Source of the DNA: Thiothrix sp. UBA5583
GTDB taxonomy: Bacteria; Pseudomonadota; Gammaproteobacteria; Thiotrichales; Thiotrichaceae
Length of the DNA stretch: 64,000 nucleotides
Assembly: GCA_002425225.1 (NCBI GenBank)
Contig: DILV01000030.1
Span: forward strand, 62,001-126,000
Reading direction: 5' to 3'
Made by a program: the position numbers and the translations under genes
Notes under the pieces: generated by a model
Databases searched by the model: none
What the model was told of the DNA's origin: nothing
Seen by the model: only the letters and a program-made list of their open reading frames with translations
Shown here: one piece after another, positions 1 through 64,000 of the stretch
Position numbering within the stretch: position 1 is the stretch's first letter
Layout of the letters: each line of letters begins with the position of its first letter

Positions 1-2
1 CC

Positions 3-1286
3 AACCGTGCAGAACTGGAGCGGCGCATCCGCCATATTCTCCGCGTCAATCAGGAACGATTGGGTGTCCAGTGCGAAGATCATGAAGATGTCACCAGTTG
101 TTTTAGCGACCTGATCCGCCATACCCAAGCCAAGTACGGGCGCAATGTGGTGGTGCTGGTAGATGAATACGACAAACCGATCCTCGATAACATCACCAAA
201 CCGGACGTTGCCGCTGAAATGCGTGACGGCTTGCGTAACCTGTATTCGGTGATCAAGGATAACGATGCCCATATCCGCTTTGCCTTCCTCACGGGGGTGA
301 GCAAGTTTTCCAAGGTATCACTGTTCAGCGGCTTGAATAATCTGGAGGATATTACCCTCGACCCGCGCTACAGCGCCTTGTGCGGCTACACCCAAGCCGA
401 GTTGGAACAGCACTTTGCTGAACACCTGCAAGGGGCAGATATGCCACTGGTACAGGCGTGGTACAACGGTTACAGCTGGGGAGGGGAAAGCGTCTACAAC
501 CCGTTTGATGTGCTGCTGTTTATTTCCAAAGGCAAGCGATTCCTGCCATATTGGTTTGAAACGGCTACCCCGTCATTTCTGGTAGATATTTTGCGTAAAC
601 GCCAGTTCTACCTGCCCGATCTCGAAGCGCTGCGTATGGATTACAAAGCCTTGGGGGATTTTGATGTGGACAGGATTCATCTGGAAACGCTGTTGTTCCA
701 GACTGGCTATTTGACCATTAAGGAAGAACGGCTGCCGTTTGCGGGTGGTTTGCCAGAATATATTTTGAGCTATCCCAACAACGAAGTGCGCTACAGCCTG
801 ATGAGTTACTTGCTCGAAAACTACCTGACAGACGACCGGCAAGAACGTGGCTCGGTTTATGATGCGTTCCTTGCTAACGATTTTGCGGCACTGGAACGGC
901 GTTTCCGTACCTTGTTTGACGGCATTGCCCACCAAAATTACACCAAGAACAGTATGGCGGAGCATGAAGGCTATTACGCCTCGGTGGTGTACGCTTTCCT
1001 GTGTTCACTCAGCCTTGATACACGGGCGGAAGAAAGCAGCAATAAGGGGCGGGTGGATATTGCCTTGCGCTTTACCTTACCCGATGGGCAAAAGCAAGTG
1101 TATATCTTTGAGTTCAAGATGGTGGATGGTATAGCAGGTGATGGCAGCGCAATGGCGCAGATCAAAGCGAAAGATTACGCTGCCCCGTACCGGGATGGGC
1201 AGCACCGCATTTTCCTGATTGGCATGGAGTTTAGTGCGCAGGTGAGGAATCTCGTCGGGTTTGAATGGGAACTCGTCCCCCAATAA
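3..1286 (+). CDS. AAA-ATPase-like / PD-(D/E)XK nuclease domain protein (5' end outside window)
   Basis: The reading frame is open from the first complete codon at base 3, so the N-terminus, including the Walker A region, lies upstream of the window. The visible part has a Walker B-like VVVLVDEYDKPI and the following LTGVSKFSKVSLFSGLNNL block typical of the AAA-ATPase-like family (PF09820). The C-terminus has GRVDIAL...YIFEFKM, a D...ExK pattern of the associated PD-(D/E)XK domain (PF08011). These proteins are often multicopy in filamentous sulfur bacteria and Bacteroidetes. Their biological role is not established, and a nuclease or mobile-element-linked role is only inferred. The stop lies 6 bp from the convergent amidohydrolase stop. 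Confidence 0.85.
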   Translation, partial: NRAELERRIRHILRVNQERLGVQCEDHEDVTSCFSDLIRHTQAKYGRNVVVLVDEYDKPILDNITKPDVAAEMRDGLRNLYSVIKDNDAHIRFAFLTGVSKFSKVSLFSGLNNLEDITLDPRYSALCGYTQAELEQHFAEHLQGADMPLVQAWYNGYSWGGESVYNPFDVLLFISKGKRFLPYWFETATPSFLVDILRKRQFYLPDLEALRMDYKALGDFDVDRIHLETLLFQTGYLTIKEERLPFAGGLPEYILSYPNNEVRYSLMSYLLENYLTDDRQERGSVYDAFLANDFAALERRFRTLFDGIAHQNYTKNSMAEHEGYYASVVYAFLCSLSLDTRAEESSNKGRVDIALRFTLPDGQKQVYIFEFKMVDGIAGDGSAMAQIKAKDYAAPYRDGQHRIFLIGMEFSAQVRNLVGFEWELVPQ

Positions 1287-1292
1287 GGCGAG

Positions 1293-2045
1293 CTAGCCCC
1301 ATGGTGGGCGATACAGTTGCAGTGCATTTTCATACAGGACTTTGCGGGCATTTTCACTGCCCAGCACCTCCGTCACCAGCTCAAAATCACTGTCCTGATA
1401 AGGTCGTGGCGCACGGGTAGAGGGCAAATCCGTGCCGAACATCAGCGCTGCCGGGTTAGCCGCAAACAGGGTCGGTAAGACCTTGCGCACATCGAAATCC
1501 ACCCGCCCAAAGCCGGTCGCTTTCACCCACACACCCTGTTCCAGCAGTTTCAGCAGGGTCGGCAAACCTGCCTGTGACAGCCCCAAATGGTCGATGCTGA
1601 CCGCAGGCAGTTTGATCAGGGTAGGGTAGAGTTCAGGCAGTTCGCGCGAATCCACATACAGTTCCACGTGCCAGCCTGCCAGTTCATGCACGCGGCAGGC
1701 AAAATCTTGCAGGTGGCGGATGTCTTCCGAACCACCACGCTTGAGGTTGAAACGCACTGCGCGGATACCCGCTGCATCCAGTTTCACCAATTCTGCGTCG
1801 CTGACATTGGCGGGCAACTGGGTTACACCGACAAAGCCTGCACCAAGCTGTTGCAGTGCTGCCAGCAGGTAGCTTTGGTCAAACGCTTGGAAGGAGCCAG
1901 AAACCACCGCACCGCCTGCCAATGTGTAGCCCTGCATCCGCTGCACATAGTCGCTACAGGTAAATTCGGGTGGTAAATAACCGTTATTGGTGGTCAGGGG
2001 AAAGCGAGCGTCGATAATATGAAAGTGGGCGTCAAACAGCTTCAT
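1293..2045 (-). CDS. Amidohydrolase family 2 (TIM-barrel metal-dependent hydrolase)
   Basis: A 250-residue protein starting MKLFDAHFHIID. The HFH at residues 7-9 is the first metal-binding pair of amidohydrolase-2 TIM barrels. A central SIDHLG carries a further His, and FGTDLPSTR near the C-terminus supplies the conserved Asp. This matches the 2-pyrone-4,6-dicarboxylate lactonase-like group, probably cytoplasmic because no signal peptide is visible. The substrate cannot be inferred. The gene is divergent from the acyltransferase gene, with about 66 bp between the starts, so the two probably share a promoter region. Confidence 0.8.
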   Translation of the reverse strand: MKLFDAHFHIIDARFPLTTNNGYLPPEFTCSDYVQRMQGYTLAGGAVVSGSFQAFDQSYLLAALQQLGAGFVGVTQLPANVSDAELVKLDAAGIRAVRFNLKRGGSEDIRHLQDFACRVHELAGWHVELYVDSRELPELYPTLIKLPAVSIDHLGLSQAGLPTLLKLLEQGVWVKATGFGRVDFDVRKVLPTLFAANPAALMFGTDLPSTRAPRPYQDSDFELVTEVLGSENARKVLYENALQLYRPPWG

Positions 2046-2111
2046 GTTTTGTATCCGCAGGTATTTGGGCTAAGATTCAACCTATTTTACACAACAAGCG
2101 GACGGAGTGCC

Positions 2112-3233
2112 GTGATTTACAGAAAGGAAATTGATGGGCTACGCGCCCTTGCTGTATTGCCAGTGATTCTGTTTCATGCCGGGTTTGGCTGGGTTCCGGG
2201 CGGTTTCGTGGGGGTGGATGTCTTTTTTGTCATCAGCGGCTACCTGATCACATCCATTATTCTGGATGAACTGGAAGCGGGGCGTTTCACGCTGGTGGGT
2301 TTCTACGAACGTCGCGCCCGCCGCATCCTGCCCGCGCTGTTTTTCGTGTTGTTGGTGTGCTTGCCGATGGCTTGGTGGTTGCTGTTGCCTGCGGAACTGA
2401 TGGATTTTGGTAAAAGTCTGATAGCCGTGGCAGGTTTTGTTTCCAATATCCTGTTTTGGTTGCAAACCGATTATTTTGCCGCCACTGCCGAACAAATCCC
2501 GTTGCTGCATACCTGGAGTCTGGCGGTCGAAGAACAGTATTACCTGCTGTTTCCGTTGTTGCTGTTGCTGACTTGGGATTTGGGGAAACGCTGGTTGCTG
2601 TGGTTGTTGGTTCTGATTGCCTTGCTCAGTTTTGTCTGGGCGGAATGGCTGTGGCGGCAATCGGTGGAAGCCAATTTCTACCTGTTGCCGAGCCGTGCAT
2701 GGGAATTGATGTTGGGGGCATTGGCGGCATTTTACCTCCAGAAAAATCGGGTGGAGCAGGGAACGCTGGCGCAAATTGCCAGTCTGTTGGGGTTAGGCTT
2801 GCTGTTGGTGGCAATCTTTGGTTTGCATGAGGGTATTCCGTTCCCGAGTCTGTATGCTTTGTTGCCGACCCTAGGGGCTGTGTTGCTGATTATGTTTGCC
2901 ACACCTGCCACCTGGGTGGGGCAGTGGTTGGGTAAACGTGTATTGGTGGGCATTGGCTTGATTTCTTACAGTGCCTATTTATGGCATCAGCCACTGTTCG
3001 TGTTTGCACGGATGCAGGTAACAGAGGAACCTAGCGCGGTTTTCATGGCTGGCTTGATTGTGTTGACGCTGCTATTGGCTTATGCCAGTTGGCGGTGGGT
3101 GGAACAACCCTTCCGTGAACGTAGTCGCTTTACCCGCCAGCAGATTTTTGCGATGGCTGCCTTGGGCAGTGTGTTGTTGGTTGTCACAGGTGTGTGGCTG
3201 GTGGCAGCAGAAGGTTTGCCGGAGCGGTTTTGA
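2112..3233 (+). CDS. Acyltransferase 3 family membrane protein (OafA/YrhL type, membrane half)
   Basis: About 373 residues from a GTG preceded by CGGAG. The frame is open further upstream, but the family N-terminus YRKEIDGLRALAVLPVI begins right after this GTG. The protein contains the family His-Ala (ILFHAG), FFVISGYLIT, YERRARRILPAL and HTWSLAVEEQYYLLFP blocks and ten or eleven hydrophobic segments. It should transfer acyl groups (usually acetyl) to periplasmic or surface glycans in the inner membrane. It ends at GLPERF, just after the last membrane segment, where homologues fused to an SGNH domain continue. The matching SGNH domain is the next gene. Confidence 0.87.
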   Translation: MIYRKEIDGLRALAVLPVILFHAGFGWVPGGFVGVDVFFVISGYLITSIILDELEAGRFTLVGFYERRARRILPALFFVLLVCLPMAWWLLLPAELMDFGKSLIAVAGFVSNILFWLQTDYFAATAEQIPLLHTWSLAVEEQYYLLFPLLLLLTWDLGKRWLLWLLVLIALLSFVWAEWLWRQSVEANFYLLPSRAWELMLGALAAFYLQKNRVEQGTLAQIASLLGLGLLLVAIFGLHEGIPFPSLYALLPTLGAVLLIMFATPATWVGQWLGKRVLVGIGLISYSAYLWHQPLFVFARMQVTEEPSAVFMAGLIVLTLLLAYASWRWVEQPFRERSRFTRQQIFAMAALGSVLLVVTGVWLVAAEGLPERF

Positions 3234-3252
3234 CGAAACAGGAGAATTTTTC

Positions 3253-4062
3253 ATGATAAAAGGGTTTGCAATAGTGCTGGGGGGACTGTGGTTGGCAGGT
3301 GCTGCCTTGACTGTCTCCGCTGACAATGCGCGTGATGCCTTGTTGAAAGCAGCCGATACTGAAGCTAACGGTGCCTACACCCGCCAGCGTTTTGTGGAAG
3401 TGCAGCGCAAGCCGTTTGATACTGCTGATAGTCGCCGCAAGCTGCTGCTGGTCGGGGATAGCCATGCGCAGGATTTTCTCAATAGTGTGGTAGAAAACGG
3501 TTATCTGGCAGGCTACCAAATTCGCACCCGACATATCCCCACCCCTTGCCAGATTGTGCTGCCAGCGCAGGCAGAAACCTTTATCGAGCCGAAAGATGCG
3601 GCGGTGTGTGCAGAAGCGGATAGCCTTGTCCAGGCCAAAGACCAGCTTGCTATCGCTGATGTGGTGATACTGGCAGCACGCTGGAAGGAATGGTCAGCGA
3701 AGTTGTTGCCTGACACTATTAAAGCATTGGAATTGCGCCCGGAGCAGCGTGTGCTGGTGTTGGGGGCAAAGGATTTCGGCAGGCTGTCATTGCGGCATTA
3801 TCTGAAACTGACGGATGAGGCATTACTGGCACTGCGTAACCAGCCGGATGCTGGTGTTACCCAGGTTAACCAGTTATTGCGTGAGCGCTTGGGAGATGCC
3901 GTTTTCATCGACCCGCAGTCATTGTTGTGTGGTACTGAGGGTTGCCGCCTGTTTACCGACGACGTGCAACTCATCACGTATGATGGTGGGCATTTGACAC
4001 CAGCCGGGGCAAAGTATGTCGGGCAGGTGTTGTTTGCCAACAGCATTCTGGGCAAGTTGTAA
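3253..4062 (+). CDS. Secreted SGNH-hydrolase-like domain (detached OafA C-terminal half)
   Basis: A 269-residue protein starting 19 bp after the acyltransferase stop, with AGGAG in front of the ATG. The N-terminus (FAIVLGGLWLAGAALTVSA) looks like a signal peptide or membrane anchor. LLLVGDSHAQDF near residue 75 is SGNH block I with the nucleophilic Ser, and YDGGHLTPAG near the C-terminus carries the catalytic Asp-x-x-His. In most relatives this domain is the C-terminal periplasmic part of a single OafA-type acyltransferase. Here it has its own start in another reading frame. It probably completes acyl transfer together with the upstream protein. Confidence 0.78.
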   Translation: MIKGFAIVLGGLWLAGAALTVSADNARDALLKAADTEANGAYTRQRFVEVQRKPFDTADSRRKLLLVGDSHAQDFLNSVVENGYLAGYQIRTRHIPTPCQIVLPAQAETFIEPKDAAVCAEADSLVQAKDQLAIADVVILAARWKEWSAKLLPDTIKALELRPEQRVLVLGAKDFGRLSLRHYLKLTDEALLALRNQPDAGVTQVNQLLRERLGDAVFIDPQSLLCGTEGCRLFTDDVQLITYDGGHLTPAGAKYVGQVLFANSILGKL

Positions 4063-4175
4063 GAGGCACATACAAAACGTTAGCCAGATAGCGCAAAAGA
4101 GGTATTGCCCTCGTTCCTGCCCACTTGATGGTTTATGCTAACGGCTTCAGAGATTGACAGGAGAGAGGGTGCAGA

Positions 4176-5108
4176 ATGTCGGCAGAACATCCTATTGTGG
4201 CTATCATAGGTGCTTCCGGGGCGGGTTCAAATGCAGCCATCCAGGCACTGGAGCGTATTTTCTACCGTGAACGGATTAAGGCTGCCTATATTGACGGTAG
4301 TGCATTTCATCTTTATGACCGCAAAACCATGCGGGAAAAGGTGCGTCAGGCGCAGGAAAACGGGCGGGTTCTGAGCCATTTCAGCCCGGAAGGCAACTGC
4401 TTGGACAAGCTGGAATCGCTGTTTGCCCATTATGCAGCTACAGGCACGGGTGAGTACCGCCATTACCTGCATACCAGCGAGCAAGCGGAATGTTATCAGC
4501 AGGAACCTGGCACTTTTACTCCGTGGGCGCAGATGGATCCTGATACTGACTTGCTGTTGTACCGGGGCTTGCATGGTGCAGCGGTCATTGATGACATCAA
4601 TATTGCCCAGTATCCCGACCTAAGCATCGGCATGGCTCCCAATGCCAATCTGGAGTGGATGCGCAAAATCCAACGTGATTCCAGTATACGGGGCTATAGC
4701 CGTGAGGAAGTGCGGGAATCCATCCTGGAGCGTTTGCACGATTATGTGCATTACATCACCCCGCAGTTCTCGCGTACCCATATCAACTTCCAGATGATTC
4801 CGGTGGTGGATACTGCTGACCCGTTTGGTGGCGAAGAAGTGCCAACCGTGCAGGAATGTTATCTGGTAATGCGTTTTGCCAAGCAATTCATTCCTGATTT
4901 CAAGCCATTACTGGCTGATATTCCTGGTGCTTTCATGTCGCGCCGCAATACCTTGGTTGCCCCAGGCAGCAAGATGGGGATGGCGATTGAAATGATCCTG
5001 ATGCCGATCATTCATGACCTGATTGCCAACAGTCGTGCAATCCGTGGCATTACCGATGTATCGGCAGACCGGGGTGCTGGCTTGTCAGGGTTGGTAGGGC
5101 AAGACTGA
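4176..5108 (+). CDS. Phosphoribulokinase-like protein (PrkB family) with altered catalytic residues
   Basis: 310 residues, collinear with bacterial phosphoribulokinase over its whole length (for example FYRERI, GTFTPW, ITPQFSRTHINFQ, NTLVAPGSKMGMAIE). Substrate-site residues are kept: His45, Arg49, Lys164, Arg167 and Asp168. Catalytic positions are changed. The P-loop GxxGAGTTT is GASGAGSNA (12-20), the catalytic-base Asp of EGDxFHR is Ser42 (DGSAFHL), and the Glu of FYEGLHG is Arg130 (LYRGLHG). Normal ribulose-5-phosphate phosphorylation is therefore doubtful; a pseudoenzyme, regulator or changed activity is inferred. GGAGAGAGG precedes the ATG. The stop overlaps the next start (TGATG), so the two genes are probably translationally coupled. 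Confidence 0.85.
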   Translation: MSAEHPIVAIIGASGAGSNAAIQALERIFYRERIKAAYIDGSAFHLYDRKTMREKVRQAQENGRVLSHFSPEGNCLDKLESLFAHYAATGTGEYRHYLHTSEQAECYQQEPGTFTPWAQMDPDTDLLLYRGLHGAAVIDDINIAQYPDLSIGMAPNANLEWMRKIQRDSSIRGYSREEVRESILERLHDYVHYITPQFSRTHINFQMIPVVDTADPFGGEEVPTVQECYLVMRFAKQFIPDFKPLLADIPGAFMSRRNTLVAPGSKMGMAIEMILMPIIHDLIANSRAIRGITDVSADRGAGLSGLVGQD

Positions 5109-6286
5109 TGCTGGGCGGGTTCGCCATTGCTCGCCTGCCTCGGATCGAATTCGGCGCAGGCAGTATTCGGCAGTTGCCTGTCATTGCCGCCCGCTATGGC
5201 AAGCGCCTGCTGATTGTGACGGGCGCTGCTTCTTTTACGCAGTCTGACGCTGGAAAAAACCTGTTGCACGCATTACAGGTCGCAGGTTTTCACTGGGAAA
5301 TCCGTCGGGTTACGACAGAGCCTTCCCCGCAATGGGTGGATGCTACTGTGGCAGAGTTGCAGGGCGTTCCGTTTGATCTGGTAATTGGTATTGGCGGCGG
5401 TAGCCCGCTGGATGCTGCCAAGGCTGTTGCCGGTTTGCTCAAACCCGGCAACTCGGTGCTGGATCATCTGGAAAGCGTAGGGCCGGAACTGCCATATCAA
5501 GGGCCAACGACCCCTTTCATTGCCGTGCCGACTACCGCAGGAACCGGCTCGGAAGCCACCAAAAATGCGGTGCTGTCAGTTTCCGGGCAATTCAAAAAAT
5601 CCTTTCGTGATGAACAACTGATGGCGGAATACGCCATCGTTGACCCCGAGTTGCTGTCTACCTGCCCAGCAGCACAGATTGCTGCCAATGGCATGGATAC
5701 TTTCACCCAGTTGATGGAATCTTACGTGTCGACCCGCGCCAATCCGCTGACTGATGCACTGGCCTTGTCAGGGATGGAAGCGGTGCGTGATGGCCTGCTG
5801 GCATTGTATGAAAATCCGCAGGATGCGGCGGCACAAGCACATATGGCATACGCTTCCTTGCTTTCCGGCATGTGTCTGGCGCAAACCGGCTTGGGGTCGG
5901 TGCATGGCATTGTGGCTCCGCTGGGGGCGTTTCACCCGATTGGGCACGGGGTTGGCTGCGGGATGCTGGTTACGGAAGCTACCCGTATGAATATCGACTT
6001 ACTGGAAGCCCAGCAGCCTGATAATCCAGTGCTGGAAAAATACGCCACTATCGGCAAACTGTTCCGGGGGCGCAAGCATGTTGACCCAATAGAAGCACGG
6101 GTATTCGTGGTGTATACCCTGCAAAGCTGGAGCCGCAAGCTCAACTTGCCGCGCTTGCTGGATTTCGGCGTAACCGAGGCGGACATCCCCCGGCTGGTCG
6201 CCCATTCACGGGGTTCCAGCATGAAGACCAATCCGGTGGTGCTGACGGATGAGCAGATAGCCGCAATTATTCGGGCAAGTTTGTAG
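5108..6286 (+). CDS. Iron-containing alcohol dehydrogenase family protein
   Basis: 392 residues with the group III dehydrogenase layout: GIGGGSPLDAAKA (94-106) for NAD(P) and PTTAGTGSEAT (141-151). In the metal site Asp197, His266 and His280 are present. The usual first His ligand is Gln201 (GMDTFTQ), and the AHP histidine is replaced (GIVAP, Ala270). Gln occurs here in some family members, so loss of activity does not follow. The reaction would be NAD(P)-linked oxidation or reduction of an unknown alcohol/aldehyde. It overlaps the phosphoribulokinase-like gene by one base at its start and overlaps the convergent dehydrogenase gene by 20 bp at its 3' end. Confidence 0.85.
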   Translation: MLGGFAIARLPRIEFGAGSIRQLPVIAARYGKRLLIVTGAASFTQSDAGKNLLHALQVAGFHWEIRRVTTEPSPQWVDATVAELQGVPFDLVIGIGGGSPLDAAKAVAGLLKPGNSVLDHLESVGPELPYQGPTTPFIAVPTTAGTGSEATKNAVLSVSGQFKKSFRDEQLMAEYAIVDPELLSTCPAAQIAANGMDTFTQLMESYVSTRANPLTDALALSGMEAVRDGLLALYENPQDAAAQAHMAYASLLSGMCLAQTGLGSVHGIVAPLGAFHPIGHGVGCGMLVTEATRMNIDLLEAQQPDNPVLEKYATIGKLFRGRKHVDPIEARVFVVYTLQSWSRKLNLPRLLDFGVTEADIPRLVAHSRGSSMKTNPVVLTDEQIAAIIRASL

Positions 6287-7169
6287 GGCAAGTCTGCTGT
6301 TGCACAATTTTCGCCAGTGCTGACGAATCGAGGTTGCCATGACCCTGATCGACCAGTGCCTGCATGTAGTCGGCAGCACGTTCGGTAGCAGGTAGGCTGA
6401 TGCCGAGGGCTGCCAGCGTATCCGTGACGATGTGCATGTCCTTGTTGTGCAGTTTTGCCATGAAACCAGGCTGATAGTTTTCACCCAGAATACGTTGCCC
6501 GTGCAACTCCAGCACGCGGGAATAAGCGAAACCACCCAGTAGTGCTGCGCGGACTTTTGTCGGGTCGACTCCGGCGGCTTTGGCTAGCTCAAATGCTTCG
6601 GTGACGGCAATCACCGTTTGGGCTGCGATCAACTGGTTGCAGGCTTTAGCCAGTTGTCCGGCTCCGTGAGCGCCAATGTGGGTGATGGTTGTACCTACTG
6701 CTGCGAGGACTGATCGGGCGTCTTCCAGATCGTCCGCATTGCCACCCACCATGATGGTGAGGGTTCCGGCAATGGCGCCTACATCACCACCAGAGACGGG
6801 TGCATCCAGGAAACGGATACCTTTTTCCGCCAGTTGTGCTGCGATTACGCGGGTTGTGACCGGGGAAATCGTGCTCATGTCGATAACCAGCGTGCCGGGT
6901 TTTGCACCCTCGCTGACGCCATCCTTGCCCAGCAACACAGCTTCCACATCCGGTGTGTCAGATACCATCGAAATTACGATGTCGGCGTTGGCTGCGAGTG
7001 CTGCTGGAGTGGGGTAGAAGACTGCGCCCAACTCGGTGAGTTCCTGCGTGGATTCGGGGCGACGGGCGTAAACGACGAGAGGGAAACCGGCTTTCAACAG
7101 GTTTTTGCACATGGGTTTGCCCATGATGCCGGGGCCAATCCAGCCGATGACGGGTTGGGTGGTTTGCAT
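6267..7169 (-). CDS. 3-hydroxyisobutyrate / 2-hydroxy-3-oxopropionate dehydrogenase family
   Basis: 300 residues. IGWIGPGIMGKPM is the N-terminal Rossmann glycine motif of beta-hydroxyacid dehydrogenases, DAPVSGGDVGAIAGTL is the substrate-binding signature, and AGQLAKACNQL carries the catalytic Lys. Tartronate semialdehyde reductase (GlxR/GarR) or 3-hydroxyisobutyrate dehydrogenase are the most likely activities; sequence alone does not separate them. The ATG is preceded by AAGGAAC and lies 9 bp after the yceH stop, so this is probably the last gene of the trxB-aat-yceH run. Confidence 0.85.
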   Translation of the reverse strand: MQTTQPVIGWIGPGIMGKPMCKNLLKAGFPLVVYARRPESTQELTELGAVFYPTPAALAANADIVISMVSDTPDVEAVLLGKDGVSEGAKPGTLVIDMSTISPVTTRVIAAQLAEKGIRFLDAPVSGGDVGAIAGTLTIMVGGNADDLEDARSVLAAVGTTITHIGAHGAGQLAKACNQLIAAQTVIAVTEAFELAKAAGVDPTKVRAALLGGFAYSRVLELHGQRILGENYQPGFMAKLHNKDMHIVTDTLAALGISLPATERAADYMQALVDQGHGNLDSSALAKIVQQQTCPTNLPE

Positions 7170-7178
7170 GGTTGTTCC

Positions 7179-7844
7179 TTAATCCTGATTTGAGTTGCTG
7201 TATTGTTGTTCCAGTGCTGCTAGCCGGTTTTCCAGTTCGGTTATGCGTGCTGCCAGTTCTTCGCAGCAATAGCTTCTGGGCGTGGTGCTGCTGTTGCCGG
7301 TGGGTGTTGCGGCATCTTCCTGTAAATCCTCCGCTGTTTCTGTGCCTAGGGTATGGTAGTAACGGTCTTCCCGGCGTCCACCACCCGCAGGCAGGCGCAT
7401 GACCAGCGGCTGTGCATCGGTCAGCCAGCTTTCCAGAATATCGCGGATTTCATCAACGCTGGCAAAGTCTGCCATGCGTTCGGTGCGGGTTTTGATTTCG
7501 TTGAGGGTTTGTGGGTGGCGCAGCATCAGAACACACAGGATGGCTTGCTGTTTCTGGTTGAGTTTGAGGCGACGGCTGACTTTGTGTTCTACCCGCTGAG
7601 CGCGTTCGGTGTTTTGGATGATGGCCCAGCCGGATTCCACCAGATTTTTGGCGATGTGGCCGACTTTGCCCTCGGTCAGGTTCATCACGGGCTCGCGGCT
7701 GCTTTTCTGGTTGCAGGCCAGCATCAGCGAGTTGAAGGTCAACGGGTAGTTGTTGGGGGTAGTCAGGTGCTTTTCCATCAGGCTACCGAGAATGCGGATT
7801 TCTTCGGCGCTGAAGGGTGGTTTGTCGGTTTCTTCGGTTTGCAT
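7179..7844 (-). CDS. yceH: YceH family protein (DUF480)
   Basis: 221 residues. The N-terminal two-thirds match the YceH/UPF0502 family: EIRILGSLMEKHLTTPNNYPLT, then LACNQKSSREPVMN, QRVEHK and a winged-helix-like LNQKQQAILCVLMLRHPQT. After a Ser/Thr-rich linker the C-terminus is a short predicted coiled coil (EELAARITELENRLAALEQQ). The family folds as tandem winged helices, but its role is not firmly known. It lies 19 bp downstream of aat. Confidence 0.85.
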   Translation of the reverse strand: MQTEETDKPPFSAEEIRILGSLMEKHLTTPNNYPLTFNSLMLACNQKSSREPVMNLTEGKVGHIAKNLVESGWAIIQNTERAQRVEHKVSRRLKLNQKQQAILCVLMLRHPQTLNEIKTRTERMADFASVDEIRDILESWLTDAQPLVMRLPAGGGRREDRYYHTLGTETAEDLQEDAATPTGNSSTTPRSYCCEELAARITELENRLAALEQQYSNSNQD

Positions 7845-7863
7845 GTGGATAGCCTTGTTTGGA

Positions 7864-8613
7864 TTATGTGTCTGGATCGGGATTCCAATGTGACAGGTCG
7901 ATATGACTGTCTGCTTGCCACGCGCGGGGTGGTGCGACGTGCTGGTTGGCTTTCAGTATGTTCAGGTATTGCTGGCGGGGAATATTTTCCGCCCCCATGC
8001 TCAGCAGGTGCGGATTTTCAATCTGGCAGTCGATCAGGGCAAAGCCCCACTTCTGCATGTGGTAAGCCAGTGCCACCAGCGCAATCTTGGAGGTATCGGC
8101 TTCCCGGCTGAACATGGATTCGCCGCTGAAAACGCCACCTGTTGCAACGCCATACAAACCGCCGACCAGCTCACCTTGTGGGTTCCAGACTTCCACGGAA
8201 TGTGCCAGATCAGCCGCGTGCAGACGGCAGTAGGCTGTGTGCATTTCATGGGTAATCCACGTACCGCTGGTGTAGCTGCGTGGGGCGGCACAAGCATCCA
8301 CCACATCAGCAAAACAGGTGTCAAAGGTGATACGGTAGCCCTTGTTGCGCAGGGATTTGCGCAGGCTACGGGTCATCCTGATCTTGTGGGGAAACAGTAC
8401 CGCACGCGGGTCTGGCGACCACCAGTAAATGGGTTCGCGTGGCCCAAACCAGGGGAATATTCCCAAGCGGTAAGCATTCAGCAGACGCGGAATACTCAAA
8501 TCTCCGCCGACTGCCAGCAAACCGTTGGGTTCTTCCCAGGCAAGCTCAACTGGCGGGAAGGGTTCTTCCTGCCAGTTGGCATTGAGCAAGGTGAGACTGA
8601 AGGGGTGCGCCAA
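7864..8613 (-). CDS. aat: Leucyl/phenylalanyl-tRNA--protein transferase
   Basis: 249 residues, normal for the family. FPPVELAWEEPNGLLAVGGDL, YRLGIFPWF, YWWSPDPRAVL, SVEVWNPQGELVGGLYGVA and FSGESMFSREADTSK are characteristic Aat blocks. The cytoplasmic enzyme adds Leu or Phe to N-terminal Arg/Lys of proteins, marking them for ClpAP through ClpS (N-end rule). The start is a TTG only 3 bp after the trxB stop, so translation likely depends on coupling to trxB. Confidence 0.95.
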   Translation of the reverse strand: MAHPFSLTLLNANWQEEPFPPVELAWEEPNGLLAVGGDLSIPRLLNAYRLGIFPWFGPREPIYWWSPDPRAVLFPHKIRMTRSLRKSLRNKGYRITFDTCFADVVDACAAPRSYTSGTWITHEMHTAYCRLHAADLAHSVEVWNPQGELVGGLYGVATGGVFSGESMFSREADTSKIALVALAYHMQKWGFALIDCQIENPHLLSMGAENIPRQQYLNILKANQHVAPPRAWQADSHIDLSHWNPDPDT

Positions 8614-8616
8614 AAA

Positions 8617-9597
<981 letters not shown>

Positions 9598-9686
9598 TTA
9601 TCGGGCGTTGTTAGGACTGCCGCCCATTCTGAATCGGCTAATATTACGGTATAAACGCTACAAACAAAACGAACAGGGATATTGGT

Positions 9687-12206
9687 TTGGCTAAAGTTAT
9701 TCTTAATCCGCAGAAGCGCATGGCTTTGCAGCAGGCGTCAGTTATCATTTTTCTGGGTATTGCCGCAGTTATCATGTTGGCCTTGCTGAGTTACGACCCA
9801 CGGGATCCGGGCGTATTCAGCCAGAACAACAACGCAACCGTCATTCACAACTTGGCACGCAGGCCCGGGGCGATGCTGGCGGATTTCCTGATTGGCTTGT
9901 TGGGCTACTTTGCTTATGGTTTGCCTGTGGTGCTGGTGGTGCTGGGGCTGGTGTCGTTCAGGATCGGCCCTTACATGAAAAACCCCAATAATCCGATTGG
10001 TGGAGTCAATGATGTGATCAGTGCGGTGGGAGCAGTCATCCTGCTGGTTGCTGGCAGTGGTCTGGCGCATCTGCTGTTCGATGGCAGTGGCCCCTATGGC
10101 GGCGGCGGGTTGCTGGGAAGGGCGATTGGCAACACCGTGGCACATTCGTTTCTGGGTTCGTATGGAGCTGTTTTGCTGCTGACTTCCCTGTTTCTTGGCG
10201 GGGTTACGCTGGTGACAGATGTTTCTTGGCCTGCACTGGCAGAAAAAGTGGGGGACTGGGTGTTACTCCTGTTTGATAAGGCACAGGACATCAAGGAGCA
10301 GAAGGCTGCTGAAGGCACGCCGGATTTGCTGGGTAAGGTTTCTACCGTATTGGGATCCGGCAAGGAATACCTGAAAGCTGGCAAAGGTTCGCTGGACAAG
10401 GCATCCCAATGGTTAAACCGTACCCCGTTTGCCAATGATGGGGACAAAACCAAAGGTGATCCATTGCAAGATGGTATCGACCTGTCAGATTTGAATGCAC
10501 CCGGTGGGCGGCGCGATCCTGAGCTGGGCGTACCCGATTTTGTCGCGGGCAACAACCCGGTTGCTGATCCAGGCAGCAAGCCGAAAAAAACCAGAAGCAA
10601 GGATGAAAAAGTCCCGGAAACGGCTGCTATCGAGGATGATTTCTTGCGCAATGTGGTGGACGACTTGCCTCCAGCAGGTAAAGGCGGAATGCTGGTATTG
10701 CCACGCCTAACCTTGCTGAATCCACCACCCAGCGAACGTGTTACCCAGCCTAAAGAGCGTCTGAACGAGTTGTCGGTCAAGCTGATTGAAGCCCTGGGGC
10801 ATTATGGCGTCAAGGATGAATCCAAAGGCTTGCCGAAAGTTGTCAGGACAGAACCAGGACCGGTTATTACCCGCTTTGAACTGGAATTGCCGGAAGGAAC
10901 CAAGGCATCGAAAATTTCCGGTCTGGCTTCAGATTTGGCACGTAATATGTGTGTGCAAAGTGTACGGGTGGTTGAGGTTATTCCGGGGCGTCCTACCATT
11001 GGTATTGAAGTACCGAATGATCGCCGTGATGTGGTCACGATCAGTGAAATGCTGTCTGCCGGTGTCTACAAGAAAAATGCTTCGCCCTTGACGCTGGTGC
11101 TGGGCAAGGACATTGCCGGTCAGCCCATCATCGCTGACCTTGCACGGATGCCGCACTTGCTGGTGGCGGGTACAACCGGTTCCGGCAAATCCGTCTTTGT
11201 CAACTCGATACTGATGAGCCTGTTGTTCAAGGCCACGCCTGACGAAGTGCGCATGATCATGATCGACCCGAAAATGTTGGAACTGAGCAGTTACGAAGAT
11301 ATTCCACATCTGCTGGCACCTGTCGTGACCGACATGAAGCACGCTGCCAATGCGCTGCGCTGGTGTGTGGCGGAAATGGAGCGCCGTTACCTGTTGATGT
11401 CCAAGCTCAAGGTGCGCAATATTTCCGGTTTCAACGAAAAAATCCGTGAAGCGCAGGACAAGGGCGAGGAAATCATGGATCCGCTGTTTGACCCGCTGAC
11501 CGCAGTCGACGGGCATCCCTTGCCGCTCAAGCCACTGCCTTACATCGTGGTGATTGTGGACGAATTTGCCGACATGATGATGGTAGTTGGCAAGAAGGTT
11601 GAGGAGCTGATTGCGCGGCTGGCGCAAAAGGCGCGGGCTTCCGGGATTCACCTGATCCTTGCGACCCAGCGTCCATCCGTGGATGTCATTACCGGCCTGA
11701 TCAAGGCCAATATTCCTACACGAATTGCCTTCCAGGTTTCCACCAAGATAGACTCGCGCACCATTCTGGATCAGGGAGGGGCTGAGCAGTTGCTCGGTTA
11801 TGGGGACATGCTATACATGCCACCGGGTACTTCCTTGCCATTGCGGGTACATGGTGCGCTGGTCACAGACCGTGAAGTGGAAGATGTTGCCAACTACCTC
11901 AAACTGCAAGGGGAACCGGATTACATTGCTGAGGTCTTAGCGGATACAACGTCTCCATCCGATGCAATACCGGGGCTGGAGCCGCTGGCGGAACGGGAAG
12001 GAGAAGCCGACCCACTGTACGATGAGGCAGTGGCTGTCGTGACCGAATCCCGCCGCGCTTCGATCTCTTATCTGCAACGCCGCCTGAAAGTGGGATACAA
12101 CCGGGCGGCTCGCATGATAGAAGACATGGAAAGTGCAGGTGTGGTCAGCGCAGTATTGAGTAACGGATCCCGTGACGTACTCGCTCCAGGGCCTGTAAGG
12201 GACTGA
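9687..12206 (+). CDS. ftsK: DNA translocase FtsK
   Basis: 839 residues from a TTG behind AGGGA; an ATG at codon 12 is a possible alternative. The first ~190 residues hold four or five membrane helices, followed by a ~200-residue variable charged linker. The motor has GTTGSGKSVFVNS (Walker A) and YIVVIVDEFADMMM (Walker B). The last ~65 residues (ASISYLQRRLKVGYNRAARMIE) form the winged-helix gamma domain that reads KOPS sites. It links septum formation with chromosome dimer resolution. The linker is shorter than in E. coli FtsK. Confidence 0.97.
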   Translation: MAKVILNPQKRMALQQASVIIFLGIAAVIMLALLSYDPRDPGVFSQNNNATVIHNLARRPGAMLADFLIGLLGYFAYGLPVVLVVLGLVSFRIGPYMKNPNNPIGGVNDVISAVGAVILLVAGSGLAHLLFDGSGPYGGGGLLGRAIGNTVAHSFLGSYGAVLLLTSLFLGGVTLVTDVSWPALAEKVGDWVLLLFDKAQDIKEQKAAEGTPDLLGKVSTVLGSGKEYLKAGKGSLDKASQWLNRTPFANDGDKTKGDPLQDGIDLSDLNAPGGRRDPELGVPDFVAGNNPVADPGSKPKKTRSKDEKVPETAAIEDDFLRNVVDDLPPAGKGGMLVLPRLTLLNPPPSERVTQPKERLNELSVKLIEALGHYGVKDESKGLPKVVRTEPGPVITRFELELPEGTKASKISGLASDLARNMCVQSVRVVEVIPGRPTIGIEVPNDRRDVVTISEMLSAGVYKKNASPLTLVLGKDIAGQPIIADLARMPHLLVAGTTGSGKSVFVNSILMSLLFKATPDEVRMIMIDPKMLELSSYEDIPHLLAPVVTDMKHAANALRWCVAEMERRYLLMSKLKVRNISGFNEKIREAQDKGEEIMDPLFDPLTAVDGHPLPLKPLPYIVVIVDEFADMMMVVGKKVEELIARLAQKARASGIHLILATQRPSVDVITGLIKANIPTRIAFQVSTKIDSRTILDQGGAEQLLGYGDMLYMPPGTSLPLRVHGALVTDREVEDVANYLKLQGEPDYIAEVLADTTSPSDAIPGLEPLAEREGEADPLYDEAVAVVTESRRASISYLQRRLKVGYNRAARMIEDMESAGVVSAVLSNGSRDVLAPGPVRD

Positions 12207-12225
12207 CATACAATTTGAGGTTACT

Positions 12226-12861
12226 ATGAAAACAATGTTTGCCAAGGTTCTGTTGACGCTGTGTGCGACTGCACTGATTAGCCCGGTTTGGGCGGAAGGG
12301 GGGCGTCAGAAGCTGGATGAGTTTTTTGCGGGTGTGGATACCATGCAATCTGCTTTTACCCAGCAAGTGATTGACGACAAGGGCAAGGTACGCCAGTCAT
12401 CCAGTGGCAATGTCTATCTGTCCCGCCCCGGCAAGTTCCGTTGGGAATACGCAGCACCTGACAAGCACCAGATTGTGGCGGATGGTAAAAACGTATGGGT
12501 CTATGACGTGGAGCTGGATCAGGTGACGGTCAAACCGATGAAGCAGGCACTGTCTGCGGCGCCGGTTGGTTTGCTGACCCAGAAACAAAAGGTTGAACAG
12601 CAGTTCAACGTGGAAGACATGGATGCGGATGGCAGCAATCTGGAATGGTTTCGCCTGACCCCGCACAAGAAGGATTCCGACTTTACCAGCATGGATTTGG
12701 GCGTGAGTGCCTCTGGGGTGGAAGAAATGATCCTGAACGACAAGTTTGGGCAAATGACTTACATCAAGTTCCAGGGTTTGCGTACCAACGTTGACATTGA
12801 TACCGGCAACTTCACGTTTACACCACCCAAAGGTGTGGATGTGATTGGCAAGGCGTCTTGA
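12226..12861 (+). CDS. lolA: Outer-membrane lipoprotein carrier protein LolA
   Basis: 211 residues with a signal peptide (cleavage probably after VWA near residue 24). The mature part has the LolA pattern [24 protein letters not shown] and the [12 protein letters not shown] strand. LolA carries lipoproteins through the periplasm from LolCDE to LolB. It follows ftsK by 20 bp and overlaps rarA by 4 bp (TTGA), the common ftsK-lolA-rarA arrangement. Confidence 0.95.
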
Positions 12862-14153
12862 TTCCACTTGCGGAACAGATGCGCCCGGCGACTCTGGATG
12901 AGTACGCCGGGCAGTTGCACCTGCTTGCACCCGGCAAACCGTTGCGCCGGGCGATTGAAGAATCCCACCCGCACTCCATGCTGTTCTGGGGGCCTCCCGG
13001 AACCGGCAAAACCACCTTGGCTCGCCTGATTACGCATTACTGGAATGCTGAATTCATTACCTTGTCAGCCGTATTGGCGGGGGTGAAGGAAATCCGTGCT
13101 GCCGTGGATGTTGCCCGGCAGAATCGTGAACAGTTTGGGCGTAATACTGTGCTGTTTGTGGATGAAGTCCACCGTTTCAACAAGGCGCAGCAGGATGCAT
13201 TTCTGCCACATATTGAAGATGGCACGCTGCTGTTTATCGGTGCAACCACCGAAAACCCTTCGTTTGAATTGAACAATGCGCTGTTGTCACGGGTGCGCAC
13301 CTATGTGCTGCGCTCGCTGACACAGGCTGACATCCGCCATGTTTTACAACGTGCCTTGCAAGACAGGGTGAAAGGTCTGGGCAATCGGCAGGTGCAGGTC
13401 AGTGATGGGGTGCTGGATGCGCTGGCAACAGCCGCAGACGGTGATGCCCGCCGCGCTCTTAACTGGCTGGAAATTGCGGCTGATCTTGCCGAAGAAACCG
13501 ATGCTGGCTTACAGATTACCGAAGCAACCATCAGGGAAGTGGTGGCGGAATCGTTACGCCGTTTTGACAAGGGTGGCGACCTGTTTTACGAGCAGATTTC
13601 AGCCTTGCACAAATCGGTACGGGGCACTGACCCGGACGCAGCCCTGTATTGGCTATGCCGGATGCTGGATGGTGGTTGTGACCCGCTCTATATAGCCCGT
13701 CGGGTGGTGCGGATGGCGAGCGAAGACATCGGCAATGCTGACCCGCGTGGTTTGCAGCTTGCCTTGAATGCCTGGGATGCCTACGAACGGCTGGGTAGCC
13801 CGGAAGGCGAGCTGATGATCGCTCAGGCGGTGGTGTATCTGGCTTGTGCCCCTAAAAGTAATGCTGTTTACACTGCATACAAGGCTGCACGTGCCGATGC
13901 GCAACAGTCCGGTTCGCTGGAAGTCCCCATGCACTTGCGCAATGCTCCCACCAAGCTGATGAAAGCGCTGGATTACGGTAAAGGCTACCGTTACGCACAC
14001 GATGAGAAGGATGCGTATGCGGTGGGTGAAAATTATTTCCCGGAAGAACTCTTGGGGCGACGTTATTATGAGCCGGTGGATCGGGGGTTGGAGCTAAAAA
14101 TCCGCGAGAAACTGACCGCACTGCGTAAGCAGCAAACCAGCCAGAGCCAATAA
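12858..14153 (+). CDS. rarA: Replication-associated recombination protein A (RarA/MgsA AAA+ ATPase)
   Basis: 431 residues. The TTG start overlaps the lol[21 protein letters not shown] is Walker [26 protein letters not shown] is the Walker B region, and [13 protein letters not shown] is sensor 1. The C-terminal tetramerisation domain ([26 protein letters not shown]) is complete. RarA acts with SSB at stalled replication forks. The stop overlaps the next ATG (TAATG). Confidence 0.95.
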
Positions 14154-14890
14154 TGGAACTGTTGTTAGCCCTGTTTGTGGTGGCGGTGATTGCCGGTTGG
14201 GTGGATTCCATCGGTGGCGGCGGTGGTTTGATTTGTATTCCTGCCTTGTTGTGGGCAGGTTTTTCTCCCCTGGAAACGCTGGCAACCAACAAGTTGCAGG
14301 CCAGTTTCGGTTCCTCCACCGCCGCAGTGAACTATACCCGGCATGGACTGGTGGATGTGAAAGGGCAAAAGCTGGCTATCGCGTTGACGTTCCTGGGGGC
14401 TGTCTGTGGTACTTTGCTGGTGCAGCAGGTGGATTCCAGCCTGTTGGCAACCGCCATTCCAGTATTGTTGATCCTGTTTGCCCTGTATTTCCTGTTTTCA
14501 TCGACAATCAGTGATACAGACCGACATCAGCTTGTTTCTCCCAAGGTGTTTGCGAGCAGCATTGGTTTTGGGGTTGGCTTTTACGATGGCTTTTTCGGGC
14601 CGGGTGCGGGCGCATTCTACACGATGGGTTATGTTGCCTTGCTGGGTTATGGTTTGCCCAAGGCAACCGGCAATACCAAGTTGCTGAATTTCACCAGCAA
14701 TATTGCGTCTTTACTATTTTTTGCACTCTCCGGGCACATTGTCTGGCTGGCAGGGCTGGTCATGGGGGCAGGGCAGATGATCGGCAGCTACATTGGCTCA
14801 CATATGGCGGTCAGACACGGCACACGCCTGATCCGCCCGGTATTGGTGACGGTTTCACTGCTGATGTCGCTGAAATTGCTGCTGGCTTAA
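14153..14890 (+). CDS. TSUP family permease (sulfite exporter TauE/SafE type)
   Basis: 245 residues with about eight hydrophobic segments. The first repeat has GWVDSIGGGGGLICIPALLWAG and NKLQASFGSSTAAVNY; the second has GFYDGFFGPGAGAFYTMGY and the NTKLLNFTSN block, both typical of TSUP (PF01925). The substrate is unknown, and sulfite, sulfonate or other organic anions are known for relatives. It is coupled to rarA at its start. Its TAA overlaps the TAA of the convergent S41 gene in the palindrome TTAA. Confidence 0.9.
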   Translation: MELLLALFVVAVIAGWVDSIGGGGGLICIPALLWAGFSPLETLATNKLQASFGSSTAAVNYTRHGLVDVKGQKLAIALTFLGAVCGTLLVQQVDSSLLATAIPVLLILFALYFLFSSTISDTDRHQLVSPKVFASSIGFGVGFYDGFFGPGAGAFYTMGYVALLGYGLPKATGNTKLLNFTSNIASLLFFALSGHIVWLAGLVMGAGQMIGSYIGSHMAVRHGTRLIRPVLVTVSLLMSLKLLLA

Positions 14891-16842
14891 GCCGCCGGGC
14901 AAACCAGTAACACGCTGTGGCTGGCAACCTTGTTACCATTGGCGAACCCTTCGAGGTAGGCGGTTTTGCCGATGGCAGCCTTGAGGATGGTAATAGCGTT
15001 ATCTCCATCCCGTACATTTTTTGACCCAGCCGGTCGTCCTGCAATATACCAGTCCAGCCGGTCGATATTGTGGGTGGTGACGCGCAGCTTGCAGTGTTTG
15101 TCATCCTTGTACAGGGTTGTACTGATGTGGTAAGCCGTTTGTGCAGCCAGCAAGCGGCCTGCATGGTTGATCAGGTCGGTGTTGCCTTCCAGCAGGTCAG
15201 TCCGCGTCAGGTAATGGCGTTCATCCGGGCGTACCCCGAAATCTTCCAGCGGCATCCCGGCATTGTCCAGCGCCCGTAACATGCGGCGCACCGACACGCG
15301 GAAATCGGCATGGCGCGGCAGTTCTTCCATGCGGATTGTGCCGGAATTGGCAGAGACTTCCGCCGGGGCGGTGAGAATGCGCAACAGCAAGTGTGTCCAG
15401 ACATTCGCTCCACCTGCACCGGTATTGTCATCCACCCCGAGGATTTTGCCGACAGCGTGATCCTTGAATCCGGCGGCAAACATGTCGGTGGCACTATAAC
15501 ACTGGGCATCCGTAATCAGCACGACCGGCCCGGTATAGACCTGACCTGTGTCGTTGGCTTCTGCATGGCTGGTCAGACTGTGGGCGGTCGAATACTGTGC
15601 GCCATTGGCATGTGCCTGATCCAGCGACGGAATCCACGGTGATAGGTCGATGCTGGGCGCAATCGGTGAAGGCGCATTGTGTTTGCACAATTCACGGCTG
15701 AAAGCATTGGCACGAAACTGGGCTTTTTCCGGTTCAATCTGCCGGGGTGTCAGCAATTGCAACAGCCGTTCTGCCATACTGATCAGCCCGCCGGAGTTGC
15801 CGCGCACGTCCAGGATCAGGCCATTTTGTGGCAGTTCGCGCAGCAGGCGGATGATTTCCTGCATGAAAACTTCGGCATCCGGTGCAACAAAGCTGAAAAT
15901 GCGGATATAGGCAAATTCGCCATCCGGTGTTTGTACGGATTTGGCGCGAATGATGGACGCTGGCTGGTTGGCATTCGCCGCATACAATAGTTTGCGGTAA
16001 TGGTTAACCTGTTCGGTTTGCAGGTGGCAACCCATTTGCGCCAGACGTGGCAACAGATGGGCAAGGTCAGCATCTGCGCAGGATTCTGCCAGCAAACCCA
16101 TTTCACCACTACTGCCAGCCGGGGGCAGGGCAAATGTCATCCACTCGAATTCAATGGTACTGTGGTCGGCATGATCGCTGAGGTAGGTCAGGCGTACCAG
16201 TACTTCATTGGGTGGCAGGCTGGTCGCCAGCGGGCGGATGGTCAGGGAACCCAGCCCCACGGAATAGCGGGCGGCATGGTTGCTGCCAGCTTCACGTTCA
16301 CCATTGATGCGGATGGCTTCCTGAATCGGCAAGCCATTCCACAGGGTGACTTCTACCCCCGGTTTGAAACTGGTATGACTGAAATCACCCAGCAGCTTGC
16401 TGACAATGTAATGAGGTTGCCGCTGTTCGTCGAAATACTCTTCCAGCAGGAAGGGTAGGAATGCGGTTATGCCCCGGTAAGGCAGGGGCAGAATGTAGTT
16501 GGTATGCAGGTCATGCACGCTGTTGAAAATACCAAGTAGTTCCCGGTGGAAGGCCAGTTCACTGGTAACAATTTCATCTTGCGGGTTTTCCAGACGGTAT
16601 TGCAGTAACGTCAGGTGCTGGATCGGGTCGGTGCCATACAGGGAGCGTTTCAGGTGCAAATGCACATAAACCTGTTCCAGCAATAGACGGGCTTGCCCCA
16701 GCAACAAACGTTTTTCCGCCAAGGTCAGCCCGGTATCCACCGGCAGGTTGCCGCGCAGGGGAATCATGCGTGGTTGGGCAGCTTCCGTATCCAGCGACGT
16801 GTCGTCTGGCAACGGGATGTCGAGTTCGGCTGCATTCGGCAT
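14887..16842 (-). CDS. S41 family (tricorn/CtpA-like) peptidase-related protein
   Basis: 651 residues. The central part has GEFAYIRIFSF and LILDVRGNSGG, the S41 peptidase core. AQCYSATDMFAAGFKDH contains the expected nucleophile Ser, and a Gly-rich strand (DDNTGAGGANVW) follows. A PDZ-like segment (GVEVTLWNGLPIQEAI) precedes the core. The first 200 and last 130 residues are not assigned. No signal peptide is seen, so a cytoplasmic tricorn-like protease is more likely than a periplasmic CtpA. The substrate is unknown. It lies 46 bp downstream of der on the same strand. Confidence 0.75.
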   Translation of the reverse strand: MPNAAELDIPLPDDTSLDTEAAQPRMIPLRGNLPVDTGLTLAEKRLLLGQARLLLEQVYVHLHLKRSLYGTDPIQHLTLLQYRLENPQDEIVTSELAFHRELLGIFNSVHDLHTNYILPLPYRGITAFLPFLLEEYFDEQRQPHYIVSKLLGDFSHTSFKPGVEVTLWNGLPIQEAIRINGEREAGSNHAARYSVGLGSLTIRPLATSLPPNEVLVRLTYLSDHADHSTIEFEWMTFALPPAGSSGEMGLLAESCADADLAHLLPRLAQMGCHLQTEQVNHYRKLLYAANANQPASIIRAKSVQTPDGEFAYIRIFSFVAPDAEVFMQEIIRLLRELPQNGLILDVRGNSGGLISMAERLLQLLTPRQIEPEKAQFRANAFSRELCKHNAPSPIAPSIDLSPWIPSLDQAHANGAQYSTAHSLTSHAEANDTGQVYTGPVVLITDAQCYSATDMFAAGFKDHAVGKILGVDDNTGAGGANVWTHLLLRILTAPAEVSANSGTIRMEELPRHADFRVSVRRMLRALDNAGMPLEDFGVRPDERHYLTRTDLLEGNTDLINHAGRLLAAQTAYHISTTLYKDDKHCKLRVTTHNIDRLDWYIAGRPAGSKNVRDGDNAITILKAAIGKTAYLEGFANGNKVASHSVLLVCPAA

Positions 16843-16888
16843 GAAGTTTCCCCTTTGCTATGTGGTTGTGGGGAATATGTTAACCGAA

Positions 16889-18307
16889 TTATTTCTTTTT
16901 GGCTTTGTGTTTCAGTTTCTTGACATGTTCCATCATACGCTGGCGTTTGTACTCCTGACGTGGGGTCAGGGTATTGCGTTTGCCTTCAAAGGGGTTTTCG
17001 CCGGTCTTGTATTCGATACGTACCTGCGTGCCTGTCAGTTTGAGGGTCTGGCGGAAATAGTTGGTCAGGTAGCGGGTGTAACTATCCGGCACATATTCGG
17101 TACGGTTGCCGTGAATGATGAGGCGGAACGGGTTGCTGCCCCCCTGATGGGCGTAGCGCAACTTGATGCGGTGGCCACGGGTCAGGGGCGGCTGGTGCTG
17201 TTGCACGGCCATTTCCAGAATCCGGGTCAGACGTGAGGTTGGCACTTTCAGCATGGCGGATGCGTAGGCACGTTGCACAGCAGCATACAGCAGACCGACG
17301 TTGGAGCCATGCAAGGCGGAAATGAAGAAAACTTCAGCGAAATCCAGCACAAACGGCAATTTGACTTCAAGTTGCTGTTTGATCCAGTCGCGTTGGTCGG
17401 ATTCCAGCCCATCCCATTTGTTGACGGCAACGATCAGGGCGCGGCCTGCTTCCAGTGCCAGACCCAGCAAGTGGGCATCCTGATCGGTAATGGCATCATG
17501 CGCATCCACCAGCATGACCACCACATGGGCGCGTTCGATGGCTTCCAGGGTTTTGATGATGCTGAATTTTTCAATGGTTTCATCGACCCGGCTGCGGCGG
17601 CGTACCCCGGCTGTGTCAATCAGGGTGTAGCGTTTGCCGTCCCGTTCAAACGGAATGAAAATACTGTCGCGGGTTGTGCCGGGTTGGTCGAAGGCGATAA
17701 CCCGTTCTTCACCCAAGATACGGTTGATCAGGGTTGACTTGCCGACATTGGGACGACCGATGAACGCAATGCGGATGCTGTCGTCATCGGGCTGCTCGTC
17801 TTCATCCTGAAATTCTGCCCCCACATGATCGAGAATCTCGTCAATCATTGAGGTCACACCGCGCCCTTGTGAGGCAGCAATGGTGTAGACTTGGGTAAAG
17901 CCGAGGGCGAAAAATTCTGCGGATGCCTGATCTGCATCCACCCCGTCAATCTTGTTGACCAGCAGGAATACGGGCTTGCCGGTCTGACGGATGTCGCCAG
18001 CAATTTGCTCATCCGCAGCGGTCATGCCTTGCCGACCATCCACCAGAAACAGGATGGCATTGGCCTCAGAGATGGCAGCACGGGTCTGTTTCGCCATGTA
18101 TTCGTCAATACCGGACTCCTCACCGCTCAGGCCGCCCGTATCAATCAGCATGTAGCCACGCCCGTTATGATCGCCGGAACCGTATTTGCGGTCACGGGTC
18201 AAACCGGGGAAATCGGCTACCAGCGCATCACGCGAGCGGGTCAGACGGTTGAAAAGGGTGGATTTGCCCACATTCGGGCGACCAATCAAGGCAAGAACAG
18301 GTTTCAT
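16889..18307 (-). CDS. der: Ribosome biogenesis GTPase Der (EngA)
   Basis: 472 residues with two tandem GTPase domains. The first has GRPNVGKSTLFNRL, DTGG and NKID; the second has GRPNVGKSTLINRIL, DTAG and NKWD. A C-terminal KH-like domain is followed by a basic tail (RQEYKRQRMMEHVKKLKHK). Der is needed for assembly of the 50S subunit. It is divergent from galU across a 131-bp region that must hold both promoters. Confidence 0.97.
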   Translation of the reverse strand: MKPVLALIGRPNVGKSTLFNRLTRSRDALVADFPGLTRDRKYGSGDHNGRGYMLIDTGGLSGEESGIDEYMAKQTRAAISEANAILFLVDGRQGMTAADEQIAGDIRQTGKPVFLLVNKIDGVDADQASAEFFALGFTQVYTIAASQGRGVTSMIDEILDHVGAEFQDEDEQPDDDSIRIAFIGRPNVGKSTLINRILGEERVIAFDQPGTTRDSIFIPFERDGKRYTLIDTAGVRRRSRVDETIEKFSIIKTLEAIERAHVVVMLVDAHDAITDQDAHLLGLALEAGRALIVAVNKWDGLESDQRDWIKQQLEVKLPFVLDFAEVFFISALHGSNVGLLYAAVQRAYASAMLKVPTSRLTRILEMAVQQHQPPLTRGHRIKLRYAHQGGSNPFRLIIHGNRTEYVPDSYTRYLTNYFRQTLKLTGTQVRIEYKTGENPFEGKRNTLTPRQEYKRQRMMEHVKKLKHKAKKK

Positions 18308-18438
18308 CGGGTCATACTATGGACATACAGGCGCGATAGGATAGCATGAGGCAATGCTGATAAACAGGCTGAAATCGGTTACAGTTTTACCCATTCCCAT
18401 TTTGAATTCATTTCAGAAAGTACAGAGGATCTCAATCA

Positions 18439-19347
18439 ATGCATCATAACCATAAAGTACGCAAGGCAGTCATTCCGGTTGCAGGTCTGGGCACACGCAT
18501 GTTGCCTGCCACCAAGGCCATCCCCAAGGAAATGCTGCCTATCGTTGACAAGCCGCTGATCCAGTACGTGGTCAACGAGTGCGTAGCGGCAGGTATCAAG
18601 GAAATCGTCCTGGTGACTCATTCCAGTAAAAATTCCATCGAAAACCATTTTGATACCAGTTTCGAGCTGGAAACCATGCTGGAAAAGCGCGTTAAACGCC
18701 AGTTGCTGGGGGAAGTGCGTTCCATTTGCCCGAGTGACGTGACCATCATGCACGTGCGTCAGGGGCAGGCCAAAGGTTTGGGGCACGCCATCATGTGCGC
18801 CCATCCGATCGTGGGCAACGAGCCGTTTGCGGTGGTATTGCCGGATGTAATCATTGACGACGCTGCCAGTGACCCGAAAAAAGACAATCTTGCCACCATG
18901 CTGGATTTGTATGACGAAACCGGCTTCAGCCAGATCATGGTGGAGCCTGTGCCGAGGGAAAAAGTTTCTTCCTACGGTGTGGTAGATATTAATGGCAACA
19001 CGCTGGAGCCTGGGGAATCCATCCCGATGACGGCCATTGTGGAAAAACCACCGGTTGAAGAAGCACCTTCCAACCTTGCGGTGGTTGGACGCTATGTGCT
19101 GTCACCTCATACCTGGGGCTGGCTGAAGCGCACCCCGCTGGGAGCGGGTGATGAAATCCAGTTGACTGATACCATTGGTTTGCTGATGCGTGAATATCAG
19201 GTCAACGCATTCCACCTGACGGGCAAAAGCCATGACTGTGGTTCCAAAATGGGTTATATGCGAGCCAATATCGAATATGCTTCCCGTCACCCGGAAATTG
19301 GCTCCCGTTTCAATGCCTTCCTGAAAGACTACGTGAAAACCCTTTGA
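18439..19347 (+). CDS. galU: UTP--glucose-1-phosphate uridylyltransferase
   Basis: 302 residues. [30 protein letters not shown] is the nucleotide-binding N-terminus of Gal[11 protein letters not shown] and [11 protein letters not shown] follow, and the C-terminus keeps [11 protein letters not shown]. It makes UDP-glucose for LPS and other glycans. GAGGA precedes the ATG. The TGA overlaps the recD TTG start (TTGA). Confidence 0.97.
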
Positions 19348-20960
19348 GCCAACCCACTTACCACCCACTGGATGAACAGCTTGCCAGCCTGATGTACCGG
19401 CTGGCAGGTACGGCTGCGGATACAGCGGGTTTGGGCAAGCTGGTTCGGCATGTCAGTGCCAGTACCCGTGAAGGGATTATTGCTGCACCGCTGGTCGATG
19501 TGCCGGTGGATGTGGCAAGTCTGCTGGCTAGCGGGGTGGTGGGGGAACCGGGTGAATATAAGCCGCTGATTGTGGAAGGTTCCCATGCCTGGCTTTACCG
19601 TTACTGGCTATATGAGCAGCGGCTGGCACAGTGCATCCGGGCAAGGAGGGTGGCAGGAGAGACATCGGCAGAGGTAGCCGACCTGCAACAGATCGCGGTC
19701 GAGATGGCTTTGCGCCAGCGTTTCCTGATCATTTCCGGTGGCCCCGGAACCGGCAAAACCACCACTGTGACTCGTATCCTTGCGCATTTGCTAGAGCAGG
19801 GAATCCGTCCTGAACGTATCTTGCTGGCAGCTCCGACCGGCAAGGCAGCGATGCGGATGCAGGAGTCCATCAGAGATACCAAGCAGCGCTTGGCATTACC
19901 TGCTGAAATAGCTGCAAGTATTCCCGAGCAGGCCAGCACCTTGCACCGTCTGCTGGGTTATATCCCCAACCGGGTGGGTTTCCGGCATACACCAGAAAAT
20001 CCTTTGCCCGCCGATGTGGTGATTGTGGATGAAGCCTCCATGATCGACATTTCGTTGATGACCCACCTGTTTGAGGCGGTAGCACCACAGGCGAAGCTCA
20101 TTTTGCTGGGAGACAAGGATCAGCTTGCTTCGGTGGAAACCGGCTCGATTTTCCGGGATCTGTGTGCTGGTGAGGCATTGGCGGGCAACAAGGTGGTCTT
20201 GCAAAAAAGCCATCGCTTTGCTGCCGAAGATGGTATCGGGCAACTGGCGCAGGCTATCCGTATTGCTGACGAGGAGCGGATGTTGGAAGTGCTGACTTCC
20301 CCTGCTTACCCCGAAGTGGTGCTGGATGATGGTGCTGACGGACTGGATGCTGCACAGCTACGAGCTGGCTGGCAAGCCTACCTACAGGCGGTGCAGGTTG
20401 GGGATCACGCGGCTATCTTTGCTGCGTTCAATACCTTGCGTATCCTGACCCCCTTGCGCAAAGGGCGTTTGGGAGTAGAAACGCTCAATGTATGGGTTGA
20501 TGGCGTAATGCAAAAACACTTGCCTGCGCATGGAGCTGCCAGCAAGCCGTGGTATGTAGGTAGGCCGGTGATGGTGACGCAGAATGATTACCGCCAGAAC
20601 CTGTTCAATGGCGACATCGGCATTGCCTTGCCTGCCAGTAACGGTGAATTGCGCGTCTGGTTTCCGACCGGGGAAGCCGGAAAATTCCGTGCCATCGCCC
20701 CCATTCGCTTGCCTGCGCATGAGACGGCTTGGGCAATGACCATTCATAAAAGCCAGGGTTCGGAATTTAATCATGTATTACTGGTTTTGCCGGAACTGGA
20801 TGATCTACCGCTGCTGGGCAGGGAATTGCTGTATACCGCTGTCACCCGTGCCAAAACGGGCATTCATGTACTAGCCAGCCGGGCTACCTTGCGCCGAGCC
20901 TTACAGCAGGTCACGCCACCTTCTTCACGTTTGCAGGAACGCTTGCAGGCATCAGCCTGA
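19344..20960 (+). CDS. recD: Exodeoxyribonuclease V alpha subunit (RecD)
   Basis: 538 residues from a TTG overlapping the galU stop; [16 protein letters not shown] lines up with RecD N-termini. [17 protein letters not shown] is Walker [15 protein letters not shown] is Walker B, and the C-terminus has the UvrD-like [12 protein letters not shown] and [10 protein letters not shown] motifs. RecD is the 5'-3' helicase of RecBCD. recB and recC are not adjacent; the only neighbours are galU and a convergent methyltransferase gene whose stop overlaps by 9 bp. RecD2-type proteins are usually longer at the N-terminus, so RecBCD-type is preferred. Confidence 0.93.
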
Positions 20961-22145
20961 TACCCTTCCCCATACAGCAAATACAGGATCAGACAGGTTT
21001 TTTTCACGGATATGTGGGTCATCTTTGGGGCGCGGCAAGCCTTGGATGGATTCCGTATGCAAATGACTGAAACAGCCGGTACGCAAGAAGTAATCCAGTA
21101 CCAGCCCTTGGCGTTCAAACGGGTGCATTTCCGTCCAGATGTCGACGACTTTGGTGGGAAACCAGCGGTCAGAAAATGTCATGACCACGATGCCACCCAG
21201 ACGGGTAACGCGGGCAATTTCGCGCATCACTGCCAAGGGCTGGGTCAGGTATTCCACCGACACGGTACAGATGACCGCATCAAATTGCCGGTCGGCAAAA
21301 GGCAGTTGCGGCTGCTGGTTCAGATTCTGTACCAGTCTGGTTTGCAGGCGCGGGTTGGCCTCCAGTTCTGCCTGATTCATGCCCAGTCCGGTGACGTGCA
21401 AGTCTGTCAGAGAGGCTGGCAGGTGTGATGTCCAACTACTCATCAGGTCGAGAATTTTCATGCCGGAATACAGTAGGCGAGCGTAGAGGCGGCTGACTTC
21501 CGCCAGGGCGGTTTTGTCCAGATGGTTGACCATGCGTGGATTGCTGTAAAACTGGTTGTCAGCGCGGTTATCCATGCGGATGAAGGGGTAACTGCTGTAA
21601 AAATCGCTGCGCGTACCGGGGTAAGGAACCTGCAAGCCGGAGCCTTTAGCTAACAGCATGTCGGTAATGGTGCTGTGGCTGCCTGTTTGGATGGGTTTTG
21701 CTTCCAGATAATGGGCTGTCAGGGTCAGTGGGTAGCGTGCCAGCGGGTGGTTGAGGTCGCCGGTCAGTTGCCCGGCTGCTTTGCCAATGAGGCGGAAGGG
21801 TGTGAAATTGTTTTTGTGACAGCAGAGGGCTTCGCTGGCAAAGCCTTGCGGGTAAAACCTGCCAATACGGGGTTCAATACTCATTAAACGTTGCCTGCCC
21901 TCAAACAGCCGGTCAGGAAATGTCCTGATGCGGTTTGTATCATGAGGTGAGACCAGTTCTCCGGCAGCAAATGAGGTCGTACAGCTTTTGCCCACATCCA
22001 GTTGGCAGAGGTCAGGCATTATGCGGTCGGGGAGGGTATTCCGCCCGATGTCTACTGAATTGATAAAATAACGGTCATGGTGATGGGCAACTTCACTTTG
22101 CCAACTGAGGGCAAATTCAAAAGAGGCGCATTGGGTTTTTTCCAT
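20952..22145 (-). CDS. FKBP-like domain plus class I SAM-dependent methyltransferase
   Basis: 397 residues from the ATG at 22145; a TTG 36 bases further upstream is possible. In the N-terminal half LTGDLNHPLARYPLTLTAHY resembles the NHPLAGKTL strand of SlyD-type FKBP peptidyl-prolyl isomerases. The C-terminal half has a methyltransferase: MKILDLMSSWTSHLP in place of motif I, FDAVICTVSVEYLTQP (motif IV) and REIARVTRLGGIVVMTFSD (post-motif region). Motif I lacks the usual glycine run, so SAM binding may differ. The substrate is unknown. The FKBP assignment is by short motif only. Confidence 0.65.
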   Translation of the reverse strand: MEKTQCASFEFALSWQSEVAHHHDRYFINSVDIGRNTLPDRIMPDLCQLDVGKSCTTSFAAGELVSPHDTNRIRTFPDRLFEGRQRLMSIEPRIGRFYPQGFASEALCCHKNNFTPFRLIGKAAGQLTGDLNHPLARYPLTLTAHYLEAKPIQTGSHSTITDMLLAKGSGLQVPYPGTRSDFYSSYPFIRMDNRADNQFYSNPRMVNHLDKTALAEVSRLYARLLYSGMKILDLMSSWTSHLPASLTDLHVTGLGMNQAELEANPRLQTRLVQNLNQQPQLPFADRQFDAVICTVSVEYLTQPLAVMREIARVTRLGGIVVMTFSDRWFPTKVVDIWTEMHPFERQGLVLDYFLRTGCFSHLHTESIQGLPRPKDDPHIREKNLSDPVFAVWGRVSG

Positions 22146-22197
22146 GCGGCGCGACCCTGTTGATGATGGTGGTATCACCAAACTTACCGGTTCCGCA

Positions 22198-22223
22198 GGA
22201 TGTCGGCGAATAACCCGACATCC
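22198..22223 (-). terminator. Stem-loop after the large lipoprotein gene
   Basis: GGATGTCGG (22198-22206) pairs perfectly with CCGACATCC (22215-22223) across an 8-nt loop. It sits 28 bp past the lipoprotein stop and in front of the methyltransferase start. No T-run follows, so it may be a weak terminator or an mRNA-stabilising hairpin. Confidence 0.4.
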
Positions 22224-22250
22224 ATCATAGAAATCAGGCGGATGGCAGGA

Positions 22251-24665
22251 TCAGCAACCGTTCCACCAGCATTTGCCCTGCGCTTCCTGGAATTTCAGGG
22301 ATGCGTCGTATTTGGGGGCGCTGGTGCGGGGTTGCAACAGACGTTCCTTGATGCCGAACATGCCGTATTTGTGGAATGACTGTGGTTGAGTGTACAGCAT
22401 GAACTGTGCTCCACCTGCTGTTTTCCAGTTGTTCAGCATGGTTGTATAGCGTTCAGCCATGCGTGGGTCACGGTTGGCAGCTTCAAACAGGTTGCGCAGG
22501 TTGGTTTTGCGGGTGTCGTCAATGGTCGAGTCTGCCCACTGGATAATCAGGTGCTGTCCACCCTCATACACAAACAACTGCTTTCCGTAAGTGTTGGCAA
22601 CGGTTTTTTGTTGTGTCATTTGGGTTTGCAGAGCAGCTATGCCATACGGTGATTTGGTATTGTCAATAATGTTGAAAACATCATCAATGGATGTTGCCTC
22701 CGTCAGTACCAGCGGGACACTGGTTGTGTCCTGACAGGTGGAATGGCTGCTACGGTTCCAGCAACCATAAAAATAGGCACCCATCGCCAGTCCATCAATA
22801 TAGCCAAGTGAACCATCATTTTTGTCTTTCAGGTATTTCAGCATACCGTTTGATAAGTCCTTGTTGGCCTGATAAGTGCCAAGGATATTAACCAGTCGGG
22901 TACGCCCGCCAAAGGCTGTTTCCCATAGCCGGAAAATTTCCACGGAACGTTTGGCAGTGTAGTACGCCCCATCCCAGAAGGGATTGGCAGAAGGTGTATA
23001 CAAGCCTTTGCCTTTTTCACGGGCATACAAAGCCCCCCAAAACGAATCATTCCAGGTTTCATTGCTGTATTCGACATGGGCTTTCAAACCTGATTTGAGG
23101 TTATCACGCACATAGTTGGCATAATTGGTTACATAATCATCGGTGGCATTGTGAGGGATGGTGAACCAGGGATGGGCATTTAACTGGTTGGCAAGTGCAA
23201 CGGCAACTTCCAGTGGTGCGCCACGTGCATAACGGTCTAGCAATGGGATACGGGCTGAGCCTCCCCATGTTGCTGTATCCAGTTTCGCCCGCTGATCCCA
23301 TGTGAAATCCTGCAACAGGCAGTTGGTGTAGTCAGCGCCTGTTTTGCCATTGCAGGCAGACTTGCTGGGGCTTGCTTCCATCAGGTTCATCATGCGAATT
23401 ACCCGGAAATCCTTCATGAAATTCAGGTAATCAGGGTTGAAGACGATGGCGTTGTTGTTGCGGCTGGAACCCATCAGGGATGCCTCAAAACTTTTGTAGG
23501 TTCCGGGGCAGTCAGCAGAGCCTGATACGCGCACAAACGGGTTTCCCTCACAAATGCCTCCGGGCATGATGACGCGGATGTTGCGGATGGGATTGGCTGG
23601 GTTGTTGGCAGAGATTGACAAATCCATGCGACTGACTTTGACGGCGGAGCCGCTGAACTGGATATTGATGGTGTCCTTTTTGTTGGCTGTATCTCTTGAA
23701 ACCAGTTGGGCATAGTTGCCATACGTGATTGTACCTTCCCCCTCGTACAACACGGTGTATATACCTGCGGGAACAGTCTCTGCTGTGGCATTGTTCAACA
23801 GGATGGTTCTGATGGTGCAAGTAGTGCCGGGTGCAGAGGTTGGCCAGCCATTGCTGTCAAAACTGATTTGTGAATTGTCCGTGCATGACGACAGTTCGCG
23901 GAAGGGGCGAGCAACTCTGAAAATATCCGCAAAAGGTACTGCTTGTACAACCTCATCCTGCTCCGCCTGCGGTGCTTCGGTATTGATACCTAGCGAAGAG
24001 CTAAACAGCGGTTTGAGCGTAATACCGGAAGCAGAAAGCTGCTGTGCCAGACTGCTTTGGAACTGGTCGGTCGAGCTTGTGAATGAGAGGGTTAGGGTGT
24101 CAGTCAGTGGTAACAACTGGATACCATCGCTGCTGTTGCGACCATCGTCCAGGGTTAACAACAAGGCTTCCAGATTTTTTTTCACGTTGTATTGGCAGGC
24201 GGCAGGGTCAGCCGACGAGGTGCAAAAACCGGCAGCAATATCCGCCTGTGTAATGGTGGTTTTGGCAGGAATGCTGACTTGGGTGTTGCCGATGAACAAG
24301 GTGATGTTTTCACCGGATGTATAAGAAATGTCACCGTTGGCTGCTGTCTCTCTCATGCTAATGGTTGGTGTGGAGTAATCCAGCCCGGCAAGTGAAACCT
24401 GGACATTGTTGTTGGTAGGGTCAAGAAACACCACGCGGCCTGCGGTGATAGAGCCACCATTACCACCACCGCCGGTATCGCCGCCGCCACCTCCACCACC
24501 GCCGCCTCCACAAGCAGTCAGGGCAATCAAACCGGCAGCCACGACCCCATATTTCAGGTAAGCTGTTTTCAGGATAAGACCGTTATTGGTGGAAAGCCAT
24601 GTCAAAAGTCTGAGCACGACTGAAATTCCTGATGGACAAAATGATGTCTGCATGATGCGCTCCAT
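22251..24665 (-). CDS. Large poly-Gly lipoprotein, putative polysaccharide-binding/hydrolase-like
   Basis: 804 residues. A hydrophobic stretch ends in LIALTAC at Cys52, a lipobox, followed immediately by ten glycines and a second Gly cluster, a flexible tether. With the ATG at codon 1 or 5 the n-region is unusually long; no better start is seen. The middle has a beta-rich domain leading to NIRVIMPGGICEGNPF. The C-terminal half (ATWGG, WFTIPHNATDDYV, HVEYSNETWND) resembles uncharacterised proteins annotated as cellulose-binding and looks like a (beta/alpha)8 glycosidase fold, with Glu of SNETWN as a possible catalytic acid. Activity is not shown. Confidence 0.65.
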   Translation of the reverse strand: MERIMQTSFCPSGISVVLRLLTWLSTNNGLILKTAYLKYGVVAAGLIALTACGGGGGGGGGGDTGGGGNGGSITAGRVVFLDPTNNNVQVSLAGLDYSTPTISMRETAANGDISYTSGENITLFIGNTQVSIPAKTTITQADIAAGFCTSSADPAACQYNVKKNLEALLLTLDDGRNSSDGIQLLPLTDTLTLSFTSSTDQFQSSLAQQLSASGITLKPLFSSSLGINTEAPQAEQDEVVQAVPFADIFRVARPFRELSSCTDNSQISFDSNGWPTSAPGTTCTIRTILLNNATAETVPAGIYTVLYEGEGTITYGNYAQLVSRDTANKKDTINIQFSGSAVKVSRMDLSISANNPANPIRNIRVIMPGGICEGNPFVRVSGSADCPGTYKSFEASLMGSSRNNNAIVFNPDYLNFMKDFRVIRMMNLMEASPSKSACNGKTGADYTNCLLQDFTWDQRAKLDTATWGGSARIPLLDRYARGAPLEVAVALANQLNAHPWFTIPHNATDDYVTNYANYVRDNLKSGLKAHVEYSNETWNDSFWGALYAREKGKGLYTPSANPFWDGAYYTAKRSVEIFRLWETAFGGRTRLVNILGTYQANKDLSNGMLKYLKDKNDGSLGYIDGLAMGAYFYGCWNRSSHSTCQDTTSVPLVLTEATSIDDVFNIIDNTKSPYGIAALQTQMTQQKTVANTYGKQLFVYEGGQHLIIQWADSTIDDTRKTNLRNLFEAANRDPRMAERYTTMLNNWKTAGGAQFMLYTQPQSFHKYGMFGIKERLLQPRTSAPKYDASLKFQEAQGKCWWNGC

Positions 24666-24718
24666 GACTGAGAGAAGGATGGCTTGTTAATGACTAATAA
24701 TTTGGACAAGGAGTATCC

Positions 24719-25138
24719 ATGAAAATTCCGTTTATGACTATTGCGATTGCCATTTTATTATCCGCCTGTAATTCAGTTAAGAGTAGTGCGACAAACGAAT
24801 TAACCAGCACATTTGCCAGTAGCGAACCCAAGCCGGTAGTCATAAGTAACCAGCGCAATCTTCGCGCTGCTGTTTATGTCGCAGGGGAAAGCGCAATGGT
24901 TCGAGTCGGTGAACAGTCTGAGCAGATTCTGACCGGGATCAACCCGATGTTATATCAAGACTACAGCAGTGTTTTTTTCAGGACGCATGACCTTGACCGT
25001 GACGGGTTGAGTGAAGTTGCGGTATTGGCAAGCACCAGTTTCGGTGGGGTGAATCTGTGCTACGACGTGTTTCACTACCATCTGACCAGCGGCAAATTTA
25101 CTCGCAGGCTGGAAAACTTTTACTGCACGGGGCGCTGA
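24719..25138 (+). CDS. Small lipoprotein of unknown function
   Basis: 139 residues. The signal peptide MKIPFMTIAIAILLSAC ends in the lipobox LSAC, with lipidation expected on Cys17. A central DLDRDGLSEVAVL resembles the calcium-binding loop of FG-GAP/VCBS-like or XAC2610-type proteins. CYDVFHYH and NFYCTG near the end carry two cysteines that could form a disulfide. AAGGAG precedes the ATG. It is divergent from the large lipoprotein gene, with 53 bp between the starts. Confidence 0.65.
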   Translation: MKIPFMTIAIAILLSACNSVKSSATNELTSTFASSEPKPVVISNQRNLRAAVYVAGESAMVRVGEQSEQILTGINPMLYQDYSSVFFRTHDLDRDGLSEVAVLASTSFGGVNLCYDVFHYHLTSGKFTRRLENFYCTGR

Positions 25139-25165
25139 ACGGTTGTGGCTTGCTTAAAATATGAT

Positions 25166-25185
25166 CGAATTTTTCATCAAATTCG
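25166..25185. promoter_or_regulatory. Perfect 7-bp inverted repeat upstream of the HhH/H1-like gene
   Basis: CGAATTT (25166-25172) and AAATTCG (25179-25185) are perfect complements with a 6-nt spacer. It may be an operator or part of the leader fold of the next gene, or a weak terminator for the small lipoprotein gene ending at 25138. Confidence 0.35.
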
Positions 25186-25204
25186 TAAGGTTGCAATGTT
25201 ACGA

Positions 25205-25236
25205 TTTTGTTAAATCATGAAGATCATTTAACAAAA
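25205..25236. promoter_or_regulatory. 14-bp inverted repeat next to the ribosome binding site
   Basis: TTTTGTTAAATCAT (25205-25218) and ATCATTTAACAAAA (25223-25236) pair at 13 of 14 positions around the 4-nt loop GAAG. The AAGGAG Shine-Dalgarno begins 5 bases later. As DNA it could be an operator for a dimeric regulator. As RNA it would form a hairpin directly before the ribosome binding site of the HhH protein gene. Confidence 0.5.
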
Positions 25237-25254
25237 ACAGAAGGAGTCCTTTTG

Positions 25255-25815
25255 ATGGAACACAATCTTGCTGATGTGAAATATGTTGGCCCTACCACCC
25301 TCACCAAACTGGCTGATGCAGGTATTACCACTGTCGAGCAACTTGCAGCACTGTCAGCAGAAGAGCTGGCGGCTGTACCGGGTATCGGGGCGAAAAATGC
25401 CCCAGCTATGCTTGCTAGTGCGCAGGAACTGCTGAATCCGCAGCCAGAACAGGCTGAAGCTGTTGCCAGCGTTGCTTCCGAACAGGAAATGGACGTTGTG
25501 GTGGAAGCTGCTGCCGAAGCTGCCGTTGAGAATGAAGCGGTGCAAGACGCAGCAGATGACCAGCTTGCTGTTGACGCTGCGGTTGTGGTTGCTGAGGAAG
25601 TCGCTGATACGGAAGCAGATGACGAGGGCAAGTCTGACAAGAAGCAGAAAAAAGCGAAAAAGCAAGCCAAAAAGGCTGAGAAAAAAGCGCTCAAGAAAGC
25701 CCGCAAGCAGGAAAAAGAAGCCAAGAAAGCTGCCCGCAAAATTGAGAAAAAGGCTAAAAAAGCTGCCAAGAAAGCCGCAAAAAAGGCTAAAAAGAAAAAA
25801 GACAAGCAGGATTGA
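25255..25815 (+). CDS. Helix-hairpin-helix protein with histone-H1-like Lys/Ala tail
   Basis: 186 residues from the ATG at 25255, chosen because AAGGAG sits 8 bases before it; the frame is open further upstream. Residues 5-60 hold two helix-hairpin-helix motifs (VKYVGPTTLTKLADAGI and LAAVPGIGAKNAPAML), a fold that binds DNA non-specifically. Residues 62-126 are Ala/Glu/Asp-rich and acidic. Residues 127-186 are almost only Lys and Ala with some Arg/Glu, like histone H1 or bacterial H1-like proteins. A nucleoid-associated or DNA-compacting role is inferred. The tail is encoded by AAG/AAA/GCC-rich repeats and may vary in length. Confidence 0.75.
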   Translation: MEHNLADVKYVGPTTLTKLADAGITTVEQLAALSAEELAAVPGIGAKNAPAMLASAQELLNPQPEQAEAVASVASEQEMDVVVEAAAEAAVENEAVQDAADDQLAVDAAVVVAEEVADTEADDEGKSDKKQKKAKKQAKKAEKKALKKARKQEKEAKKAARKIEKKAKKAAKKAAKKAKKKKDKQD

Positions 25816-25976
25816 TATTAGCCTGCGGAGGTGGTCGGGTTGTTTGCTGCTGGGTGGGGAGGCGTGCATTCCTCATCCCTGACACAATTTCTTAACGTAT
25901 CTGCCACAGAATATTCAAATTTGCGCGTTAGGCTGGTACACCATGAGTTTTCCCGGCATCAGCAAAGGATCCCCTG

Positions 25977-28223
25977 ATGAGCAAGCAGCGCAGCAGCACT
26001 TCCACTACCGACCCCGGTGATTTCGGGCACAACGATTCCTGCAACCCGACATTTGCCGAAGTGCTGGCCAGCCGCATGGATCGGCGTACCCTGTTCAAGG
26101 GTGGTTTCTACCTGATGGTGGCTTCCGTTTTCGGCAGTGCTTTGGCAGGGTGTGGGGAAAACAAACAGCCCAGCAAAGCAGCGCTTGCCCCGGCAGCCAA
26201 AACCCCGCCCCCCGTGCCTGCCAGCGGTCTTGCCCTCAGTTTCAAGCCGGTTGCCAAAAGCGTGGCTGATGTACTGAGCGTCCCGGAAGGCTATACCGCT
26301 ACCGTATTGCTGGCGACGGGCGACCCGCTCAAGGCGGGGGTTTCTGCTTATAAAAATGACGGTACGGATAACGATTTCGAGGTGCGGGCAGGCGACCACC
26401 ACGATGGCATGTTCTATTTCGGCCTGAATGCAGCAGGCACTGGTTGGGATGCCAGCAATGCCCAGCGCGGCCTGTTGTGTCTGAATCATGAAGTGGCGGA
26501 AGACCTCGGTTTCATGCACCCGGCAGGTGCGACCGATCTGGGAACTGGCAACGTCAATGCGCGTCCTGTTCTCGAAATCGACAAGGAAGTGGCGGCACAC
26601 GGCGTTTCCATCGTGGAAATTGCCCGCTCTGGCAACGGTTATCAAACCAGCCTGACCAACCCGCTCAACCGCCGCATTACGGCTGCGACCGTGATGGAAC
26701 TCAGTGGCGTTGCGGCAGGCAGCGAGTTGATGAAAACCGCCTTTTCCAAAGACGGCTTGCAAACCCGTGGCACGCTCAACAACTGCTCCAATGGCTATAC
26801 CCCGTGGGGCACTTACCTGACTTGCGAGGAAAACTGGGCGGAATACTTCCATCGGCGTGAAGCAGACAGTGCCCGCACCCCGCAAGAGTTGGTGGCATTC
26901 AAACGTTATGGCATGAAGGGCGACACCTCCGGGCGTTACAACTGGTCACGTCCCGGTGCAAGCGATAGCACCGACTTGTACCGCCGCTGGAATGCCGGGA
27001 TAACAGGCGCAACCGCTACCGACGATTTTCGCAACGTTGCCAATACGTTTGGTTGGGTGGTGGAAATCGACCCGTTCAACCCGCAAGCCACCCCGAAAAA
27101 GCGTACCGCATTAGGGCGTTTTGCCCACGAAGGTTGTGTTCCGGCCAAAGCCGAGGCAGGCAAGCCGCTGGTGTTCTACATGGGCGATGATTCGCGCAAC
27201 GAATACATTTACAAATTCGTCACGGATGCCAAGTGGGATGCCGCCGATGCCAATGGTGGGCTGGCAGCCGGTGACAAATACCTGAATGCAGGCAAGTTGT
27301 ATGCTGCCCGTTTCAATGCGGATGGTTCGGGTGAATGGTTGCCGTTGACGCTGGACAATACCGCCGTTGCTCAATACGACAAATACGCTTTCGCCGATAC
27401 CGCTGATGTTGCCATCCATACCCGGTTGGCGGCTGATGCAGTGGGAGCCACTAAAATGGATCGCCCGGAATGGGCAGCGGTCAACCCGTTAAATGGCGAG
27501 GTTTACATCACCCTGACCAATAACGTTTCCGAAAAAAACGGGCGCGGGGTAGCCATGCCGCTGGATGCTGCCAACCAGCGTTATTACGTGGATGAAAAAG
27601 ACGGCAAGCGCGTGGCAGGTAATGTCAACGGGCATATCATCCGCTGGCGCGAAGCGGGTGATGACCACGCTGCTACCCGCTTTCAGTGGGATGTGTACCT
27701 GTTCGGTGCGCCTGCTGAGGCAGGGGCTGACATCAACCTGTCGGGCTTGACCGCTGACAACGACTTTTCCGGGCCAGATGGCTTGTGGTTCAGCCAGTCC
27801 ACCCCCGGCTTGCTGTGGGTACAAACCGACGATGCCTATTACACCGACGTGACCAATTGCATGATGCTGGCGGCAATTCCCGGTGTCGTCGGCGATGGTA
27901 ACACGGTGCAGGTGGTTAACAAGGCCGTTCCAACCCATGACAACGCGGATCAGGCGATTGGTTGCCCCGTCGGCTCAAAGCCGCAAGCAACCGCCTTGCG
28001 CCGCTTCCTTGTTGGCCCCAAGGATTGCGAAATTACCGGCATCACCGAAACCCCGGATGGCAAGGCCCTGCTTGTCAACATCCAGCACCCCGGCGAACGC
28101 AGCAGCGAAAGCTGGGCAAGTGACGGCAACATCACCAGCCACTGGCCGGATGGCGGCAATGCCCGCCCGCGCTCGGCAACAGTGGTGATTACCCGTAATG
28201 ATGGCGGCAAGGTAGGGGTGTAA
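25977..28223 (+). CDS. phoX: PhoX family alkaline phosphatase (DUF839)
   Basis: 748 residues. The N-terminus carries a Tat-like MDRRTLFKGG after a ~33-residue n-region, followed by a hydrophobic segment and LAGC, so the protein may be a Tat-exported lipoprotein. The body has the PhoX blocks DFEVRAGDHHDGM, RGLLCLNHE, TYLTCEENWAEYF, RFAHEGC, MGDDSRNEYIYKF and KDCEITGITETPDG, which bind Ca2+ and Fe3+ in known PhoX. It should release phosphate from organic esters outside the cytoplasm. I saw no convincing Pho box in the 160 bp upstream. Confidence 0.9.
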   Translation: MSKQRSSTSTTDPGDFGHNDSCNPTFAEVLASRMDRRTLFKGGFYLMVASVFGSALAGCGENKQPSKAALAPAAKTPPPVPASGLALSFKPVAKSVADVLSVPEGYTATVLLATGDPLKAGVSAYKNDGTDNDFEVRAGDHHDGMFYFGLNAAGTGWDASNAQRGLLCLNHEVAEDLGFMHPAGATDLGTGNVNARPVLEIDKEVAAHGVSIVEIARSGNGYQTSLTNPLNRRITAATVMELSGVAAGSELMKTAFSKDGLQTRGTLNNCSNGYTPWGTYLTCEENWAEYFHRREADSARTPQELVAFKRYGMKGDTSGRYNWSRPGASDSTDLYRRWNAGITGATATDDFRNVANTFGWVVEIDPFNPQATPKKRTALGRFAHEGCVPAKAEAGKPLVFYMGDDSRNEYIYKFVTDAKWDAADANGGLAAGDKYLNAGKLYAARFNADGSGEWLPLTLDNTAVAQYDKYAFADTADVAIHTRLAADAVGATKMDRPEWAAVNPLNGEVYITLTNNVSEKNGRGVAMPLDAANQRYYVDEKDGKRVAGNVNGHIIRWREAGDDHAATRFQWDVYLFGAPAEAGADINLSGLTADNDFSGPDGLWFSQSTPGLLWVQTDDAYYTDVTNCMMLAAIPGVVGDGNTVQVVNKAVPTHDNADQAIGCPVGSKPQATALRRFLVGPKDCEITGITETPDGKALLVNIQHPGERSSESWASDGNITSHWPDGGNARPRSATVVITRNDGGKVGV

Positions 28224-28231
28224 ACGCATCC

Positions 28232-29398
28232 ATGCATATCCTGATGGTTTCCGACGTGTATTTCCCGCGCGTCAACGGTGTTTCCACGTCGATCCAGGCA
28301 TTCCGGCAAGCATTGCAGGCAGCAGGGCACAGCGTCACGCTGATTGCTCCCGACTACGGGCAAGCTGCGACGGATGAAGACGGTATCATCCGCATCAGTT
28401 CGCGCGGTGTCATCGTTGACCCGGAAGACCGGATGATGCGCATCCGCCATATCCACCGCCTTGCCGACGAGTTGCAGGCGGAGCATTACGACATCATCCA
28501 CATCCATACCCCGTTTGTGGCGCACTATGCGGGCTTGAAACTGGCTCGCAAGCTCAAGCTGCCGGTGGTGGCTACTTACCATACCTTTTTCGAGGAATAC
28601 CTCTACAACTACATTCCGTGGTTGCCAAAGGAATGGCTGCGTTACGTGGCACGGCGCTTTTCGCGTACCCAGTGTGCTGAGTTGGATGGCTTGATCGTGC
28701 CTTCCACCGCCATGCAGCAAGTACTGCTCGATTACGGGGTGCAAACGCCGATGACGATCCTGCCAACAGGTCTGGACATGCGGACGTTTGAGCCGGGTAA
28801 CGGTGCTGCTTTTCGGGCGCAACACGCTATTGCCCCGGAACGCCCGGTCTTGTTGTTCGTAGGGCGGGTGGCGTTCGAGAAAAACATCGGTTTCCTGCTG
28901 GACATGATGCTGCATCTGCGCGAGCAACTGCCGGATGTATTACTGGTCATTGCGGGTGAAGGCCCGGCGGAAAAGACGTTACACCAACAGGTACAGCGGG
29001 CAGGGCTGGCGGAACAGGTGCTGTTTGTCGGTTATTTGCGGCGGGATGGTGAATTACAGGCATGTTACAAGGCTGCGGATGTCTTTGTATTTGCCTCCCG
29101 CACGGAAACGCAGGGGCTGGTGTTGCTGGAAGCGATGGCTTGCGGCACGCCTGTGGTTTCCACGGCGGTGCTGGGTACGAAAGACATTATCGGTACAGGT
29201 GTCGGTGGGCTGGTTGCCCCGGAAAGCCCGGAGCTGTTTGCCGCCCAGGTCAAGCGTTTGCTGACGGGGAAAACCTTGCACGCACAGAAAACCAGGGAGG
29301 CACTGGCCTATGCTGCTACTTGGTCGCATACCGCACAAGCTGAAAAACTGGTGGAGTTTTACCGCTCTGTCATGGAGTTGAAACAGGTTTCTGCTTGA
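28232..29398 (+). CDS. Glycosyltransferase family 4
   Basis: 388 residues with the GT-B layout. The N-terminus MHILMVSDVYFPRVNGVST is the acceptor-side start common to PimB/MgtA-like enzymes, IIHIHTPFVAHYAGL follows, and the C-terminal domain has LLFVGRVAFEKN, VIAGEGP and EAMACGTPVVST with the donor-binding Glu. It probably transfers a sugar to a lipid or LPS acceptor at the inner membrane, in keeping with waaA and waaC downstream. The donor is unknown. It begins 8 bp after phoX. Confidence 0.85.
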   Translation: MHILMVSDVYFPRVNGVSTSIQAFRQALQAAGHSVTLIAPDYGQAATDEDGIIRISSRGVIVDPEDRMMRIRHIHRLADELQAEHYDIIHIHTPFVAHYAGLKLARKLKLPVVATYHTFFEEYLYNYIPWLPKEWLRYVARRFSRTQCAELDGLIVPSTAMQQVLLDYGVQTPMTILPTGLDMRTFEPGNGAAFRAQHAIAPERPVLLFVGRVAFEKNIGFLLDMMLHLREQLPDVLLVIAGEGPAEKTLHQQVQRAGLAEQVLFVGYLRRDGELQACYKAADVFVFASRTETQGLVLLEAMACGTPVVSTAVLGTKDIIGTGVGGLVAPESPELFAAQVKRLLTGKTLHAQKTREALAYAATWSHTAQAEKLVEFYRSVMELKQVSA

Positions 29399-29433
29399 AT
29401 GTCTGCATACCTTGGCATTACGGGCTTTCATGC

Positions 29434-30747
29434 ATGTTCAAGCGTTATCTGTATACGGTGGTTTTCAATCTGTTGGTTCCCCTATTGGTATTGAACCTGT
29501 GGTGGCGCAGCCGTAAAAATCCGGCTTATCGCCAGCGCATTGATGAGCGTTTCGGCTATGTTCCGGCGCGTCAGGGTGGTGAGCGTTGCGTGTGGGTTCA
29601 TGCCGTGTCGGTGGGGGAGGTGATTGCTGCCCGCCCACTGGTTAAGCGCCTGTTGCAGGATTTTCCCGCTACCCGTGTGTGGGTGACAACCACAACCCCG
29701 ACCGGCTCGGCTATGGTGCAACAGTTGTTTGGTGACAGGGTAGGGCACAGTTATTGCCCCTACGACCTGCCGGATGGTTTGCGCCGTTTCCTGCGGCGGC
29801 TGCGCCCTGATCTGTTGCTGGTGGTGGAAACCGAAATCTGGCCTAACCTGTACAAGGCGTGTGCCAACCGGCAGATTCCACTGTTAATGGTAAATGCCCG
29901 CTTGTCGCCGCGTTCTGCCCAAGGCTATGCCCGTTTGGGCGGTCTGGTGCGTGAGACCTTGCGCTGTGCAAGCTGGATCGGGACTCGCAGTCAGACGGAT
30001 GCGGATCACTTCCTTCAATTGGGGGCATGGCCTGGTCAACTGGGGGTAAGTGGCAACCTCAAGTTCGAGTTGCAGGTTCCTGCTGACTTACCAGCCAGAG
30101 CCAAAGTCTTGCGTAGCCAATGGAGCAAGCGTCCGGTATGGGTGGCAGGCAGTACCCATGCGGGGGAAGAAGCCAGCCTGTTACGGGTGTTTGAGCAGTT
30201 GCGCCATCAAGTGCCTGATTTGTTGCTGATTCTTGTGCCGCGCCACCCGGAGCGTTTCGCCAGTGTCAAAGCCTTGTGTGAAACCGCAGGTTGGGTAACT
30301 GCCCGTCGCAGTCTTGCCCAGCCGGTAATGCCTGAAACGGACATCCTGCTGGGGGATACGCTGGGGGAATTGCTGCTGTGGTATGCCTGTGCCGATCTGG
30401 CTTTTGTGGGTGGTAGCCTGCTTGCCCACGGCGGACATAACCCGCTGGAAGCTGCCGTGTTTGCCGTGCCCGTGATCAGCGGGGTACATACCCACAATTT
30501 CAATGACATGTTCCCGCCGTTGTGTGCTGCTGGTGGAGCCGTGCAGGTGCAGGATGAAAATGCCCTGTGTGCGCAAGCCCTGCACTGGTTACAGGATGTT
30601 GCCGCCCGCCAGCAGGCCGGGCAACAGGCGCAAGCCTTTTTTACCAGCCAGCAGGGCGCACTGGAACTGATCCTGCGGCAAGCCCGCTTCCACCTCGACC
30701 AACGTATTGCCAGCCATGAGCCAGACGCCCAGACTGCTGGTTGTTAA
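29434..30747 (+). CDS. waaA: 3-deoxy-D-manno-octulosonic acid (Kdo) transferase
   Basis: 437 residues from the ATG at 29434, where MFKRYLYTVVFNLLVPLL aligns with WaaA N-terminal anchors; a TTG 39 bases upstream is possible. NPAYRQRIDERFGY, VHAVSVGEV with the catalytic Glu, TTTTPTGSAM, VETEIWPNL and the C-terminal GHNPLEAAVFAVPVISG with HNFNDM are diagnostic. It adds Kdo to the lipid A precursor on the cytoplasmic face. kdsA, which makes Kdo-8-phosphate, lies at about 58 kb. Its end overlaps waaC by 32 bp. Confidence 0.95.
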   Translation: MFKRYLYTVVFNLLVPLLVLNLWWRSRKNPAYRQRIDERFGYVPARQGGERCVWVHAVSVGEVIAARPLVKRLLQDFPATRVWVTTTTPTGSAMVQQLFGDRVGHSYCPYDLPDGLRRFLRRLRPDLLLVVETEIWPNLYKACANRQIPLLMVNARLSPRSAQGYARLGGLVRETLRCASWIGTRSQTDADHFLQLGAWPGQLGVSGNLKFELQVPADLPARAKVLRSQWSKRPVWVAGSTHAGEEASLLRVFEQLRHQVPDLLLILVPRHPERFASVKALCETAGWVTARRSLAQPVMPETDILLGDTLGELLLWYACADLAFVGGSLLAHGGHNPLEAAVFAVPVISGVHTHNFNDMFPPLCAAGGAVQVQDENALCAQALHWLQDVAARQQAGQQAQAFFTSQQGALELILRQARFHLDQRIASHEPDAQTAGC

Positions 30748-31723
30748 GACTTCCTCGTTGGGGGATGTCGTCCACATGCTGCCTGCGGTCAGTGATGCCT
30801 GCGCGATGCTACCCGGTATCCAGATTGACTGGGTGGTGGAAGAAAGTTTTGCCGAAGTACCGCGCTGGCACCCTGGTGTCAGGCGGGTTGTGCCGGTAGC
30901 CCTGCGGCGTTGGCGCAAACAGCTTTTGCAGCCACAAACACGCCATGAAATCCGCCGGTTTGTGCAAACCTTGCGGCAGGAACAGTACGACTGGGTGCTG
31001 GATTCGCAGGGCTTGCTGAAAAGTGCCTTGCTCAGTCGCATGGCTCGCGGGCAACGTTGTGGTTATGACTGGCACAGCATCCGTGAACCGCTTGCCAGTC
31101 TCGCCTACCAGCAACGTGCTGCCGTATCCCGTCAGCAACATGCCGTGACCCGCAATCGTTTGCTGACTGCCAACATGTTGGGCTACCGCATTGACAGTTT
31201 GCCAGTGGATTTCGGGATTGCGGCTAGTGCTTTCCCGTTACCGCCTGTTGTCTTGCCATCCCCCTATGTGGTTGCCTTGCATGGAACCAGTCGGGTGGAC
31301 AAGGAATGGGCGGAAGAACACTGGCGGCAACTCATCGCTACTCTGGCACAACAGGGCATCCACACCCTGTTGCCGTGGGGTAATCAGCGTGAACAGGAAC
31401 GTGCCAGCCGTCTGGCGCAAACCAGCCCGTTTGCGCAGGTATTGCCGAGCTGCCGACTGGCAGAACTGGCCGGTGTCCTGCAAGCTGCAAGCGGGGTAAT
31501 CGGCATGGATACTGGCCTGATGCACATCGCAGCGGCGCTGGATAAACCCGGCATTGCCCTGTATCCCGTAACAGCCCCAGCCTTGACCGGAGTGATGGGC
31601 AATGCACAGCAGCCAGTGCAATTAGTTTCATTAAGTGGGGAAGCCAGCGGTGATGCTGTCAGTGTTATTCGTCAGTTGCTGGCCTGCGTGGCAACTCGAC
31701 CATCCCCGGATGTTCTGGTCTAA
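30716..31723 (+). CDS. waaC: LPS heptosyltransferase I
   Basis: 335 residues from the ATG at 30716, inside the end of waaA. LLVVKTSSLGDVVHMLPAVSDA is the GT9 N-terminus, WVVEESFAEVPRWHPGV follows, and VALHGTSRVDKEWAEEHW, LPWGN and GVIGMDTGLMHIAAALDKPGIALY are the ADP-heptose-binding half. It adds the first heptose to Kdo2-lipid A. The overlap and gene order support a co-transcribed LPS inner-core operon. Confidence 0.93.
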   Translation: MSQTPRLLVVKTSSLGDVVHMLPAVSDACAMLPGIQIDWVVEESFAEVPRWHPGVRRVVPVALRRWRKQLLQPQTRHEIRRFVQTLRQEQYDWVLDSQGLLKSALLSRMARGQRCGYDWHSIREPLASLAYQQRAAVSRQQHAVTRNRLLTANMLGYRIDSLPVDFGIAASAFPLPPVVLPSPYVVALHGTSRVDKEWAEEHWRQLIATLAQQGIHTLLPWGNQREQERASRLAQTSPFAQVLPSCRLAELAGVLQAASGVIGMDTGLMHIAAALDKPGIALYPVTAPALTGVMGNAQQPVQLVSLSGEASGDAVSVIRQLLACVATRPSPDVLV

Positions 31724-31759
31724 TGCTTCCAAACGACATTGACCACTCCGAGGCACTGC

Positions 31760-32647
31760 TTGCTCAATCGTGTTTCTCCCTATCTGCTACTGGTGCTGGC
31801 GACCCTGTTCTGGGCGGGTAATTTCAATCTGGCGCGTGCTTTTCATGCCGACATTCCGCCTTTGGCGTTGTCGTTCTGGCGCTGGTGTGTGGCGGCGCTG
31901 ATTCTGTTGCCGTTTGCGTATCAATCCATGCGGGTGGCTTTGCCGCTGGCGCGTGAGCACTGGCGGCTGGTACTGGCGTTGTCCGTGCTGGGGGTGGCGG
32001 CTTTCAATAGCTTGGCTTATCTCGGCCTGCAAACCACGACCGTGACCAATGGGGTGCTGTTGCAGGCGGTGACGCCGGTTTTCACCATCCTGCTGGCGGG
32101 GTTGTTGTTGCGTGAGCCTGCCAGTTTGCGTCAGTGGTTGGGGTTGCTGGTGTCGATCTTCGGGGTATTGGTGATTATTACGCGGGCGGATGTGGCTGTT
32201 TTGCAGCATCTGGCGTTTACCCGTGGCGATGTGTGGATGCTGGTTGCGGCACTCGACTGGGCGGTTTACACCATTCTGTTGCGCAAGTTGCCGCCGGGGT
32301 TGCAGGGTTTGCCGATCCTTGGGTTTAGCGTGACACTCGGGGCGCTGGTGATCTTGCCGTTTTACCTGCATGAAACCCTGACCGCACAGGCGATGCCGCT
32401 GACGCCGGTCAGTGTGGGCAGTGTGCTGTATGTGGCGGTGTTTCCGTCGTTGCTGTCCTACCTGTTCTGGAATGATGCTACCCGGCGGCTGGGGGCGGGG
32501 CGTACCGGGCAGTTCAGTTACCTGATGCCGGTCTTCGGGATTCTGCTGGCGGTGCTGTTGCTGGGGGAACAGTTGCATACCTACCATGCGCTGGGGGCGC
32601 TACTGGTGGTGGGTGGGCTGGTTATCAGCAACTGGCGGGGCAAGTAG
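31760..32647 (+). CDS. DMT superfamily transporter (EamA family)
   Basis: About 295 residues with ten hydrophobic segments in two EamA repeats ([16 protein letters not shown] in the first, [20 protein letters not shown] in the second) and the C-terminal [20 protein letters not shown] chose the TTG at 31760 because GAGG lies 6 bases before it; the frame also begins with a TTG at 31739 that has no ribosome binding site. A metabolite or amino-acid exporter is likely, but the substrate is unknown. Confidence 0.85.
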
Positions 32648-32702
32648 GGGCGCGATTCCTGCGCTGTTTTGCTATGCTCGCCCCAACGACACTGGAGTAA
32701 CC

Positions 32703-33515
32703 ATGAATACGCAAAGCATCATCAACATTTTGGCTCCTTTGGGGGAGCCGCAGGACAACCGACCGTGGCTTGATTATTCAGCCTATGGTTTTACCGCCGG
32801 GGATGCGATCAGTTTGGTGGGGCTGGTGGCTGATAGCCGTTTTCTGGAAAGTGAGGATACGGATTACTGGGTTCCCCTGCATTCATGGCGGGCGTTGCAG
32901 CATCTGATGCCAGCGGGTTTGCATGAGCTGATAGATATTTTTGACCTGTTGGCGGAAGACGATTGGGCACATGATGAAATTCCGGCGGTGATTGCGGCTG
33001 CCGGGCAGGTTGCGATTGAGCCATTGGTGGCGTATGTGCTGGATGCGCGTAATGATGAATTTGCCATTCCGCTGGCGTTGCAATCACTGGTGGAAATTGG
33101 CACGCGGCATGGCAAGTTGCGTAAACCTGTCATTGAACGCCTGGTGTATTGCTTGCAAAACACCTTTGCACAGGATCATGGCTTGAAAGGGCTGATCGTG
33201 GCGGATCTGATTGTATTGCGGGCGGTGGAGGCAATGCCTGCCATCCGGGCTGCTTTTGCCAGCGAACAGGTGGACTGGAGCGTGTGCGGCGATCTGGAAG
33301 ATGTGGAACTGGGGATGGGGCTGCGCACGGAGCGGGATACGCCGCGCCCCAATTATCAGCAGATGCTGGTTGGGGCAGAGGATGACGGGTTTGAGGAGGA
33401 TGATGACTCTGAGCCGTTGGTAGAGCAAGTGATCCGTACCGAACCCAAAATCGGGCGCAATGACCCCTGCCCGTGTGGCAGCGGCAAGAAGTACAAGAAA
33501 TGTTGTATGCCATAA
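32703..33515 (+). CDS. DUF1186/SEC-C motif protein
   Basis: 270 residues from the ATG at 32703, which follows GGAGTAACC. The body is helical and HEAT-like ([21 protein letters not shown] and [15 protein letters not shown]), as in DUF1186 proteins. An acidic stretch ([12 protein letters not shown]) leads to the C-terminal zinc-binding SEC-C motif [20 protein letters not shown] tails in SecA bind SecB and ribosomes, but no specific role is known for this family. It ends 9 bp before the type III mod gene. Confidence 0.85.
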
Positions 33516-33524
33516 AGGAAACCC

Positions 33525-35075
33525 ATGCCCCTGCTTGACTGGCTGAACAAGCCTGCCTCCCTCCAGATTGCTAACCGCGTGCCGTACCGCTTGCTCGAAA
33601 GCGTGCCGGAACTCGGGCATGGCGTAACGCCCAACCACAACCTGCTGATCCAGGGCGATAATCTGGATGCGCTCAAAGCCTTGCTGCCCTTGTATGCGGG
33701 GCGGGTGAAATGCATCTACATCGACCCGCCGTACAACACGCGCTCCGCCTTTGAGCATTACGACGACAATCTGGAGCACAGCCAATGGCTGTCGATGATG
33801 TATCCGCGCCTTGAACTCCTGCGCGAACTGCTCGCCGAAGACGGCAGCTTGTGGGTGTCCATCGACGACAACGAAGGCCACTACCTCAAAGTCATGCTCG
33901 ACGAAATCTTCGGGCGCAAAAACTTCATCGCCAACGTTGTTTGGGAGAAAAAATCGTCCCCGCAGGCAAATGCGATTTGGTTATCTGATAGTCATGACCA
34001 CGTAATGGTGTATGCAAACAACAAACAAGTTTGGCGACCTAATTTGCTTCCAAGAAGTGAAAATACAGATGCTCGTTACAGTAATCCTGACAATGATTCT
34101 CGTGGTGTTTGGGCATCAAGCGATTTCACCATTAGCCTGACAGGTGGGCAGCGTGGGGAGCAATACGCTAAAACTGGGGTGAGTGACAACATCTATGAGC
34201 TTACTACGCCCAATGGGAGGAAATTATTGCCTCCAAAGGGTAGATGTTGGGGGGCACGACAAGAAAGATTTTTAGAGTTGGTAGCTGATAATCGTATTTG
34301 GTTTGGTGAAAGCGGTAATAATGTTCCAAGAATCAAGAAGTTTTTGTCAGAAGTTCAAGATGGGCTTGTGGCGAAAACTGTCTGGTTGCGTAGTGAGGTG
34401 GGAGACAACCAAGAATCCAAACGTGAAGTTGTCAAATTTAATGACGAGGAGATTTTTGGTACGCCGAAGCCGGAGCGGTTGATTGAGCGGATATTGCATA
34501 TTGCGACGAATCCGGGAGATTGGGTGCTGGATTCGTTCCTGGGGTCGGGTACGACTGCGGCAGTGGCGCACAAGATGGGGCGGCAGTACATCGGCGTGGA
34601 AATGGGCGACCATGCCGTGACCCATTGCCAGCCACGCCTGCGCAAGGTGGTGGACGGCGAACAGGGCGGCATTTCCAAAGCCGTCAACTGGCAGGGCGGC
34701 GGCGGATTCACCTTCTACCGCCTCGGCGCAACCGTGTTCGATGAATTCGGCATGATTGACAAGGTCATCCGTTTCCCCACGCTCGCCGCCTACATTTGGT
34801 ATCTGGAAACGCGCACCCCGTGGCAGCAGCCTGACACGCTTTCCCCGCTGCTTGGCATCCACGACGGCACAGCCTATTACCTGCTGTACAACGGCATCCT
34901 CGGCGACCGCCGCCTGCAAGGTGGCAATGTCCTCACCCAAAACGTGCTGGACGGATTACCCGCACACGCAGGCAAGCGCGTCATCTACGGCGAAACCAGC
35001 CGCTTCGGAGTCGGGCGGCTGGCAGCAGAGGGGATCGTGTTCAAGCAGATACCGTATGATGTGCGGGTGGGGTGA
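33525..35075 (+). CDS. mod: Type III restriction-modification system methyltransferase (Mod)
   Basis: 516 residues. IYIDPPYNT (DPPY at 67-70, motif IV) comes before DSFLGSGTTAAVA (about 338-348, motif I), the beta-class order of type III adenine methyltransferases. NLLIQGDNLDALKAL precedes motif IV as usual. The product should methylate N6 of adenine in one strand of an asymmetric site. The stretch between the motifs, roughly bases 33950-34460, holds the target-recognition domain and is clearly richer in A/T than both flanks. AAGGAAA precedes the ATG. Confidence 0.93.
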   Translation: MPLLDWLNKPASLQIANRVPYRLLESVPELGHGVTPNHNLLIQGDNLDALKALLPLYAGRVKCIYIDPPYNTRSAFEHYDDNLEHSQWLSMMYPRLELLRELLAEDGSLWVSIDDNEGHYLKVMLDEIFGRKNFIANVVWEKKSSPQANAIWLSDSHDHVMVYANNKQVWRPNLLPRSENTDARYSNPDNDSRGVWASSDFTISLTGGQRGEQYAKTGVSDNIYELTTPNGRKLLPPKGRCWGARQERFLELVADNRIWFGESGNNVPRIKKFLSEVQDGLVAKTVWLRSEVGDNQESKREVVKFNDEEIFGTPKPERLIERILHIATNPGDWVLDSFLGSGTTAAVAHKMGRQYIGVEMGDHAVTHCQPRLRKVVDGEQGGISKAVNWQGGGGFTFYRLGATVFDEFGMIDKVIRFPTLAAYIWYLETRTPWQQPDTLSPLLGIHDGTAYYLLYNGILGDRRLQGGNVLTQNVLDGLPAHAGKRVIYGETSRFGVGRLAAEGIVFKQIPYDVRVG

Positions 35076-35111
35076 TGGAGTTTGGTATACTTGAGTTACT
35101 GATTAAGGAAT

Positions 35112-35534
35112 ATGCCAATGCCAGCTTATGATTTATTTCACAATGCGGTGAAACATGCTTTGCAGAAAGAGGGGTGGATGATCACTCACGACCCGTTTTT
35201 CATTCCGTTCGGCGGTGTAGAATTGTATGTCGATCTGGGTGCAGAGCGGATGCTGGCGGCTGAGCGTGGCAACGAGCAAATCGCTGTTGAGATCAAATCT
35301 TTTCTCAGCCAGTCGCCAGTTTCGGACTTTCATAATGCGCTGGGGCAGTTTCTGAATTACCGTCTGGTGTTAGAGGAAAACGAGCCAAGCCGCTTGCTTT
35401 ATCTGGCGATTCCCTTCGATATTCACAAAACCTTTTTCAGCTTGCCCTTCACTCAGTTGGCGGTGCAACGCAACCAGTTGAAGCTGATCGTTTTCAAGCC
35501 TGATCAGGAGGAGATTGCCACATGGATAAACTGA
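35112..35534 (+). CDS. xisH: XisH family protein
   Basis: 140 residues. AYDLFHNAVKHALQKEGW, VELYVDLGAERMLAAER and AVEIKSFLSQSPVSDFHNALGQF are the conserved XisH blocks. Asp41...Glu60-x-Lys62 forms a PD-(D/E)XK-like pattern, so nuclease activity is possible. XisH was named for its involvement in excision of the cyanobacterial fdxN element; no such element is seen here. It lies 36 bp after mod and overlaps xisI by 13 bp. Its role beside a restriction system is unknown. Confidence 0.88.
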   Translation: MPMPAYDLFHNAVKHALQKEGWMITHDPFFIPFGGVELYVDLGAERMLAAERGNEQIAVEIKSFLSQSPVSDFHNALGQFLNYRLVLEENEPSRLLYLAIPFDIHKTFFSLPFTQLAVQRNQLKLIVFKPDQEEIATWIN

Positions 35535-35881
35535 ACACTTATCGCCAGTATGTGCGGCAAATTCTGGAAAAATATGCACAATTCAAGCCTGCCATCGACA
35601 ATGTGGACATGGAATTGCTGTTTGATAATGAGCGCGACCACTACCAGTTGATGACAGTTGGCTGGAATGGCTATCAGCGTTTTCATGGTTCTGTGTTACA
35701 TGTTGACATCAAGAATGGGCAGATCTGGATTCAGCACGATGGCACAGAGGGTGGTATTGCCGGTGAGTTTGTAGAACTGGGTGTGCCGAAGGAAGATATT
35801 GTTTTGGCCTTCCACGCGCCTTACAAACGGCCTTATACCGGCTTTGCCACGGGTGAATCTGTGGAACGACAAGCCGCCTGA
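35522..35881 (+). CDS. xisI: XisI family protein
   Basis: 119 residues starting MDKLNTYRQYVRQILEKYA, with DNERDHYQLMTVGWNG, WIQHDGTEGGIAGEFVELGVPKEDIVLAFH and the family C-terminal pattern. XisI nearly always sits next to XisH, and a physical pair (effector and partner) is inferred. The gene overlaps xisH by 13 bp at its start, and its TGA overlaps the res ATG (TGATG), so its translation is tied to that of the restriction subunit. Confidence 0.88.
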   Translation: MDKLNTYRQYVRQILEKYAQFKPAIDNVDMELLFDNERDHYQLMTVGWNGYQRFHGSVLHVDIKNGQIWIQHDGTEGGIAGEFVELGVPKEDIVLAFHAPYKRPYTGFATGESVERQAA

Positions 35882-38475
35882 TGTTCGAGCTGAAAAACTA
35901 CCAGAAAGAAACGCTGCAAAGCCTGCGTGAGTTCCTCGAAGAAGCCCGCCTGATGCCGGTCGAGGAGGCTTTCACCCGCGCCCAGCAACGCCAGAACCGC
36001 CAGCCGCTGCCCTACCTGCACCACGCTTTCGGGCAGGTTCCGTATGTGTGCCTGCGCCTGCCGACCGGGGGCGGCAAAACTGTGCTGGCTTCCTACACCG
36101 TCGGCGTGGCGAAACGCGCCTATCTGGAGCAGGATTTCCCCATCGTGTTGTGGCTGGTTCCCACCAACACCATCCGCGAACAGACGCTGGAAGCCTTGCA
36201 AAAGCCCAGCCACCCCTACCGCGCTGCGCTGGAGGATGAATTTGGTGTCGACCGCCTGCTGGTGCTGGACATCGGCGATGTGACCCGCATCCGCAAGCAG
36301 GACATCGGTGCGAAAGCCATCGTGGTGGTCGGCACACTCGCCACCCTGCGCGTCGAAGACACCAGCGGGCGCAAGGTCTACGCCTACCATGAAGATTTCG
36401 AGCCACATTTCGCCGGGGTCAACCCGCACGACGAACGGCTGGAAAAAGTCACCGAGGCCGACCTCAAGCCCAACGGCCTGACCGCCGCGACACTGGGCAA
36501 GATCAAGTATTCCTTCGCCAACCTGCTGGCGCTCAAGCAGCCGCTGGTGATTATGGACGAAGCGCACAACGCCCGTACCAAACTGACTTTCGACACCCTC
36601 AAACGCATTCACCCCGCCTGCGTGGTCGAATTCACAGCGACCCCGGATACCAGCCGCGAATCCGCCTCCAACGTCCTACACCACGTTTCCGCCTCGCAAC
36701 TGAAAGCCGCCAACATGATCAAGTTGCCGATCATGCTCAGCGAACACAACGAATGGGAGGGTGCGGTGCGTGACGCGGTGCTGACCCGCAAGCAACTGGC
36801 GCAGGAAGCCATCAAATCCGGCGATGCCATCCGCCCGCTGGTGCTGTTGCAGGCCGACAACAAAAGCGGCGAAGTCACTCATGAGGTGCTGAAAACCTTC
36901 CTGACCGAACAGCTTGGGGTGGAGCCGCAACAAATCGCGGTTGTCACCGGCAACCAGCGTGAACTGGACGGCATCAACCTGTTCGACCCGGCTTGCCCAA
37001 TCGAATACATCATTACCGTGGAAGCGCTGAAAGAGGGCTGGGATTGCTCGTTCGCCTACGTATTCTGCTCAGTCAAGGATGTGAAATCCGCCAAGGATGC
37101 CGAACAGTTGTTGGGGCGCGTGCTGCGGATGCCGTATGCGCAACGCCGCAGCAACGAAGCGCTCAACCGTGCCTATGCGCATCTGGTTTCACCCAATTTT
37201 GCCAAGGCTGCTGCCATGCTGACCGACAAGATGGTGCAGGGCATGGGTTTCGACCCGCTGGAAATTCCGCAGCATTTGCAGCATGGCAATCAGTACAGCC
37301 TGTTTGATGGCAATCCCGACCAGCCCAAACCGACGGTAGCGGAAGAACGCAGCGAATTCACCCTCGGCAACGGCGAAACTTTCACCGCAACCGGCCTGAT
37401 TGATGCGCCGACTGAAAAGCTGATCCTGCAAGGCTTCACTGGCAAGCAAAAGGTGGAAGTGCAGCAACAGGTGGAGCAGCACAACCTGCGCGTTAGGGCG
37501 CGGCTGGCTCCGGCTGAACGCGGCGAAACCTTTGTCCCATTGCCCTTGCTGTGTGTGCGCGAAGCCAACCAGCTTCACCTGCTGGAGCCAGAATCTTTCC
37601 TCTATACCCAAGGCGGTTGGTCGCTGCTGGATCTCCCGTTGGAACTGCCACAATTCGCCATCCGTGAGTCCGGGCGTACCTTTGAGGTATTCCTGCAAGG
37701 CGGGCATGTTAGTTACAAACTGGCGGAGCAGGGCGATACACCCAACCTCAACCTGATCGAACTCGACATTGACCAGACCGTGTTGGTGCGCTGGCTGGAT
37801 CGGGAAGTACGGCAAGCCGATGTTAGCCCCGCCGAAATGATCCGCTGGCTGGTGCAACTGGTCGGGCATTTGACGGCGGAACGTGGTTTTTCCCTCACCG
37901 CACTGGTGCGCAGCAAGTTTCTGCTGGCGCGTGCTATCAAGGAACGTATTGTCTTCTGCCGCCACAAAGCCGCACAGCAGGGTTTCCAACACTGGCTTTT
38001 CGACGATGACCGTTTGCTGGGCGTATCAGACACTTGCCGCTACCAGTTCCAGCCTGGTTTGTACCCGGCACGGCTGCCGTATTACCGGGGCAAATACACC
38101 TTCAGCAAACACTATTACCCGGTGGTTGAAGACCTGAGTGCCAGTGGTGAAGAGTTCACCTGCGCCCAGGCGCTCGACCAGCATCCCAAAGTCAAGTACT
38201 GGGTACGCAATCTGGTTAACCGTGAAGCGGCTTCTTTCCGTTTACCGCTGGCACATGGCTATTTTTACCCCGACTTTGTGGCGGAATTGCAGGATGGGCG
38301 CAGCCTGGTGGTGGAGTACAAGGGCGCATATCTGGAAACGGCTGATGATGCCCGTGAAAAGGCAGTCGTCGGCAAGGTGTGGGCGGCGAAAAGTGGCAAC
38401 CTGTTTCTGATGGCGCTGGCACAAGACCGGCAGGGCAGGGATGTTTACCAACAACTGGATAATCTTTTGGCGTAA
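35881..38475 (+). CDS. res: Type III restriction-modification system restriction subunit (Res)
   Basis: 864 residues. CLRLPTGGGKTVLASY (Walker A, about 58-72), IVLWLVPTNTIREQT (Ia), LVIMDEAHNAR (DEAH, about 223-233) and VEFTATP (III) make an SF2 translocase. EALKEGWDCSFAYVFCS and QLLGRVLRMPYA are motifs V and VI. Near the C-terminus YPDFVAELQDGRSLVVEYKG is the PD...ExK endonuclease site. With Mod it cuts unmodified DNA with two inversely oriented sites. The start overlaps xisI. G+C at wobble positions looks high compared with the xis genes. Confidence 0.92.
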   Translation: MFELKNYQKETLQSLREFLEEARLMPVEEAFTRAQQRQNRQPLPYLHHAFGQVPYVCLRLPTGGGKTVLASYTVGVAKRAYLEQDFPIVLWLVPTNTIREQTLEALQKPSHPYRAALEDEFGVDRLLVLDIGDVTRIRKQDIGAKAIVVVGTLATLRVEDTSGRKVYAYHEDFEPHFAGVNPHDERLEKVTEADLKPNGLTAATLGKIKYSFANLLALKQPLVIMDEAHNARTKLTFDTLKRIHPACVVEFTATPDTSRESASNVLHHVSASQLKAANMIKLPIMLSEHNEWEGAVRDAVLTRKQLAQEAIKSGDAIRPLVLLQADNKSGEVTHEVLKTFLTEQLGVEPQQIAVVTGNQRELDGINLFDPACPIEYIITVEALKEGWDCSFAYVFCSVKDVKSAKDAEQLLGRVLRMPYAQRRSNEALNRAYAHLVSPNFAKAAAMLTDKMVQGMGFDPLEIPQHLQHGNQYSLFDGNPDQPKPTVAEERSEFTLGNGETFTATGLIDAPTEKLILQGFTGKQKVEVQQQVEQHNLRVRARLAPAERGETFVPLPLLCVREANQLHLLEPESFLYTQGGWSLLDLPLELPQFAIRESGRTFEVFLQGGHVSYKLAEQGDTPNLNLIELDIDQTVLVRWLDREVRQADVSPAEMIRWLVQLVGHLTAERGFSLTALVRSKFLLARAIKERIVFCRHKAAQQGFQHWLFDDDRLLGVSDTCRYQFQPGLYPARLPYYRGKYTFSKHYYPVVEDLSASGEEFTCAQALDQHPKVKYWVRNLVNREAASFRLPLAHGYFYPDFVAELQDGRSLVVEYKGAYLETADDAREKAVVGKVWAAKSGNLFLMALAQDRQGRDVYQQLDNLLA

Positions 38476-38479
38476 CAAT

Positions 38480-38519
38480 CCCCTTGCCCCTCCCCTGACA
38501 AGGGGAGGTTGGGAGGGGT
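38480..38519. repeat. GC-rich palindromic intergenic repeat
   Basis: Directly after res, CCTCCCCT pairs with AGGGGAGG around a short loop and is flanked by further CCCCTT / GGGAGGGG blocks. Similar CCTCCCC...GGGGAGG intergenic palindromes are scattered through many bacterial genomes. It could end or stabilise the res transcript. It resembles, but is not a copy of, the longer element at 58670-58771. Confidence 0.55.
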
Positions 38520-38537
38520 CTTTATAAGGGAACGTTT

Positions 38538-38897
38538 ATGGCATACAGCGGTAATACCGGGCTGACTCGCATCATCAAGGCCGGGCAATATTCTTGGCAG
38601 GGTTTTCGGGCGGCTTACAAACACGAAGAGGCTTTCCGGCAGGAGGTCTGGGTGTTGGTGATTGCAGTGCCGCTGGCGCTGTGGCTGGGAGAAAATGCGC
38701 TGGAGAAGACCCTGATGATCGGTAGTGTGTTACTATTGCTGATTGTGGAGTTGCTGAATTCAGCAGTGGAAGCGGTAGTTGACCGTACCGGGCTGGAGCC
38801 GCACAAGTTGTCTGGGCGAGCCAAGGATATGGGTTCCGCTGCGGTATTGCTTGCCATCATCAATGTGGTATTAGTATGGTTTTTTATGCTTTCTTGA
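38538..38897 (+). CDS. dgkA: Diacylglycerol kinase
   Basis: 119 residues, the usual size of the small integral-membrane DgkA. KHEEAFRQEVW and ELLNSAVEAVVDRTGLEPHKLSGRAKDMGSAAV are the active-site blocks (Glu and Asn of ELLNSA). Three membrane helices are visible. It phosphorylates diacylglycerol released by membrane-derived glycan or LPS modification. AAGGGAA precedes the ATG. Confidence 0.95.
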   Translation: MAYSGNTGLTRIIKAGQYSWQGFRAAYKHEEAFRQEVWVLVIAVPLALWLGENALEKTLMIGSVLLLLIVELLNSAVEAVVDRTGLEPHKLSGRAKDMGSAAVLLAIINVVLVWFFMLS

Positions 38898-38907
38898 CCT
38901 AAGTCAA
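38894..38907. promoter_or_regulatory. FNR/ANR-type binding site upstream of ccoN
   Basis: TTGACCTAAGTCAA fits the FNR/FixK core TTGA-N6-TCAA and is symmetric in its outer five bases. It overlaps the dgkA stop codon and lies about 150 bp before ccoN. FNR-family control of cbb3 operons is well known, so oxygen-limited activation of ccoNOQP is a reasonable inference. Confidence 0.6.
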
Positions 38908-38925
38908 ATTGCTGAAGTGGTGTGT

Positions 38926-38953
38926 GAAAAAACACAGTCCAATGTGTTTTTTC
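38926..38953 (+). terminator. Hairpin between dgkA and ccoN
   Basis: GAAAAAACAC (38926-38935) and GTGTTTTTTC (38944-38953) are perfect complements around an 8-nt loop, with the T-run forming the 3' arm. It could end dgkA transcription. The low G+C stem makes it modest, and it also lies in the presumed ccoN promoter region, so it may act in the 5' leader. Confidence 0.45.
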
Positions 38954-39054
38954 CTCAGTATTAACGTTTTCTTAAATATCCTTTTGCGCTATGCTTGCGC
39001 GGTTTAAAGACTAACGACCCGATTTTTTAACTTGTTTTAACCAGAGGGCATACG

Positions 39055-40500
39055 ATGGCTCATAGTGCTGCACTCTCTTCGGAGCAATACAACTATGAAA
39101 TCGTGAAGAAATTCGCGATTGCTTCAATCTTCTGGGGTATCCTCGGCATGAGTGCCGGGGTGTATATCGCGTCAGAGCTGGCTTGGCCATTCCTGAACTT
39201 CGATATTGCCCAGATTACGTTCGGACGTTTGCGTCCGCTCCACACCAGTGGTGTTATCTTCGGCTTCGGCGGTAACGCACTGTTTGCCACTTCTTACTAT
39301 GTTGTGCAGCGTACTTGTCAAGCTCGTTTGGCAGGTGGCACTTTCTGGCCTAACTTTACTTTCTGGGGTTGGAACCTGTCAGTCCTGATCGCGGGTGTCC
39401 TGTATCTGTTCGGCTATACCCAAGGTCGTGAGTACGCTGAGCCGGTATGGTTCATCGACATCGCTATTACTGTTGTGTGGGTTGTTTACTTCCTGATCTT
39501 TACCATTACCCTGATCAAGCGTAACCAGCCACATATCTATGTTGCCAACTGGTTCTACATGTCGTTCATTCTGGCGACTGCGCTGCTGCACATTTTCAAC
39601 AATCTGGCAGTGCCGGTCAGCTTTACCTCGCTTGAGTCCTACAGCTTGTTCTCTGGTGCACAGGATGCGATGACCCAGTGGTGGTATGGTCACAACGCGG
39701 TCGGTTTCTTCCTGACAGCGGCGTTCCTGGGGATGATGTACTACTTCGTTCCGAAGCAGGCTGGTCGTCCGGTTTACTCCTATCGCCTGTCCATCATCCA
39801 CTTCTGGGCGCTGAGCTTCATGTACATGTGGGTAGGTACTCACCACCTGCACTGGACAGCGATTCCTGACTGGACTTCCACACTGGCAGCGACTTTCTCC
39901 ATCCTGCTGCTGATGCCATCCTGGGGTGGTATGATCAACGGTATCATGACGCTTTCCGGCGCATGGGACAAACTGCGTACTGACCCGATCATGATGTTCA
40001 TGATCACGGCGCTGTCATTCTACGGTATGTCTACCTTTGAAGGCCCGATGATGTCCCTGAAGAGCGTCAACGCCCTGTCACACTACACTGACTGGACGGT
40101 TGGTCACGTTCACTCCGGCGCACTGGGCTGGGTGGCAATGATCTCGATTGCTTCCTTCTACCACATGATTCCGCGTCTGTGGAACACCACGCTGTACAGC
40201 ACACAACTGGTTTACACCCACTTCTTCCTGGCAACCATCGGGACTATCCTGTACATCACCGCACTGTGGGTATCCGGTATCGGTCAAGGCTTGATGCTGC
40301 GTGCATTTGACGAGTACGGCAACCTGGCGTACACCTTCGTTGAAACCGTTGCATTCATGCATGGTCCATTGGTAGCTCGTGCGGTAGGTGGTCTGTTCTT
40401 CCTGTCCGGCATGTTCGTCATGGCATACAACATTTACATGACTATCACGCGGGCTAAGCAGGAAGAGCCTGTTTCTGCTACTGCCGCTGCTCAAGCGTAA
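39055..40500 (+). CDS. ccoN: cbb3-type cytochrome c oxidase subunit I
   Basis: 481 residues, about twelve membrane helices. [56 protein letters not shown] with the CuB/heme His, [17 protein letters not shown] and [12 protein letters not shown] (heme His ligands) are diagnostic. It contains the low-spin heme b and the heme b3-CuB site of the high-affinity oxidase. First gene of ccoNOQP, preceded by an FNR-like site. Confidence 0.97.
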
Positions 40501-40517
40501 TCAGGGAGAACCGAGAT

Positions 40518-41276
40518 ATGTTTAAACACGAAAGTATCGAAACCAACTCTGGTTTGCTGATTGTCTTGACGCTGGTCGCTATCAGTATCGGTGGTCTGGT
40601 TGAAATCGTACCGTTGCATTACATCAATGAAACGGTTGAAGACGTTAAAGACCCTGTAACAGGGGTGGAACTGGTACGTCCTTATACACCACTGGAACAG
40701 CGTGGTCGCGACATTTACATCCGTGAAGGTTGCTACACTTGCCACTCCCAGATGATTCGCCCGTTCCGTGATGAAGACCTGCGTTATGGTCACTATTCAC
40801 TGGCGGCAGAATCCAAGTTTGACCACCCGTTCCAATGGGGTTCCAAGCGGACTGGTCCTGATCTGGCACGTGTTGGTGGCAAGTACTCCAACGAATGGCA
40901 GGTAGCGCATCTGGTTGCACCACGTTCAGTTGTTCCTGAGTCAATCATGCCCAACTATCCGTGGTTGCTGGAAAACAACTTGCAGTATGCTGACATTAAA
41001 GACCGCATGATCGCTTTGAAGCGGGTAGGTGTTCCTTACTCGTTGACCAAGGTGGAATATGAGTCCAATGTAAAGCGATTTGGTGAAGATGTTGCCAAAA
41101 AGCTGGACATCAATACGGCTGAAAACAATCTGATGGCACAAGCACAGAAAGGCAACTATGACGGCAACCCTAACAAGTTGACCGAAATGGATGCCCTGGT
41201 TGCCTACCTGCAAGTGCTGGGCACGATGGTTGATTTCAAGAAGTTTGATGAAGACCACTTCATCCAGTTCCGTTAA
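40518..41276 (+). CDS. ccoO: cbb3-type cytochrome c oxidase subunit II
   Basis: 252 residues. One N-terminal membrane helix ([21 protein letters not shown]), then a periplasmic monoheme cytochrome c domain with CYTCHSQM beginning at Cys72, followed by the CcoO block [14 protein letters not shown] and [14 protein letters not shown]. It passes electrons from CcoP to CcoN. GGGAGAA precedes the ATG. Confidence 0.96.
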
Positions 41277-41315
41277 TTCGCTGGATGTAGCTTTGAGCCA
41301 AGTGAGGAAAACAAA

Positions 41316-41540
41316 ATGCTAGCTGATTTCTGGACATGGATTCTGGATCTGGGTAACAGCAAAACGGTTGCATTGCTGATTTTCTTTACGACTTTTGTCG
41401 GGATCGTTATTTACGTCTATTCCAGCCGCAAGCGTAGTGAGCGGCTGGAATCCTACCGCTACATGCCGTTGATGGACGAAGATGACGCTGACCGCCGGGT
41501 CAAGGCTGCTGAAGCTGCCCAAGCTAAAGGTGAGAAATAA
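41316..41540 (+). CDS. ccoQ: cbb3-type oxidase subunit CcoQ
   Basis: 74 residues with one membrane helix (TVALLIFFTTFVGIVIYVYSS) and a charged cytoplasmic tail (RYMPLMDEDDADRRV), as in CcoQ. It is thought to stabilise the complex. GTGAGGAAAA precedes the ATG. Confidence 0.9.
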   Translation: MLADFWTWILDLGNSKTVALLIFFTTFVGIVIYVYSSRKRSERLESYRYMPLMDEDDADRRVKAAEAAQAKGEK

Positions 41541-41543
41541 AGT

Positions 41544-42491
41544 ATGGCTACTCCTGTAAAAGACCCGCTGACCGGAGCGGAAACCACCGGCCACGTTTGG
41601 GATGACACGCTGCAAGAGTTCAACAACCCGTTGCCACGCTGGTGGTTGTGGACTTTCTACGGCACGATCATTTTCGCGATTGTTTACTGGATCATGTATC
41701 CGGCATGGCCGATGTTTGATTCCTATACCAAAGGTATCGGTAACAACATTACCTACAAGACGGATGCGGGTGAAGAGAAAAGTACACATTGGAACATGCG
41801 TGCATTGCTGGCTAATGAGATGCAGACCGGTGAGCCTGCATTGAAGCAGAAAGCGTATCTGGACAAGGTAGGTGCTGCCTCCTATGAGCAGATCGCCGCT
41901 GACCCGGATATGTCTGCATTCGTGCGTTCTTATGGCGTAGGGATGTTCGGTGATAACTGCGCTGCCTGCCATCAGGCTGGTGGTCAGGGTGTGGTTGGTC
42001 AGTTTCCTAACCTGGTCGATGACGACTGGTTGTGGGGTGGTGATACCACTGCGATTGAAACCACTATTCGTGGCGGTCGTATGGGTTATATGCCAGCTTA
42101 CAGCAAAACCTTTAGTCCTGATCAGTTGAATCAGGTTGCCAACTACGTACTGACACTCTCTGGTCAACCAGCGGATGCAGCGGCAGCAGCGGAAGGTCAG
42201 AAAATCTTCCAGGGCGAAACTGGCGGTTGCTACATGTGCCACACCAAGGAAGGCAAGGGTATGCACGCACAAGGTGCAGCCAACCTGACTGACAAGGTAT
42301 GGACAATTGCCAACGTTGATGCGGCAACAACCCCTGAAGCTAAGCTGGAAGCAGTTAAAGCGGTGATCCACAACGGTGTGAATCGTAAAATGCCGGTTTT
42401 CGGTAAAGAGGGTCGTAACCTGTCTGATACCGAAATCAAGGTATTGACCGCTTACCTGCAACAGATGTCGGCTGGTGTTGCTGCAAAATAA
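41544..42491 (+). CDS. ccoP: cbb3-type cytochrome c oxidase subunit III (diheme)
   Basis: 315 residues. N-terminal HVWDDTLQEFNNPLPRWWLWTF and a membrane helix, then two cytochrome c domains with CAACH from Cys139 and CYMCH from Cys229, each followed by a Met-containing distal loop (RMGYMPAY; RKMPVF). It accepts electrons from soluble c-type cytochromes. It begins 3 bp after ccoQ and is followed by a strong terminator. Confidence 0.96.
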   Translation: MATPVKDPLTGAETTGHVWDDTLQEFNNPLPRWWLWTFYGTIIFAIVYWIMYPAWPMFDSYTKGIGNNITYKTDAGEEKSTHWNMRALLANEMQTGEPALKQKAYLDKVGAASYEQIAADPDMSAFVRSYGVGMFGDNCAACHQAGGQGVVGQFPNLVDDDWLWGGDTTAIETTIRGGRMGYMPAYSKTFSPDQLNQVANYVLTLSGQPADAAAAAEGQKIFQGETGGCYMCHTKEGKGMHAQGAANLTDKVWTIANVDAATTPEAKLEAVKAVIHNGVNRKMPVFGKEGRNLSDTEIKVLTAYLQQMSAGVAAK

Positions 42492-42516
42492 GCAGATCTT
42501 TGCCTGACATGCTGAA

Positions 42517-42544
42517 AAGGCCGGGGAGATCCCCCGGCCTTTTT
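42517..42544 (+). terminator. Rho-independent terminator after ccoNOQP
   Basis: AAGGCCGGGG (42517-42526) pairs with CCCCGGCCTT (42532-42541) around a 5-nt loop, and the right arm runs into TTTTT. This is a strong intrinsic terminator separating the structural genes from the assembly genes. Confidence 0.9.
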
Positions 42545-42710
42545 GCATTATGGGCATATTTAGCTGTGTGGGCTTTATTAGAAGGTGTTAAAGTTCGCTC
42601 CTGAAATTTGATGAAGCGCAAGGCATGTCAGACCGTTATACGTATGATGTGGCGTTCATCAGGTATTACGTGCAGATACCTGCCTACTGGAATGATTGGA
42701 TAATCCATAC

Positions 42711-44114
42711 ATGAGTACTGAACACGTCATTCAACCGAAGTCTTCCCTTCACCCCCGTTCGGTGGAAGGGCGTTTCCGCAATCTTAAAACCGGCATTCTG
42801 GTGTTGGCTTACGCGGTATTTTTCCTGTTGCCCTGGCTACGCTGGGAGCGTGCGGTAGGGCCTGACCAGTCGGTGTTGTTCGATATTCCGGGGCGACGCT
42901 ATTACATTTTTGATCTGGTGATGCACGCGCAGGATATTTTCTGGCTGACAGCCTTGCTGTTCCTGGCAGCGGTGTTGCTGTTCTTTGTTACTACCTTGCT
43001 TGGGCGGGTGTTCTGCGGGTATTTCTGTTTCCAGACTTTGTGGACAGATGCGTTTCGCTTTATTGAACGTGCGATTCAGGGTGATCGGGTGGCGCGTTTA
43101 CGTCTGGAAAAACAGCCGTGGAATCCCGAAAAAATCCGCAAAATCGGTTTAACTCATCTGGCATGGTTGGGGTTGGCGATGTGGACAGGGATCAGCTTCG
43201 CCATTTACTGGGGGGATGCTTACGAGCTGACATGGAGTTTCTTCACAGGGACTGCTCCGGCTGCGATGTATGGCACGGTCATCATCCTGACCTTGACCAC
43301 TTACCTGACCGCTGGTTGGGCGAAAGAATACGTGTGTTTGCACATGTGCCCGTATTCACGTTTCCAAAGCGTCATGTTTGATCAGGATACAATGATCGTA
43401 TCTTACGACATGAACCGGGGCGAAGGCACTGCCGGGCGGGTCAAGCCGGTCAAGGAGATGCGAGACCAGACCAACCGTCAGGCTGCCGGTCATGGGGATT
43501 GTGTGGATTGTGGTTTGTGTGTGCAGGTATGCCCGACCGGGATCGACATCCGTGACGGTTTGCAAATCGGTTGTATCCACTGTGCGCTGTGCATTGATGC
43601 TTGTGATGGCATTATGGACAAGCAGGGCTGGAAGCGTGGGCTGATCCGTTACACCTCCGAACACGGGTTGGAAGGCAAAAAGACCAAAATCCTCAAGCTG
43701 CGTACAGTCGGTTATGGCTTGGCTACCTTGCTGGCAACCATTTATCTGGTGTGGAGCATCGCTAGCAGCAAATTGTTGGAAGCCAATGCAGTGCAGATCC
43801 GCAGCCCTTTGTATGTCACCCTGTCTGATGGGCGCATCCAGAATAGCTATGAGTTCAAAATCAATAATAAAAGCATGGAGGCTGCGCGTTATACGTTAAC
43901 CCTAGAAAACTTGCCTAATGCCGAGTTGGATCTTGGGCAAATCAATGAGTTAAGCCTGAAGCCGGATTCCAGTATGCGCGTTTTGGCAAAAATCCGTTAT
44001 ACTGTGCAACCCGGTGATACCCTGAAAAACCGTGAATTCCAGTTCAAGCTCACGCCGCTGGAAGGCAAGGTGACAGAGCCGGTCATCATTCCATCCCATT
44101 TTATTATGCCGTAA
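42711..44114 (+). CDS. ccoG: cbb3 oxidase accessory protein CcoG (RdxA/FixG)
   Basis: 467 residues from the ATG at 42711; a TTG five codons earlier is possible. Several membrane helices include the TTLLGRVFCGYFCFQTLWTD and YVCLHMCPYSRFQS cysteine blocks. A dicluster 4Fe-4S ferredoxin domain (CVDCGLCVQVCPTG and CIHCALCIDACD, about 264-300) and an Ig-like periplasmic C-terminus complete the family. CcoG reduces Cu(II) for insertion into the oxidase. Confidence 0.95.
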   Translation: MSTEHVIQPKSSLHPRSVEGRFRNLKTGILVLAYAVFFLLPWLRWERAVGPDQSVLFDIPGRRYYIFDLVMHAQDIFWLTALLFLAAVLLFFVTTLLGRVFCGYFCFQTLWTDAFRFIERAIQGDRVARLRLEKQPWNPEKIRKIGLTHLAWLGLAMWTGISFAIYWGDAYELTWSFFTGTAPAAMYGTVIILTLTTYLTAGWAKEYVCLHMCPYSRFQSVMFDQDTMIVSYDMNRGEGTAGRVKPVKEMRDQTNRQAAGHGDCVDCGLCVQVCPTGIDIRDGLQIGCIHCALCIDACDGIMDKQGWKRGLIRYTSEHGLEGKKTKILKLRTVGYGLATLLATIYLVWSIASSKLLEANAVQIRSPLYVTLSDGRIQNSYEFKINNKSMEAARYTLTLENLPNAELDLGQINELSLKPDSSMRVLAKIRYTVQPGDTLKNREFQFKLTPLEGKVTEPVIIPSHFIMP

Positions 44115-44134
44115 GGTAATGCCACGAAGGTGAC

Positions 44135-44947
44135 ATGGAAAACCAGAATATTGCGTTGACGCTGACCGTGGGTGTGCTGGTTTCAGCCGCCCTGTTCTTT
44201 TTGTTCTATAAAGGTTTGAAACGCCCCGGCAAGTTGTCTGCCTTGCTGACCATTCTGGTGGTTCAAGCGATTTACATCCCCTTGGCAGCGATGAACTGGG
44301 CAGGTCTGGATGTATTTGCCATCCATTTCGGTTTTTACACCATGACCGCCGTCATCCTCGGGATACTGATCACCCACCGCGACGAACGTGGTGGACGCTT
44401 TCACTGGGGGTTGGGAATTATCATCGGCTTTTTCCTGATTCTGGCGATGGTGGATGCGACAATTATTACCCTTGCGAATAGCGGGGCTAGTGCTGATTTC
44501 GTGCGGCGTTTTTTGCCTGAACCACAACGTGAAAGTGCGACCAATATCACCTCCGCGTTTCCTGGCACGGTGGCTTACGACTACCAGAAGAAATACGACC
44601 TTTACAACAATTACATGACGCAACTGCAAACCCAGCGTGAGCGCGGCTGGAAGCTGGCAGACGGCTGGCTGGAGAAACCACAGTTGGGCAAGCCCAGCCA
44701 GTTTCGCATCCATGTGACGGATAAAGCCGGGCAGGTGGTGGCAGGTGCTCAGGCAGAGGTTGAGTTTATGCGCCCCTCCAACAAGCAGTTGGATCAGCGG
44801 GTAGTGTTGCCGGAAGTCGCCCCCGGTTTCTACGGTATGCCACTGCAATTGCCAGCTCCCGGTCAGTGGGATATGGTGATTACCGTTGCCCGTGGTGATG
44901 AAGTGCATGAGGTGAAAGGCGAAACCTGGGTGGAAGGTAAGCAGTAA
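44135..44947 (+). CDS. ccoH: FixH/CcoH family protein with an extra N-terminal membrane domain
   Basis: 270 residues, longer than the usual ~150-170. The last ~165 residues fit FixH: a membrane helix (GLGIIIGFFLILAMVDATIITLANSG), a YDYQKKYDLYNNY block and a beta domain ending GQWDMVITVARGDEVHEV. The first ~85 residues add about three membrane helices and a short HRDERGG loop that I do not recognise. FixH helps cbb3 maturation with CcoI. AAGGTGAC precedes the ATG. Confidence 0.8.
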   Translation: MENQNIALTLTVGVLVSAALFFLFYKGLKRPGKLSALLTILVVQAIYIPLAAMNWAGLDVFAIHFGFYTMTAVILGILITHRDERGGRFHWGLGIIIGFFLILAMVDATIITLANSGASADFVRRFLPEPQRESATNITSAFPGTVAYDYQKKYDLYNNYMTQLQTQRERGWKLADGWLEKPQLGKPSQFRIHVTDKAGQVVAGAQAEVEFMRPSNKQLDQRVVLPEVAPGFYGMPLQLPAPGQWDMVITVARGDEVHEVKGETWVEGKQ

Positions 44948-44952
44948 CCAGC

Positions 44953-47385
44953 ATGAGTACAGCAGCGCCCGTACAGCCAGCCCCAACAGATTGTTTCCAT
45001 TGTGGTCAGCCGATTCCGGCGGGTGCTCATTATCCGCTGGTGGTGGACGGTCAGCCTCGTGAGATGTGTTGCACCGGCTGTCATGCTGTTGCCACTGCGA
45101 TTGTTGACAACAACCTTACCGATTATTACCGCTTCCGTACCACCATTGGTGACAAGCCGGAAGATTTGGTACCGGAAGCCTTGCGCAAGTTGCAGGTCTA
45201 CGACGCGCCGGAATTGCAGAAATCCTTTGTGCGCGATGCTGATGGCAATAGCCGCGAAGCCTCGCTGATTCTTGAAGGCATTGTCTGCGCCGCCTGTGTG
45301 TGGCTGAACGAGCATCACGTCAAGCAACTTGATGGGGTGCTGGATTTTCGCATCAACTATTCCACTCATCGCGCTACCCTGAAATGGGATAACAGCCGTA
45401 TCCGCCTCAGCGATGTGCTGAAATCCATTTCCGAGATTGGTTATCACGCCCATCCGTTTGACCCCGGTCGTCTTGAATCCCTGCAAAAAAAGGAAAAATC
45501 CGCTGCCCTCCGCCGTATTGCTGTTGCCGGTTTGGGGATGATGCAGGTGATGATGATTGCGGTTGCCATGTATATCGGCGCTGTTTCCGATATGGAGACC
45601 GGGATGCGCGACTTCCTGCGTTGGATCAGTCTGGTGATGACCACCCCAGTGGTGTTCTATTCGGCACGGGTATTTTTTACCTCTGCGTGGCGTGATGTGC
45701 GGCGCGGGCGTTTCGGCATGGATGTGCCAGTGTCAATTGGGATTGCGATTGCTTTCTGTGCAAGCGTTTGGGCAACCCTGATGGGTGGTGGTGAAGTCTA
45801 CTTCGATTCCGTCACCATGTTCACTTTCTTTCTGTTGACCGGACGCTATCTGGAAATGACCGCGCGGCACAAAGCCGGGCAGGTTGCCGAAGAACTGGTA
45901 CGGCTAATGCCTGCTACCGCTACCCGCTTACGCAATGGTGAACAGGAAGTTATCCCTGTTAGCCAGCTTGAACCCGGTGATGTCGTGTTGATCAAACCCG
46001 GTGAAGTTGTACCGGCAGATGGTGTGGTGATCGAAGGGGCGAGTAGCACCAACGAATCCTTACTGACGGGCGAAAGCCTGCCCTGCCACAAACACTTAGG
46101 TGACAATCTGGTAGGCGGCACGGTCAATATCGAAAGCCCGCTGACCATGCAAGTGGCAAAAGTGGGTGATAACACGGTGCTGGCGGCGATTATCCGTTTG
46201 CTGGAACGTGCCCAGGCTGAAAAACCCGAACTGGCTCGTCTGGCTGAAAAAGTTGCCTCACGTTTTGTGCCGCTGATCCTGTTGACTGCCGCTGCCGTGT
46301 TTCTCTGGTGGCATCAGCATCAACCCTCCGAAGCCTTCTGGATTGCACTCTCCGTATTGGTCATTACTTGCCCGTGTGCCTTCTCGCTGGCAACACCTAC
46401 TGCATTGACAGCAGCCACCGGCTTGCTCACCTCCAAAGGGGTGCTGACCACACGTGGTCATGCGCTGGAAACCCTGGCGCGGGTCAATCATGTGGTGCTG
46501 GACAAAACCGGCACACTTTCCCACGGTCATCTGGAAGTAGTTGAGTTCCAGGTATTGGGGGCGGCTGACAAGGCTTTCTGCCAGCAACTGGCAGCAGGGT
46601 TGGAAATGGCATCGGAACACCCGGTTGCCCATGCCATCCTGCGTCTGAGCGATGCCCCGCTCAGTCTGTCGGCACTGACGGCAGAATCCGGGCGTGGGGT
46701 GAAAGGCGCCTATCAGGACAAGCAATACCGTATTGGCACGGCTGCATTCGTGCAGGAACTGGTCGGTGCAGAACTGCCGACGACGCTGATGCAGGCAGAT
46801 GGACGCTCCCAAGTCTTTTTGGGCAGCAGCGATGGCTGGCTGGCGGTCATGGCACTGGCTGACCAGCTACGTGCGGAAGCAGGGCAAGCTATTGCGGAAC
46901 TGCAAGCCCTCGGTGTAGATGTCACCTTGCTGAGCGGCGATACCCCGACTGTTGCCAATGCCGTGGCTGCGCAACTGAAGATTCCCCATGCCTTGGGGGG
47001 GCAGTTGCCTGACGACAAACTGGCTTATCTGCGCGGGTTACAGCAACGCGGCATGACAGCGGCGATGGTCGGTGATGGGGTCAATGATGCGCCGGTTCTG
47101 GCTGGTGCGCCGGTTTCGATTGCGATGGGTAGCGGTTCGCAACTGGCGCAGGCCAGTGCCGATATGGTGTTGCTATCAGAAAACCTGCACCAGTTACCGT
47201 TCGCTATCCATACTGCACGGCGAATGCAGGCGATCATCAAGCAAAACTTTGTCTGGACTATCGCTTATAACCTGCTAGCTGTTCCGCTGGCAGCAACCGG
47301 CATGATTGCACCGTGGATGGCGGCTATTGGCATGTCAGCCAGCTCACTGGTGGTGGTCTTGAATTCATTACGCCTTAAACACTGA
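44953..47385 (+). CDS. ccoI: Copper-translocating P1B-type ATPase CcoI/FixI
   Basis: 810 residues. An N-terminal Cys-rich segment (CFHCGQPI and MCCTGCHAV) precedes an HMA-like domain (EGIVCAACVWLNEHH). The core has the CPCAFSLATPTAL metal-binding helix, DKTGTLSHGH with the phosphorylated Asp near residue 517, and GDGVNDAPVLA. The protein exports Cu for assembly of the cbb3 CuB centre. It begins 5 bp after fixH. Confidence 0.96.
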   Translation: MSTAAPVQPAPTDCFHCGQPIPAGAHYPLVVDGQPREMCCTGCHAVATAIVDNNLTDYYRFRTTIGDKPEDLVPEALRKLQVYDAPELQKSFVRDADGNSREASLILEGIVCAACVWLNEHHVKQLDGVLDFRINYSTHRATLKWDNSRIRLSDVLKSISEIGYHAHPFDPGRLESLQKKEKSAALRRIAVAGLGMMQVMMIAVAMYIGAVSDMETGMRDFLRWISLVMTTPVVFYSARVFFTSAWRDVRRGRFGMDVPVSIGIAIAFCASVWATLMGGGEVYFDSVTMFTFFLLTGRYLEMTARHKAGQVAEELVRLMPATATRLRNGEQEVIPVSQLEPGDVVLIKPGEVVPADGVVIEGASSTNESLLTGESLPCHKHLGDNLVGGTVNIESPLTMQVAKVGDNTVLAAIIRLLERAQAEKPELARLAEKVASRFVPLILLTAAAVFLWWHQHQPSEAFWIALSVLVITCPCAFSLATPTALTAATGLLTSKGVLTTRGHALETLARVNHVVLDKTGTLSHGHLEVVEFQVLGAADKAFCQQLAAGLEMASEHPVAHAILRLSDAPLSLSALTAESGRGVKGAYQDKQYRIGTAAFVQELVGAELPTTLMQADGRSQVFLGSSDGWLAVMALADQLRAEAGQAIAELQALGVDVTLLSGDTPTVANAVAAQLKIPHALGGQLPDDKLAYLRGLQQRGMTAAMVGDGVNDAPVLAGAPVSIAMGSGSQLAQASADMVLLSENLHQLPFAIHTARRMQAIIKQNFVWTIAYNLLAVPLAATGMIAPWMAAIGMSASSLVVVLNSLRLKH

Positions 47386-47434
47386 GTTTTTCCTCCTATA
47401 ATCAGGGTGTTCCTTTCATTGGGGATTTTAATTT

Positions 47435-47632
47435 ATGGATGCTCTTTATCTGCTGATTCCGATTGCGGTTGTGGTCATGATCGTCGTCGTCGTCGCGTTT
47501 ATCTATACGGTCAAAAGTGGGCAGTACGATGACCTGGAAGGCCCTGCACACCGCATTCTGATGGACGATGACGACCCCCGTATTCCAGGCCATAAGGAAA
47601 AGCAGGATAAGAAAATATCAGGTAGTGATTGA
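47435..47632 (+). CDS. ccoS: cbb3 oxidase maturation protein CcoS
   Basis: 65 residues. One N-terminal membrane helix (LLIPIAVVVMIVVVVAFIY) is followed by SGQYDDLEGPAHRILMDDD, the family signature, and a charged tail. CcoS is needed for heme/Cu insertion into CcoN. It closes the ccoGHIS group. Confidence 0.93.
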   Translation: MDALYLLIPIAVVVMIVVVVAFIYTVKSGQYDDLEGPAHRILMDDDDPRIPGHKEKQDKKISGSD

Positions 47633-47930
47633 TTGTGATTGATTAAGTAATGATTAAATAACGCTTGCAAGCCTATTTATACCGTTCATCCAGAGTGCAA
47701 CAAAATTATGAATATTTTTGCTGCACAATGCTGAAAGTGTTCTATTCTAAATTGCAAACGCAATGCTTAAATAGATAAATAGCCAACTGATTTGTCTTTT
47801 TTATCGGTAAATCAGGCGGGAGTATCCGGTAACGGATGACCGGTGGGGAAGCTGGACGTATATTAAAATTATGTTTCTATGCGGGATCCTTCGGCTGTAT
47901 GACGATTGATCAAGGAGAATAGGTAGTTAT
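47633..47930. promoter_or_regulatory. 298-bp intergenic region upstream of the LysR gene
   Basis: AT-rich and without a coding frame. It has near-direct GATTGATT/GATTAAGT/GATTAAAT blocks just after ccoS. ATTGCAAACGCAAT (47751-47764) is a dyad of the T-N11-A type that LysR proteins bind. CTGATTT/AAATCAG lies at 47787-47793/47809-47815, and ATCCG-GTAA-CGGAT (47824-47837) is a hairpin with a GNRA loop. I assign no known riboswitch. AAGGAG lies 13 bases before the LysR start. Confidence 0.4.
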
Positions 47931-48836
47931 ATGTCAGACAGAAGATTACAGGTCTTTCACGCAGTCGCCAGATTGTTAAGTTTTACTAAAGCTGCGGAAG
48001 TGTTGCACATGACGCAACCTGCCGTAACCTTTCAGATTCGTCAGTTGGAGGATCAGTTTGATACCCGTCTGTTTGACCGTACCCACAACCGTGTTTCCCT
48101 GACGGAAGCAGGCAGGGTTGTGTTTGAATATGCAGAAAAGATATTTGAGCTGTACGGTGAAATGGAAAATGCCATCCGCGAGATGACCAATGACATCAGC
48201 GGTTCTCTGACCATTGGTGCCAGTACCACCATCTCCGAATACATGCTGCCTGCCTTGCTGGGCGAGTTCAATTCCAGAAACCCCGATGTACGTTTGCGTT
48301 TGCGTGTTTCCAACACCGAAGGCATCGTGTCGATGGTGGAAAACAACGTCATTGACCTTGGCGTGGTAGAGGGACTCGTCAACAATAAAAACCTGTTGGT
48401 CGAGGTATGTCGCAAGGATGAGCTGGTATTGATTGTTCCTCCCCATCATGCGCTAGTTGGCAATACCAATGTCAAACTCAAGGATGTGATGAGCTACCCC
48501 TTCATCTGCCGTGAAGAGGGTTCAGGAACCCGTGAAGTCATTCTCGACTACATGTATGCCCTGGGTATGGACAAGCACGCCATGAATGCCTGTCTGGAGC
48601 TGGGTAGCCCTGAAGCGGTCAAGGGTGCAGTAGAAGCAGGCATGGGGGTCACTATTGTCTCACGAGCCAGTATCACCAAGGAACTCAAGCTGGGGTCGCT
48701 GGTTGCGATTCCGCTAGACCCGCCACTGTCGCGTGACTTCTCGTTTGTCCGCCAGCGTCAGAAATTCAAGGTGCGGGCGATGGAAGAACTGCTGGAGTTT
48801 GCCCGCAGTTATTGCGAAAGACACGCCAACGACTGA
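47931..48836 (+). CDS. LysR family transcriptional regulator
   Basis: 301 residues. The N-terminal winged HTH (LQVFHAVARLLSFTKAAEVLHMTQPAVTFQIRQLEDQ) is followed by the linker helix and a periplasmic-binding-protein-like effector domain (SGSLTIGASTTISEYMLP, EAVKGAVEAGMGVTIVSRA). It resembles the CysL/CbbR branch of the family. Its target is not visible: no divergent gene is present and the flanking operons run in the same direction, so the regulon could be elsewhere. Confidence 0.88.
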   Translation: MSDRRLQVFHAVARLLSFTKAAEVLHMTQPAVTFQIRQLEDQFDTRLFDRTHNRVSLTEAGRVVFEYAEKIFELYGEMENAIREMTNDISGSLTIGASTTISEYMLPALLGEFNSRNPDVRLRLRVSNTEGIVSMVENNVIDLGVVEGLVNNKNLLVEVCRKDELVLIVPPHHALVGNTNVKLKDVMSYPFICREEGSGTREVILDYMYALGMDKHAMNACLELGSPEAVKGAVEAGMGVTIVSRASITKELKLGSLVAIPLDPPLSRDFSFVRQRQKFKVRAMEELLEFARSYCERHAND

Positions 48837-48901
48837 TTTTGTTTGCCAAGCTGGTTCCCTGACTGCATCATTCCCCTTTTACACGTTATCAGGGAGCCAG
48901 T

Positions 48902-49300
48902 ATGTTACCCGGTCTGCCACCACAATCAGGCTCTGCCGAAGAAAAACGTCTGCGAAAACTCTACCGGGAACTAAACCCGCAGGATCAGGCAAGCCTGCTA
49001 CGGTTTGCCGAGTTCCTTGCAGCTTCGTCCAGCAACCCTGTTGAACCCATGACGGTATTTCCTGAGCCGGAAGCGATTGAGCGTCCGCAACAGGAAAGTG
49101 TGGTCAAGGCTATCAAGCGCCTGACAGCCACTTATCCCATGATTGAGCGTGACCGCCTGCTCAACGAAACTTCCAGCCTGATGACCGCGCATGTTATCCA
49201 CGGCAAGACCGCATCTGCTGTCATCGACGAGCTGGAAGCCATGTTCGAGCGTCACTACCTGGAGTTGAAAGCCAATTTCGAGGAAAGAAACCCCTTCTAG
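48902..49300 (+). CDS. Conserved hypothetical protein
   Basis: 132 residues, all helical by appearance. LRKLYRELNPQDQASLLRFAEFLA, then a Pro/Glu linker and LTATYPMIERDRLLNETSSLM and VIDELEAMFERHYLELK. Proteins with this layout occur in several gammaproteobacterial sulfur and nitrogen oxidisers; no function is known to me. AGGGAG precedes the ATG. It lies 65 bp after the LysR gene and is convergent with uvrB. Confidence 0.7.
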   Translation: MLPGLPPQSGSAEEKRLRKLYRELNPQDQASLLRFAEFLAASSSNPVEPMTVFPEPEAIERPQQESVVKAIKRLTATYPMIERDRLLNETSSLMTAHVIHGKTASAVIDELEAMFERHYLELKANFEERNPF

Positions 49301-49329
49301 CTTCCCCATTGTCAGGGAGGAACAAGAAG

Positions 49330-51354
49330 CTACTCCAGCCCAAACACCCGCGCCCGGATGTGGGCAATCTGATCCCGTGTTGCTGCTGCCTGCTCAAACT
49401 CCAGATTTCTGGCGTGCTGGAACATTTTTTCTTCCAGCTTCTTGATCTGTTTGAGCGCCTGATCCGGTGTCAGTGTGCGGTATTCAGCGGCCTCTTCCGC
49501 CACTTTCTTTTCGCCACGGGTTTTGCCCTTGCCTTTGGCAACATTGGCATACGCGCCTTCCATTACGTCGGCAATACGCTTGCGGATGGTTTGTGGCGTA
49601 ATTCCATGGGTCTCGTTATAGGTTGTCTGCTTTTCGCGGCGACGGTGTGTTTCATCCATTGCCTTGCGCATGGAATCGGTGATCTTGTCGGCGTAGAGGA
49701 TCGCTTTGCCCTCGGCGTTACGTGCTGCCCGCCCAATGGTTTGAATCAGCGAACGTTCGGAACGCAGAAATCCTTCTTTGTCAGCATCCAGGATTGCTAC
49801 CAATGACACTTCCGGTATATCCAGACCTTCACGCAACAGATTGATGCCAACCAGCACATCGAATTCGCCCTTGCGCAGGTCGCGGATAATTTCCACCCGT
49901 TCTACCGTGTCGATGTCGGAATGCAGGTAACGTACCTTGATGTCGTGTTCCATCAGGTAATCGGTCAGGTCTTCCGCCATGCGTTTGGTTAGGGTTGTGA
50001 CCAGCACACGCTCGTTGCGTTTGGCACGCTCGGTGATTTCCGACATGACATTATCGACTTGGGAAAGCACCGGGCGCACTTCGACTTCTGGGTCAACCAG
50101 CCCGGTGGGGCGTACCACCTGTTCGGCGATATTGTCGGAATGTTCCAGTTCGTAAGTGCCGGGTGTGGCAGAAACGTGAATGGCTTGCGGAATCAGGCGC
50201 TCGAATTCGTCAAAGCGCAGCGGGCGGTTGTCGAGGGCAGAGGGCAGGCGGAAGCCATAATCGACCAGCGTGGTCTTGCGCGAACGGTCGCCTTTGTACA
50301 TGCCGCCGAATTGTGGGATGGTGACGTGGGCTTCATCCACAAACACAATGGCATTGCGCGGCAGATAATCGAACAGGCATGGTGGTGGCGCTCCTGCCGG
50401 GCGTTTCGACAGGTAGCGCGAGTAGTTTTCAATGCCGGAGCAGTAGCCGGTTTCGACAATCATTTCGATGTCGTACTGGGTACGCTGTTCAAGACGTTGG
50501 GCTTCTACCAGTCGGTCGTTGTCACGCAAGGTCTGGAGGCGTTCCTTGAGTTCAGCCTTGATATGCTCGACCGCTTCCAGCAGCACTTCGCGCGGGGTAA
50601 CGTAGTGGGTTTTGGGGTAAACCGTCAAGCGTGGCACGCGCCGCAGTACTTCGCCAGTTAGTGGGTCGAAATAGCTGAGATTTTCGATTTCGTCGTCAAA
50701 CAATTCAATGCGGATGGCTTCCTTGTCGGATTCCGCCGGGTGGATGTCGATGATTTCACCACGTACCCGGAATGTGCCGCGCTTGAGATCAAGGTCGTTG
50801 CGTTCGTACTGCATTTCCGCCAGCCGCCGCAGCACGGTACGCTGGTCAATGCGGTCGCCGCGCCCTAGGATCAGCAACATTTTCAAATAGGATTCAGGGT
50901 CGCCCAAGCCGTAGATGGACGACACCGTGGCGATGATGATGACATCCTTGCGCTCGAACAGGTTGCGGGTGGCTGACAGGCGCATTTGCTCGATGTGGTC
51001 GTTGATGGAAGCATCCTTTTCGATGTACACATCCTTGGATGGTACATAGGCTTCCGGCTGGTAATAGTCGTAATAGGAAACGAAGTATTCCACCGCGTTC
51101 TGCGGGAAGAACTCTTTCATTTCGCCATACAGTTGCGCTGCTAACGTCTTGTTGTGGGCAAGGATAATCGCCGGGCGTTGGGTCTGCTGGATGATGTTTG
51201 CCATCGTGAAGGTCTTGCCCGAACCGGTTACGCCGAGCAAAGTCTGATGTAACAGCCCGTCATGCAAGCCGCCCACCAGTGAGTGGATGGCTTCTGGTTG
51301 ATCACCGGCAGGCTGATAGCTGGCATGAAGCTGGAAGTGGTTTTCTGTCGTCAT
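49330..51354 (-). CDS. uvrB: UvrABC system protein B
   Basis: 674 residues from the ATG at 51354, matching the E. coli length; the frame is open 48 bases further. [15 protein letters not shown] (Walker A), [16 protein letters not shown] with the DNA-clamping beta-hairpin, [26 protein letters not shown] and a C-terminal UvrC-binding coiled coil ([22 protein letters not shown]) are all present. It verifies damage in nucleotide excision repair. Divergent from the transglycosylase gene. Confidence 0.97.
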
Positions 51355-51413
51355 GCCGCAGATTGTAGACCTATACTCAGCAGGTCGGAAATGGCTATTC
51401 AAGAAGGAATGTT

Positions 51414-52595
51414 ATGCACAAAGCGCTGATCCTGCTATGCCTTGGCGGGGCAATGTTCACTACCACGGTACAGGCTGGTTGCGCCTCGCCTGCTTTTGCA
51501 GGCTGGCTGGCAGATTTCAAGGCGGAAGCCGTGGCTGGCGGCATCAAGCCTGCGGTGCTGGACAAGGCACTGGCAGGTCTAACCCCCGATTCTACTGTGG
51601 TCAATCGTGATCGTTCCCAACAGACCTTCGCGCTGGATTTCCTCACGTTCGCCGCTAAAAAGGTCAATGCCGGGCGCTTGGGGCAGGGCAAGGCGCAAAT
51701 CAAAAAACAAGCCGCCTTGCTGGGCAAGATTGAGCGCGAATACGGTGTGCCTGCCGAAGCGTTGACCGCTTTGTGGGGGCTGGAAAGTGATTTCGGTGTG
51801 GTAACGGGTGATTTTTCCACGATCCGCTCACTGCTGACATTGGCACACGATTGCCGCCGCCCCGACATGTTCCGCAAGGAACTGTTGGCAGCCTTGAGTC
51901 TGGTGCAGAAAGGTGATTTGACCCCGGCAAAAATGCGGGGTGCATGGGCTGGGGAAATCGGGCAATTGCAGTTTCTGGTGTCGCGCTACGATCAATTCGC
52001 CGTGGATTTTGACGGTGACGGACACCGCGACCTGATCCATTCCAGTGCGGATGCGCTGGCTTCCGGTGCACGGATGTTGCGTGATGCAGGCTGGCAAGCC
52101 GGTGAACCCTGGCTAAAAGAGGTCAAGGTTCCGGCAAAAATGGACTGGATGCAGGCACGGCTGGACAACAAGCTTCCATTGGAAGACTGGGCTGCACAAG
52201 GTGTGACTGATGCTGATGGTAGCCCGCTCAGCGGCAGTGGTTCGGCGGCTCTGTTATTGCCAATGGGCAGAAATGGCCCGGCATTTCTGGCATATCCCAA
52301 TTTCGATGCGTTTTTGGCGTGGAATGAGTCGACGGTTTATTCCCTGACAGCCGCGTATTTTGCCAGCCGTTTGGCAGGTGCGCCCGCCTTGCGTTCCGGT
52401 AATGCACCCGTGCGCGGGCTTAGCATGAGTGAAACCAGACAGTTGCAAGCCAAATTGCAGGCGCAAGGCTACCCGATTACCAAGGTCGACGGTTTTATTG
52501 GTGAGGAAACCCGTCACGCGGTACGCCAGGTACAGCAAAAACTTGGTTTGCCAGCCGATGGCTACCCCGATAGTGAATTGCTGGCACGTTTGTAA
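51414..52595 (+). CDS. Lytic murein transglycosylase (MltB family)
   Basis: 393 residues with a signal peptide (cleavage after VQA near residue 20) and no lipobox in the usual place. WLADFKAEAVAGGI, ALWGLESDFGVVTGDF with the catalytic Glu, WAGEIGQLQFLVSRY and FDGDGHRDLIHSSADALAS form the MltB fold. The last ~60 residues are a peptidoglycan-binding domain (LQAKLQAQGYPITKVDGFIG). It cleaves glycan strands in the periplasm. Confidence 0.92.
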   Translation: MHKALILLCLGGAMFTTTVQAGCASPAFAGWLADFKAEAVAGGIKPAVLDKALAGLTPDSTVVNRDRSQQTFALDFLTFAAKKVNAGRLGQGKAQIKKQAALLGKIEREYGVPAEALTALWGLESDFGVVTGDFSTIRSLLTLAHDCRRPDMFRKELLAALSLVQKGDLTPAKMRGAWAGEIGQLQFLVSRYDQFAVDFDGDGHRDLIHSSADALASGARMLRDAGWQAGEPWLKEVKVPAKMDWMQARLDNKLPLEDWAAQGVTDADGSPLSGSGSAALLLPMGRNGPAFLAYPNFDAFLAWNESTVYSLTAAYFASRLAGAPALRSGNAPVRGLSMSETRQLQAKLQAQGYPITKVDGFIGEETRHAVRQVQQKLGLPADGYPDSELLARL

Positions 52596-52604
52596 TGCAG
52601 TAAC

Positions 52605-53819
52605 ATGACAGCCCTTGAAAAATTGGACACGGTTGGTTCTTCAGTGGATATACAACTTGCGCAGCGCATCGGGCGCGTCAAACCCTCTCCGACACTGGCT
52701 ATTACGGCTTTGGCAGCCCAACTCAAGGCGTCGGGTCGTGACATTATTGGCCTAGGCGCGGGTGAACCCGATTTCGATACACCAGAACACATCAAGCAGG
52801 CAGGTATCGAAGCCATTCAGAAAGGCGAAACCCGTTATACCGCCGTTGATGGTACGCCTAAACTGAAGCAAGCCATTATCAACAAGTTCAAGCGCGAAAA
52901 CGGTTTTGAGTTTGGTGCAAAACAGATTCTGGTATCGTGCGGTGGCAAGCAAAGTTTTTACAATTTGTGCCAGGCTTTGCTGAGTGCGGGCGATGAAGTC
53001 ATTATTCCTGCGCCTTATTGGGTGTCTTACCCTGACATGGTGCTGCTGGCAGATGGTGTGCCGGTAATTGTAGCAGCGGGTCAAGCGGAACATTTCAAAC
53101 TGTCACCAGAAAAGCTGGAAGCAGCGATTACCCCGAAGACCAGACTGTTTGTGATCAACAGCCCATCCAACCCTACTGGCGTGGCGTACACGCTGGAGGA
53201 ACTGGCAGCTTTGGGCGAAGTGTTGCGCCGCCATCCGCAGGTACTGATTGCGACCGACGACATGTATGAACATGTGCTGTTTGAAGGACGCAAATTCGTC
53301 AATATTTTGAACGCCTGCCCGGATTTGTATGAGCGTACCATCGTGCTGAACGGGGTTTCCAAGGCCTATTCCATGACCGGCTGGCGTATCGGTTATGCAG
53401 GTGGCCCGGAAAAACTGATCCAGGCCATGAGCATGGTGCAGTCACAAAGTACCTCCAACCCGACCTCGATTTCGCAGTATGCCGCCGCCGTGGCATTGGA
53501 TGGCGACCAGAGTTTCATTCAGACAATGGTGGATGCCTTTGAACAGCGTCATGCCTTTGTGCTGAAGGCGTTTAATGCGATGGATGGGGTGGAATGCCTG
53601 CCTGCTGACGGTACGTTCTACAGCTTCCCGAATGTGGAAGGCATGATCAAACGGTTGGGGTTGGCGAATGATACGGAGCTGGCAAGCTACTTGCTGGACA
53701 AGGTAGGGGTGGCGGTTGTGCCGGGTTCAGCATTCGGGCTGGATGGGCATTTCCGTATTTCATTTGCCACCAGCATGGCAAATCTGGAGAACGCGCTGGG
53801 GCGGATTGCTTCGGTCTGA
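52605..53819 (+). CDS. Pyridoxal-phosphate aminotransferase, aspartate type (class I)
   Basis: 404 residues. IIGLGAGEPDFDTPEHIKQA, KGETRYTAVDGTPKLK, INSPSNPTGVAY, and LNGVSKAYSMTGWRIGYAGG with the PLP-binding Lys mark a type Ib aspartate/prephenate aminotransferase. Specificity among Asp, aromatic amino acids and prephenate cannot be decided by eye. It begins 9 bp after the transglycosylase gene. Confidence 0.92.
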   Translation: MTALEKLDTVGSSVDIQLAQRIGRVKPSPTLAITALAAQLKASGRDIIGLGAGEPDFDTPEHIKQAGIEAIQKGETRYTAVDGTPKLKQAIINKFKRENGFEFGAKQILVSCGGKQSFYNLCQALLSAGDEVIIPAPYWVSYPDMVLLADGVPVIVAAGQAEHFKLSPEKLEAAITPKTRLFVINSPSNPTGVAYTLEELAALGEVLRRHPQVLIATDDMYEHVLFEGRKFVNILNACPDLYERTIVLNGVSKAYSMTGWRIGYAGGPEKLIQAMSMVQSQSTSNPTSISQYAAAVALDGDQSFIQTMVDAFEQRHAFVLKAFNAMDGVECLPADGTFYSFPNVEGMIKRLGLANDTELASYLLDKVGVAVVPGSAFGLDGHFRISFATSMANLENALGRIASV

Positions 53820-53833
53820 TTCTGTTTGCTGAC

Positions 53834-53861
53834 GGTGGGGCGCAGTGCCCGTGTCCCCACC
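53834..53861. terminator. Stem-loop between convergent aminotransferase and miaB genes
   Basis: GGTGGGG (53834-53840) and CCCCACC (53855-53861) pair around a 14-nt loop. There is no T-run, but the position between two convergent stops suggests a shared terminator. Confidence 0.35.
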
Positions 53862-53881
53862 ACCAGTTCATTTGCCGGTTG

Positions 53882-55246
53882 TTACACTGGCAGCATTTTC
53901 ATTCGTTCATCATCACTTTCCACTGCCACCACTGTGCCACGTAGTGAGTTAGGCAAGGCTTCGCTGATCCGAATATCTACAAACTTGCCGATCAGGCGCG
54001 GATGCCCGTCAAAATTCACCACCCGGTTGTTTTCTGTGCGACCCGCCAGTTGTTTTGGGTCTTTTTTGGAGAGGCGTTCCACCAGTACCCGTTGTACCGT
54101 GCCGATCATGGCGCGGCTGATGGCATTAGCTTGGGCGAGAATACGGGCTTGCAGGTGTTGCAGGCGGGCTTTTTTTACGTCCAGTGATACATCATCTGGC
54201 AGGCTGGCAGCCGGAGTGCCGGGGCGGGCGCTGTAAACAAAGCTGAAACTGTGATCGAAACCTATATCATCAATCAGTTTCATGGTGTCGGCGAAATCCT
54301 GTTCGGTTTCACCTGGGAAGCCAATAATGAAGTCGGATGACAGGCTGATGCCGGGGCGGATGGCACGCAGTCTGCGGATTTTTGCTTTGTATTCCAGTGC
54401 CATGTGATTGCGCTTCATGGCAGCAAGGATGCGGTCGGAACCGCTTTGTACCGGCAGATGCAGGTGGTTGACCAGTTCCGGCACGTCGGCGTAAGCCTGA
54501 ATCAGACTATCGCTGAATTCGTTGGGGTGCGAGGTGGTGTAGCGGATGCGGTCGATGCCATCAATGGCGGCAATGTAAGTGATTAGCAGGGCAAGGTCGG
54601 CAATCGAGCCGTCATGCATTTTGCCCCGGTAAGCATTCACGTTTTGCCCCAACAAGTTGACTTCACGCACACCTTGGACTGCCAGTTGTACCACTTCGGT
54701 AATCACATCATCAAAGGGGCGGGATATTTCTTCGCCACGGGTGTAAGGAACCACACAGAAGGTACAATATTTGCTGCATCCTTCCATCACCGACACGAAC
54801 GCGGTTGGACCTTCGGCACGCGGTTCCGGCAGGTTGTCGAACTTTTCGATTTCAGGGAAGGAAACATCCACGACAGGCGTGTGTTCGCTGCTGACTTTGC
54901 GGATCATGTCAGGCAGGCGGTGCAGGGTTTGTGGGCCGAACACCACATCCACTACCGGAGCGCGTTCACGCAGGGCTTCACCTTCTTGACTGGCTACGCA
55001 GCCGCCAACCCCAATCACGATATGGGGGCGGCGTTCCTTGATCTGTTTCCAGCGTCCCAGTTGCGAGAAAACCTTTTCCTGGGCTTTTTCGCGGATTGAG
55101 CAGGTGTTCATCAGCAGTACATCCGCTTGTTCCGGGTCGTCAGTCAGTTCCAGACCTTGTGCGTGGTGGAGTACGTCCAGCATTTTGGCGGAATCGTACT
55201 CGTTCATCTGGCATCCGTGGGTTTCGATAAAGATTTTGCCTGGCAT
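53882..55246 (-). CDS. miaB: tRNA-2-methylthio-N6-dimethylallyladenosine synthase
   Basis: 454 residues. [17 protein letters not shown] with the first auxiliary-cluster Cys, NTCSIREKA and [11 protein letters not shown] with the other two, then the radical-SAM motif [15 protein letters not shown], and a C-terminal TRAM domain ([27 protein letters not shown]). It methylthiolates i6A37 of tRNAs reading UNN codons. Confidence 0.96.
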
Positions 55247-55433
55247 CGTGTCCGTCGTGATCAGCGTTGAAACGCGCTATTATCCTTGCTCTGTAGCAGG
55301 CACACAACTGACAAATGTTAAGGTTATTCGCAGTTCGTGTGCTGCTGGGTAGTCAGTTTTGGGAAAATAGGTCTACACTAGGAAAAACGTTATATCTATT
55401 GTGTAAAAATCAGGTTTAGATTGCGGAGGTAGT

Positions 55434-56084
55434 ATGAAAAAACCTGTATTGATGGCTGTTTCTGCGTTGTTTCTGGCATTGACAGTATCTCCTGTCGGTA
55501 TCCAGTCAGCCCAGGCTGCTGAGCTTAAAGTGTATTCTGTAACCGGAACTGATGGAATTAACCTGAACATGCGTTCCGGCCCCGGAACCAACAACAGTAT
55601 TGTTACCAAAATCCCCCCCAACAGTACTGGGGTGGTGGCAACAGGTGAAGAGCGCAAGGTGGGTACTTCAACCTGGGCAAAAGTCTATTGGGCAGGCAAG
55701 GGCGGCTGGGTCAACAAGTCCTACCTGACGCTAGCCAATCTGAAACCGCCTGCTGGCGGTACTCCCCCAGCCTCCGGTGGTGGCATCACCATGAAATGCA
55801 GCGGCACGGAGCCTTTCTGGGGCGTCACCATTACCGAAACACAAATGAGCGTTGACATGATGGATGGCCCCAAATACAACGTGCCTGTCACGTTCCGCCA
55901 GACTTCAGCCAACAATGCCACCATCGCGGTGATTGCCGGGACAGATGGCCCGAATGAAACCCAAACCTTCCTGCAAAAAGTGTCGGCTTGTAGCGACGGC
56001 ATGTCGGATACCCGTTATCCCTATGCGGTGACAGCGGTGCTGAACAAACGGAAGGTTGTGTCAGGATGCTGTAGCGTCCGTTAA
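55434..56084 (+). CDS. Secreted SH3 domain protein
   Basis: 216 residues with a signal peptide (cleavage near AQAAE, residue 29). An SH3b domain follows (INLNMRSGPGTNNSIVTKIPPNSTG ending KGGWVNKSYL). After a Pro/Gly linker the C-terminal part starts MKCSGTEPFWGVTI, a block of small periplasmic/lipoprotein families related to COG3650, and ends with a CC pair. SH3b often binds cell wall. GGAGG precedes the ATG. Confidence 0.75.
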   Translation: MKKPVLMAVSALFLALTVSPVGIQSAQAAELKVYSVTGTDGINLNMRSGPGTNNSIVTKIPPNSTGVVATGEERKVGTSTWAKVYWAGKGGWVNKSYLTLANLKPPAGGTPPASGGGITMKCSGTEPFWGVTITETQMSVDMMDGPKYNVPVTFRQTSANNATIAVIAGTDGPNETQTFLQKVSACSDGMSDTRYPYAVTAVLNKRKVVSGCCSVR

Positions 56085-58666
<2,582 letters not shown>

Positions 58667-58669
58667 AAT

Positions 58670-60084
<1,415 letters not shown>

Positions 60085-60107
60085 CTACAAGCCATCGGCT
60101 GAAAATG

Positions 60108-60137
60108 AAAATGGCGAGCAAGGCTCGCCATTTTTTT
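60108..60137 (+). terminator. Rho-independent terminator after eno
   Basis: AAATGGCGAGC (60109-60119) pairs with GCTCGCCATTT (60123-60133) around a 3-nt loop, and the T-run continues to 60137. The A-run on the left makes it useful in both directions, so it may also end the antisense Gly-rich gene. Confidence 0.88.
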
Positions 60138-60158
60138 ATCCACGGAATGGATCAACAA

Positions 60159-60623
60159 TCAGGAACAGCCGCAGCCGTTATTCTGTTTGTTGTCACGGTT
60201 GTCGCCTTTTTGGCTGCCCTCCGTGTTGCCATGTCGACCAGTACGGTTGCTTTCCTGGCTACCGTTGCTACCGTTGCTACCGTGGCTTCTGCCGGAGTCA
60301 CCAGTTTCTTCCTGACCACCGGTTTCACCACCCTTGCCACGACCACATTTGCTGCCACCAGCACCTTCTGCGTTACCACAACTCCCTTGATCCTGATCGG
60401 CTTGATTACCACTTGCACCGCTGTTTTTGAGGTTTTCAAAAGCGGACAGTAAGCGTTGAACCAGTTGTTCGATAAGGTTCTGCTTGTCTGAGCTGATATT
60501 ATTGCCAAACTGCGAATTGCTGCCACAGGAACGGCAAGCGTTGGTTTTGTCTGCGCCGCTGGAACCCAGACTGCCAAGCAGGCTGGAATTGTTAAGACCG
60601 AATCCACTACTGATAAATGTCAT
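60159..60623 (-). CDS. Gly/Ser/Asn-rich protein with paired cysteines, unknown function
   Basis: 154 residues. AAGGAG lies 7 bases before the ATG, which supports this strand over the overlapping plus-strand frame. The first ~70 residues are moderately ordered: FISSGFGLNNSSLLGSLGSS, CRSCG, then a short amphipathic helix (QNLIEQLVQRLLSAFENL). The rest is low-complexity Gly/Ser/Asn/Asp/Glu with NGSNGSQ repeats, scattered Cys and the ending CGCS. No signal peptide is seen. It interrupts the usually continuous eno-ftsB-ispD cluster on the opposite strand. No family is recognised. Confidence 0.6.
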   Translation of the reverse strand: MTFISSGFGLNNSSLLGSLGSSGADKTNACRSCGSNSQFGNNISSDKQNLIEQLVQRLLSAFENLKNSGASGNQADQDQGSCGNAEGAGGSKCGRGKGGETGGQEETGDSGRSHGSNGSNGSQESNRTGRHGNTEGSQKGDNRDNKQNNGCGCS

Positions 60624-60874
60624 GACTAAATCTCCTTGTCATTGAATGACAGGTGGCAAGAACAACCTTTCCACCTGTGTCCCTGATAGTAATGGTGTGG
60701 GGCTGCCTACTGGGTAGATGTAGTCCCAGCGTTGGCAAATGCCTGATGAGCGGTGGTGATGATGGCTTAATGCCCAGCATGAATTCAGGTAAGGTTGCCT
60801 GTCAGGGGATCGTCATTATTTGCTATCCTTGCAGCACGGGTGTTTTTCACCGCCATTAATGAATTGAAACAGAC

Positions 60875-61219
60875 ATGAACATGACACGCATATTATTTGT
60901 ATTGCTGGGTTTGCTGGCAGTTGGTTTGTTTGTCCGACTGTGGGTTGGCTCCGGCAGTTACCCTGACATTTGGCAGTTGCAGGAACGGATTGCCGCCCAG
61001 CAAGTGCGTAACGATGAGCAGGCTGAGCAAAAGCGCAGGTTGGATGTCGATGTTGGCAATCTGTCAAAAGATGTAAATGCCGTTGAAGCCAATGCCCGCA
61101 GTGAACTGGGGATGGTAAAAAAAGATGAAACCTTTTATCAGGTGATCCTGCAATCTGATCCCAAAGCGCCGCCAACCGTACAGGATGTGCCTGCCAAAGC
61201 ACCTGCTCATGTCGAATAA
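60875..61219 (+). CDS. ftsB: Cell division protein FtsB
   Basis: 114 residues. One membrane helix (RILFVLLGLLAVGLFVRLWV), then a periplasmic coiled coil (LQERIAAQQVRNDEQAEQKR) and the family end VEANARSELGMVKKDETFYQ. FtsB bridges FtsL and FtsQ in the divisome. The 250 bp before it hold no clear gene; TATCCT at about 60825 could be a -10 element. It overlaps ispD by 11 bp. Confidence 0.93.
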   Translation: MNMTRILFVLLGLLAVGLFVRLWVGSGSYPDIWQLQERIAAQQVRNDEQAEQKRRLDVDVGNLSKDVNAVEANARSELGMVKKDETFYQVILQSDPKAPPTVQDVPAKAPAHVE

Positions 61220-61910
61220 GGTCTGGATTGTCATCCCCGCCGCCGGGGTGGGGGCGCGTATGCAGGCAGACCGTCCTAAACAGTATCTGTCCCTGGCTGG
61301 TAAAACCGTTATTGAACACACCCTGACCTGTTTTACCGGACATCCGGCAGTGGCGGGTATTGTCGTTGCTATTAGCACGGGCGACCCGTTCTGGCCTGCC
61401 ATTGTCCGGGATGAGTCATGGGTATTTACCGCGCCGGGTGGCAAAGAAAGGGCAGATTCCGTGCTCAATGCGCTGGATTATCTTGCAGATACCCTACATG
61501 TCCCCCCGGAAAGTTGGGTGCTGGTTCATGACGCTGCCCGCCCGTGCCTGAGCCGTACTGATCTGGAGCGTTTGCTGGCAGTGCGTGCAGATAGGGCTGC
61601 CAACGGTGCTTTGCTGGCAATACCAGTACGTGACACCATGAAACGCACTCTGCCGGGTTCATGCCGTGTTGCCCATACCGAAGACCGCAATGGTCTTTGG
61701 CACGCCCTGACCCCACAAATGGCGCCACTGGGTATCTTGCGGGATGCGTTGTCGCGTGCCTTGCTGACGGGAGCCAGCGTTACCGACGAAGCGTCCGCAC
61801 TGGAACTGGCAGGGCTGCATCCCCTGCTGGTGGAAGGGGATGCTCGCAACATCAAGATTACCCGCCCGGCTGATCTGGCGCTGGCGGCGTTTTTCCTGCA
61901 ATCCGCCTGA
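61209..61910 (+). CDS. ispD: 2-C-methyl-D-erythritol 4-phosphate cytidylyltransferase
   Basis: 233 residues from the ATG at 61209. VWIVIPAAGVGARMQADRPKQYL is the nucleotide-binding start, VHDAARPCLS and ALTPQMAPLGILRDAL follow, and DEASALELAG and GDARNIKITRPADLALA end the protein. It makes CDP-methylerythritol in the MEP isoprenoid pathway. The start lies inside the end of ftsB, the usual gammaproteobacterial arrangement. Confidence 0.96.
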   Translation: MSNKVWIVIPAAGVGARMQADRPKQYLSLAGKTVIEHTLTCFTGHPAVAGIVVAISTGDPFWPAIVRDESWVFTAPGGKERADSVLNALDYLADTLHVPPESWVLVHDAARPCLSRTDLERLLAVRADRAANGALLAIPVRDTMKRTLPGSCRVAHTEDRNGLWHALTPQMAPLGILRDALSRALLTGASVTDEASALELAGLHPLLVEGDARNIKITRPADLALAAFFLQSA

Positions 61911-61923
61911 AGTGGAGTGCCCC

Positions 61924-64000
61924 TCAGGGGGACAAACCACCTTTGACAATATAGTTGGATGCATACCCGGTATTCAGGGGATGTAGCAGGATATTGCCAA
62001 CCAGCAGGCTTGCATCGTTGTTTGGGCCACTAAACAGGGTCTTGCCATCCATGTTGATGTCAGTAGGTAGATAACCGTGCAGCACATAGTTGGTATGGGC
62101 TTGCGGATTTTCTGCTGCCGAGAGGATGGTACTCAACAATGTATTGGCATCATTGCCAGGGCCGCTGGCTGTCAGGGTCTGGCTACCATTGATGTCGCCT
62201 GCCCACATCAGTGCCAGCTTGCCTGCCGTCACCCGTGCATGTTCCGCCTTGACTGCTGTTGCAGACAGGGTGAAGTCCACCATTCTGGCAGTGTTTACCA
62301 GACTGACCGGGCTGGCGGTGATCACATCCAGATGGTTGCGGTGACGGATAACCACATAATAATTACCTGCGGCGACCTTGGCAAAATGCAGGTCTGGCGA
62401 GCCAGTTTGAGCATCCACCAGATCACCGTCACGCTGGACAATGACGGCGCGGCTGGCAACAACCTGGCTCAGGCTGCTACGTAACTCGACCAGCATCCAG
62501 TCAACCGGGGCATTGTTACCCGTGGTTTCCTTGAGCATGTCACTGAACGTTTCCGTACCTGTATATTTGAACGGCGCAAGACCATAGGGCTGTTTGGCAG
62601 GTAATAAGCCTAGGGCATTCAGGTCAGCCGCCATCATCTGGCTGCCGCCATCATACGCACCTTGCAGGAAGGCACGGGTTTGCAGCAGGATGCCGTCATC
62701 TGCTGTGTTATTGGTGACAGTAACTGTAAACAGTTTGCTGTTGCTGAGGCCGCCCGTGTCTGTCACGGTGACTTCTACTTCATAGATATTGTCACGATTA
62801 CTGTCCATCGGTGCATCGTAGTCAGGGATAGCACGGAAAGTCAGGATGCCCGCTGTGGATGTCACCGCAAAGAAAGAGGCATCTGTACCGCCACTGATAC
62901 GGTAACTCAAGCCATTGCCTTCACTTGTCCCGGCATCCTGATCCTGTGATGTAATATCCAGCACATTGGCAACACTATCTTCCACGAAGGAAACCGCCGG
63001 GGCAGAAATAATGACGGGCGCTTCATTTTCATTCAGTACCCGGACTGTCAGGTCACGGGTTACTTGCGTGCCGTCTGCATAGGTTGCCACCACCTGTACT
63101 TCGTAGACATTATCTTTATTCGCATCTGCGGGTGATTCAAAGTTGCCCGGCGGCGGCAAGTAGCCCGGCGGTACAGCCCGCACTCCTGCTTCCCCATCGG
63201 CACTGGCAGACTTGGTGATAATGACATTCGGATCAATCATCTTGACGGTTTTGCATTCCGGTGTGGTTGGGCTGCTGGCAGTAATGGCGAAGTATTTGCC
63301 ATCAGCTCCCTTGAGGGCATAGTTGATGGTATTGCCACTGGCATCCTTGGCGGTAATGAACGCCACAATACTGCTGTTTTCAGCAATGTTGAAATCAGCC
63401 GGAGCCAGACTCGGATTGGTGATCCAGTCCTTACATACTGTGGTGGTTGTGCCGGTTGCCGTACCTGCAAATTCGGAGGTATCGGTGAAGTCAGCGCCCA
63501 CTTTGCGGGTCAGGGTTGCTGAAACCTTGTCATTGCCCGCCAGTAACTGGTTGGCATTGAAAGAACCCTTGTAGTTCTGTTTGCCGGTAGCACTGACTTC
63601 AATATCGCGCCCACCCAGATAAATCTGGCCCTCGCCGTGACCACTGGCATCTGCACTGTCATTCTTGAAGAATTCCAGCCGGTAAGTGCCTACAGGTACA
63701 TCCAGATCAAAGTCATACGTAATGATTTTGGTGCCGTCAGTGATACCCATGGTCTTGAACTCAGGGTAGTTCAGCAGGTTGTTGGGGCCTGTGTCATTAC
63801 TGGCGTTGGCAGTGACACCGTGGACATTTTCTGTGCCACCCACCAGATCAATCCCCAGACCACCGTTGGTATGGATGCTATTGCCAAGGATGGCATTGCC
63901 AGTGGTATTGCCTTGCAGGTTGATGCCATCGCCGCCAAAACGGGTAATGGCAAGGCTGCGGATGCTGCTGCCCGTGCTGCCAGCTACCAGGCTCAGGCCA
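61924..64000 (-). CDS. Surface protein with beta-helix, cadherin-like and dockerin-like regions (5' end outside window)
   Basis: The frame stays open to the window edge, so the N-terminus is missing; at least 692 residues are visible. The upstream end has parallel beta-helix-like repeats (GINLQGNTTGNAILGNSI). The middle has cadherin-like modules (NEAPVIISAPAVSFVEDS, IPDYDAPMDSNRDNIYEVEVTVTD). The C-terminus has two copies of a GDINGSQTLT...GPGNDAN / TDINMDGKTLF...GPNNDAS pattern resembling dockerin or calcium-binding repeats. An exported adhesin or matrix protein is likely. It is convergent with ispD, 13 bp apart. Confidence 0.75.
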   Translation of the reverse strand, partial: GLSLVAGSTGSSIRSLAITRFGGDGINLQGNTTGNAILGNSIHTNGGLGIDLVGGTENVHGVTANASNDTGPNNLLNYPEFKTMGITDGTKIITYDFDLDVPVGTYRLEFFKNDSADASGHGEGQIYLGGRDIEVSATGKQNYKGSFNANQLLAGNDKVSATLTRKVGADFTDTSEFAGTATGTTTTVCKDWITNPSLAPADFNIAENSSIVAFITAKDASGNTINYALKGADGKYFAITASSPTTPECKTVKMIDPNVIITKSASADGEAGVRAVPPGYLPPPGNFESPADANKDNVYEVQVVATYADGTQVTRDLTVRVLNENEAPVIISAPAVSFVEDSVANVLDITSQDQDAGTSEGNGLSYRISGGTDASFFAVTSTAGILTFRAIPDYDAPMDSNRDNIYEVEVTVTDTGGLSNSKLFTVTVTNNTADDGILLQTRAFLQGAYDGGSQMMAADLNALGLLPAKQPYGLAPFKYTGTETFSDMLKETTGNNAPVDWMLVELRSSLSQVVASRAVIVQRDGDLVDAQTGSPDLHFAKVAAGNYYVVIRHRNHLDVITASPVSLVNTARMVDFTLSATAVKAEHARVTAGKLALMWAGDINGSQTLTASGPGNDANTLLSTILSAAENPQAHTNYVLHGYLPTDINMDGKTLFSGPNNDASLLVGNILLHPLNTGYASNYIVKGGLSP

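Follow-up and report, generated by a model that had tools for sequence, protein, structure and literature searches.

The window, a 64,000-nucleotide stretch of the 3.55-Mb assembly of Thiothrix sp. UBA5583, contains a gene for a 310-residue member of the phosphoribulokinase (PRK) family, in an open reading frame with zero internal stops (Table 1). Homology of this protein, hereafter the variant, to the proteobacterial-type enzyme extends over the whole domain. It is collinear with residues 1-287 of the R. sphaeroides PRK (1A7J; phmmer E 3.1e-78), bearing out an initial annotation that had likened it to PrkB-type PRKs, and it scores 167.5 bits against the Pfam PRK model and 388.1 bits against NCBIfam NF011997 (phosphoribulokinase). 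Since the latter score passes the model's cut-off of 362, automatic annotation would designate the product an active phosphoribulokinase. The same alignment confirmed the P-loop GASGAGSNA, Ser42 and Arg130, all of which had been read from the window protein beforehand. In what follows, Arg130, Tyr97, His99, Lys164 and Arg167 of the window protein correspond to Rhodobacter positions 131, 98, 100, 165 and 168, respectively. An AlphaFold model of the variant, built from 7 sequences, had a mean pLDDT of only 41.7 and was discarded.

The variant is followed by a gene for a protein of the iron-type alcohol dehydrogenase (Fe-ADH) family at 5108-6286 (+), and the stop codon of the former (5106-5108) overlaps the start of the latter (5108) by one base (TGATG). 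Upstream lie acyltransferase-3 and SGNH-domain genes at 2019-4062 (+).

Table 1. Positions of the variant gene, its diagnostic codons and its candidate promoter element in the window
Feature	Position	Strand	Evidence
PRK-like gene, putative pseudoenzyme (310 aa)	4176..5108	+	ORF/translation, Pfam PRK, NCBIfam NF011997
Candidate -10 element, TATGCT	4134..4139	+	Recurrent TATG[CT]T box
P-loop region, residues 12-20, GASGAGSNA	4209..4235	+	Eroded in most orthologues; Gly15 in 8/24
Codon 42, Ser replacing catalytic-base Asp	4299..4301	+	Asp absent in 24/24 orthologues
Codon 49, Arg of sugar-phosphate cradle	4320..4322	+	24/24 orthologues
Codons 97-99, Tyr97 and His99 (Rhodobacter Tyr98, His100)	4464..4472	+	Each 24/24
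Codon 130, Arg replacing Glu131 of FYEGLHG	4563..4565	+	Arg 24/24; Glu in 48/48 canonical rows
C-terminal tail, residues 286-310, typically SR..RGIT....DRGAG..G	5031..5105	+	Conserved in clade

Distribution, selection and genomic setting

Orthologues of the variant were sought in 16 genomes of the genus, 63 of the family and 369 of the class, and a 19-row profile was run on 398 genomes of the phylum. All 16 genus genomes and eight others of the family carry one, giving 24 once rows L036-L041, which are protein-identical to other rows, were removed from the counts. Named carriers include Thiothrix caldifontis, T. fructosivorans, T. lacustris and Thiolinea disciformis, and the named relatives by variant protein are Thiothrix species, a marine gammaproteobacterial MAG and Thiolinea. 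The variants are monophyletic in maximum-likelihood trees (support 100/100) and score 523-588 bits against the profile, with sequences elsewhere reaching at most 396. Across the 398 phylum genomes, the sole match above 400 bits was the window's own; the runner-up, L008 at 395.7 bits, is canonical, and the four newly retrieved top phylum hits (L108-L111) carry FYEGLHG or LYEGLHG. A DNA pattern of a hydrophobic stretch followed by YRGLHG, which is blind to the YRGHHG and YRGLNG forms of family members L071, L072 and L075, matched two of the 369 class genomes, each of them a member of this family, and its reversed control matched none. A scan of viral contigs for more PRK sequences found none. 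The clade of homologues sharing Ser42 and Arg130 that the initial annotation had proposed to look for is recovered, albeit with loss of Asp42 as its general feature; the opposite outcome, a variant confined to one strain and accompanied by signs of decay, is contradicted by the 24 genomes and their intact frames.

Each of the 24 genomes also encodes a second prk, and in every case this canonical copy has an intact GSSGAGT P-loop, Asp42 and Glu131. The canonical copies of G372, G377 and the eight family genomes are among the 24 read; in three of these ten later-read copies the residue next to the motif is Leu or Tyr, and Asp42 was established by direct reading. The canonical gene in the window's genome, whose existence had been proposed as a point to check, lies on a different contig (L001:1483-2400) and has both the EGDSFH and the FYEGLHG motif. 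The same genome has three matches to the RuBisCO large subunit, and RuBisCO is present in 22 of the 24 genomes with the variant. No large-subunit match was found in G427 (96% complete) or G428 (81%), which nonetheless possess both the variant and the canonical prk, and a purely Calvin-cycle role for the variant is thus not certain. It is conceivable that PRK and its dead paralogue serve a non-Calvin function in these two organisms, unless their assemblies are incomplete. Within the family, RuBisCO occurs in 22/24 genomes with the variant versus 24/39 without it, one of them below the family cut-off (Fisher p 0.0096), and among the 46 better genomes in 22/23 versus 16/23 (p 0.047); the association is confounded by relatedness and is not taken as proof.

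The variant has been maintained under selection. Its frame is open and full-length, at 305-313 aa, in 24/24 genomes, and pairwise omega has a median of 0.088 and a maximum of 0.226 (25 of 276 pairs usable, at 0.05<dS<1.5), compared with a median of 0.049 for canonical prk (61 of 91 pairs). With duplicate rows included, the medians are 0.085 (40/429 pairs) and 0.054 (71/104), respectively. Mean p-distance is 0.245 for the variant versus 0.100 for canonical PRK across 91 pairs from 14 of the 16 genus genomes (G372 and G377 left out), and the variant distance is the greater in 89 of these pairs. Together, the omega values and p-distances indicate that the variant is constrained, though less so than the canonical enzyme, and such purifying selection excludes decay, which the initial annotation had judged unlikely.

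Gene order is far less constant. Fe-ADH adjoins the variant in only two of the 16 genus genomes, the window's included; orthologues of 75-83% are encoded elsewhere in 11, and three have the variant but no orthologue of at least 75% (two with no match, one at 34%). At eight other family loci, no Fe-ADH was found within 1.5 kb of the variant. The adjacency expected of a conserved operon with an iron-type alcohol dehydrogenase is therefore lacking, and the initial annotation's proposal that the variant works with the coupled dehydrogenase was rejected on these counts. Gene neighbourhood in general was set aside as a clue to function because the neighbours of the variant differ between genomes, and no conserved neighbour links the variant to cbb genes in the loci compared.

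Several other observations on the flanking genes may be recorded here. In three named Thiothrix genomes with long flanks (L038-L040), the acyltransferase/SGNH pair lies downstream of the variant, and such sequences occur within 1.5 kb of it in 9 of the 16 genus loci; a metH-like gene lies upstream in four genus loci. Both were judged uninformative. In G370 and G376, the Fe-ADH orthologue is located about 10-11 kb from a RuBisCO large-subunit gene. The Fe-ADH-family protein of the window has DTFTQ in place of DALTH and VAPLG in place of AHPLG, and both changes are found in 13/13 genus sequences of at least 75%, window included. By analogy with FucO, we take the His of each of the original motifs, replaced here by Gln and Ala, respectively, to be a metal ligand, and the protein, judged by these motifs, may either work without a metal or be a pseudoenzyme in its own right.

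The variant could have a promoter of its own. A TATG[CT]T box begins 37-45 bases 5' of the ATG in 14 of the 16 genus genomes, the other two having it only at greater distances upstream, and this recurrence weakly suggests a promoter, although a sigma-70 consensus scan did not report the TATGCT in the window. A search for RNA structure in the leader found nothing (z 0.30).

Active-site residues, sugar-phosphate cradle and C-terminal tail

We take Asp42, Glu131 and Arg186 to have active-site roles in Rhodobacter PRK. Neither of the first two, by which membership in the PRK family would ordinarily be judged, is present in the variant: position 42 holds Ser in 21 orthologues, Asn in two and Gly in one, Glu131 has given way to Arg throughout, and Arg186 is likewise absent from 24/24. 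By comparison, Asp42 and Glu131 are retained in 20/20 canonical family rows (14 from genus genomes and six from family genomes without the variant) and in 28/28 other gammaproteobacterial PRK rows, these being the best-scoring of a larger number of class hits. The plant Asp equivalent to Asp42 is described as the base in PMC9978339.

Erosion extends to the nucleotide side. The canonical P-loop, GSSGAGT, is not preserved across the variant clade, in which the window copy (GASGAGS) is a milder form. The Gly15 column contains Glu in 11 variants, Gly in eight and Asp in five; Thr18 is Ser in 20 of the 24; and only one of seven near-invariant columns between positions 12 and 22 is retained in 90% or more of the clade. 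Over 12 near-invariant ATP and catalytic columns, a selection of positions made by us, one is retained at that level, as against 34/50 of the other near-invariant N-domain columns and 19/32 in the C-domain. Glu15 is accompanied by Arg45 and His167 in each of its 11 genomes; erosion on the ATP side thus went further in one sub-lineage, later than the losses common to the clade. The loss of catalytic residues is thus fixed clade-wide, and with the base, the active-site acid and mostly the ATP loop gone, phosphorylation by the variant is not expected; on the strength of these residues, the clade is very probably devoid of kinase activity.

The part of the active site that remains is a phosphate cradle. 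Excerpts of work on archaeal PRK describe the counterparts of Arg49, Tyr98 and His100 as phosphate binders (Ru5P or ATP) conserved in PRKs, those of His45 and Lys165 as Ru5P residues, and that of Arg168 as ATP-binding (PMC5241800); the residue numbers were matched between enzymes by us. Arg49, Tyr98 and His100 are each invariant in the 24 orthologues. Other residues are less constant: His45 is retained in 12 variants, the Lys164 column holds Lys in 18 and Arg in six, the Arg167 column Arg in 13 and His in 11, and the Asp168 column Asp in 14 and Glu in 10. The initial annotation had listed His45, Arg49, Lys164, Arg167 and Asp168 as retained, and all are indeed found in the window protein, but among the 24 orthologues only Arg49 is constant. 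To regard Lys164, Arg167 and Asp168 as the mark of a retained sugar site was too strong, given that Arg168 is ATP-binding and 11 of the 24 lack its counterpart. The invariance of Arg49, Tyr97 and His99 still suits the broader notion of a sugar-phosphate-binding pseudokinase; its coupling to the dehydrogenase falls away. Residues Arg31, Arg234 and Arg257, which presumably belong to the NADH/AMP site of bacterial PRK, are partly retained, in 23, 8 and 22 variants, respectively.

A further trait of the variant clade is a C-terminal tail some 20 residues long. Ser286 and Gly302 are present in 24/24 variants and RGAG in 21, with L056, L071 and L072 deviating; in L051 the tail ends early. No RGAG occurs within the last 40 residues of any of the 48 canonical rows (the 20 family and 28 class rows above). 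A search of the genome for a second match to the tail, at E up to 10, returned the variant gene alone. We interpret the tail as a putative docking peptide.

Possible roles of the variant

The reading that we favor, at a probability of roughly 0.6, is that the gene encodes a conserved PRK pseudoenzyme with a binding or regulatory role in Thiothrix and its relatives. An ancient copy of proteobacterial PRK would have been present in the ancestor of these bacteria and would have lost Asp42 and Arg186, exchanged Glu131 for Arg and, in most lineages, lost its P-loop, while the PRK framework and the cradle for the 5-phosphate of ribulose 5-phosphate were retained and the C-terminal tail was gained. 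Maintained by purifying selection alongside the intact enzyme, the product would sense pentose phosphate or bisphosphate by binding and, directly or via its tail, tune canonical PRK (e.g., as a non-catalytic subunit in a mixed oligomer) or another protein of carbon fixation. A constant cradle and framework, a new Arg and a near-constant tail amount to the anatomy of a binding protein, and there are reasons to look to PRK for a target. In the excerpts available, bacterial PRK is an octamer (PMC9978339) for which NADH is an activator and AMP an inhibitor, and RuBP, the product of the reaction, activates the regulator CbbR (PMC4806589). Moreover, dead paralogues are described as regulators in excerpts on the trypanosome AdoMetDC prozyme (PMC5201418) and on PRPS pseudoenzymes (PMC13252144); like them, the variant is a paralogue of an oligomeric metabolic enzyme that has lost catalytic residues, although the families are unrelated. 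By analogy, an octameric, NADH- and AMP-controlled PRK together with these precedents would make a regulatory role around canonical PRK or RuBP the best explanation. We consider such a regulatory binding role about an even bet, and a mixed oligomer with canonical PRK, as its particular form, rather unlikely. Points that weigh against the favored reading are the two genomes with no RuBisCO match, the lack of a conserved neighbour linking the variant to cbb genes, the variation at His45 and Lys164, the faster divergence of the variant relative to canonical PRK and the incomplete retention of the presumed NADH/AMP site. A bolder version, and a distinctly improbable one, is that the variant serves as receptor for a sugar bisphosphate, be it RuBP or another, reading its paralogue's product and setting the flux of carbon fixation. 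In such a receptor, with ATP and metal gone, the first phosphate would be held by Arg49, Tyr97 and His99, and Arg130, taking the place of the Glu-metal site, would hold the second together with Lys/Arg164.

Other explanations account for part of the same evidence. The variant could be a free-standing, sugar-phosphate-binding sensor or adaptor whose tail exerts the effect on a target different from PRK. This target might be RuBisCO, a transcription regulator or a protein unrelated to the Calvin cycle. The conservation of the tail in the clade, and not in canonical rows, would suit such an arrangement, as would the two genomes that keep the variant without a RuBisCO match; in addition, the conserved canonical PRK (0.100) beside a divergent variant (0.245) does not suggest tight co-evolution, which again favors a sensor of this kind. 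The search for a partner was empty, however, with neither a second tail match in the genome nor a conserved neighbour, and we regard the idea as rather doubtful. Less plausible still is that the variant remains an enzyme, be it a slow kinase with relocated residues or a catalyst of some other sugar-phosphate reaction using Ser42 and Arg130. A residue that is new to an active site yet invariant, as Arg130 is, can be catalytic; Ser42 is kept in most orthologues, and the window's P-loop is among the milder forms. Conserved chemistry should nonetheless hold its key positions, and the variability at 42, at 15 (where 16 of the 24 have Glu or Asp) and at 168 argues against it.

The remaining two alternatives carry very little weight. 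A two-gene operon with the downstream Fe-ADH is suggested by the one-base overlap in the window and by adjacency in one more genome, but the neighbourhood counts given above largely refute it, and it must be considered highly improbable. A decaying pseudogene or a sequencing error could explain lost catalytic residues, but full-length frames in every genome, uniformly low omega and identical substitutions in independent assemblies all speak against it; its probability is close to nil.

Relation to known systems

Compared with proteobacterial PRK (PrkB/CbbP), the octameric, NADH-responsive enzyme represented by 1A7J, the variant is collinear over 287 residues and keeps the cradle; it differs in lacking Asp42, Glu131 and Arg186, in its mostly eroded P-loop and in its extra tail. 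Its existence has not escaped notice. Excerpts of three Thiothrix genome reports describe the genus as typically having two prk copies that are phylogenetically distant from each other, tabulate prk1 and prk2 in one of the three, and treat prk2 as a Calvin-cycle phosphoribulokinase, with catalytic residues unmentioned in those excerpts (PMC7767063, PMC9455678, PMC10532065). The variant gene is almost certainly this published "prk2", a match drawn from descriptions that give no sequence. Among the best matches in the open-licence literature, no description of a PRK pseudoenzyme was found. What appears to be new, therefore, is not the second prk of Thiothrix but the recognition of a conserved, catalytically stripped clade with a tail of its own.

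Another non-canonical PRK came to light when 17 other multi-copy genomes, 15 of them class genomes outside the family, were re-examined. Loci from 10 of these 15 (L132-L141) hold a second PRK whose EGLHGG is followed by an insert some 25 residues long (e.g., TWTRRxMSPSHNP); L139 was counted by sequence, as the motif pattern misses its motif, and the truncated L130 was excluded from the residue comparison. Like the Thiothrix variant, this paralogue is an extra PRK beside a canonical copy, but it forms a separate clade (support 100/99), lacks the tail and has the reverse pattern of residue loss: the P-loop glycines and Glu131 are kept in 10/10 and Asp42 in 5/10, whereas His45 is lost in 10/10 and His100 in 9/10. 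No shared neighbour was found in the 10 regions with crude ORF calling, which missed PRK itself in 2/10. The two clades indicate that PRK duplicates have undergone remodelling on at least two occasions, with the changes falling in opposite active-site halves.

As genome papers count the variant as a second prk, the number of working PRKs in Thiothrix is probably overstated. If the variant regulates PRK or senses pentose phosphate, it would constitute an added control point for CO2 fixation in filamentous sulfur bacteria, and if it were truly a receptor for a sugar bisphosphate, this would amount to pseudokinase control in bacteria with up to three RuBisCOs.
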